Positions 1 to 36,931 of a DNA stretch of 36,931 nt are shown piece by piece. Every line of letters begins with the position of its first letter. Position 1 is the first letter of the stretch. The notes under the pieces were generated by a model. That model was not told the DNA's origin. It saw only the letters and a list, made by a program, of their open reading frames with translations, and did no database searches. The DNA is from Gemmatimonas sp. (GTDB lineage: Bacteria; Gemmatimonadota; Gemmatimonadetes; Longimicrobiales; Longimicrobiaceae). Location: the NCBI GenBank assembly GCA_009380025.1, contig WHSP01000028.1:1-36931 (forward strand), read 5' to 3'. The translations under genes and the position numbers were made by a program.

Positions 1-54
1 CCTGCACGATTTCTCTTCGGCCTTCGCGCAGCCTGTTTTTCAACAGCCTTCTAG
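1..54 (+). repeat. Right-hand part of dispersed CTAG-ended repeat (copy D)
   Basis: The first 54 bases are the right half of the repeat family described at 29922-30074. Bases 1-27 are identical to 8741-8767. The right terminal inverted repeat reads TTTTTCAACAGCCTTCTAG, ending at 54. The left half lies outside the window. The next bases, AAGGAGG, look like a Shine-Dalgarno sequence, but no start codon at a useful distance opens a convincing gene. Confidence 0.85.
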
Positions 55-267
55 AAGGAGGGTCAGTCTGAATCCGTTGCACTCACGCAGCGATCGATTC
101 GTAGCGGGCGCACACGGCGCTCTTGCTCGAATGGCGGGATCGCCGCCTCCTCACAGTCGCCTTGCTTGTGCCCGCTCGACGGGTTCGGCGGTCCCGTGCC
201 TGGACCCCGCCTGGATTGGTGACGCCACGGGACACGTCGTAGTCCGCGGGAAGGGAACCCACCTCTG

Positions 268-993
268 ATGACCGCACTGGGTTATGCTCTCGTGGCCGGC
301 ATTGCGAACGTCGCCGGCGGCTTGTTGATCACCACGGCTTCGCCGCGCGGCATCGCTTCGCAACGACTGTTGCTCGGATTCGGCGCCGGGTTCATGCTCT
401 CAGTCGCTCTGCTGGCGATGTTGCCGCACGCACTCGAACAGCAGGCGAGCGCAGCGGCTTGGGTCGTCGTCGGGTACCTGCTCGTCCATGTGACCCAGCA
501 CGTTCTCACGCCCCATTTCCATTTCGGTGAGGAAACGCACCCCGAGGCGATGATCGATCGGTGGGTCGGCACCGCGGCTCTCCTCGGATTGCTTCTCCAT
601 ACCTTCTTCGACGGGGTCGCGATCGCGAGCGCATTCGACGTCGGGACGACGCTCGGAGTCCTCGTCTTCCTGGCCGTCTTCGTGCACAAGGTGCCCGAAG
701 GGGTGACGGTCGCCTCGATCATGCTCGTCAGCGGGAACTCCGAACGGCACGCCCTTCTCGCAGTACTGCTGCTCGGCGCCTCGACTCTATGCGGCGTGCT
801 CCTGACCGCGTGGGTTGAGCCACTCGCCCGCCACGGACTCGCGCTGAGCGCCGGTGTTACCCTCTATGTCGCGGCGTCCAACCTGATTCCAGAGGTCCAG
901 AAGGAGCAGGACTGGGTCTCGGGGTTTGCTGTCTTCCTCGGGGTCACGACCTACGCGATCGCCCAAGTGCTGCTCGCCGAATTCATCATCTGA
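268..993 (+). CDS. ZIP family divalent metal transporter
   Basis: A 241-residue, almost wholly hydrophobic protein with about eight membrane segments, the usual size for a bacterial ZIP (ZupT/GufA-like) transporter. The family's metal-site helices are clear: HTFFDG at residues 111-116 (His111, Asp115) and HKVPEG at 140-145 (His140, Glu144), followed by a LIPE motif near 205. A His-rich loop at about 78-91 lies between transmembrane segments 3 and 4, the usual cytoplasmic metal-sensing loop. It is expected to move Zn2+, Fe2+ or a similar ion into the cytoplasm across the inner membrane; the metal cannot be read from the sequence. The ATG at 268 has a purine-rich AAGGGA 11 nt upstream. The next gene, rarA, begins 16 nt after the stop with no obvious functional link. 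Confidence 0.9.
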   Translation: MTALGYALVAGIANVAGGLLITTASPRGIASQRLLLGFGAGFMLSVALLAMLPHALEQQASAAAWVVVGYLLVHVTQHVLTPHFHFGEETHPEAMIDRWVGTAALLGLLLHTFFDGVAIASAFDVGTTLGVLVFLAVFVHKVPEGVTVASIMLVSGNSERHALLAVLLLGASTLCGVLLTAWVEPLARHGLALSAGVTLYVAASNLIPEVQKEQDWVSGFAVFLGVTTYAIAQVLLAEFII

Positions 994-1009
994 CAGCGGA
1001 ACACGGTCA

Positions 1010-2362
1010 ATGGCGGACGACTCCCTCTCCCTCTTCCCCGGCGGCACGTCCGGCGACGAGCGCCCGCCGCAGGCGGCCGATCCGCAGATCGATGATCATC
1101 GGGATGTGCCGCTAGCGGAGCGCATGCGACCCCGATCGCTCGACGAGATCGTCGGTCAGGAAACGTTGGTCGGGTCGGAGGGCCTCGTCCGTCGCCTCCA
1201 GGGGGCGGGACAGATCCCGAGTCTGATTCTCCACGGTCCGCCCGGAACCGGCAAGACGACGCTCGGCAGGCTGCTCGCCCGCGCGGTCGGCGCCGCCTTC
1301 GTGCCCTTCAGCGCGGTCAGCGAAGGAGTGCCTCGACTCCGCGAGATCATGAAGGCGGCCGAGGAGAGGCGCCGCGCTCGAAGGCGAACCCTTCTCTTCA
1401 TCGATGAAATCCACCGCCTCAACAAGGGACAGCAGGATTTTCTGCTTCCGTTCGTGGAGTCGGGCCTGATCACGCTGGTGGGGGCTACGACCGAGCACCC
1501 TGCCTTCGAGGTGAATACGGCGCTGCTTTCGCGGACACGAGTTCTCGTCCTCGAGCCGTTGGGTGAGGAGGATCTACGGCTCCTTCTGAGGCGCTCCCTA
1601 GAGGACGCCGAGCGCGGCCTCGGCGAATTGAAGCTCGACGTGACACCCGAGGCCGAGAGGGAGATCGTCGTAAAGGCCGCGGGTGATGCGCGACAGGCGC
1701 TGACGGCACTCGAGGTCGCGGCGAAGCTCGTCGGCCCAGGGGGTGTCGTGGACGTCGAAATCGTTCGAGAGGCGCTCCAGCAGAGGTTGTCTCGATACGA
1801 CACGACGACCGCATTCCAACTGCTCTCCGCCTTTCATAAATCGCTGCGGTCGAGCCAGGGCGATGCCGCCCTCTACTGGGCGATGCGGATGATCCGCGGT
1901 GGGGAGGATCCGCTCGTGCTGCTACGCCGGATCGTCGCCGCTGCGTATGAGGACGTCGGGTTGGCCGACCCGCAAGCCGGAATCGTCGCAGTGCAGGCGA
2001 TGCAGGCGTTCGAAAGGCTGGGAGCGCCGGAGGGGTACTTACCGCTGGCGAACGCGATCCTGTACGTGGCGAGCGCTCCCAAATCGAACCGGGCCTATCT
2101 CGGGATGGCTGCGGCGCGCGAAGCCGCCGAGCGATTCCCGGACGCGCCGGTACCACTGCACCTCCGCAATGCCTCGACATCTCTGATGCGCGACTGGGGT
2201 TTCGGACAAGGGTATCGGTACGCACACGACTTCGAGGATGCATACGTCGACCTTCAGTGCCTGCCGGATGAGGTTGCGGGCGAACGCTTCTACGATCCCA
2301 GCGACCGAGGCTTCGAGGCCACCGTCAGCAAGCTCATGAGAGAGCGCGGGCAGCTCGAATGA
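1010..2362 (+). CDS. rarA: Replication-associated recombination protein A (RarA/MgsA), AAA+ ATPase
   Basis: A 450-residue AAA+ ATPase of the RarA/WRNIP1 family, close to the 447 residues of E. coli RarA. It acts at stalled replication forks as a clamp-loader-like tetramer. Walker A GPPGTGKT is at residues 76-83, Walker B with DEIH at 132-135, and the sensor 1 region reads LVGATTEHPAFEV. The C-terminal half carries the typical RarA segment for tetramerisation (SLMRDWGFGQGYRYAHD). The ATG at 1010 (MADDS) was chosen because longer in-frame openings run back through the ZIP gene and give no family-like sequence. No strong ribosome-binding site is visible. The stop overlaps the start of the next gene as ATGA, indicating translational coupling to the transporter genes. 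Confidence 0.95.
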   Translation: MADDSLSLFPGGTSGDERPPQAADPQIDDHRDVPLAERMRPRSLDEIVGQETLVGSEGLVRRLQGAGQIPSLILHGPPGTGKTTLGRLLARAVGAAFVPFSAVSEGVPRLREIMKAAEERRRARRRTLLFIDEIHRLNKGQQDFLLPFVESGLITLVGATTEHPAFEVNTALLSRTRVLVLEPLGEEDLRLLLRRSLEDAERGLGELKLDVTPEAEREIVVKAAGDARQALTALEVAAKLVGPGGVVDVEIVREALQQRLSRYDTTTAFQLLSAFHKSLRSSQGDAALYWAMRMIRGGEDPLVLLRRIVAAAYEDVGLADPQAGIVAVQAMQAFERLGAPEGYLPLANAILYVASAPKSNRAYLGMAAAREAAERFPDAPVPLHLRNASTSLMRDWGFGQGYRYAHDFEDAYVDLQCLPDEVAGERFYDPSDRGFEATVSKLMRERGQLE

Positions 2363-3621
2363 CGGAACCTGGTACCACGCGGAGCGGTCATCTGGGGTTG
2401 CTCTTCGAGCTGGGCTGGCAACGGATCGGCGGCTTGCTGCGCAGTCCGACACCGAAGCTTGTACTCGGTGTTGGACTGCCGGCCGCCGTCCTGTGCAGTG
2501 CTCTCGTAGTTCTCGGGCGGGCGGGGGTTCCGAACCCGTCCGGCGCCGCCGGGGGCCTCACGCTCGGACTGCTCGTATCGGCTACTCTCTCCTTCCTCTC
2601 GTACGGCGTGCTCTTCGGAGGTTCCGACAACCTCTTCCTCAGGCAGCTTGGCGTGGCAGGACGAGAGCTCTACCTGGAGAGGGGCTTGCGGCTTTGCTTC
2701 GCGGGGGCGGTGACGGTCGTGGCTGTGCTCATCCCTTTCGCGGCCGCCGGCGATCCCCTCGGACCGCCGCTAGTGATCGGCCTGACGGCGGCGGCGGTGT
2801 GTCTGGGAACGGCCAATCTCGCCTACGCATGGGCGGCCCGCTCAACCGCGGGGGGAGGGTCGAATCGCCTTCTCTCCGCCGGCATCCGGCAGTGGGATCC
2901 GGGCCTGGCCCGAGCCGCCCCGCTCGTATACGCTCCGCTCCTTCCCTTCTTGGCGGGCTCCTTCGCGGGTGCCGTGGTCGGCGGCGCTCAACAGCTGACC
3001 GGGCTGCTCGTCCTGGCTTCCGTGGTCGTCGCTGTAGCAGGGACCAGACTCGGGGCGGCGCTCTTCGCCCCGGCTTCGGCTCGATTCCTTCCCACCGCGA
3101 CGGAGATGTCATATGCACCACCACCCGAAGGCGGTGGCGAAGAGTTCCGGCAACGTCGCGGCCTCGCGTCGCTTCTGCCGAGGCCTGCAGCCGCCGTCTG
3201 GGTCCGCGACGCCACCGTCGGTAGCCGTAGGTTCGGTTGGGCGGCGCGGGTCACCTGGCCTGTCGTGATCGTCTCGATCGTCGCGCTGGCGCGGTGGGGC
3301 GAGAGCAGTGCGGCGCACGCCTGGGTCGTCGCGGCAGTCGGACTGGCGCTCGTCATCCAGGCGGCAGCCGTGGTCGGTCTCGGGATCGTCGAGCGCCATG
3401 GGCCCCGCTGGATCGACCGATCGATGGGGATCGCCTGGCGCCATCGCTTCGCCGGCCGCTGGGCTTGGAGCTGGGGCCTGTCACTCTGGCTGCTGGTGCC
3501 GGTGGCCCTCGCATGGTGGTGGTGGAGCGGCTTCGGGACGGCGTGGGCCTGGCCGGTGGCGGGCGCCTTCTCGGCCGGTGTTGCCACGATGGCTTCCCTG
3601 TTGAACTCGGAGCGTCGATGA
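2359..3621 (+). CDS. Polytopic membrane protein, probable ABC transporter permease subunit
   Basis: A 420-residue integral membrane protein rich in Ala, Gly, Leu and Val, with about 9-10 hydrophobic segments (for example near residues 35-55, 65-85, 105-125, 135-155, 195-230, 300-345 and 370-412) and a Trp-rich last third. No family motif is recognisable. Its role is inferred from its position: it overlaps rarA by ATGA at its start and the downstream ABC ATPase by ATGA at its end, so it is probably the membrane partner of that ATPase. A short hydrophilic stretch at about residues 250-275 splits the protein into two halves. The substrate is unknown. Confidence 0.7.
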   Translation: MTEPGTTRSGHLGLLFELGWQRIGGLLRSPTPKLVLGVGLPAAVLCSALVVLGRAGVPNPSGAAGGLTLGLLVSATLSFLSYGVLFGGSDNLFLRQLGVAGRELYLERGLRLCFAGAVTVVAVLIPFAAAGDPLGPPLVIGLTAAAVCLGTANLAYAWAARSTAGGGSNRLLSAGIRQWDPGLARAAPLVYAPLLPFLAGSFAGAVVGGAQQLTGLLVLASVVVAVAGTRLGAALFAPASARFLPTATEMSYAPPPEGGGEEFRQRRGLASLLPRPAAAVWVRDATVGSRRFGWAARVTWPVVIVSIVALARWGESSAAHAWVVAAVGLALVIQAAAVVGLGIVERHGPRWIDRSMGIAWRHRFAGRWAWSWGLSLWLLVPVALAWWWWSGFGTAWAWPVAGAFSAGVATMASLLNSERR

Positions 3622-4325
3622 CGGAGGAATCCCTTCTCGAGGTCCGCGATCTGAGCAAGTCCTATCGTCGGCGTCCAGTGCTGCGTACTCTTGCCCTCGT
3701 AGTGAAGGAAGGGGAAGCGGTGGCCGTCATCGGTCCGAACGGCGCTGGGAAGTCAACGTTCCTCGGCTGCATCACCGGCGACCGGATCCCCGACGCCGGT
3801 TCGATCCGCGTGTGCGGTCACGACCCCTTCGTGGATCAATCGGTCGTGGCGAACTGGATGGGCTCGGTACCCGAAACCCCATTCCTGTACGGCGAGCTCA
3901 CCATCGCTGAAACGATTCGCTTCGTCTCCCGGGTTCGGGGCATGGATCGGGAGGACGCAGCGGGTGAGTCGGCGCGCCTCCTCGACCTTTTCGGCCTCGC
4001 GGGAGCCGAAGACGTTCTGTGTCGCGAGCTTTCCCAGGGAATGGGGCGCAAGACGGCCATCGTCCTCGCGCTGCTCCACCGCCCGAGGCTTCTGATTCTG
4101 GATGAGATCTTCAACGGTCTCGATCTGCCCTCGGCGGACCGGTTGATCGCCGAACTCGATGCGCACCGTGCGCGAGGCGGCGCTTTTTTGCTATCCAGCC
4201 ACAACTTGTCGCTCCTGGCGTCCGTGTGCGATCGCGGTCTGCTACTTGCTCCCGACAGCTGGACTAACCTCGACGAAGAGGAGTGGCAACGCTGGAAAGA
4301 GGCCCCTGCTCTGACACCCGCGTAG
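3618..4325 (+). CDS. ABC transporter ATP-binding protein
   Basis: A 235-residue ABC ATPase. Walker A GPNGAGKS is at residues 39-46, Walker B LLILDE at 158-163 and the H-loop histidine at 195. The signature motif is LSQGMGRK (138-145), a variant of LSGGQ seen in ABC-2 type exporters. The Q-loop region reads PETPFLYGELT, also as in ABC-2/CcmA-like ATPases. The start ATG overlaps the stop of the membrane gene (ATGA), so the two are almost certainly co-translated as one transporter. The direction is probably export, by family resemblance; the cargo is unknown. The in-frame region upstream of 3618 is a shadow of the permease gene. Confidence 0.9.
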   Translation: MTEESLLEVRDLSKSYRRRPVLRTLALVVKEGEAVAVIGPNGAGKSTFLGCITGDRIPDAGSIRVCGHDPFVDQSVVANWMGSVPETPFLYGELTIAETIRFVSRVRGMDREDAAGESARLLDLFGLAGAEDVLCRELSQGMGRKTAIVLALLHRPRLLILDEIFNGLDLPSADRLIAELDAHRARGGAFLLSSHNLSLLASVCDRGLLLAPDSWTNLDEEEWQRWKEAPALTPA

Positions 4326-4382
4326 ACACACCATCTCGGGACGCGAAGCCTCCGTCCCCCACAGCATCTTCAGAGGAGAAAT

Positions 4383-4874
4383 ATGGGCCGGATTCGGTTG
4401 CGCTCGCTTGTCAGTCTCGGGTTGTTCCTGGCGCTGTCCGCATGTGGCGGTGGCGTGTTCCAGCAGCCGGAGGTGCGATTGCAAGCCGTTGAGCTCGCCG
4501 GTCTGGGGTTGCGCGGCGGCACCCTCATGTTCAACGTCGAGATCACGAATCCCAATCGGTTCGCCCTCAACGCAAATCAGCTCGACTATCAGCTATCGAT
4601 CGCCGAAAACGAGGCCGCCGCTGACACCGTTTGGTACGATCTGGCGAGCGGCACGTACGCGGAGTCGATTTCAGTGGGGGCAGGCGAGACCGCCACGGTC
4701 GAGGTGCCAGTCGAGTTCACCTATTCCGGGTTGGGAGGTGCCGCGGCCTCGGTCCTTCGCGCGGGCGCCTTCAGTTATCGCGCAACGGGAACCGTCGACG
4801 TCCGAACTCCGCTCGGCTCTCGCGAGGTCCCCTTCCAGCACAACGGAACGGTGACGCTGCTTGGGTCGAGGTAG
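4383..4874 (+). CDS. Lipoprotein with LEA14/WHy-like domain
   Basis: A 163-residue protein with a lipoprotein signal peptide: basic MGRIRLR, a hydrophobic stretch, and a lipobox L-S-A-C with the lipidated Cys at about residue 21. The mature part has the layout of LEA14/water-stress-and-hypersensitive-response (WHy) domains: a beta-rich fold, an N-terminal strand like VELAGLGLRGGTLMF, and the characteristic ITNPNRFAL (NPN) followed by a conserved LDYQLSI strand. It is probably anchored in the periplasmic face of a membrane. Members of this family occur as small stress-related or outer-membrane lipoproteins, and a molecular function is not established. GAGGAG is 4 nt before the ATG. It is the last gene before a 196-nt gap. 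Confidence 0.8.
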   Translation: MGRIRLRSLVSLGLFLALSACGGGVFQQPEVRLQAVELAGLGLRGGTLMFNVEITNPNRFALNANQLDYQLSIAENEAAADTVWYDLASGTYAESISVGAGETATVEVPVEFTYSGLGGAAASVLRAGAFSYRATGTVDVRTPLGSREVPFQHNGTVTLLGSR

Positions 4875-4910
4875 GAATGACGCGGCGCCGGACTCGGAAG
4901 ACGGAGGTTT

Positions 4911-4938
4911 CCAGCTGCCAGTTACCGTTGCCGGTTGA
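4911..4938. repeat. Short intergenic repeat related to the ychF upstream repeat
   Basis: The segment CAGCTGCCAGTTACCGTTGC followed by CGG is, on the opposite strand, closely similar to the GGTAACTGGCAACCG repeats at 15665-15698. Both lie in short gaps just upstream of a GTPase gene (hflX here, ychF there). Confidence 0.5.
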
Positions 4939-5022
4939 CTGCCGTGCTTCCGACGGCCGACGACGCCTTGCGACCAAGCCCAGGCGTCGTTCCCTTGAGG
5001 CGAAGTAGATCGGGGAAATCCT

Positions 5023-5051
5023 CCCGGCCTCTGGTCGAGTCCGGGTTTTTT
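5023..5051 (+). terminator. Hairpin plus T6 in the hflX leader
   Basis: CCCGG (5023-5027) can pair with CCGGG (5041-5045), directly followed by six T residues (5046-5051). This has the form of an intrinsic terminator. It ends only 19 nt before the hflX start, so it either ends transcripts from the lipoprotein gene or attenuates hflX. The stem is only 5 bp with a 13-nt loop, so it may be weak. Confidence 0.45.
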
Positions 5052-5070
5052 CGAAAAGCAAACAGAATCG

Positions 5071-6357
5071 ATGATAGAGCTGGAGACGCCGCGCGAGCGA
5101 GCGGTGCTCGTGGGAGCCCCGTCCAAACGGCTCCCCGCAGAGACGGCTGCCGAGCACCTGGAGGAGTTGGCGCGGCTAACGGATACCGCTGGTGCGGAGA
5201 TCGTCGGCTCCCTCGTCCAGCGCCTCGACACCCCTCACCCGCGATCCTACCTCGGCGAGGGAAAAATCGAAGAGTTGCGTGAGCTGTTGGATGAGGCGAA
5301 CGCGACTCTGGTTGTCTTCGACGAGGAACTCTCACCCGCGCAGGGCAAGAACCTCGAGGATCTGCTCGGGCGGCGTGTGCTGGACCGAGCGGAGCTCATC
5401 CTGGACATTTTCGCTACTCGGGCACGAACGTCGGAAGCGAAGACGCAGGTGGAGCTGGCGCAGTTGCAGTACCTGCTCCCGCGTCTGACCCGAATGTGGG
5501 CGCACCTTTCGCGCGTCCGGGGTGGGATTGGTATGCGGGGTCCGGGTGAGACCCAGCTCGAGACCGACCGGCAGATGATCAATCGCAAGATCAGCCGCTT
5601 GAAAGCGGATCTCGAGCGGGTGGCCCGTCGACGCGCTACTCAGCGAAGCGGTCGGAACGAAGCGTTCCGGGCGGCTCTGGTCGGCTATACGAACGCTGGC
5701 AAGTCGTCCATCCTTCGGGGGATGTCCGGTGCGGACGTGTTCGTCGAAGATCGTCTCTTTGCTACTCTGGATGCCGCCACCCGAGCCGTCGACCTCGGGG
5801 ATGGCTACGAGTGCTTGCTGAGCGATACCGTCGGCTTCATCCGAAAGCTGCCCCACCACCTTGTCGCATCGTTCCGAGCGACGCTCGAGGAATCGCGGGA
5901 CGCGGACCTTCTCCTCCACGTGATAGACCTCTCGCACCCGGGATGGGAAGAGCAGAGGGGGGTCGTCGAGGCGGTCCTTGCCGATCTCGAGCTCGACGAG
6001 CAACCGACCATCCTCGTCTTCAATAAGGTGGACCGCTTGACCCACGAGGAGGAGGAGATCTGGCGCCGTCGAGTCGCCGTCGAGGAATCGCACCCCGCAG
6101 TCTTCGTCTCGACTCTCGAGCCGGGGGGGATCGAGCCCCTCAGGACGCTTCTCCGCGATACGATTCGGAGTGCCAACCCGCGGATGAGGATCACCCTGCC
6201 CGCCGCCGAAGGCGGCATTCTCGCCGAGATCTACCGGGACGGCGAAGTACTGCGGCGTGAGGAGGAGAACGGAACGGTGATCGTGCATGCACGGTTACCC
6301 GCCGCGACGGTCGGCCGACTGCGGCGGCGACCGCAAGTGCAGGTATCCGAGGATTGA
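5071..6357 (+). CDS. hflX: Ribosome-associated GTPase HflX
   Basis: A 428-residue HflX-family GTPase, which binds the 50S subunit or 70S ribosome and splits or rescues stalled ribosomes under stress. The N-terminal HflX domain (about 1-195) includes the conserved PRSYLGEGKIEEL and the GGIGMRGPGETQLE glycine-rich motif. The G domain follows with G1 GYTNAGKS (205-212), G3 DTVG (252-255) and G4 NKVD (318-321). The C-terminal extension runs to 428. The ATG at 5071 has no clear Shine-Dalgarno and lies 19 nt after a hairpin with a T-run. Its stop overlaps the TTG start of the following gene, and it heads a tightly packed group of genes. Confidence 0.95.
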   Translation: MIELETPRERAVLVGAPSKRLPAETAAEHLEELARLTDTAGAEIVGSLVQRLDTPHPRSYLGEGKIEELRELLDEANATLVVFDEELSPAQGKNLEDLLGRRVLDRAELILDIFATRARTSEAKTQVELAQLQYLLPRLTRMWAHLSRVRGGIGMRGPGETQLETDRQMINRKISRLKADLERVARRRATQRSGRNEAFRAALVGYTNAGKSSILRGMSGADVFVEDRLFATLDAATRAVDLGDGYECLLSDTVGFIRKLPHHLVASFRATLEESRDADLLLHVIDLSHPGWEEQRGVVEAVLADLELDEQPTILVFNKVDRLTHEEEEIWRRRVAVEESHPAVFVSTLEPGGIEPLRTLLRDTIRSANPRMRITLPAAEGGILAEIYRDGEVLRREEENGTVIVHARLPAATVGRLRRRPQVQVSED

Positions 6358-7232
6358 GCCGTCCCCCCCGCCGCCACGTCCTGATCGTCGGCCCGGGTCG
6401 CCTTGGGCTGGGGATCGGGGCGGAGCTCCTCGAGGGGGATGCCACGGTGCGGATCACCTATTGGGGGCACGCCGAATCCGCGCCCGACCATCCGATGTTC
6501 ATGACCGGCGCCGCTACCTACGTGGGGCCCGGCAAAGTTCCGAGCACGCATCCCGACGGCGTGTTGATCACCACCCCCGACGGACGGATACGAGAAGCCG
6601 CGACCCTCGTGGCCGCGGCGTTTCGACCGCCCGTTCCCGTCCTGCATACCAGCGGGGTTCTCGGCCCGGATCCGCTGGCCGTTCTGGCTGAAAGGGGCGA
6701 TCCCGTTGGGTCACTGCACCCGCTGGTCTCCGTCGCCAATCCGGTACGCGATGCGCATAAGCTACGGGGCGCTTGGTTCGGCGTCGAGGGCGACCCGGGT
6801 GCCCTCGAGCTGGCGCGCTTTCTAGTCGATGCTCTCGAGGGCGACCTCATCCGGATCGATCCCGGGGGCAAGCCACTCTACCACGCGGCCGCCGTGTTCG
6901 CCTCGAACTACGCGGTCGCCCTTCTGTCGGTGGCCGAGCGGCTGATGCGGGAGGCAGGCGTCGATCCGCAGAGCGCGCGGGAATCGCTGACATCTCTCGC
7001 TGCCGGCGCCGTGCAAAACGTTGCTGCGGTGGGACCAGTCGACGCCCTGACGGGACCGATCTGCCGAGGCGATGCCGAGACGGTTGCACTCCACCTCGGG
7101 CGGTTGTCGGGTCAGGATCGACCACTATATTCCGTGCTCGCCCGGGAGACGCTTCTCCTGGCGATCGCCCGGGGACTCGCTCCGGATGCGGCCGCCCGTC
7201 TGTCGGATCTGCTCTGGGAACTGAAGGCGTGA
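6354..7232 (+). CDS. Rossmann-like / DUF2520 domain protein
   Basis: A 292-residue protein with an N-terminal Rossmann fold (nucleotide-binding loop [11 protein letters not shown] at about residues 12-22) and a C-terminal helical DUF2520 domain. The overall plan is that of 2-dehydropantoate reductase- or prephenate dehydrogenase-like enzymes, including HTSG near 98 and GSLHPLVS near 118, both conserved in the DUF2520 family. It is probably an NAD(P)-dependent oxidoreductase of unknown substrate. The TTG start overlaps the hflX stop and its own stop overlaps the GTG of pdxJ, so it is translationally coupled on both sides. Coupling to pdxJ hints at cofactor or precursor metabolism, but that is inference. 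Confidence 0.8.
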
Positions 7233-7960
7233 GGTTCTACGTCAATATCGACCACGTCGCGACAGTGCGCCAAGCGCGTCGCACCGACGAGCCCGATCCG
7301 GTTCGTGCCGCCGTCCTCGCGGAGCTCGGGGGCGCCGATGGGATCACCGTCCACCTTCGCGAGGACCGGCGGCACATCCAGGAGCGCGATGTCGAGTTGC
7401 TCCTGCAAACAGTCCAGAGCGTCGTCAACCTCGAGATGGCCGTCGCACCCGAGATCGTCGACCTCGCCGTTGCGTGGAAGCCGGCACAAGTGACCCTCGT
7501 GCCCGAGAAGCGGGAGGAGGTCACGACGGAGGGCGGTCTCGCGGTCGTGGGATCTGGCAGCGGCAATGCTCTCGAGACGGCTCTCCACCGTCTGCGGGAG
7601 GCGAGTCTTCGTACGTCGCTCTTCATCGATCCGGATCCGGAAGTCATTCGCGCCTCTGCGGACCTCGAGGTCGAAGCGATCGAGCTTCACACGGGCGAAT
7701 ACGCCAATGCTCGAGACGGCGACAAGCGGGAACAACTTTCGCGGTTGCAACGCGCCGCAGCGCTCGGGGCCTCGCTCGGTCTGGCCGTCCACGCCGGCCA
7801 CGGCCTCACCTACCGGAACGTGGCCTCGGTCGCGAGGATTCCGGAGATCGAGGAGTTGAACATCGGCCATTCCATCGTCTCCCACGCGCTCTTCGTCGGC
7901 ATCGAGAAGGCTGTGCGGGAGATGAAGGAAGTGGTTCGAGCGGCAAGGGAGACAGCTTGA
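7229..7960 (+). CDS. pdxJ: Pyridoxine 5'-phosphate synthase PdxJ
   Basis: A 243-residue TIM-barrel enzyme that condenses 1-deoxy-D-xylulose 5-phosphate with 3-amino-2-oxopropyl phosphate in the DXP-dependent pathway to pyridoxal phosphate. Family segments are plain: [13 protein letters not shown] at the start, [24 protein letters not shown] with the catalytic Glu, [10 protein letters not shown], and the phosphate-binding [13 protein letters not shown] near the C-terminus. The GTG start at 7229 gives [11 protein letters not shown], the normal family N-terminus, and overlaps the preceding stop. The stop overlaps the next start at 7960. PLP from this pathway would serve the cysteine desulfurase encoded at the far end of the window. 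Confidence 0.95.
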
Positions 7961-8628
7961 TGTCCCAGCGGCTGAACGAATACTTCGCATCGGAAGCCAC
8001 GGAGTACCTGGAGCAGCTCGAGGGGCTCCTCGCCCTGCCCGAGGTCCCGGATTCCCATGCGCTGCTGCGCCTCTCCACCGGTGTCAGGGGGAGCGCGAAG
8101 ATGGCGGGAGCGGAGAAGGTCGCCGGCGTTGCCGAGCGCCTCGAGCAGGCCGTTCGCTCCCTCCGCTCGACTCGCGCCCAGTGGAGTGACGAGCTCCGCG
8201 ACGTTGCCAAGCAGACAGTGGCGGATCTCAAGATCCTCGTGCAAGCCCATCATTGGGGAGACGAAGAGGACCGACGCCTCGCGAACGTCCTTGGCCAGTG
8301 GGACCGCCTGGAGAATACCGGAGCCGGGGCGTCGCCCCAAGCCGTGTCGGTCTCGGCCTTGTTCTACGAAGGCTCCGGACCGCACCTGGTCGGGAAGGGC
8401 GACCGGGAGGTGACCGCCGCCGTCGTTGAGGAGCCCCCGGTCGTCAGCGTCGGAACCCTCCTCTTTCGCGGAGAGAGTGCCATCCGCCATGCGCTTTCAC
8501 TGCGGCCCGAAATCGGACGGGCGCTCTCCGACGGCGACAATGGGGGCCAACCTCTCTCGGCCATCCTCGACGAGCTCTTCGACCTGCTAGAGCTCGGGCT
8601 GACCGGCGACCCGCTGGAAAGTCGTTGA
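7960..8628 (+). CDS. HPt-like domain protein lacking the phospho-acceptor histidine
   Basis: A 222-residue protein. Its first ~95 residues have the helical pattern of an HPt/CheA P1 domain: YFASEATEYLEQLEGLL, then LLRLSTGVRGSAKMAGAEKV where the family has a His-x-x-Lys-Gly motif. Here the His position is Thr40 and the Lys is Arg, so phosphotransfer through this site is not expected. The C-terminal half carries two similar short motifs, VSVSALFYEG (129-138) and VSVGTLLFRG (162-171), separated by acidic linkers, and ends with a Leu-rich helix. The ATG overlaps the pdxJ stop. The last four codons and the TGA fall within the degenerate terminal repeat of the element at 8614-8795. The role may be scaffolding in signalling; this is inference. 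Confidence 0.75.
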   Translation: MSQRLNEYFASEATEYLEQLEGLLALPEVPDSHALLRLSTGVRGSAKMAGAEKVAGVAERLEQAVRSLRSTRAQWSDELRDVAKQTVADLKILVQAHHWGDEEDRRLANVLGQWDRLENTGAGASPQAVSVSALFYEGSGPHLVGKGDREVTAAVVEEPPVVSVGTLLFRGESAIRHALSLRPEIGRALSDGDNGGQPLSAILDELFDLLELGLTGDPLESR

Positions 8629-8795
8629 TAAATCACTCAGCTCTGCGTGGGGAAAGGATGCTTCCTTTGGTCGCCCGCCTCCTCGCCGTTCCCTGCGGAG
8701 CACAAGAGTTCGCCTCGCTCGCGGCTCGTCGCGCGCTTGACCTGCACGATTTCTCTTCGGCCTTCGCCCAACCCTGCTTATCAACAGTCTTCTAG
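8614..8795 (+). repeat. Dispersed CTAG-ended repeat (copy B), about 182 bp
   Basis: The left end CTGGAAAGTCGTTGATAAAT is a degenerate form of CTAGAAGGCTGTTGATAAAT. The interior carries the family core (CGCTCGCGGCTCGTCGCGCG, then TTGACCTGCACGATTTCTC). The right end TATCAACAGTCTTCTAG closes at 8795. Bases 8741-8767 are identical to window bases 1-27. The element fills the whole gap between the HPt-like and UPF0104 genes: its left end contains the stop codon of the first, and its right end is 4 nt before the start of the second. Confidence 0.85.
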
Positions 8796-8799
8796 AAGC

Positions 8800-9864
8800 A
8801 TGACCCGACGGTTCAGGACCACGTTCGGGATCCTCCTGAGCGTCTTTCTGCTCTGGTGGGCGCTGAGGGACGTCTCCTTCGAAGAGGTGGTCGAGCAGAT
8901 CAGGCAAGCCGACCCTTTCCTCTTCACCATATCCATCGCGATCACCATTGGCGGCTTCTGGTTCCGTGCGGTTCGATGGGGAGTGCTCCTCCTGCCCGCG
9001 ACCGGGCCCGTGCCGATGCGGCCTCGCATGGCCGCGACGTTCATCGGCTTCGCCGCCAACAACCTCCTGCCCGCCCGTGTCGGCGAGTTCGCCCGGGCCT
9101 TCTCCCTCTCGCGACTCTCGACCGTACCGATTTCCTCGGCATTCGCGACGCTGGTGGTCGAACGAATCCTCGACGGAATCGTTCTCGTCGGGCTCCTCTT
9201 GGCGGCGATGGCGAGCCGGGGCTTCCCTTCCACCGCGGGGATGGGGACAATCGACCTGCGGACAGCCGCCATGTCGCTTGCAACCTTCATCACGCTTCTC
9301 GGACTGACCCTCGGTGCGGCCGTCGCTTTCCCTTCCGCCGCCGCCAGGATCGCTCGCGCCACGACCCGTCTCCTCCCGCAACCGCTCCGGGTGCCGGTCT
9401 ATGAAGCGCTTCGTGGCTTCGCGCGGGGGCTCGTGGTCCTTCGCTCGCCACGACTCTTTGCGGTCTCCGTCTTGCTCGCGATCGGGCAGTGGAGCTTCCT
9501 CGCCTTCTCGTTCCTGTTTGCCTTCCGAGCCTTCCGCATCGAGGGCGTTCCGTTCGCCGGCGCAGCCTTCCTCCAGTCGCTCATCTCGCTGGCCGTTGCC
9601 GTTCCGTCGTCGCCAGGGTTTTTTGGGCCTTTTGAGGCGGCCGCTCGCCTGGGCCTCTCCCTCTGGGGAGTGCCCGCCAACCAGGCGATCTCGTTTGCGA
9701 TCGGATTCCATATCGGCGGCTTCCTCCCGGTCACGATCATCGGCGGCTACTACGTCTGGCGCCTGAACCTCCGCTGGACGGACGTCCGCCACAGCGAGGA
9801 GACCGTCGAGGAGGATCTGCCTTCGAAACCCGGCACCGCGACCGCAGCTCCCTCACAGCCTTGA
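8800..9864 (+). CDS. UPF0104 / lysylphosphatidylglycerol synthase-like transmembrane protein
   Basis: A 354-residue protein with about eight membrane segments, matching the stand-alone transmembrane (flippase-like) part of the LPG synthase/AglD family. Diagnostic segments are GFWFRAVRWGVLL near residues 47-60, FIGFAANNLLPARVGEFARAF near 83-103, VVERILDG near 121, and SPGFFGPFEAAAR near 267-280. It lacks the soluble aminoacyltransferase domain, so lysyl transfer is not expected; a role in moving or glycosylating a lipid is the family-based guess. The ATG at 8800 begins 4 nt after a repeat element, leaving only AGAAG as a very close purine tract. The stop overlaps the ispE start (TTGA). The C-terminal 30 residues are a polar tail. 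Confidence 0.88.
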   Translation: MTRRFRTTFGILLSVFLLWWALRDVSFEEVVEQIRQADPFLFTISIAITIGGFWFRAVRWGVLLLPATGPVPMRPRMAATFIGFAANNLLPARVGEFARAFSLSRLSTVPISSAFATLVVERILDGIVLVGLLLAAMASRGFPSTAGMGTIDLRTAAMSLATFITLLGLTLGAAVAFPSAAARIARATTRLLPQPLRVPVYEALRGFARGLVVLRSPRLFAVSVLLAIGQWSFLAFSFLFAFRAFRIEGVPFAGAAFLQSLISLAVAVPSSPGFFGPFEAAARLGLSLWGVPANQAISFAIGFHIGGFLPVTIIGGYYVWRLNLRWTDVRHSEETVEEDLPSKPGTATAAPSQP

Positions 9865-10778
9865 CCGAGCCTTTCGTCGAAGTGGAAGCGTGCGCGAAGA
9901 TCAACCTTCGCTTGGCCGTCCTCGCGCGCGAGACCACCGGCTACCACTCTCTCGAGACGATCTTCTGCGGAATCTCCCTGGCCGACACGATTCGAGTGCG
10001 GTCCGCCGAGCCGGGAATCCGGTTGAGTGTCGAAGGAGACATCGCTACCGGGCCCGCCGACGAGAACCTCGCCGTTCGCGCCGCCGATCGATTCCACCAG
10101 GCGGCTGGAATCGTGCCGGCCATCCATATCACGCTCGAGAAGCGCATCCCGTCCGGCGCCGGATTGGGGGGGGGAAGCTCGGATGCCGCCGCCACGCTAC
10201 GGCTTCTCTCCACCTTGTATCACCAACCCCTCCAGAAGAAAAAGCTCCTGGAGATCGCCGCGGGCATAGGCAGCGACGTGCCGTTCTTCCTGACCGACAC
10301 CCCGCTCGCCCTTGCCTGGAGCCGCGGCGAACGCCTCCTCGAACTCCCTCCACTCCCAAACCGACACGTCGTCGTGGCGTATCCGGGAACTCCCCTGCCG
10401 ACAGCCGGGGCATTCGCGCGGCTTGCGGTCCTCCGCTCCGATGCCCCGACGACGCCCCCCCCGATCGCGATCGCCACCGACGAACTCACGTCCTGGGATC
10501 GACTCGCCCCCTACGCCGCCAACGATCTCGAACCTGTCGCCTTCGAGCGAATCCCAGGGCTTCCCGAGGCTCTCCGCCTCCTCCTGGATTCCGGGGCCAG
10601 CATTGCTCTCCTCGCCGGGAGTGGCTCCGCTATCTTCGGCATCTTCGACGACCCATACTACGCCAAACCCGCCGTCCGGGCGCTCCTCGCGTCCGGTTTC
10701 GCCACCTGGCAAGCACGAACGCTCGACACCTGGCCGCCTCCCCGGCGCAGGATTGACCCAAACGCTACAAACAAGTAA
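9861..10778 (+). CDS. ispE: 4-diphosphocytidyl-2-C-methyl-D-erythritol kinase IspE
   Basis: A 305-residue GHMP kinase of the non-mevalonate (MEP) isoprenoid pathway, phosphorylating CDP-ME at the 2-hydroxyl. AKIN near the N-terminus holds the catalytic Lys13. The glycine-rich ATP loop PSGAGLGGGSSDAA is at residues 97-110, and GSDVPFF with Asp139 supplies the catalytic aspartate. The third GHMP motif is LLAGSGSAIFGIF near 250. The TTG at 9861 (TEPFVEVEACAKINLRL) overlaps the preceding stop by the TTGA arrangement. The last codons overlap a likely promoter for the downstream tRNA-Gln gene. Together with pdxJ it implies that DXP is a shared precursor here. Confidence 0.95.
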   Translation: MTEPFVEVEACAKINLRLAVLARETTGYHSLETIFCGISLADTIRVRSAEPGIRLSVEGDIATGPADENLAVRAADRFHQAAGIVPAIHITLEKRIPSGAGLGGGSSDAAATLRLLSTLYHQPLQKKKLLEIAAGIGSDVPFFLTDTPLALAWSRGERLLELPPLPNRHVVVAYPGTPLPTAGAFARLAVLRSDAPTTPPPIAIATDELTSWDRLAPYAANDLEPVAFERIPGLPEALRLLLDSGASIALLAGSGSAIFGIFDDPYYAKPAVRALLASGFATWQARTLDTWPPPRRRIDPNATNK

Positions 10779-10781
10779 GTT
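10753..10781 (+). promoter_or_regulatory. Probable promoter for tRNA-Gln
   Basis: TTGACC (10753-10758) and TAAGTT (10776-10781) are separated by 17 nt, a good -35 and a weak -10. The TAA stop codon of ispE is part of the -10. The tRNA begins 45 nt downstream. Confidence 0.4.
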
Positions 10782-10826
10782 TACGTTCTCGTTACCGGGC
10801 CGATTACGAGCCTCACCGGCCCGCTT

Positions 10827-10897
10827 TCCCCCCTGGTGTAAGGGCAACACAGCGGTCTTTGGAACCGCTAATCCACGTTCGAATCGTGGGGGGGGAA
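10827..10897 (+). tRNA. tRNA-Gln (anticodon TTG)
   Basis: A full cloverleaf can be drawn. The acceptor stem TCCCCCC (10827-10833) pairs with GGGGGGA (10890-10896). The D stem GTGT/ACAC has loop AAGGGCA. The anticodon stem GCGGT/ACCGC encloses loop CTTTGGA, with anticodon TTG at 10859-10861. The T stem CCACG/CGTGG has loop TTCGAAT. The discriminator base is A10897. The 3' CCA is not encoded, so it must be added by a nucleotidyltransferase. It lies between ispE and prs. Confidence 0.95.
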
Positions 10898-10920
10898 TTC
10901 GCGATTCTTTGGTCTCCTCC

Positions 10921-10950
10921 GACGCCCCGCGGCCCTCGCTCGCGGGCGTC
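10921..10950 (+). terminator. Strong hairpin downstream of tRNA-Gln
   Basis: GACGCCCCGCG (10921-10931) pairs with CGCGGGCGTC (10941-10950), with one bulged C and a 9-nt loop. It is GC-rich and stable but has no following T-run. It is probably the transcript end or a processing barrier for the tRNA, and lies upstream of the prs promoter. Confidence 0.4.
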
Positions 10951-10992
10951 TGTCCACTCCGCTGTCGCCCTTCCCACTCCTTTAGATCCCGC

Positions 10993-11021
10993 TTGACGTA
11001 ACGGCTGTGGAAACCTAGTTT
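10993..11021 (+). promoter_or_regulatory. Probable prs promoter
   Basis: TTGACG (10993-10998), a 17-nt spacer and TAGTTT (11016-11021). The expected transcript start near 11028 leaves a leader of about 37 nt before the prs ATG. The -10 is a weak match. Confidence 0.4.
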
Positions 11022-11064
11022 CCCAGGCTGTTAACTTTGCGATTTGCGCCCGGTTCAACACACA

Positions 11065-12024
11065 ATGGCTGACCCGTTCGCCGGTACCTCGCTCGGTCCC
11101 CTGATGCTGCTGACGGGTTCCGCGAACAGCCGCCTCGCCGAGGAGGTCGCGCAACGGCTGATGATCCCGTTGGGAGACACGACGATCGAGCGGTTCGCGG
11201 ACGGCGAGATCTTCGTGCGGATCAACGAGAACGTGCGGGGAAGGGACACGTTCATCGTGCAGTCGACACCGCCGCCATCGGATACGATCATGGAGTTGCT
11301 GTTGCTGATCGATGCGGCGCGGCGGGCGTCAGCGGCCCGGATCACGGCGGTCGTGCCGTATTTCGGCTATGCTCGGCAGGATCGAAAGGACCAGCCGCGG
11401 GTGGCGTTGGGTGCGAAGCTTTTCGCGAACATGGTGACCACGGCCGGTGCGGACCGGGTGTTGGCGATCGATTTCCACCAGCACCAGCTGCAGGGGTTCT
11501 TCGACATCCCAGTGGACCACCTGTATGCCGCGCCTGTGATCACCCGGTATTTCCGGGAGAAGGAGCTTTTCAAGCCGGTGGTGGTCGCACCGGACGTCGG
11601 GGCGGCGAAGATGGCGCGAGGGTTCGCGAAGCGGTTGAACGCGACGATCGGCATCATCGACAAACGTCGTCCGACGGCGAACGTGTCCGAAGTGCTCCAC
11701 GTGATCGGTGAGGTGGAGGGTCGCGATTGCCTGCTCGCGGACGACATGATCGATACGGCCGGAACGATGACGGAGGCGATCCAGGCGCTCAAGGCGCGAG
11801 GGGCGCAAGATGTGTACTGCTGTGCGACGCATGCGCTCCTCTCGGGACCAGCGGTCGAGCGGCTCGCGAGCTCACCGGTGAAGGAGGTCGTGGTCACGAA
11901 CACGATCGGGATACCCGCCGCGAAGCATTTTCCGCAACTGACGATCTTGTCAACCGGCGACCTGATCGCGAGGGCGATCCGGTATACACACTCGAACGAG
12001 TCGGTGAGCTCGCTGTTCGACTGA
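11065..12024 (+). CDS. prs: Ribose-phosphate pyrophosphokinase
   Basis: A 319-residue class I PRPP synthase, converting ribose 5-phosphate and ATP to PRPP for purine, pyrimidine, His, Trp and NAD synthesis. Conserved segments are FADGEIFVRINENVRG (45-60), PYFGYARQDRK (98-108) for ATP binding, DFHQHQLQGFF (136-146), the catalytic flexible loop region ending KRRP (200-203), and the PRPP signature DDMIDTAGT (226-234). The ATG at 11065 (MADPF) is preferred to a TTG at 11044 because it gives the normal family length. There is no clear ribosome-binding site. It is followed by rplY and pth, a common bacterial arrangement. Confidence 0.97.
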   Translation: MADPFAGTSLGPLMLLTGSANSRLAEEVAQRLMIPLGDTTIERFADGEIFVRINENVRGRDTFIVQSTPPPSDTIMELLLLIDAARRASAARITAVVPYFGYARQDRKDQPRVALGAKLFANMVTTAGADRVLAIDFHQHQLQGFFDIPVDHLYAAPVITRYFREKELFKPVVVAPDVGAAKMARGFAKRLNATIGIIDKRRPTANVSEVLHVIGEVEGRDCLLADDMIDTAGTMTEAIQALKARGAQDVYCCATHALLSGPAVERLASSPVKEVVVTNTIGIPAAKHFPQLTILSTGDLIARAIRYTHSNESVSSLFD

Positions 12025-12064
12025 CGTCGAGCGGAGCCCGACTTTCAGGAGAAGGGGTAGCAAG

Positions 12065-12727
12065 ATGGCGACATTGGCGGCGCGTCCGCGCGAAGAGTCG
12101 GGGAAGAGCGTGGCCCGAAGACTTCGTCGAGAGGGTCGGATTCCCGCGGTGGCCTATGGGCATGGGGAGGCCACTCGTTCCCTGACGGTGGATGCCCAGG
12201 AGCTCGAGAAGCTTCTGAGCAACATCAACGCCGAGACGACGATCATCGATCTCGAGGTCGAAGGGGTGAGGCTACCCGTTTCGGCACTGATCCGGGAGAT
12301 CCAGCACCACCCGTCGAGACCGATTATCCTGCATGTCGACTTCTTCCAGATCCGTGCGGGGAAAAAGCTTCACGTAGAAGTCCCGATTCGGCTGCACGGA
12401 ACGCCGATCGGAGTTCGGGAATCGGGTGGCGTACTCCAGGAGGTGCTTCGCGAGATCACCGTGGAATGTCTGCCGAAGGACATCCCACAGGGGGTCGACA
12501 TCGACGTCGACGATCTCGAGCTGGGCGGTACGGTGCACGTATCCGATATCTCGATTCCCAGCGGGACGATCCTCAACGACCCTGAGCTCGTCATCTGTTC
12601 GGTGTCCGTGCCCATGGTGGCGGCACTTCCGGAGGAGGAAGAGGCACAGGTCGGGGCGGAGATGCAGCTCGAGCTCGTCGGCGAGGGCGAGGCAGCCAAG
12701 GAAGCTGGGGAGGGATCGGCCGAGTAG
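12065..12727 (+). CDS. rplY: 50S ribosomal protein bL25, CTC/TL5 long form
   Basis: A 220-residue 5S rRNA-binding ribosomal protein of the long CTC type. The N-terminal L25 domain (about 1-90; RPREESGKSVARRLRREGRI, IPAVAYG) is followed by a C-terminal beta domain (about 95-185; LHVEVPIRLHGTPIGV, VECLPKDIPQGVDIDVDDL) and a strongly acidic Glu-rich tail. The AAGGGG tract 7 nt upstream is a good ribosome-binding site for the ATG at 12065. It lies between prs and pth, the usual place for this gene in many bacteria. Confidence 0.95.
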   Translation: MATLAARPREESGKSVARRLRREGRIPAVAYGHGEATRSLTVDAQELEKLLSNINAETTIIDLEVEGVRLPVSALIREIQHHPSRPIILHVDFFQIRAGKKLHVEVPIRLHGTPIGVRESGGVLQEVLREITVECLPKDIPQGVDIDVDDLELGGTVHVSDISIPSGTILNDPELVICSVSVPMVAALPEEEEAQVGAEMQLELVGEGEAAKEAGEGSAE

Positions 12728-12736
12728 GAGTGGCGG

Positions 12737-13318
12737 GTGGCGGCGGAACGGCAGCCCAAGACGGTGCTGTGTCTCGGCAACCCCGGTTCCGAGTACGCGA
12801 TGACGCGACACAACGTCGCGTGGTGGCTAGCCGACAGGCTCGCGGAGCGCTACGACCTCGGCCGTTTCCGGCAACGAGGGCTCGGCGGAGTGGCGCGTGG
12901 GTCGATCGAGCGGGTCGACTCTCAGGTCGTGAAGCCGCTGACGTACATGAACCGCAGCGGCCGGTTGCTTGAGGGACTCGACGAGGTCACGGGCTTCGAC
13001 ATGAACCGTGATCTCCTCGTCGTGGTGGACGATGTGGCGCTCGAGCCCGGGCGGTCTCGCTTCCGACCGGGCGGCAGCGCAGGGGGCCACAACGGCCTGA
13101 AATCGATTCAGGCCGTGCTCGGCACGACGGAATATCCGCGGTTGAGAATCGGCGTCGGCAGCGTTCCCCCCGGTCACGAGCAGGTCGACTGGGTCCTGTC
13201 GACGCCGTCGCGCGAGGACCGTGGTCTGATCCTCGAACGCATCGATGTGCTCGTCGAATGCGTGGGCGTCTGGGTCGTCGAGGGGATCGAAGCGGCAATG
13301 AATCGCTGCAACAACTGA
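12737..13318 (+). CDS. pth: Peptidyl-tRNA hydrolase
   Basis: A 193-residue Pth enzyme that frees tRNA from peptidyl-tRNA dropped by ribosomes. Catalytic and binding residues are present: Asn15 in CLGNPGSEY, the catalytic His25 in TRHNVAWW, Asn72 in KPLTYMNRSG, the Asp pair at 98-99 in LLVVVDDV, and His118/Asn119 in GGSAGGHNGLKSI. The GTG at 12737 is preceded by AGGAG with 6-nt spacing. It follows rplY by 9 nt, so the two are probably co-transcribed. Confidence 0.96.
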   Translation: MAAERQPKTVLCLGNPGSEYAMTRHNVAWWLADRLAERYDLGRFRQRGLGGVARGSIERVDSQVVKPLTYMNRSGRLLEGLDEVTGFDMNRDLLVVVDDVALEPGRSRFRPGGSAGGHNGLKSIQAVLGTTEYPRLRIGVGSVPPGHEQVDWVLSTPSREDRGLILERIDVLVECVGVWVVEGIEAAMNRCNN

Positions 13319-13399
13319 GAATATCTCGCCGGACCGCGCTTCGGGCAGTGGCTCGAGAGGTTCGGCGTTGGCGGTTTCACCCCCACCGGAGAAAGCCCT

Positions 13400-15538
13400 G
13401 TGATCGATTTTGCCTGGTTGGCCTGGCCTTTTGGCCTGATCGGCCTGGTCGTCGCGCTTCTGATCTTCCTCAACGTCGCGAGGCAATCTCCGGGCAACGA
13501 AGTGATGCGCGACATCGCGGATCAGATCGAGGTCGGCGCGATGGCGTTCCTCCGACGCGAATACTCGGTGTTGGCGGTCTTCGTCATCGTGGTCGGTGCG
13601 CTACTCTGGCTGGCGATCGGGATGGGGACGGCGCTTGCATTCTTCTTCGGTGCGATCTCCTCGATGGTGGCCGGCTTCATCGGGCTGAAGGCGGCCACGA
13701 AAGCCAACGTCCGGACGGCCGAGGCGGCGCGCGACCAGGGGCAGGGACCGGCGCTCCGCATTGCATTCAACGGCGGGGCCGTGATGGGTCTCGCAGTGGC
13801 CTCGCTCGGGCTCTTCGGTGTGGGCACCCTCTACTTTCTCCTGATCCACCAGCCGGGGGCCTTTCTCGAATCCGAGATCATTTCGTTCTCCGAGATCATT
13901 GCGGGCTTCGCCATGGGGGCCTCGAGCATCGCACTCTTCGCCCGCGTTGGTGGCGGGATCTACACGAAGGCCGCGGACGTTGGGGCCGATCTGGTCGGAA
14001 AGGTCGAGGCCGGAATCCCGGAGGACGATCCACGGAACCCGGCGACGATTGCCGATAACGTCGGGGACAACGTCGGCGACACGGCCGGCATGGGCGCTGA
14101 CATTTTCGAGTCGTACGTCGGATCGGTAGTCGCGACGATCGCGATTGGTGCCACGAGCGCGATGTTCGCCGCTCAGCGGCTCGAGGCGATCGCTCTGCCC
14201 ATTCTCACGGTCACCGTCGGCCTAGCGGCTTCGCTGATCGCGATCGTCCTCATGCGGCTCATGGAACGAGCGAACCCCGCCGCCGCCCTTCGCAACGTCA
14301 CCTTCATCGCGGCCGGGATCTTCCTGGTTGCGATGTACTTCGTGGTCTCCGCGCTCAACCTCGAGCTCTCGGAAGCCGTCACCGGCCGTCAACTGCCCAC
14401 GACGGGCCCGTTCTGGGCGATTCTCGCCGGCTCCCTCGTCGGGATCGGCATCGGCCTGGTCACCGAATACTACACGGCCGCAAAACCCGTCCGTCGGATC
14501 GCGGAATCGTCGCAGACCGGATCGGCAACCAATATCATCGCCGGCCTCGCCGTCGGCATGGAGTCGACGGTCATTCCGCTGATCCTCATCTCCATCGCGA
14601 TCTGGGTCTCGTACTACTTCTCGGGCTTGTACGGCGTAGGGATCGCGGCGGTCGGCATGCTCGCGACCGTCGGGGTGACCATGTCCGTCGATGCATACGG
14701 ACCGATCGCTGATAATGCGGGTGGTATCTCCGAGATGAGCGGTCTCGGCCCCGAGACCCGTAAGATCACGGATAGCCTGGATTCGATTGGAAACACCACA
14801 GCAGCGATCGGGAAGGGCTTCGCCATCGGCTCGGCCGCACTGACGGCACTCGCCCTCTTCTCCGCCTACGCCTCCGCCGTGGGTCTTCGCACGACGGGGA
14901 TCAACCTCCTCGATCCATACGTCGTGATCGGCCTCCTCCTGGGAGGGACCCTGCCGTTCTACGTCGGTGCTCTGACGATGACGGCGGTCGGACGCGCGGC
15001 GCAGGGAATGGTCGAGGAGGTGCGGCGCCAGTTCCGCGAGATCCCCGGATTGATGGAGGGGAAGGCAAAGCCCGATTCGGCCCGCTGCGTCGACATCTCT
15101 ACCCGCGCCGCTCTCCGGGAAATGGTGCTCCCCGGTACCGTGGCGGTCCTCGCCCCCGTTCTCGTCGGGCGCTTCATGGGGGTTCAGGCACTCGGCGGAC
15201 TGTTGGCCGGCGCCACCGTCACCGGCGTGCTCCTCGCCCTTTTCATGGCGAACGCCGGCGGTGCGTGGGACAACGCGAAGAAATACATCGAGGGCGGGGC
15301 GCTCGGCGGGAAGGGGTCCGATCCCCACAAGGCCGCGGTCGTGGGGGACACGGTCGGCGATCCGTTCAAGGATACATCCGGCCCTTCGATGAACATCCTG
15401 ATCAAGCTGATGAGCGTGGTCTCGTTGGTGCTCGCCCCGTGGTTCGTGCGCGTATGGGGGATCGATGTAGCGCCCGAGGCCGGCGCGCAGTCGATGCTGG
15501 AAACCGTGCGCATGTTGCTTACGGGACTGCTCGGGTGA
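13400..15538 (+). CDS. hppA: Membrane-bound K+-dependent pyrophosphatase (H+- or Na+-pumping)
   Basis: A 712-residue integral membrane pyrophosphatase with about 16 membrane helices, which couples PPi hydrolysis to ion export. The substrate-binding signature [11 protein letters not shown] is at 193-203 and is followed by [21 protein letters not shown]. The segment [10 protein letters not shown] (464-473) has Ala at 468, where K+-independent enzymes carry Lys, placing it in the K+-dependent class. The gate glutamate is in DIFES (Glu237), the helix-6 position used by Na+-pumping members. Na+ pumping is therefore plausible but not shown. The GTG at 13400 has GGAG 8 nt upstream. The gene stands alone between pth and ychF. 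Confidence 0.95.
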
Positions 15539-15617
15539 CGGATGCCGGTTACCAGTTTCTAAGGGATTCCAGTCAACCCCCTGCGCGATCGGCATCTGCC
15601 GGAGGGTACGACACGGA

Positions 15618-15660
15618 GAGGCTCGATCCGAGCAGCTGAAGAGGCTCGATCCGAGCAGCT
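15618..15660. repeat. Two tandem palindromic units upstream of ychF
   Basis: The 20-bp unit GAGGCTCGATCCGAGCAGCT occurs at 15618-15637 and again, exactly, at 15641-15660 with GAA between. Each unit contains the inverted repeat GCTCG-ATC-CGAGC. Two dyads 23 bp apart (about two helical turns) look like a pair of operators, but no regulator gene is near. Confidence 0.75.
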
Positions 15661-15664
15661 ACCG

Positions 15665-15698
15665 GTAACTGGCAACCGTTTGTAACTGGCAACCGTTT
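15665..15698. repeat. Two tandem 17-bp direct repeats abutting ychF
   Basis: GTAACTGGCAACCGTTT occurs at 15665-15681 and is exactly repeated at 15682-15698, ending 2 nt before the ychF ATG. An inverted relative, CCGGTTACCAGTTTC, begins at 15545, and a further relative lies upstream of hflX at 4911-4938. Confidence 0.8.
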
Positions 15699-15700
15699 TC

Positions 15701-16801
15701 ATGCTCAAGTTAGGAATCGTCGGTTTACCCAACGTCGGCAAGTCGACGCTGTTCAACGCACTGACAGCGGCGCGGGCAGATGCGGCGAATTACCCGTTCT
15801 GCACGGTCGAGCCGAACGTCGGGATGGTCGAGGTCCCGGACTCGCGACTGACTGTTCTCTCGGAGAGAGTGCAACCGCAGCGAACCGTTCCGGCGGCGGT
15901 GCAGTTCGTCGATATCGCCGGTCTGGTGAAGGGGGCATCGGAAGGCGAGGGGCTGGGCAACCAGTTTCTCGCCAACATCCGGGAAACGGATGCGATCGTG
16001 CACGTCATCCGGTGCTTCGATGATCCGGACGTGGTGCACGTGATGGGGGAGGTGGATCCGATCCGGGATCGAGAAGTCATCATTCTGGAGCTGGTGCTCG
16101 CCGATCTCGCCGTGGTCGAGAAGCGGCTCGAGAGGGTACGCAAGTCGGCCCGCGGGGGCGATAAGGAGGCTCGCGGTGAGCTCTCGCTGGTCGAACGTGT
16201 TCACGAGGCGCTCTCCGCCGGCAGGGCTGCTCGTTCTGTGCGCCTGGGTCCCAACGAAGATCGGCTTCTCAGGTCGTTCAACCTCCTGACCTCCAAGCCG
16301 ATTCTCTACCTCGCCAACGTTTCCGAATCGGATCTCCCGGCGGGGGAGAACGACTGCGTCTCTTCTCTACGCAGAGCCGTCGAGCAGAGCGGCGAGCAAG
16401 CCGAGGTGATCCCGATCTCGAGCAAGATCGAGTCGGAGCTCGCGGAGCTGCCGATCGACGAACGCATGGATTTCCTCGCTTCTCTCGGTCTCGAGGAGCC
16501 GGGTCTCCATCGTCTGATCCAGGCTGGCTATCGCCTGCTCGGTCTACAGACCTTCTTCACCGCCGGCGAAAAGGAAGTCCGCGCCTGGACCGTCGCAGTG
16601 GGGGCCAGGGCGCCCCAGGCCGCAGGCGAAATCCACAGCGACTTCGAACGCGGCTTCATTCGAGCGGAAACCGTCGCGTGGGATGACTTCGTTCGGGTCG
16701 GGAGCACCAGGGCGGCCCGCGATCAGGGTCTGATGCGCTCCGAAGGCAAGGAGTACGTCGTCCAGGATGGGGACATCCTGCTGTTCCGCTTCAATGTGTA
16801 G
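15701..16801 (+). CDS. ychF: Redox-regulated ATPase/GTPase YchF
   Basis: A 366-residue Obg-family P-loop protein of the YchF/OLA1 group, a ribosome-associated ATPase. G1 GLPNVGKS is at residues 8-15 and G3 [16 protein letters not shown] near 71-86. The G4 position reads NVSE instead of NKxD, as expected for YchF, which prefers ATP. The C-terminal TGS domain (about 283-366) ends [11 protein letters not shown], the standard family terminus. The ATG at 15701 has no Shine-Dalgarno, because the preceding 36 nt are tandem repeats. Two hairpins follow the stop. Confidence 0.97.
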
Positions 16802-16837
16802 CGAGAACTGCGGGTTCACACGAAGGCGCGAAAACAA

Positions 16838-16889
16838 AGAGGGGTCCGACCGGCCGACCCTCTCCTTACCCCGGCTAGCCCGTGCCGGG
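16838..16889 (+). terminator. Two consecutive hairpins after ychF
   Basis: AGAGGGGTC (16838-16846) pairs with GACCCTCT (16856-16863) with one bulge. A second hairpin, CCCGGC (16870-16875) with GCCGGG (16884-16889), follows. Neither is followed by a T-run, but their place 37 nt after the ychF stop suits a transcript end. Confidence 0.4.
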
Positions 16890-17440
16890 TGAGGCGGGCC
16901 TCGACGGCTCACTTCGCCCCATTGCCTCGGCCCTCCGCCGTTCTTCGGTCGAGACGTGACGGCAGCTCCCGCAGCTCACGCAGTCCCCATAGCCCTTCCA
17001 ACCTGGAAAGGAATCGTAGATTCCCGTCCTTCGGAACGGTCCATGATACCCACGGCGCTCGCACACTTCGGGGCCGTGCAGGACTTGAATTTGTTCCGGC
17101 ATAGGAGGAGAGCGAAGCACGGGGAGCAGTGGCTGCAGCGCGAATCGAGCGCCGTGGTCGACACCCCGGGGCAACGCCTATGCCGCGTTCCAGCGCCATT
17201 CCAACGATGCCAACGGAACGCCACGCTTCCGCCGATCCGATCAGTCGCCCGCTGGCTTCCCGGCCCCGTACCCGCGGTGGAAATCGCGGGGGCCGCTCTT
17301 CGACGGAATTGCAGCGCACGGGCAAGACCTGATGGCGCCCCGCAACAACACTCCACGACTACTCCGGGGATTCCCGTCCCCCTCGCCTCGTTCGCCCGGG
17401 TCCAGTCGGACGGACAGTGACACAGTCGGACGTACGGGGC
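16890..17440. other. Long gap between ychF and rpsF with no convincing gene
   Basis: No reading frame here has a recognisable family on either strand. The best candidate is a minus-strand frame from about 17103 down to 16875 (first residues MPEQIQVLHGPEVC), which contains a CVSCGSC cysteine cluster followed by RHVSTEERRR. It has no Shine-Dalgarno: the bases upstream of its ATG are pyrimidine-rich. An AGGAGGAG at 17103-17110 on the plus strand is not followed by a credible start. The right end of the gap holds the likely rpsF promoter. Confidence 0.4.
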
Positions 17441-17469
17441 TGGATCAACCCTCGGCTCTCGGTTATACT
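17441..17469 (+). promoter_or_regulatory. Probable promoter of the rpsF-rpsR-rplI group
   Basis: TATACT at 17464-17469 is a good -10. TGGATC at 17441-17446 is a weak -35 at 17-nt spacing. The leader to the rpsF GTG would be about 60 nt, in the position expected for the ribosomal protein operon promoter. Confidence 0.45.
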
Positions 17470-17536
17470 TACGGGTTCCAGAACTTTTCCTGCTCCGTGC
17501 ACGGGTGCGGGGCCGCATGCCCACAGGAAGGTCGGT

Positions 17537-17893
17537 GTGAGAGACTACGAGGTGGTGTACATCTTCGACTCCGCGCTAGAGGAGTCGGCGGTGAACGAGA
17601 AGCTGGACCGATATCACGCGCTGGTAGCGGACGGCAGTGATGGCCAGATCACGGCGGTCGATCACTGGGGGCGTCGCCAACTCGCCTATGCGATCGATGA
17701 CCACCAGAACGGCTATTACGTGGTGACGCACGTCAGTACGGAAGCCGACCGGCTTCCCGAGTTCGAGCGCCTGCTGAAGCTGGACGACGACCTCCTTCGG
17801 TACCTTGTCGTCGTCAATGAAGGCGATCTCTCAACCTCGCCTGCGCCGGTGGTCGAGGAGAGCAGTGAAGCCGAGAACGACGAGGAGCGCTGA
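17537..17893 (+). CDS. rpsF: 30S ribosomal protein bS6
   Basis: A 118-residue bS6, which binds the central domain of 16S rRNA together with bS18. The N-terminus [16 protein letters not shown] and the segments [22 protein letters not shown] and [14 protein letters not shown] are typical. The end is acidic ([13 protein letters not shown]). The GTG at 17537 has AGGAAG 6 nt upstream, and the in-frame sequence before it does not look like S6. It is the first gene of the S6-S18-DUF2232-L9 group, with rpsR 1 nt after its stop. Confidence 0.96.
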
Positions 17894-17894
17894 G

Positions 17895-18116
17895 ATGGCC
17901 AGACACCGAAAAGCCTGTCCGATCTGCGAGTCGGGGATTCGGACGATCGACTACAAGGACGACGGGCGGCTGTCCCGGTTCATCACGGAACGGGGCAAGA
18001 TCCTCCCTCGTCGGATCAGCGGTATGTGCGCGAGACACCAGCGTCAGGTCGGGACGGCGATTAAGCGAGCGCGTTTCCTGGCCTTGCTCCCGTACATCGC
18101 AGGATTCGAGGGCTGA
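17895..18116 (+). CDS. rpsR: 30S ribosomal protein bS18, zinc-binding (C+) form
   Basis: A 73-residue bS18. It keeps a metal-ligand set, CPIC (Cys8, Cys11) near the N-terminus and CARH later, so it is the C+ zinc-binding paralogue type rather than the Cys-free form. Family segments are [27 protein letters not shown] and [13 protein letters not shown]. The ATG lies in TGAGATG just after the rpsF stop, so it is coupled to bS6, its partner on the ribosome. The DUF2232 gene starts 1 nt after its stop. Confidence 0.96.
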
Positions 18117-18117
18117 G

Positions 18118-19062
18118 ATGGAGGAGGCCGTCGAAGAGGGCGGCCGTGGTCGCTGGAGCGCGGTGATCGGTCTGACGATTGCCGTACTTCTGTTGGCTGT
18201 CTTCGACGCGCTCGCCCTCGTGCTCCTTCCTTTCGCGATCCTGATGGTGGGGTGGCCGGAGGGAAGGGGGGCCAAGTGGGTGGTGGCAGGCGTGGCGCTG
18301 TGGGTCGTTGCCGCTCTGCTTTCGATGGGGGGGCTCTCGGCGCTCAGTCGCGGCTGGGGTTTGATGCTGGGGGCCACGTACCTGTTGTTCACGCTCGCTC
18401 GGCCCACGTGGACCGTGATCTCCCGCGCACTGGCAACTGTCGGCGTGACTCTCGGCGCGGGAGCGCTCGGCCTGCTAGTAAGCGGACGGGCTGCAGAGTT
18501 GGAACGGATGGTCCGCTCGCATTTCGACACGATCGCGGAGATCAGCCTCGCCAACCTCCAGACGAGGATTCCGGAGGCGGGGTGGCTTGCCGGCCTCCAG
18601 TCGACGACGGCTCAGCTCGCGTCACTGCAGGCGGATATATTCCCCGCGCTACTCGCGCTCCAGTCGATCGCTGCTCTTGCGCTAGCGTCGTGGTGGATCC
18701 GGCGAATTGGCCGATCGAACAGCCACGCCTTCGCCTTGCACCGCCTGCGGGATTTCAGGTTCAACGATCAGCTGATCTGGGTACTGATCAGTGCACTGGC
18801 CCTCCTCCTCCTGCCTTTGGGCGAGGTGGCGGATCGAATTGCCATCAATGGTCTCGTCTTCATGGTAGCGCTCTACGCGTTGCGGGGTTTGGCGGTCTTC
18901 GTGTTCCTGGCGACGGGGTCGCGGTCGATCCCGACGATGCTGATCGGTGCCGTCGCCCTGATCGTGCTCTACCCGGTCGCGTTCACGGCGGCCCTGCTCA
19001 TGGGCGTGGGGGATACCTGGCTGGACGTCAGGCGTCGGGTCGCGAGCACGACCCCGACCTGA
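18118..19062 (+). CDS. DUF2232 (YybS-like) membrane protein
   Basis: A 314-residue protein with about eight membrane helices separated by a hydrophilic middle part (about 120-175). Size, hydropathy and position between rpsR and rplI match the DUF2232/YybS family, which often sits in this ribosomal cluster; its function is not established. The segment RLRDFRFNDQLIWVLI near 218-233 resembles the family's conserved FRxPxxLVW-type motif. The ATG lies in TGAGATG right after the rpsR stop, a clear case of coupling. Confidence 0.8.
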   Translation: MEEAVEEGGRGRWSAVIGLTIAVLLLAVFDALALVLLPFAILMVGWPEGRGAKWVVAGVALWVVAALLSMGGLSALSRGWGLMLGATYLLFTLARPTWTVISRALATVGVTLGAGALGLLVSGRAAELERMVRSHFDTIAEISLANLQTRIPEAGWLAGLQSTTAQLASLQADIFPALLALQSIAALALASWWIRRIGRSNSHAFALHRLRDFRFNDQLIWVLISALALLLLPLGEVADRIAINGLVFMVALYALRGLAVFVFLATGSRSIPTMLIGAVALIVLYPVAFTAALLMGVGDTWLDVRRRVASTTPT

Positions 19063-19134
19063 GGAAGCGCGGCGCTGCTCGGGCAGCGGGTGCGAAAACG
19101 ATATATCGAGCGAATTGAGCAAGGAGTCATTGCG

Positions 19135-19581
19135 ATGCAGGTGATCCTGAAGCAGCGGTTGGAGAAGTTGGGTCAGCCCGGGGAGGTCGTGTCGGTCAAG
19201 CCGGGGTATGCCCGCAATTATCTGATCCCGCAGGGGATCGCGTACGAGGCGACGGATGCGAACCTTCGGCGCATCGAGAGGGAGGCGGCACAGATTGAGA
19301 AGAGAGCGAGTGAAGAACTGGCGACGGCCACGGAGCGTGCGAAGTCGCTCCAGGATACGTCGGTGACGTTCAGTGCGCGGGCCGGGGGAGAGGGCAAGCT
19401 CTTCGGTTCAATCTCCGCGGCTGACATCTCGGAGAGGCTCGCTGAACAGGGAGTCGAGGTCGATCGCAGGCAGATCATCCTTCAGGAACCGCTCAAGGTC
19501 CTCGGTGTTTTCTCCGTCCCGATTCGCCTCCATCCCGACGTGCGGCCCGAGATCAAGGTGTGGGTCATCAAAGAGGAATAG
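19135..19581 (+). CDS. rplI: 50S ribosomal protein bL9
   Basis: A 148-residue bL9. It has an N-terminal rRNA-binding domain (MQVILKQRLEKLGQPGEVV, VKPGYARNYLIPQGIAYEAT), a long connecting helix (about 40-75) and a C-terminal domain (FSARAGGEGKLFGSISAADI, ending RPEIKVWVIKEE). The ATG at 19135 has AAGGAG 8 nt upstream. It follows the DUF2232 gene by 72 nt. Confidence 0.97.
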   Translation: MQVILKQRLEKLGQPGEVVSVKPGYARNYLIPQGIAYEATDANLRRIEREAAQIEKRASEELATATERAKSLQDTSVTFSARAGGEGKLFGSISAADISERLAEQGVEVDRRQIILQEPLKVLGVFSVPIRLHPDVRPEIKVWVIKEE

Positions 19582-19600
19582 AGGAGGCACGACGCCTCCT
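19582..19600 (+). terminator. Hairpin directly after rplI
   Basis: AGGAGGC (19582-19588) pairs perfectly with GCCTCCT (19594-19600) around loop ACGAC, starting at the base after the rplI stop codon. There is no T-run after it. It is probably a 3' barrier or a weak terminator of the ribosomal protein transcript. Confidence 0.45.
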
Positions 19601-19694
19601 GGCCGTCGGGGGTCGCCTCTCCCGGCGGCCCCCGAGCTTGGCCTTCCTCTTGCACTCGTTGGGTCGCTCCTCCGTGCACCCCAGACTCTACTGG

Positions 19695-20081
19695 ATGTCC
19701 ACTTCCCAGCCAGATCGCTCGACGTCGGATCTTCCCAGAGACGTAAACCGCGCCATCGAGTTGCTCTTCGATCGAAAGGCCGACGATGTCGTCCTCCTCG
19801 ACCTCAGGCCGGTCTCGGGAGCGACGGATTTCTTCGTTATTGCGACAGGCCGCTCCGACACGCACGTCACGGCGATCGCCGACTACCTCGTCGACGAGCT
19901 GAAGAGGGACGGGGTTCGGCCGTTTGGAGTAGAGGGAATGAGGAGCGGGCGCTGGGTGCTAGTTGACTACGTGGACTTCGTCGTCCACGTTTTCCACCCC
20001 GCTGCGCGGGACTTCTATCAGCTCGAGCGCCTATGGGGCGACGTTCCCTCGCGCGACCTCGTACCCGAGAGCCAAACGTAA
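19695..20081 (+). CDS. rsfS: Ribosomal silencing factor RsfS
   Basis: A 128-residue RsfS (Iojap/YbeB) protein, which binds uL14 and blocks joining of ribosomal subunits in starvation. The family core is present: ADDVVLLDLRPVSGATDFFVIATG, SDTHVTAIADYLVDELK, GRWVLVDYVDFVVHVFHPAARDFYQLERLWGD. The ATG at 19695 (MSTSQPDRS) gives the normal length; upstream in-frame sequence is unlike the family. It lies between rplI and the SPOR-domain gene. Confidence 0.95.
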   Translation: MSTSQPDRSTSDLPRDVNRAIELLFDRKADDVVLLDLRPVSGATDFFVIATGRSDTHVTAIADYLVDELKRDGVRPFGVEGMRSGRWVLVDYVDFVVHVFHPAARDFYQLERLWGDVPSRDLVPESQT

Positions 20082-20221
20082 CGCGATCTCACCAACCCAT
20101 CGCGTGCTTGCTGGTTCCGGATCCAGAACGGTAAATTCACCCATGATTTCGCCTTGACACTCCGCCGCGGTAACGCGGGTGGTGGCGGCCCGGGCGACTC
20201 CAGCGGGCCTCGAGCCAGCCG

Positions 20222-21688
20222 ATGATGGGACCTGGGAAGGATAACGGAGCCTCGGAACTGCCGTTGACGCCTCTCCTCCGCAATGGGGATTCGGGCGGCG
20301 GGCCGCCACGCGTGCGTCCCGACGGTCCGGTGATCCTCCTGCTTTGCTCGGCGACCGAGAGGGAATGGGCAGCGGACACGGCCGCGGGTTTGGCCGAGTC
20401 TTGGGCGGAGGAGGGACGTCGGGTGGTTCTCGCCGACCTCCACCTCGAGGAGCCGCTGTTACATGCCGGAGGCGATGGAGAAAACCTCGAGGGTGTCGTC
20501 GACGTCTTCCTGTACGGGGCCTCCGTTTCTCGGATCGTGCAGCCAGTCGCGGGGCGAGATTTCCTCCTGATTCCGGCTGGCACCTATTCGCCCGAAGCCG
20601 GGCAGATCTACGGTCACCCGCTGTGGCGCAAGGTGATTTCCGGCTTTCGGGAGGACGACGCCGCGCTGGCGTTGTTCGTTCCTGCGGAGCGCGGCGACCT
20701 GAGGGCGCTCGGGCAATGGGCCTCGCAGGCGATCCTGCTGGGACCGCCCCCCTCCGAGACCTACCTCCAATACGTTCGTGACTCGGGTCTGGAACTTCTG
20801 GCTGTCGTCCAGCCCCCCAACGGCAATGGCACCGGGCAGCCGCCCGAGATCGGAACCGAGCCACCGCGGCGGCCGAGACCTGCGCGCAAGCGTTCCGTAG
20901 TGCCTGCGGCGCTCCCCCGAAAGGGATTTCCTCCACTCAAGAGGGCGATTCAGACCGGCCTGGATCTCCCGGTTTCCGCCGGTCGTCCTCGCTCCCGGAG
21001 AGATCGCGCCACGGTCTTGCTTTGGATCTTCTTTGGCCTGATGCTGCTGGCGACAATCGGGTATCTGATGGCCACGCTCAGGCCCGACGCGATTCCGGGG
21101 GTCGAGCCGATCGAGCCGCCGCCGAACGTCGTCAGTGGTGTCGAGCTCGCCGCACCCGACCAGCTTGGAGAACTCCTCTCGTACTCGGTTCACGTGCGTG
21201 CGTTCACCTCGCTCGAGGCGGCATACGCCGACGTGATATCGAGTGTTCAGGAATCGCAGGCGCCACCCTTTTTCATCTCTCCCGAGGAGATCCAGGGCGT
21301 TCTCTACTACCGAATCTTCGCCGGCATCGCCGCCGACACGACCGCAGCCGGCGAGCTTCGGGACTGGCTCGTCGAGTCCGGTTCCGTCGATGCCGACGAT
21401 TCGGTGGGAGAGTGGAGCCTCCTCCAGTTCACCCCTCTCGCATTCGACCTCGGCGAGTTCCCCACCGCCGAAGCCATGGTGGCTCGCGCGGACTCTCTGC
21501 TCGCGCAGCGGATTCCAACCTACGCCGTGAAGGTTCCCTATACGGATGGCACCGCTCGATGGCAACTGTACGGTGGCGCATACGGTGACAATACCGCCGC
21601 ATCTGCCATGCGGGATCTTCTCGCGCGTGCGGGGCTACCGATCCGCTTGACCTCCCGAACCGGGCTTTCCCACACCCTTCCGGAATGA
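20222..21688 (+). CDS. Degenerate MinD/ParA-like domain + transmembrane helix + tandem SPOR domains
   Basis: A 488-residue protein with an unusual layout. Residues 35-175 follow the MinD/BY-kinase fold pattern: VILLLCSATEREWAADTAAG where the P-loop should be, then RRVVLADLHLEEPLL (the usual liDaDlrrP strand), DVFLYGASVSRIV and FLLIPAGTYSPEAG. The P-loop has no Gly-Lys-Thr, so ATP binding is unlikely. A basic Pro/Arg-rich linker (205-262) leads to one transmembrane helix (263-285). Two SPOR-like repeats (about 320-386 and 433-480, with YSVHVRAFTSLEAAYADV and YAVKVPYTDGTARWQLYGGAY) follow outside. The N-terminus is thus cytoplasmic and the SPOR part periplasmic, where SPOR domains bind denuded septal peptidoglycan. 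The stop overlaps the smc start. A role linking division to chromosome organisation is inference. Confidence 0.7.
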   Translation: MMGPGKDNGASELPLTPLLRNGDSGGGPPRVRPDGPVILLLCSATEREWAADTAAGLAESWAEEGRRVVLADLHLEEPLLHAGGDGENLEGVVDVFLYGASVSRIVQPVAGRDFLLIPAGTYSPEAGQIYGHPLWRKVISGFREDDAALALFVPAERGDLRALGQWASQAILLGPPPSETYLQYVRDSGLELLAVVQPPNGNGTGQPPEIGTEPPRRPRPARKRSVVPAALPRKGFPPLKRAIQTGLDLPVSAGRPRSRRDRATVLLWIFFGLMLLATIGYLMATLRPDAIPGVEPIEPPPNVVSGVELAAPDQLGELLSYSVHVRAFTSLEAAYADVISSVQESQAPPFFISPEEIQGVLYYRIFAGIAADTTAAGELRDWLVESGSVDADDSVGEWSLLQFTPLAFDLGEFPTAEAMVARADSLLAQRIPTYAVKVPYTDGTARWQLYGGAYGDNTAASAMRDLLARAGLPIRLTSRTGLSHTLPE

Positions 21689-24600
21689 GGCTCAAGACCC
21701 TTCGGCTTCACGGCTTCAAGTCATTCGCGGACCGAACCACCTTCGAGTTTCGAGAGGGCATCACCGCCATCATCGGCTCGAACGGCTGCGGCAAGTCGAA
21801 CATTGCGGATGCGATCCGCTGGGCCCTCGGCGAACAGAGGGCGAGCGCGATGCGTGGCGCCAAGATGGAGGAGGTCATCTTCCAGGGCACCGCGCGACGG
21901 CGGCCATTGAGCTTCGCGGAGGTTTCCCTCCTTTTCGACAACCAGAGCGGACGCGTACCCATCCCGCAAACCGAGCTCGACTTGGCCCGAAAGGTCTTCC
22001 GGGAGGGAGGGAGCGAGTACTCGCTCAACCGGACGGCGTGTCGGCTACGGGATGTTCAGAGCCTCCTGCGGGACACGGGTCTCGGCGCGAACGCCTATTC
22101 GATCATCGAAGCGACGATGATAGAGACGCTCCTGAGCGATCGGGCTGAAGAGCGCCGGTCGCTGTTCGAAGAAGCGGCCGGAATCGGTAGGTACAAGGAC
22201 AGCCGTCGGGCCGCGACCCGGCGCCTGGAGACTGCCGAGGTGGACCTGACGCGCCTGGAAGATCTGATCGCCGAGGTCGAATCGAAGGTTCGTTCGCTCG
22301 ACCGCCAGAGGAAGCGGGCGGAGCGGTATCGTCAGCTTCGGATGCGGCGGCTGGATCTGGAAGTGAGCATCGCGCAGGGGGAGCTCGAGCGGTTGGAGGA
22401 CGGGTTGCGGTCGGTCGAGGCACGCCGGGCGGCGCTGGATGACACGCAAACGATTGCCGGCGCCGAACGGAGCGCGGCGGAGGCAGCGCTCGAGGAGCGG
22501 AGGATCGAGGCTGGGGAGCTGGGTCGCCAACGGACCGATCGGGCCGGCCGGTTGGAGTCGATTCGTTCGCGGATCGATACCAGGGAGCGCGAGGTGCTGC
22601 TCGCCGAGGAACGACGTTCGAATGCCGAGGCAGGTCTCGAACGACTCGCGGCCGAAAGCACCGATCTGGGGGCCCGAGTCGATGTGCTGCGCGGAGAGAT
22701 TGGCGCTGCGGTCGAGGAACGGGGTCGCGCACAAGTACTGGTCGAGCAGGCTGGTCGCCAGGCAGCCGGGAAGGCCGAGGCCAACATTGCGATTCGCGCC
22801 GCCCTCACCGCCGAACGAGAGGCCTCCGAGGCAGCCGTGGTCCGTGCTCGCGACCTCGCTCGGGAGCTCGCGATGGCAGAGGGCGACCGGGCTACGGAGG
22901 ATCGCGGCCGCAGCGAGGCGCTCAAGCGGATGGACGAGGTCCGCGCCCAGCTCCAGTCAGTCATCCGCGAGTTAACGCAGATGAGCGGCCAGACGGAATT
23001 GTGGCAGGCCGAGTCAGAAGAGCTCCGAGAACGAATTGCCGTGGCGGGCGAGAGGCTGGAGGAGGCCCATCAGGAGGTCATCGTCCATCGTGGCCGCGAG
23101 CAGCGTGCACGCGAAGAGGCGCAAGCCGCTGAGGACCGGTTCACAAGCCTGTCGGCGCAGGTCGAGGCCCGCGAAGCGCTGGAGAGTAGCTACGAGGGAT
23201 TTTCGCCGGCCGTGTCGGCCGTCATGGCTCGACGCGAAGAATTCCACGGTGTTCACGGACCTCTCGCCGACTTTCTCCAGCTTTCCGAAGACCCCGGCCT
23301 CTCCCGTCGCATCGAGGGCTTTCTCGGACCTCTTCTGCAGGGAATCGTCATCGAAGACTTCGCGACGGCTCGTGAGATCCGACGATGGTTCCACACCGAC
23401 TGGAAGGACGGTGGCTCGCTGTTCCTGCTGCCTCTAGAGGCGATACGGGGTCAACGGTTGGGCGTCGCGGAAGACGCGCCTGGGCCAGCGGTGTGGGCCG
23501 ACGTATTTCTCGCGGATCTCGATGTCGGCGTCGGAGACCCACTCGCGGACTTCGTGGCTGGCCGATCTGGAGTGGGCGAGGAGGGAGAGGTCATCGACCC
23601 CAGGGGTGTGATCAAGTTGATCAAGGCGGATGGGCGTGCAGGCATCCTGCAACGGCGCGAAGCCCTCGCTCGCCTCCGTGACGAGCGGAAAGTCGCGGTG
23701 AAAGGGCTGGAGGCCCGAATGGGAGACCGAGACGAACTGAGGTCGGCCCTGACGCGAGCGGAGGAGAGAAGCCTCGAAGCCCAGGAGTGGAAGAGGGTGA
23801 CCGAGTCCCGGCTGAAGGGCCTCGAGCTCGATTCCGCGGCCCACCAGGATCGACGGACGCGCCTTCAGCAGGAGCGGGACTCGCTGCAGACGAGCCTGCG
23901 CGAGCTCGAACAGAGCACTGTGGCCGCGGCTGAGCGGATGGAGGAACTCGGAACGCGGGTCGAGACGCTCTCGCGGTCGGTTGAGGCGAGTGCGGCCGAT
24001 GAGGATGCAGCACGTCGTCGCTTGACGGAGCTGGAAGGACGGTGGGACGGTGCAAAGGAGGAGGAGGGGAGCCTCCAGGTTGGTCTTGCGCGTGCCGAAT
24101 CGGAGCTTCGAGATGTCGCGCGGCGATGTGAGGCCGCCGAGCGTTCCCGAACGGATGTACAGACCCGGCTCCGTGCCATCGGCGAGGATGCCGACGGCCT
24201 CCGAACCGTCCTCGATGAGTTATCGAGTGTTCGCGAAGAGGCCTCCGTGGACATAGAAAAGCTGTTCGCGGATCGGGATGAAGAGGCGGGAGCGCTTGCC
24301 CTTCTGGACGCCCGGCTCGCCGAGGTCGACTCCGAGCTCGCAGAGCTCGGTGAGCGGACGCGTCGGGCACGCAGAACGGAGTCCGAGGCCGGGGAGGAGC
24401 GCCACAAACTGGAGCTTCAGTTGGCGGAGATCCGGTCGCAGATCGAGCGCGTCCGGGAGCGACTCGAAGTCGAGTGGGGTCGGCCCTGGGGGGCGCTGGT
24501 CGAGGAAGCGACGCCGGTCGAGGCGACTGACCTCGGGGAATGGCGATCCGAGCTCGGCGCCGTCACGGAACGGCTCGAGGGTCTCGGACCCGTCAACATG

Positions 24601-25218
24601 CTGGCGATGGAGGAGCATGCCGAAGAGGTGAAGCGCCTCGAGTTCCTCCTCGCCCAGCGTGATGATCTCGTCGAATCCCGGAACAACCTCGTCGCCGCCA
24701 TCCGTCAGATCAACCGAACCGCACGCGAAGTCTTCGAGGCAACTTTCGACGCCGTGCGCTCCAACTTCACGAGAACGTTTCAGTCGCTCTTCCAGGGCGG
24801 TGAGTGCGACATCCGTCTCGCCGATCCGAACGACCCGCTCGAGTCTGCCGTCGAGATCCAGGCCTCGCCTCTCGGCAAGAGGACTCAGCGCATCCACCTG
24901 CTTTCGGGCGGCGAGCGAACTCTGACGGCTCTCGCACTCCTCTTCGCGCTTTACCTCGTCAAGCCTTCACCCTTCTGCGTTCTCGACGAGGTCGATGCTC
25001 CTCTGGACGAGTCGAACGTTGGTCGCTTCATCCGCCTCCTCTACGACTTCAAGCATGAGACGCAGTTCGTAGTGATCACCCACAACCCCCAGACAATGGA
25101 GTCGGCCGACTGGGTCTACGGCGTGACAATGGAGGAGCCCGGGGTGTCGTCCATCGTGGGTGTGGAACTGCTCGGTGCCCGGGACGTGCCATTGCCCACC
25201 GCGCCGTCCGGGGCCTGA
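21685..25218 (+). CDS. smc: Chromosome segregation protein SMC
   Basis: A 1177-residue SMC, the ring-forming ATPase that organises and separates chromosomes with ScpA and ScpB (neither is in this window). Walker A GSNGCGKS is at residues 31-38 and the QSLLRDTGLGANAYSIIEA segment near 125-145. Long coiled coils flank a hinge at about 500-650 (GFSPAVSAVMARRE to VIKLIKADGRAGILQRREAL). The C-terminal signature is LLSGGERTLTALAL near 1070, followed by Walker B CVLDEVDAPLDESNVGRF. The ATG overlaps the SPOR gene stop (ATGA), implying coupled synthesis with that membrane protein. Confidence 0.97.
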   Translation: MRLKTLRLHGFKSFADRTTFEFREGITAIIGSNGCGKSNIADAIRWALGEQRASAMRGAKMEEVIFQGTARRRPLSFAEVSLLFDNQSGRVPIPQTELDLARKVFREGGSEYSLNRTACRLRDVQSLLRDTGLGANAYSIIEATMIETLLSDRAEERRSLFEEAAGIGRYKDSRRAATRRLETAEVDLTRLEDLIAEVESKVRSLDRQRKRAERYRQLRMRRLDLEVSIAQGELERLEDGLRSVEARRAALDDTQTIAGAERSAAEAALEERRIEAGELGRQRTDRAGRLESIRSRIDTREREVLLAEERRSNAEAGLERLAAESTDLGARVDVLRGEIGAAVEERGRAQVLVEQAGRQAAGKAEANIAIRAALTAEREASEAAVVRARDLARELAMAEGDRATEDRGRSEALKRMDEVRAQLQSVIRELTQMSGQTELWQAESEELRERIAVAGERLEEAHQEVIVHRGREQRAREEAQAAEDRFTSLSAQVEAREALESSYEGFSPAVSAVMARREEFHGVHGPLADFLQLSEDPGLSRRIEGFLGPLLQGIVIEDFATAREIRRWFHTDWKDGGSLFLLPLEAIRGQRLGVAEDAPGPAVWADVFLADLDVGVGDPLADFVAGRSGVGEEGEVIDPRGVIKLIKADGRAGILQRREALARLRDERKVAVKGLEARMGDRDELRSALTRAEERSLEAQEWKRVTESRLKGLELDSAAHQDRRTRLQQERDSLQTSLRELEQSTVAAAERMEELGTRVETLSRSVEASAADEDAARRRLTELEGRWDGAKEEEGSLQVGLARAESELRDVARRCEAAERSRTDVQTRLRAIGEDADGLRTVLDELSSVREEASVDIEKLFADRDEEAGALALLDARLAEVDSELAELGERTRRARRTESEAGEERHKLELQLAEIRSQIERVRERLEVEWGRPWGALVEEATPVEATDLGEWRSELGAVTERLEGLGPVNMLAMEEHAEEVKRLEFLLAQRDDLVESRNNLVAAIRQINRTAREVFEATFDAVRSNFTRTFQSLFQGGECDIRLADPNDPLESAVEIQASPLGKRTQRIHLLSGGERTLTALALLFALYLVKPSPFCVLDEVDAPLDESNVGRFIRLLYDFKHETQFVVITHNPQTMESADWVYGVTMEEPGVSSIVGVELLGARDVPLPTAPSGA

Positions 25219-25381
25219 ACCCACCGCGACAAGGATTGCCGCTAAGCCGGTAGCCGCGCCCACGCGGGACTCATTAGATTACGAATCCGCCCTTCGCGGT
25301 CGGAAATAGGCCACCTGTCCACGGATTCGAGCGAAGCGTCCTTCGCTGCGCCCACCCACGACCGCCGACCCCATCACCTGA

Positions 25382-25741
25382 ATGGATCAAACCCCGTTGG
25401 GGGATTGGGGCGAGCGCGTTGCAGCACGCCACCTCGAGAATGACGGCTGGACGATCCTCCACCGAAGGTTCCGAGCCGGACGGCAAGAGATCGACCTCAT
25501 CGCGAAGCGCGGCGAGGTCGTTGCTTTCGTGGAGGTCAAGACACGATCGACCCGCTCGTTCGGTCATCCGTTCGACGCGATCGATGGCAGGAAGCAAGCC
25601 GACGTCCGCAAAGCCGCCGAAGCGTGGATCCGGCATAACGGACGAGACGGCCTCACCTTTCGGTTCGACGCGATGGCCGTTCGCAAGGGAGAAAGCGGGG
25701 CGGTCGAGGTTGAGCATCTCCAGGATGCGTGGGGGTACTGA
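25382..25741 (+). CDS. yraN: UPF0102 (YraN) family protein
   Basis: A 119-residue YraN-family protein with an endonuclease-like (restriction-fold) core: LGDWGERVAARHLENDGW, RRFRAGRQEIDLIAKRGEVVAFVEVKTR with the Asp and Glu-x-Lys of the fold, and GHPFDAIDGRKQADVRKAAEAWI. The family has no settled function. The ATG at 25382 gives the normal length. A perfect hairpin (AGCGAAG, 25330-25336, with CTTCGCT, 25341-25347) lies 35 nt upstream in the 163-nt gap after smc. Confidence 0.92.
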   Translation: MDQTPLGDWGERVAARHLENDGWTILHRRFRAGRQEIDLIAKRGEVVAFVEVKTRSTRSFGHPFDAIDGRKQADVRKAAEAWIRHNGRDGLTFRFDAMAVRKGESGAVEVEHLQDAWGY

Positions 25742-25752
25742 GTCGTAACGAA

Positions 25753-25812
25753 AGAATGCCTCAGTCGTGGCTCGTGGCGCGCCTCGAGCTCCACGATTTT
25801 CCTGCGCCTTCT
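25753..25812 (+). repeat. Decayed fragment of the dispersed repeat (copy F)
   Basis: The segment GTCGTGGCTCGTGGCGCGCC followed by TCGAGCTCCACGATTTTC aligns, with scattered changes, to the core CTCGCGGCTCGTCGCGCGCC ... CTGCACGATTTCTC of the other copies. The terminal repeats are lost. It lies just after the yraN stop. Confidence 0.6.
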
Positions 25813-25814
25813 GT

Positions 25815-25844
25815 TTGGGGCGTGGGCTGCCGAGGGGTTATACT
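25815..25844 (+). promoter_or_regulatory. Probable dnaX promoter
   Basis: TTGGGG (25815-25820), an 18-nt spacer and TATACT (25839-25844), a strong -10 with a half-conserved -35. The leader to the dnaX ATG would be about 137 nt and could fold (CCGATG at 25846-25851 with CATCGG at 25929-25934). Confidence 0.45.
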
Positions 25845-25987
25845 ACCGATGTCTCGATGCCGACCGTCGGAGCAGGAACCCTCCCCGCACGGTACCCGGA
25901 AGTAGGCGGCTCAGGCTGGGCCCTTCCGCATCGGACAGCGCCGACTTCTCGGAAACGATCGCGCGCGACTCCGAACCCAAGACGCCG

Positions 25988-27817
25988 ATGTCTCGAACCG
26001 CTCTCGCCCGCGCCTACCGTCCCCGTCGGTTCTCCGAGGTAGCGACACAGGAGCACGTGTCCACAACGCTCCGCACCGCTGTGCAGCGGGATCGTGTTGC
26101 CCATGCCTATCTCTTCTGCGGTCCACGGGGCGTCGGCAAGACGACGCTGGCTCGCGTGCTCGCCATGTCTCTCAACTGCGCGAATCGCACTTCCGAGGGC
26201 GAGCCGTGCGGCACCTGTGACTCTTGCGAGCGCATCTGGTGGGGGCGGACCTCGCTCGACGTCGTCGAGATCGATGCCGCGTCCAACCGGGGGGTCGATG
26301 ATGCCCGCGACCTTCGCGAGAGAGCGATGTACGCTCCCTCGGAGCACGATCGCTTCAAGGTCTACATCATCGACGAAGCGCATATGCTCACTCGAGAGGC
26401 GTGGAACGCCCTTCTGAAAATTCTCGAGGAGCCTCCACCCCGCGTGATCTTCGTGTTCGCGACTACCGAACCCCAGAAGATCCAGCAGGCCGCGCCGCCG
26501 ATCCTCTCCCGATGCCAGCGGTTCGATTTCCACCGGATCGGCACGGCCGACCTGGTCACACGAATGAAGGAGGTCCTGGCAGCGGAGGGCGTCGAGGCCG
26601 GCGACGATGTCCTGCTCCCGATCGCCCAGAAGGCGGATGGCGGAATGCGGGACGCCCTCTCCCTGCTCGACCAGGTTCTCTCGTTTACGGAAGGGACGCC
26701 GGCTGCCGCCGACGTACGGCGTGTCCTTGGGCTCGTCGAAGACGAGCTCTATCTCGAGCTCGCTGGGATCATGGCGGAGCAACGCGCACCGGCCGTTTTC
26801 GACTTCGTCGCGGAACTGCTCACCTGCGGCTACGACCTTGCCGAGTTCTATCGTGGGCTGGCCGACTTTCTCCGGGCCCTGCTCCTGGTTCGCCTCACCG
26901 GTAGTCCAGCCGAAGTCCGGCGCGATCTGATCGACCAGTATGCCGCGGCGGCCCAGCGTTTCTCGCCTGGAGACCTGATCCGCATGCTCTCTCAAGTTGC
27001 CGAGTTGGATACCGACGGTCGTTTCCGGAAGAGCGGGCAGCAGCAGATCCTGATTGAGCTCCTGCTCCTCCGCTTCGCCTACCTGGACCGCACCGTCGCG
27101 CTGGAGGAAGTGCTCGAGGCACTTTCCGGGGCCGCTTCCGCCGAGTCGTCGCGGTCGGGCCCCGAGGCAGCGGTCAATCCCGTCACCCCGGCTCCGCCGG
27201 GCCGGGAAGCCACGCGTGATCGGGTTCCGGGAGGCGGCTCGACCGATCGACCGGCGGCGGGCCGACCTTCGGCGGAGGATGTGCCGACCTCCCGGGCACA
27301 AGTTCGAGAGGCACCCGTCGACCGCACGTCCGTGAAAGCCGCGCTCGAGAGCCCAGGACCTGGAGGGATGTCTGAGCCGCTCGACCACGGGTCCATCGCG
27401 GTGTTGACCGACGAGCCACCTGCGCCTGCGACGCTGGACTTCACCACCGCCAGCAGGGCGTGGCGCGGTCTCCTCGAGGAAGGTCACCTTACGGGCGGAC
27501 TGGGCGTAGTGCTCCGCGGAGCTGAACTGTCCGTCGGCGAGGGAAGGATCCTTCGCGTCGCTCTACCCCCCGGCTCGCCCGCTCACGAACGCATCGCCGA
27601 CCCGCGCTTTCGCCGCCCGATCGAAGACGCTCTCGCCAACCGGTTGGGGCCCCCCCTTACCGTGGCGTTCTCCGTCGCCGAGGCATCTTCTCCCGACCCC
27701 GCCAGCCGTCGAATCACCGCCGAGGGTGCGCGGCTCGAACGCGTTCGCCACCTGGCATCCGAGGAACCGCTCCTCCAGGCAGCGGTACAAGAGTGGGATC
27801 TCGAACTCCTTGAGTGA
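25988..27817 (+). CDS. dnaX: DNA polymerase III gamma/tau subunit
   Basis: A 609-residue clamp-loader ATPase. Walker A GPRGVGKT is at residues 45-52, the zinc module at Cys64, Cys74, Cys77 and Cys80, DEAH at 129-132, and the SRC arginine-finger motif in ILSRCQRFDF near 180. The lid and collar domains follow to about 365. The next ~120 residues are a Pro/Gly/Arg-rich linker, and a C-terminal domain (about 480-609) resembles the tau-specific part that contacts the polymerase. I see no slippery A-run that would give a short gamma form by frameshift. The ATG at 25988 gives the typical SRTALARAYRPRRFSEV start. It is followed by ybaB and recR, a widespread gene order. Confidence 0.96.
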   Translation: MSRTALARAYRPRRFSEVATQEHVSTTLRTAVQRDRVAHAYLFCGPRGVGKTTLARVLAMSLNCANRTSEGEPCGTCDSCERIWWGRTSLDVVEIDAASNRGVDDARDLRERAMYAPSEHDRFKVYIIDEAHMLTREAWNALLKILEEPPPRVIFVFATTEPQKIQQAAPPILSRCQRFDFHRIGTADLVTRMKEVLAAEGVEAGDDVLLPIAQKADGGMRDALSLLDQVLSFTEGTPAAADVRRVLGLVEDELYLELAGIMAEQRAPAVFDFVAELLTCGYDLAEFYRGLADFLRALLLVRLTGSPAEVRRDLIDQYAAAAQRFSPGDLIRMLSQVAELDTDGRFRKSGQQQILIELLLLRFAYLDRTVALEEVLEALSGAASAESSRSGPEAAVNPVTPAPPGREATRDRVPGGGSTDRPAAGRPSAEDVPTSRAQVREAPVDRTSVKAALESPGPGGMSEPLDHGSIAVLTDEPPAPATLDFTTASRAWRGLLEEGHLTGGLGVVLRGAELSVGEGRILRVALPPGSPAHERIADPRFRRPIEDALANRLGPPLTVAFSVAEASSPDPASRRITAEGARLERVRHLASEEPLLQAAVQEWDLELLE

Positions 27818-27944
27818 CAAGGGTGGCCGGCCGCTTGCGGTCGGTCTGTTCCGTCGGGTAGATTCCCGGCTCTCGCGCCTCCCCCGATTCTTCCGGACCG
27901 AACGATCGGCATTGCCCTTCGACCCGGTCGCGTGGGTAAAAAGC

Positions 27945-28268
27945 ATGACCAACAACTTCCAGCAGATCCTTCAGATGGGCCAGCAGGTGCAGGCCCGTCT
28001 CTCGCAACTACAGGCCGAGCTCAGCCAACGAACTGTTTCCTGCTCCAGTGGCGGTGGGATGGTTACCGTGACTGCCGACGGTCGAGGAAAGGTCCGCTCG
28101 ATTCGCATCGACAAGTCGGTTGTCGATCCGGACGATGTCGACATGCTCGAGGACCTCGTCCTGGCCGCCGTCAACGAGGCGCAAAGCCGGGCCGGCGAGC
28201 TATACGAGGAGGAGATGCGAAAAGTCTCCGGCGGGCTCTCCCTTCCGTTCCAGATTCCGGGGCTGTAG
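27945..28268 (+). CDS. ybaB: YbaB/EbfC family nucleoid-associated protein
   Basis: A 107-residue YbaB/EbfC DNA-binding protein that forms dimers and bends or coats DNA. It has the N-terminal coiled helix (FQQILQMGQQVQARLSQLQAEL), the sheet (TVSCSSGGGMVTVTADGRGKVRSIRI) and the C-terminal helix (DMLEDLVLAAVNEAQSRAGELYEEEMRKVSGGL). The ATG at 27945 was chosen over upstream starts because it gives the exact family N-terminus. It sits between dnaX and recR as in many genomes. Confidence 0.95.
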   Translation: MTNNFQQILQMGQQVQARLSQLQAELSQRTVSCSSGGGMVTVTADGRGKVRSIRIDKSVVDPDDVDMLEDLVLAAVNEAQSRAGELYEEEMRKVSGGLSLPFQIPGL

Positions 28269-28316
28269 TGGGCGGCTACGGAGAAATGGTCGTCCGCTGA
28301 CGCAACGGTTCGTTCC

Positions 28317-28907
28317 ATGTCGCTGATCGAGCGGCTCACCGACGAATTCGCCAGACTCCCGGGGATCGGCCGCAAGACGGCGCTTCGGCTCACGTACCAC
28401 CTACTGAAAGTCACGTCGCAGGAAGCACATCGGCTCGCGGACGCGATCGTCGCGGCCTCCGAAAACGTCCGGCCGTGCGAAACGTGCGGCACCTTCACCG
28501 AGGTGAGCCCCTGTCGCATCTGCACCAACGAGAGACGCGACCGGTCAATCGTTTGTGTTGTTGAGGAGGGGCCGGACGTCGGTGCGATCGAGGCGACCGG
28601 TGAATACCGGGGTCTCTACCATGTCTTGGGCGGCCGGCTCTCCCCTCTCGATGGCGTTGGGCCTGCCGAACTCAACGTCAACTCTCTGCTCGATCGAGTC
28701 AGCGGAGAGAGCCCGGTCCGTGAGGTCGTACTGGCGACCAATCCGAGTGTCGAGGGGGAGGCGACGGCGATGTATCTGCATCGGCTCCTCGCGCCCCTCG
28801 GAGTGCGCGTAACCCGGATCGCCCGAGGACTACCTGTGGGGGGCGATCTGGAGTATGCCGACGGCGTCACGATCGCCGAGGCGTTGCAGTATCGGCGGGA
28901 TCTCTGA
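28317..28907 (+). CDS. recR: Recombination protein RecR
   Basis: A 196-residue RecR, the ring-forming partner of RecF/RecO that loads RecA at gaps. It has an N-terminal helix-hairpin-helix (LPGIGRKTALRLTYHLL), a four-cysteine zinc finger (Cys54, Cys57, Cys66, Cys69) and a Toprim domain (VCVVEEGPDVGAIEATGEYRGLYHVLGG). A C-terminal segment, TRIARGLPVGGDLEYADGVTIAEAL, includes a Walker B-like part. The ATG at 28317 gives the standard length. Confidence 0.97.
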   Translation: MSLIERLTDEFARLPGIGRKTALRLTYHLLKVTSQEAHRLADAIVAASENVRPCETCGTFTEVSPCRICTNERRDRSIVCVVEEGPDVGAIEATGEYRGLYHVLGGRLSPLDGVGPAELNVNSLLDRVSGESPVREVVLATNPSVEGEATAMYLHRLLAPLGVRVTRIARGLPVGGDLEYADGVTIAEALQYRRDL

Positions 28908-28937
28908 TTGCACCGTGTCTGAACGACGGTGACGGCC

Positions 28938-28995
28938 GTCATCCCCGCGAAGGCGGGGATCCAGTCGGCTGGATTCCCGCTTTCGCGGGAATGAC
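28938..28995. repeat. Palindromic intergenic repeat (two nested hairpins)
   Basis: GTCATCCCCGCGAAGGCGGG continues to GATCCAG (28938-28964) and faces its near-complement CTGGATTCCCGCTTTCGCGG ... GAATGAC (28969-28995) across a 4-nt spacer. Each arm is itself a hairpin (CCCCGCGAAGGCGGGG; TCCCGCTTTCGCGGGA). This resembles the very common GTCATTCCCGCGAAAGCGGG-type repeats seen in many Gram-negative genomes. It fills the gap after recR. Confidence 0.85.
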
Positions 28996-29113
28996 GATTG
29001 GGGGCGGAGGTGTCGGCTTCGGAATCCGTCGACGTGCTTGTGACACGGGATATGAAAGGGGTTCTGATCGATGGCCTCGAGGGTTCGGAGTTTCATTTCT
29101 TCCGCGTAAGCAG

Positions 29114-29422
29114 ATGGAGACCTCTCGCATACTGAGGGCGGCAGGCGTCGGGCTCCTGGTGGCGGCAGCGACTGCTGTACTGGGTGCGCTCCTCGTGCGC
29201 GACCAGATTTCACGACATCGTCGAGAGCTCTTCAGCCCCCACCCACTCCGGCGTCTGGCGGCGCTCGGCTACCTCGGGAGCGCGCCGGCATCTGTCGACC
29301 TCGTCCTCCTGCTCCGTGACTTCACGACCTGGGAAACCAGGCCGATGCTGAAGAAGCGCGCCACAGTGATCCTCTCACGAATGGAGGAGGCCCTCGCGGG
29401 TAGGGCTCTGGAGGCCATCTGA
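29114..29422 (+). CDS. Small membrane-anchored protein upstream of the Roadblock gene
   Basis: A 102-residue protein of unknown family. One N-terminal membrane helix (about 8-28, AAGVGLLVAAATAVLGALLV) is followed by a basic stretch (RDQISRHRRELF) and a helical soluble part, PHPLRRLAALGYLGSAPASV ... TRPMLKKRATVILSRMEEAL, whose spacing looks like a HEAT-like pair of helices. The ATG at 29114 puts the membrane helix right at the N-terminus. A competing 27-codon frame beginning at 29052 runs across this start. The stop overlaps the Roadblock gene start (TGATG), so the two are likely co-translated; it may tether the polarity module to the membrane (inference). Confidence 0.6.
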   Translation: METSRILRAAGVGLLVAAATAVLGALLVRDQISRHRRELFSPHPLRRLAALGYLGSAPASVDLVLLLRDFTTWETRPMLKKRATVILSRMEEALAGRALEAI

Positions 29423-29925
29423 TGCCCCATCCGTCGGCAAGCTGGTCGTTCGAGGAGGAGGATGCCCGACGAATCGACCGGCTTCTTCGTTCCTTCCTGA
29501 AGGAATCGGGCTCCCGCAGCGCTTGCCTCGTGGATCGAACCGGCCAGCTGATCCTGTTCTCGGGCGAGCGGCCCGGGTTCGATTCGATCGCCTTCGCTTC
29601 CCTCGCCGCGGCCGATTTCTCGGCCAACGATCAACTCGCCGCCATGATCGGGGAGCAGGAGTTCGCCTCGCTCTTTCACCAGGGCGAGAAGGAATCCATG
29701 TACCTCGTCGACGTGGCGAAGCGCTTCATCCTGATCATCCTCTTCGATGAACGCACCACTCTTGGAATGATCCGCATCAAGGTCCGTCGCACCGTACGAG
29801 AGCTCGGTCGTGTTTTCACCGAGCTCTTCGATCGCGTCACGTCTCCGCGGGGCCTGCGGTCGTCTGAACCGACCTGGGCCGACGAAGCGGAGGAGGAAAT
29901 CGACCGTCTCTTCGGAACTCGCTAG
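29422..29925 (+). CDS. Roadblock/LC7 (MglB-like) domain protein
   Basis: A 167-residue protein with a Roadblock/LC7 domain at about residues 25-125: SRSACLVDRTGQLILFSGE, DSIAFASLAAADFSANDQLA, SMYLVDVAKRFILIILFDERTTLGMIRIKVRR. The last ~40 residues form an acidic helical tail. Roadblock proteins of this type act as GTPase-activating or -exchange partners of MglA-type small GTPases, and an mglA gene follows. The TAG stop is formed by the CTAG end of the repeat element at 29922-30074, which separates this gene from mglA. Confidence 0.85.
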   Translation: MPHPSASWSFEEEDARRIDRLLRSFLKESGSRSACLVDRTGQLILFSGERPGFDSIAFASLAAADFSANDQLAAMIGEQEFASLFHQGEKESMYLVDVAKRFILIILFDERTTLGMIRIKVRRTVRELGRVFTELFDRVTSPRGLRSSEPTWADEAEEEIDRLFGTR

Positions 29926-30074
29926 AAGGCTGTTGATCATCAAGGCTTCCGCGAAGGCCGAAAGGGTTATCGTGCGATCAAGGTGCGCGATGGGCGCGAG
30001 TGAGGGGTGCTTTCGTACGCTGCAGGGAGCGGAAACGAAACGCAGAGCTGCGCGATTTATCAACAGCCTTCTAG
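29922..30074 (-). repeat. Complete dispersed repeat with terminal inverted repeats (copy C), 153 bp
   Basis: This is the best-preserved copy, inverted relative to the others. It begins CTAGAAGGCTGTTGAT and ends ATCAACAGCCTTCTAG, a perfect 16-bp terminal inverted repeat bounded by CTAG on both sides. On the minus strand it starts CTAGAAGGCTGTTGATAAAT, then CGCGCAGCTCTGCG, as in the copy at 36808. It contains no gene and fits a non-autonomous MITE-like element. The ends GGCTGTTGATAAATC resemble IS5-superfamily ends (as I recall them for IS903). Confidence 0.9.
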
Positions 30075-30220
30075 GGCTTTTGTCCAACGTCTGATGGTGC
30101 ATCCCACACAGAGTAGTCGCGGTCACGAACACGGAACCCGCCCCCTCAGTCGGGCCCCTCGTAGCGGGTATCCAGTCCGCGCGCCGGTGATGCCTCTCCG
30201 TTCGAGCCGGGGTTGATTCG

Positions 30221-30799
30221 GTGTCGATGATCAACTACGCCTCGCGCGAGATCAACTGCAAGATCGTCTACTACGGTCCGGGGCTCGGCGGGAAAACGAC
30301 GAACCTAGAGTACGTCTACGACAAAGTCGCTCCGGAGACGCGCGGCAAGCTCATCTCGCTCGCGACAGAGACCGAGCGGACTCTCTTCTTCGACTTCCTC
30401 CCCGTCGACCTCGGTACGATCCGCGGTTTCAAAACGCGGTTTCACCTCTATACGGTTCCGGGGCAAGTGTACTACAATGCGTCGCGGAAACTCATTCTGA
30501 AGGGCGTCGATGGGGTGGTCTTCGTCGCCGACAGCCAGACTGAGAGGTACGACGCCAATATCGAGTCGATGCACAACCTCTATGACAACCTCGGCGATCA
30601 GGGCCTCGACCCACGACAGATGCCCTTCGTCATTCAGCTCAACAAGAGAGATCTGCCCAACTCGCGCGCCGTCGAGGAGCTGAAGCGTTCACTCAATCCG
30701 ACCGCCGTTCCCTCCTTCGAAGCCGTCGCAACCCGGGGGACCGGGGTCTTTGACACCTTGAAGGCCGTCAGCAAGAAGGTCATCAAGCAGCTCGGTTGA
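30221..30799 (+). CDS. mglA: Small Ras-like GTPase MglA
   Basis: A 192-residue MglA-family GTPase, which in Myxococcus sets cell polarity and drives gliding and twitching. The N-terminus [20 protein letters not shown] is almost that of known MglA. P-loop GPGLGGKTT is at 19-27, the switch 2 motif TVPGQ at 78-82, and the base-recognition NKRD at 141-144. The GTG at 30221 is preferred over the ATG at 30227 because it restores the usual MSxINY start. Its partner Roadblock gene ends 295 nt upstream, the gap being filled by a repeat and about 146 nt without a recognisable gene. This bacterium may use the module for motility or cell-surface organisation; no motility genes are in the window. Confidence 0.95.
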
Positions 30800-30842
30800 C
30801 GGAGAGGGTGGCGTGTCCTGTGTCCGAGCGGTGGAGTAGGCT

Positions 30843-31484
30843 TTGAACCTCCCCAATATCATCACGGTCGGACGCATCGTCCTTTCGGTCCTTATCATTC
30901 CTCTGCTCTTCGCGGATTCCTTCGGAATTCGCATCCTCGCGTTTGCGGTCTTCCTGGTCGCGGCGATTTCGGATCTTTGGGACGGGCACCTCGCCCGATC
31001 GCGGAACCTCATCACCGATCTCGGCAAGCTCCTCGATCCCGTCGCTGACAAGATCCTGCTCGCTGCCACTTTCATCAGCTTCTATCTCCTCTCCCACGGC
31101 GTCGGACCCGGCGGACCATTCCCCTGGTTCGGTGGCGTCTTTCCCCTCTGGATCGTGTTGATCGTCTTCGGCCGCGAGCTGTTCATCACTCTCTTCCGCG
31201 GGTATGCTGTTCATCGCGGAGTCGTGATCGCCGCGGGACCCGCCGGGAAGTACAAGACCGTCTTCCAGAACATCTTCATCGGAGCCGCGATCTTCTGGTA
31301 CGCCTTGCAGTCGGCCGCGACCGAGAATGACTGGAACGGTGCCCTCTGGCGAACGTGGCTGGCGATCCACACGGCGATCACAATCGTCGTCCTTTCCGTC
31401 GCCGTCGTGCTCACCGTCTATTCGCTGCTCGTTTACCTCTGGGGCTACCGCTCCGTCGTGACGGAGAGTGGGAGGGCGGTTTGA
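30843..31484 (+). CDS. pgsA: CDP-diacylglycerol--glycerol-3-phosphate 3-phosphatidyltransferase
   Basis: A 213-residue CDP-alcohol phosphatidyltransferase with about five to six membrane helices. It makes phosphatidylglycerol phosphate from CDP-diacylglycerol and glycerol-3-phosphate in the inner membrane. The complete active-site pattern D-x2-DG-x2-AR-x8-G-x3-D-x3-D is present (Asp44, Asp47, Ala51-Arg52, Gly61, Asp65, Asp69). The start NLPNIITVGRIVL is typical of PgsA. The TTG at 30843 fits the family N-terminus. It follows mglA by 43 nt and may share its transcript. Confidence 0.92.
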   Translation: MNLPNIITVGRIVLSVLIIPLLFADSFGIRILAFAVFLVAAISDLWDGHLARSRNLITDLGKLLDPVADKILLAATFISFYLLSHGVGPGGPFPWFGGVFPLWIVLIVFGRELFITLFRGYAVHRGVVIAAGPAGKYKTVFQNIFIGAAIFWYALQSAATENDWNGALWRTWLAIHTAITIVVLSVAVVLTVYSLLVYLWGYRSVVTESGRAV

Positions 31485-31602
31485 AGGGTAGAATTTCCTG
31501 TCATTCTGGCGGGTTGAAGTGGCACTTCGCTTGCACCTGTGCCCGCTCTCCGCGAGGGGCGGTGTGGTTTCCCGCCGATTGATTCGTCGCCAGACCAGAG
31601 CA

Positions 31603-32202
31603 ATGAATTCCGATTTTTTTGAAGAGCAGGATGGTGCTGAGGGGGCCTCGCAGGAGGGGGGTGCTACTGCTTCGCGGGAGGCAGCTCCAGAGGAGGTAGC
31701 GCCAGAACGGGAGGAAGCCGAAGAGGCTGAGGCGACCGAGGGCGACGGAGGTCCCAAGCTGTCAGAGGAGCTGGAAGCGCTCCGGGACCGCTATCTTCGG
31801 CTTGCCGCGGAATACGACAATTATCGCAAGCGGACGGAGCGGGAACGGATCGAGGGGCGGGATCGGGCCCAGGCGCAGCTCGTGGAGACGCTCCTCGAGC
31901 CGCTGGACGACCTGCAGCGTGTGGCTGGTTTCAAGGCCGAGAGCACGACCTTGGAGTCGCTGCTGGAAGGCGTTCGCATGGTCGAGCGAAAGCTGGTGCG
32001 GGCGTTGGAGGCGGCGGGGCTCGAGTCTCTGGAGGCGCAGGGCGAGCGTTTCGATCCGGAGCTTCACGAAGCATTGATGATGACGCCTACGGAGAAGGCC
32101 GAGGAGGATGAGACGGTGGGGGAAGTGTTCCAGAACGGATATCGTTTCCGGGGCAACTTGTTGAGGCCGGCGCGGGTTCAGGTCCGGCAGCACGGCGAAT
32201 AG
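31603..32202 (+). CDS. grpE: Nucleotide exchange factor GrpE
   Basis: A 199-residue GrpE, the exchange factor of the DnaK chaperone. An acidic, low-complexity N-terminal tail (about 1-55) precedes the long dimerisation helix (SEELEALRDRYLRLAAEYDNYRKRTERER) and the C-terminal beta domain with FDPELHEALMM and VGEVFQNGYRFRGNLLRPARVQV. The ATG at 31603 (MNSDFFEEQ) is preferred to an upstream start in non-conserved basic sequence. No CIRCE element or hrcA lies nearby. The TAG stop coincides with the left end of the repeat at 32199-32355, which separates it from dnaJ. Confidence 0.94.
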   Translation: MNSDFFEEQDGAEGASQEGGATASREAAPEEVAPEREEAEEAEATEGDGGPKLSEELEALRDRYLRLAAEYDNYRKRTERERIEGRDRAQAQLVETLLEPLDDLQRVAGFKAESTTLESLLEGVRMVERKLVRALEAAGLESLEAQGERFDPELHEALMMTPTEKAEEDETVGEVFQNGYRFRGNLLRPARVQVRQHGE

Positions 32203-32355
32203 AATGCCTTGATAAATCGCGCAGCTGTACGTTTCGTGCCCTCGCCGCTCCCCGCGGCGTACAGTCGTACGCCTCACTCGCGGCTCGTCGCACGGCTTGA
32301 TCTGCACGATTTCTCTTCGGCATTCGGGGAAGCTCGTTTGTCACCAGGCCTGCGG
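32199..32355 (+). repeat. Dispersed CTAG-ended repeat (copy A) between grpE and dnaJ
   Basis: The left end ATAGAATGCCTTGATAAATC matches CTAGAAGGCTGTTGATAAAT with a few changes and includes the grpE stop codon. The core CAGTCGTACGCCTCACTCGC, then GGCTCGTCGCACGGC, and CTGCACGATTTCTCTTCGGC match the other copies. The right end (GTTTGTCACCAGGCCTGCGG) is a decayed terminal repeat. It ends about 40 nt before the dnaJ start. Confidence 0.85.
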
Positions 32356-32395
32356 GTCCCGCAGCATATGGTCGGTACGGAGGCGCTCTGACAGG

Positions 32396-33520
32396 ATGGC
32401 AACCGCTACCAAAGACTTCTACAAGATCCTCGGAGTCGCGGAGAACGCGAGCGCCGACGAGATCAAGAAGGCATACCGCAAGCTCGCCAAGCAGTACCAT
32501 CCGGACGCGAACCCCAACGACGTTGCAGCAACCGACCGGTTCAAGGAAGTATCGGAGGCGTATTCGGTACTCTCGGATGAAGGCAAGCGGAAGCAGTACG
32601 ATCAGGTCCGCAAGTTCGGCGGGTTGGGTGGGATCGGAGGATTTCGTCCTGGGGGGGGTGCGAGCTCGGCACCGGGCGGGGCAACCGAATCGTTCTCTTT
32701 CGACGATCTCAGTGGTCTCGGCGGGCTCGGTGATATCTTCGGCTCGATCTTCGACTTCGGGAAGAGACGAGGAACCGGTGCACGGGGTCAGGTTCCGCAG
32801 CGCGGACAGAACATCGAATACGCAGTCGAGATCTCCTTCGAGACCGCCGCCCGCGGGGGGAAGATCTCGATTACGATTCCGGTCTCCGAGCCGTGTAGCA
32901 CCTGCGGAGGGAGTGGGGCCGCGCCCGGCACCACGCCGACGACGTGTCCCGAGTGCAAGGGAAGCGGCACAGTCACCTTCGGACAGGGGGGCTTCGCCGT
33001 CAGCCGTCCCTGTCCCGCGTGCTACGGCAGAGGAACGATACCCACCACGCCTTGCCCGACCTGTCAGGGTCAGGGGCAGGTGCGGACACAGCGTCAGCTC
33101 CAGGTCACGGTGCCCCCGGGCGTGGATACGGGTTCGAAGCTCCGGATCCCCGATCAGGGCGAGGCCGGTCCGGACAGAGGGGCCCGAGGTGATCTGATCA
33201 TTTCGTTCCGGGTGAAGCCGCATCGGTTCTTCTCCCGGGACGGCCTGGACATCAACTGCACAGTTCCCATCAACATCGCGCAGGCGACGCTCGGGTCCAG
33301 GATTCGCGTTCGCACGGTCGACGGGAAGCACGTGGTGCTCAGGATTCCTCCCTCGACGCAATCGGGGACGCGCTTCCGGATTCGTGGACAGGGGATCGAG
33401 AAGGGCGGACGTCGTGGGGATCAGTACGTGAAAGTCGAAGTACGGGTGCCGGACCGACTCGGTACCGAAGAAGCGGGTCTTCTCCGTGATTTCGCGAAGG
33501 CAGCGGAGTTGAAGTACTGA
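32396..33520 (+). CDS. dnaJ: Chaperone protein DnaJ
   Basis: A 374-residue type I DnaJ, the co-chaperone that feeds substrates to DnaK and stimulates its ATPase. The J domain has HPD at residues 35-37 ([10 protein letters not shown]). A Gly/Phe-rich linker follows (about 75-125). Then come four CxxCxGxG zinc motifs ([32 protein letters not shown]) and two beta-sandwich substrate domains. The ATG at 32396 ([14 protein letters not shown]) has GGAGG 12 nt upstream. grpE precedes it, separated by a repeat element; dnaK is not in the window. Confidence 0.95.
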
Positions 33521-33559
33521 GAAGGCGGCGGTGCAGCCGCGCCGCCATCAGAGGGACCG

Positions 33560-33793
33560 ATGAGCAGAATATTCAGTGACGGCGATCTGTTGAGTTGGGA
33601 AACCTACTCATCCGGAGGGGCGTTTGGCCTGCCCGACAGATCGAAGGTCATCTTCCATTGCTTGAGCGATCCCGACCGTCGCGCGCGGTACGTGGAGCAC
33701 GAAGGCGATAGCGCCGACGCAGAACGCGATCTCGAGGGGCTGTCGGATGTCGCGCTCCGCGAGCTCTTAGATCAATCCATCGAGCTGGACTGA
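33560..33793 (+). CDS. Small acidic protein of unknown function
   Basis: A 77-residue protein I do not recognise. It starts MSRIFSDGDLLSWETYSSGG, has a central FGLPDRSKVIFHCLSDPDRRARYVEHEGD and ends in an acidic helix (AERDLEGLSDVALRELLDQSIELD). The middle reads like a short beta-strand protein; there is no signal peptide or membrane segment. GAGGGA upstream of the ATG and the close spacing to dnaJ (39 nt) support it as a real gene in the dnaJ transcript. It converges with mnmA; a shared hairpin spans both stops. Confidence 0.6.
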   Translation: MSRIFSDGDLLSWETYSSGGAFGLPDRSKVIFHCLSDPDRRARYVEHEGDSADAERDLEGLSDVALRELLDQSIELD

Positions 33794-33814
33794 GGGGAGT
33801 TCCCGCTCCGTCAG
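33790..33814. terminator. Hairpin shared by convergent genes
   Basis: CTGA (33790-33793) pairs with TCAG (33811-33814), and GGAG (33796-33799) with CTCC (33806-33809), giving a two-part stem that overlaps the stop codons of the small gene and of mnmA. There is no T-run, so it may only weakly separate the two transcripts. Confidence 0.3.
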
Positions 33815-34899
33815 CCTGTCCTCTCGATCCTGCCGCCTCCGAGCATAACGTCATCGTCGAAGATGACAGCCGACTGACCCGGCGCCACGGCGCGCTGCGG
33901 CTCGTCGAAGCGTAGGCTGATCCTTCCTCCGGCCAGGTTCTCAACGTGGGCTGCTGCGGCAGGTGCCCGATGACGGATCTGAACGCTGACATCCGCACCG
34001 GTAGTTGGCGACGGACCGAGCCAGTTGAGTTCGCCTAGCTCGAGGTCGTTGCGGTAGACCTCTTCGATCTTGCCGACCACCACCTCTCGGGTCTCAGGTC
34101 TGGCTCCGATCACATAAAGACGACGCTGGTGTCCTCCGCCGAACCCGCGGCGCTGACCGACCGTATAGCGTGCGTAGCCGTCGTGCTCCCCGATCTTCTC
34201 GCCCGCTGCCGTGACGAGGGGACCCGGCGTAAGCGCGGGGTGGTCGGTCCCGAGGCGCTCTTCGAGGACATCCACGTAGTTGCCTGTGGGGACGAAGCAG
34301 ATCTCCTGACTCTCGGGCTTGTCGGCCGTTACGAGGCCGAGGTCACGCGCCCGCTCCCTCACCTCCGGTTTAGTCAGCGCGCCAAGGGGAAGAAGTAGGC
34401 GGGACAGGATCTCCGGGGGTAGGCTCCAGAGAAAGTAGGCCTGGTCCTTGTCCGGATCGATGCCGCGCCGCAGGCGCGGATTCCCCGTGGGGTCGGAGTC
34501 GACACGAGCATAATGGCCCGTGGCGATCGCGTCACATCCGAGCATTGCGCCACGCTTGAGAAGGTCCCGGAACTTGGTGTTGCCGTTGCAGCGCACGCAG
34601 GGATTGGGGGTCCGACCCGCTGCGTACTCGTCGACGAAGTCGTCGATGACGTCGCGGGTGAAATCGCGCTCGACGTCGAATACGTAGTGCGGGATCTCCA
34701 GCCGATCAGCGACCGACCGGGCGTCCATGATGCCCTCGAGCCCGCAGCACGTCTGGGACGGCCCCTCTACCTCAGAGTAGCAGAAAGTCTTCATCGTTAC
34801 GCCGATGACGCGGTGACCCTGTTCGACGAGCAGGGCCGCTGCGACGGAGGAGTCTACTCCTCCCGACATCGCGACAAGGACGGTTCTCGAATCCTGCAT
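33811..34899 (-). CDS. mnmA: tRNA-specific 2-thiouridylase MnmA
   Basis: A 362-residue enzyme that puts sulfur on U34 of tRNA-Lys, -Glu and -Gln. The PP-loop SGGVDSS is at residues 12-18. The two catalytic cysteines are Cys101 in NPCVRCN and Cys201 in ESQEICFVP, and GHYARV is near 128. The C-terminal barrel includes YTVGQRRGFGGG. The tRNA-Gln(TTG) encoded in this window is an expected substrate. It lies 117 nt downstream of a cysteine desulfurase gene on the same strand, its likely sulfur donor. Confidence 0.97.
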   Translation of the reverse strand: MQDSRTVLVAMSGGVDSSVAAALLVEQGHRVIGVTMKTFCYSEVEGPSQTCCGLEGIMDARSVADRLEIPHYVFDVERDFTRDVIDDFVDEYAAGRTPNPCVRCNGNTKFRDLLKRGAMLGCDAIATGHYARVDSDPTGNPRLRRGIDPDKDQAYFLWSLPPEILSRLLLPLGALTKPEVRERARDLGLVTADKPESQEICFVPTGNYVDVLEERLGTDHPALTPGPLVTAAGEKIGEHDGYARYTVGQRRGFGGGHQRRLYVIGARPETREVVVGKIEEVYRNDLELGELNWLGPSPTTGADVSVQIRHRAPAAAAHVENLAGGRISLRFDEPQRAVAPGQSAVIFDDDVMLGGGRIERTG

Positions 34900-35016
34900 T
34901 ACATTCTCCCGAACACCCAGTACCTCTTCTCACAAATTGGGGCCACCTATTCCGAGTTGCCACGACCGGGGGAGGATCTCGAATACGTCATCGTAGTTCA
35001 GACACCGTGTACTGGT

Positions 35017-36162
35017 CTAAACGCCCGATGTCGATCGAAGTCGCTCCATCAGGGGCGGCAGGATCGCGATCGCTTCGTCGATCTGTTTCTCCGTCGTTTC
35101 CCGGCCGAGGGAGAATCGGACCGAGGGTCCGGCGACGTCCGCCGGGATACCCATCGTAGTCAGCACGTGCGACGGGTTGACGCCACCGCTCGAACACGCC
35201 GAACCCGAGGACGCTGCGATCCCCTCCAGATCGAGCATGACCAGGAGCATCTCGCTGTTTGCGCCCGGGATCGAGACGTTCAAGATCGTGGGAAGGCGCT
35301 CGGCTCCCGCGGCGTTCACGACTAGGTCCGGGACACGCGCCTCCAGCGCGTGCTGCAAGCGGTCACGAAGTCGGGTTATGCGCTCGCACTGATGCGCCCG
35401 TTCCTTGACTGCGAGCTCGGCTGCGGTGGCGAAGCCAACCGCCCCGGCAACGTCCTCCGTTCCCGCGCGAAGCCCGCGCTCGTGTCCACCACCGTGGATC
35501 AAGGGCCGGAGCGCTGTTCCCTTCCGGACGAACAAGGCCCCCACACCCTTGGGTCCACCGATCTTGTGCGCGCTCATGGAGAGCAGAGTCACGGGTACGT
35601 GGTCCACGCGAACGTCGAGCTTTCCGATCGCCTGAACGGCGTCGCTGTGGAACGGCACGTTCGCCGCAGCGCACTGCTGCGCGAGCTCTGGGATCGGCTG
35701 AATCGTACCGACTTCGTTGTTTGCCCACATCACGGAGACGACCGCGGGCTGCGCCGAAAGCACCTCGGCGAGGCCTTCGAGTGCCACTCTGCCCTGGCTG
35801 TCGACCGGCAGTAGATGTAAAGGATTCCCCTCCTCTTCTGCCGCCCTTGCCGCATTCAGAACCGCGCGATGTTCAATGGACGAGCACACCACGGTTCTCC
35901 CCCGTTCCTTTCTCGTGCGGCCAAGGATCGCGAGATTGTCCGCCTCCGTTCCGCCCCGAGTGAAGACGATCTCGGTTGGACGTGCCCCGACGATGGCCGC
36001 GATTCGCGCCCGAGCGTCCTCCAACTTCATCTTCGCCTCACGGCCCCAGCGGTGAAGACTGGAGGGATTCCCGAACGTCCCTTCCAGCAATGGGAGCATC
36101 GCCTCCCGAACTTCGGGGCGCACGGGGGTTGTGGCAGCGTAGTCGAAGTAGATCGGTTCCAT
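35017..36162 (-). CDS. Cysteine desulfurase (NifS/IscS family)
   Basis: A 381-residue PLP enzyme that removes sulfur from cysteine and holds it as a persulfide. The start YFDYAATTPVRPEV and the GNPSSLHRWG segment are typical. His98 in SSIEHRAV stacks on PLP, Lys200 in SMSAHKIGGPKG binds PLP, and the catalytic Cys323 is in SGSACSSG. The ATG (complement of 36160-36162) has GAGAGG about 7 nt upstream. Its place before mnmA suggests it supplies sulfur for tRNA thiolation and perhaps Fe-S clusters; no iscU or rrf2-type regulator is adjacent. A long hairpin lies in its leader. NifS and IscS cannot be told apart safely, so no symbol is given. Confidence 0.95.
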   Translation of the reverse strand: MEPIYFDYAATTPVRPEVREAMLPLLEGTFGNPSSLHRWGREAKMKLEDARARIAAIVGARPTEIVFTRGGTEADNLAILGRTRKERGRTVVCSSIEHRAVLNAARAAEEEGNPLHLLPVDSQGRVALEGLAEVLSAQPAVVSVMWANNEVGTIQPIPELAQQCAAANVPFHSDAVQAIGKLDVRVDHVPVTLLSMSAHKIGGPKGVGALFVRKGTALRPLIHGGGHERGLRAGTEDVAGAVGFATAAELAVKERAHQCERITRLRDRLQHALEARVPDLVVNAAGAERLPTILNVSIPGANSEMLLVMLDLEGIAASSGSACSSGGVNPSHVLTTMGIPADVAGPSVRFSLGRETTEKQIDEAIAILPPLMERLRSTSGV

Positions 36163-36183
36163 TCCTTACCTCTCGCCCAGGTG

Positions 36184-36239
36184 CACTGCAAGTGTAGGTA
36201 ATAACCGGTTCGCGGTCTCGGGTTCGATTACCGGCAGTG
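36184..36239 (-). promoter_or_regulatory. Long hairpin in the cysteine desulfurase leader
   Basis: The outer stem is CACTGC (36184-36189) with GCAGTG (36234-36239). The inner stem is GGTAATAACC (36197-36206) with GGTTCGATTACC (36221-36232), 10 bp with a CG bulge. It ends 21 nt before the start codon and about 10 nt before the ribosome-binding site of the minus-strand gene, a good place for translational or transcriptional control. No known riboswitch class is recognised. Confidence 0.4.
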
Positions 36240-36371
36240 GCAGCCCAAGGACCGGCGTCCAGCACGCACGGACAACGCCAGGACTCCAGGGGCGGCGCGG
36301 TTGAGTCGGTTCCCTTCACGCCGTAGATTGGGCGTGCCGCGGGCTCTCTTCCCTCCGTACGGACCCACGCG

Positions 36372-36698
36372 ATGAACAACCCCTCGACATTCCGGACCAC
36401 TGTTCACGGCACCGTGTTCGGACACCGCGCCAGCCACCTCGACGACCTTGCTCCCGGGGACCGATTGCTTCTGATTCCGGACCCTCCCGGTGGAGACGAT
36501 TCGGCGGTCTGGGTTCATCTCCCCGAGGGCGATCCCCTCGGTCACCTGCCACCGGAGATCAACGCCTGGCTCGCACCGTGGATGATGCGCGGAGGTGCCG
36601 CTTCAGCGACTACACTGCGAGTGAGCGGTTCCGAGGTCCCCAGCTGGAAGCGCCTGCTGATCGAGGTTCACTGCCGCGAGGCAATCCGAAGCGCCTGA
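36372..36698 (+). CDS. Stand-alone HIRAN-domain protein
   Basis: A 108-residue protein that aligns by eye with the HIRAN domain: TTVHGTVFGHRASHLDDLAPGDRL, then LIPDPPGGDDSAVWVHL in place of the usual NpyDpnAVaV, then GDPLGHLPPEINAWLAPWM (the GYvPrelA motif). HIRAN domains bind damaged or single-stranded DNA ends in helicases such as HLTF; short free-standing bacterial forms have no settled role. The ATG at 36372 has only a weak upstream purine tract. It is divergent from the cysteine desulfurase gene, with a 209-nt gap. Confidence 0.65.
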   Translation: MNNPSTFRTTVHGTVFGHRASHLDDLAPGDRLLLIPDPPGGDDSAVWVHLPEGDPLGHLPPEINAWLAPWMMRGGAASATTLRVSGSEVPSWKRLLIEVHCREAIRSA

Positions 36699-36807
36699 TC
36701 CCCCCGGACCCGCCGGCCATGGGCCCGACGCGTCGATCGTGCGTCCCCGGACCGACTCGCGGTCGGCCAACGGCAGGCGGTTGCTGCACACGCTTCAGGA
36801 ACGCCTT

Positions 36808-36931
36808 CTAGAAGGCCGAAGAGAAATCGCGCAGCTCTGCGTTGCGCTTCCTCGCCGCTCCCTGCGGTGTACAGTCGTACGCCTCACTCGCGGCTCGTCG
36901 CGCGCCTTGACCTGCACGATTTCTCTTCGGC
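36808..36931 (+). repeat. Left-hand part of dispersed CTAG-ended repeat (copy E)
   Basis: It starts CTAGAAGGCCGAAGAGAAAT followed by CGCGCAGCTCTGCG and runs through the core (CAGTCGTACGCCTCACTCGC) to the window end. The last 21 bases are identical to bases 1-21 and to 8741-8761. The left end differs from other copies: TGTTGAT is replaced by CGAAGAG, making it the exact complement of the internal CGATTTCTCTTCGGCCTTC. Confidence 0.85.

Follow-up and report, generated by a model that had tools for sequence, protein, structure and literature searches.

The repeats scattered along this 36,931-nt contig (hereafter the window, meaning the whole stretch of DNA analysed) belong to a discrete element that has sharp ends, a conserved core and a high copy number in several unrelated phyla. 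In our best reading, the element is probably an ERIC-like, non-coding, non-autonomous hairpin of ~120–180 nt that spreads in chromosomes, would be moved via a folded single strand, and persists chiefly between genes, in many cases at their stop codons. The original prediction had recognized a MITE-like repeat, a description that stands, and had missed the conserved folded core, its occurrence across phyla and its relation to ERIC.

Copies of the repeat in the window and across the genome

Contig C210, which the window covers in full, is one of the 478 contigs that make up a 5.02-Mb genome. All six places at which related copies had been proposed matched the sequence profile of the family (R1), with scores of 28–107 bits. 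The copy at 29922..30074 (+ strand; R1 102.6 bits, 29923–30073) is full length, carries perfect 16-bp inverted ends bordered on each side by CTAG, and directly follows a predicted gene that ends at 29925. A second full-length copy lies between grpE and dnaJ at 32199..32355 (− strand; R1 104.8 bits, 32203–32350), and the copy at 8614..8795 (− strand; R1 96.4 bits, 8617–8794) belongs to the long class, at ~178 nt. The six places are thus all real, and three of them are incomplete: 36808..36931 (− strand; R1 107 bits, 36809–36931) is cut by the contig end, 1..54 (− strand; R1 35.3 bits, 1–53, model positions 2–54) retains the left part of a copy that the contig start interrupts, and the place originally given as starting at 25753 is a degenerate fragment at 25738..25812 (− strand; R1 27.8 bits, 25738–25811).

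Within the four longer copies, a covariance model built from Gemmatimonadota sequences alone, with no ERIC among them (R2), located the folded core at 36824..36922 (− strand; 98.7 bits, E 4e-23), 32214..32312 (− strand; 77.2 bits, E 1.5e-17), 29967..30058 (+ strand; divergent and ERIC-like, 45.9 bits, E 1.8e-9) and 8653..8752 (− strand; 35.7 bits, E 8e-7).

Genome-wide, the model search that the original prediction had proposed returned at least 152 profile matches in the 5.0 Mb searched, a lower bound because 150 candidate stretches were scored in the profile search. The end sequence of the repeat occurred 110 times, versus once for a reversed control pattern. This corresponds to ~1 copy per 33 kb, so that the heavy load of one copy per ~6 kb deduced from the window was an overstatement: the first and last bases of the contig lie inside copies, and since repeats break assemblies, the high density in the window is partly explained by where the contig was cut. 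The same contig starts and ends inside copies illustrate how such repeats break metagenome assemblies. Three length classes were distinguished (~125 nt, 153–158 nt and 171–182 nt), with an insert containing GGGCGCCCGAAGGAAGCATCYGTTA in most copies of the longest class, and truncation was frequent. Overall, the description of a non-coding, MITE-like repeat with inverted ends and very high copy number was supported.

Ends, insertion and genomic placement

The perfect 16-bp terminal inverted repeats predicted for the copy at 29922 (CTAGAAGGCTGTTGAT and ATCAACAGCCTTCTAG, each flanked by CTAG) are present in the sequence, and the consensus of the element reads CTAG-AAGGCTGTTGAAAAACAGGCTGCGC-[long hairpin GAAGGCCG...CGGCC]-TT-CTAG. 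CTAG on both ends is a feature of the consensus, retained in just 3 of the 43 copies whose two ends could both be placed automatically; TA was found at the left end in 15 and at the right end in 14 of these, with ~2.7 expected per side. Matching flank pairs other than CTAG occurred in 1 of 40 copies in this genome against ~0.3 expected, and target-site duplication showed no excess above chance either here or in genome G203. The flank pairs CTAA/CTAA at L006 and CAAG/CAAG at L249 hint, without statistical support, at a 4-bp duplication.

The same ends also enclose another payload at L037, with L042 sharing the left end. These two loci (L037, 1343–1516, and L042, on contigs C4 and C22) represent a second small element with AGAAGGCTGTTGA ends and a different interior, which carries a TCATTCCCGCGAAGGCGGGAATCCAG palindrome and is dRS3-like. 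Minimal copies of ~30–36 nt (L051, L249 and L250) in the same genome have lost exactly the long hairpin, and they and the still shorter L057 have CTAG or CAAG as their boundaries. Other genera of the family have the inner part of the element and lack these ends; the terminal inverted repeats with CTAG are the lineage-specific part of the element.

Comparison of filled and empty sites supports the view that the repeat behaves as an insertion, at the level of species rather than strains. At grpE–dnaJ the element begins at the grpE stop codon and the gap is 184 nt, whereas among 18 relatives (one of which, G015, has an uncertain upstream frame) it ranges from −2 to 57 nt in 17 and is 142 nt in one; in a relative of the same genus it is −2 nt. 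An exact empty site was not encountered in any pair of strains.

Positionally, the copies are nearly all intergenic, with 3 of 44 lying within a predicted frame. Among ~65 true right ends, 31 bear the stop codon of a coding-like frame, compared with 6 of 29 left ends (Fisher p = 0.02); these stop codons are the TAG of CTAG, or CTGA, internal look-alikes having been excluded by eye. The right end abuts the 3' end of a gene in 29 of 40 copies here and in 13 of 15 in G203, and an orientation rule relative to genes (29 versus 9) is present in this genome and G203. Loci in other phyla displayed no such rule (15 versus 16), and a general orientation rule was therefore rejected in favor of one limited to this genome and G203. 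On the folded strand, GC skew near copies tends to be negative in five of five sets (96 versus 48 in total; the sets include G000, G203, G010, UBA6252 and other loci), which suggests a replication-linked orientation effect; the signal is weak, and gene direction is a partial confounder.

Targeting to the vicinity of tRNA genes was considered and rejected: 6 of 76 copies lay within 150 nt of a tRNA gene versus 1.9% of random positions, a modest excess that is uncorrected for intergenic bias. As a separate observation, all three copies detected in G023 are in stable-RNA loci, two in a tRNA cluster and one between the 23S and 5S rRNA genes (L099, L106 and L104).

A folded, strand-specific core

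Structurally, the original prediction of a long imperfect hairpin was borne out by folding of the consensus, which yields one such hairpin accompanied by a smaller one at the 5' side (as DNA, −46.7 kcal/mol with z = −5.9, matched by 0 of 200 shuffles). The core comprises an outer stem with a single conserved mismatch, the motif AAGGCG, tandem G.A loops and a GGCGTAC-loop-GTACGCC tip. Across 102 distinct sequences, 24 of 30 pairs have changed on both sides, paired cells amount to 89% compared with 30–41% in slid structures, and the covariation score is 0.39 versus 0.04–0.07; the alignment was fitted to the model and hence favors the model's pairs, but slid and shuffled controls fall far behind. 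The conserved fold belongs to one strand: G.U outnumbers A.C at paired positions (175 versus 46), and the GA-rich, folded strand is the more stable one in 83 of 88 sequences.

Genome G203 offers a view of this constraint within a single genome. Its 15 copies differ in their outer stems, which are complementary within a copy and much less so between copies (100 of 120 pairs versus 70 expected, a value reached in 0 of 5000 permutations); the stem has a sharp end, and a C.C mismatch is retained in 13 of the 15. Across phyla, a single C.C or G.A mismatch recurs, pairing falls to background ~15 nt outside the core, and the hairpin measures ~120–128 nt throughout; the copies here reach 153–182 nt because of the extra left arm and the insert.

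Evolutionarily, the core, of ~100 nt, is found again in about eight phyla, there lacking the CTAG ends. A search of relatives, as originally proposed, found it in 15 of 200 genomes of the phylum, a patchy distribution, and beyond the phylum as well, at 1 to at least 108 copies per genome. An exact pattern of the tip was found in more than 81 GTDB genome stretches among the matches listed, whose titles name, among others, Nitrospira, Syntrophaceae, Rokubacteria, Gemmatimonadetes, Actinobacteria, Bdellovibrionales, Bacteriovoracales, Myxococcales, Thermoanaerobaculaceae and Tectomicrobia; for the last two the fit to the structural model is weak, and as many records are metagenome-assembled, single placements could reflect contamination. 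The pattern fixed just the inner ~30-nt tip, and R2 recovered most of these places at full length.

Other searches returned nothing comparable: a 22-mer of the element's right end had no match in genome_contigs, the core had none in viral contigs or PLSDB, and Rfam 15 (4227 models) gave no overlapping match at gathering thresholds or up to E 5. Short sequence strings looked up in PMC full text matched primers alone, and longer strings matched nothing.

Relation to ERIC

ERIC elements (enterobacterial repetitive intergenic consensus, 127 bp, also called IRU or RU-1) have long been used in strain typing, and to our knowledge neither their mobilizing enzyme nor their origin is known. We took ERIC to be a candidate relative of the core and tested it by sequence; the ERIC sequence used is present in 5395 of 5426 E. 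coli genomes. When R2 was run against six ERIC loci, five of them were the five best matches (22.7–13.8 bits, the best other match scoring 12.3), aligned end to end and on one consistent strand, while one E. coli ERIC copy (L313) remained at background level with 8.4 bits. Reciprocally, a covariance model built from eight enterobacterial ERIC copies (R3) ranked cores as the top 3 matches in 423 kb, the top 7 in 57 kb and the top 10 in 63 kb, six of the last being copies from this genome. The top-ranked cores of the 57-kb and 63-kb sets all lay on the expected strand, with modest scores of 10–24 bits, and with default filters just two cores passed E 0.01 in the 423-kb search. When the same hairpins were scored on their opposite strands, which serve as a natural control for shape and composition, none exceeded 8.4 bits.

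The likeness to ERIC extends beyond model scores. Both are long imperfect hairpins, intergenic and of high and variable copy number, with the same order of motifs (an outer stem with one mismatch, AAGGCG, a paired SSS, a GAG.. tip stem and CGA..AGC.AACGCA) and TA at many termini, and covariance models match in both directions. They differ in that plain sequence identity is absent (high DNA identity to the 127-bp ERIC consensus was not found, aligned copies having motifs alone in common), in phyla, in the tip (GC-rich GGCGTAC here, GCTTAC in ERIC), in the 28-nt left arm and the 16-bp ends bounded by CTAG that the lineage studied here has in addition, and in duplication, which was not demonstrated for the present repeat. 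ERIC is known from Enterobacteriaceae and Vibrionaceae (PMC10969869), including V. cholerae and Y. pestis (PMC2267715), and is described with TA termini and a duplication, its transposase being unproven (PMC2229807). With a host in the Gemmatimonadota, outside Enterobacteriaceae and Vibrionaceae, the present element is best called ERIC-like and not ERIC proper. The ERIC of enterobacteria and vibrios appears, from these matches, to represent a single branch within a much broader family, and the interior of the present element, apparently a distant ERIC branch, would extend this kind of repeat to many phyla.

How the element may move, and alternative explanations

Mechanistically, we suggest that a trans-acting enzyme recognizing the folded single strand would help the element to move. 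Strand bias and orientation make single-stranded DNA the likelier form of that strand than RNA, and copying through it could give rise to the strand-specific constraint. In this genome, the core would have gained the 28-nt left arm and the CTAGAAGGCYGTTGA ends; because these ends are common to another small element, a second, IS-like route may also move the repeat here. A rival reading is that the repeat is an ordinary MITE of a DDE IS (IS5- or IS701-like), with terminal inverted repeats bound in trans, insertion at CTAG (YTAR), a 4-bp duplication and an irrelevant interior. The 16-bp ends with CTAG, the other payload and minimal copies within the same ends, and the two matching flank pairs agree with such an origin, and the repeat resembles IS5/IS701 MITEs in being non-coding, intergenic and rich in degenerate copies; IS701 duplications are exactly 4 bp (PMC2266710), and the right end of an IS701-type (PF13546) transposase remnant (L262, 1–1070, contig C5) adjoins CTAG. 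A search for a full IS with the same ends, however, found none at nine PF01609 places in this genome, and its IS701-type fragments have ends that do not match the repeat (a small multi-copy IS might be absent from so fragmented an assembly). With no matching IS and no demonstrable duplication, the original suggestion of IS5-superfamily-like ends is unsupported. Moreover, conservation across phyla lies in the folded interior and not in the ends, which in a relative vary between copies, each G203 copy having its own matched ends. We thus consider a plain DDE-IS MITE unlikely. The one intact IS observed, at L064 464–2160 (contig C105), has a 464-aa DDE transposase frame, ends TGTCTGTCTCAAAAC and apparently an 8-bp duplication (CTAGATAG) on its flanks; its ends are unrelated to those of the repeat. 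Chunjie, a 235-bp MITE that has ~95 full and partial copies in Geobacter uraniireducens (PMC10969869), is by description similar in high copy number, size variants of 178–235 bp, intergenic insertion and many partial copies, and is set apart by its clear direct repeats.

Alternatively, the hairpin could be a cis-acting RNA element of mRNA 3' ends, acting in stability, processing or termination and having multiplied by virtue of its usefulness, an idea put forward for Yersinia ERIC, which affects mRNA stability with orientation being crucial (review PMC2229807). The gene stop codons on about half of the right ends and the abutment of right ends to gene 3' ends in this genome and G203 would fit; yet in these two genomes the abutting mRNA usually bears the strand opposite to the conserved folded one, the orientation rule is absent from other phyla, and copies also lie in tRNA clusters and in a 23S–5S spacer, all of which leave a role in mRNA as a rather improbable account of the family. 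A mutational origin of the matched arms, in which template switching within imperfect palindromes copies one arm to the other without selection, draws on an established process in bacteria and on the exact loss of the long hairpin in the minimal copies. Conserved internal loops, the excess of G.U over A.C and a mismatch that 13 of 15 G203 copies retain at the same position and that recurs across phyla speak against it, and we give it little credence. Finally, REPIN/REP elements moved by RAYT (a Y1 HUH transposase) resemble the repeat in being repeated, intergenic, high-copy hairpins recognized as single strands, and a reverse-transcriptase retroelement might be entertained on similar grounds. 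The present element, however, is far longer than REPIN/REP, with a core conserved across phyla, and the carriers have no Y1 transposase or reverse transcriptase in common, several high-copy carriers having no detectable copy of either: with Pfam models, Y1_Tnp (PF01797) had no match in five genomes (G000, G010, G023, G203 and G133) and RVT_1 none in eleven (G203, G010, G023, G133, G065, G066, UBA6252 (G224), G228, G231, G225 and G242). Mobilization by RAYT or a reverse transcriptase was rejected on this gene content, and we regard it as very improbable.

Range of the family and its variants

A more ambitious and more tentative possibility, at which the data hint, is that ERIC belongs, as one branch, to a pan-bacterial superfamily, in at least nine phyla, of folded, strand-specific hairpins copied via a folded single strand, the responsible factor being something other than a Y1 transposase or a reverse transcriptase and possibly a widespread host enzyme. 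If so, the superfamily would span Gemmatimonadota, Nitrospira, Deltaproteobacteria, Rokubacteria, Myxococcota, Bdellovibrionales and Actinobacteria, and the mover of ERIC would become testable through gene co-occurrence over unrelated carriers, with the conserved loops and mismatch indicating which parts to mutate.

Variant arrangements were also observed. Cores are dispersed elsewhere; in Gemmatimonadetes Ww584 they stand in tandem with a 134-nt spacing (L144, 6789–7283, and L177, 1–478). A larger hairpin variant, with outer arms such as CATAAATACGGTGATGTACCGAGAG..CGTATTTATGGA, was seen at L123, L129, L139, L145 and L176, mainly in Actinobacteria and in one Gemmatimonadetes genome.
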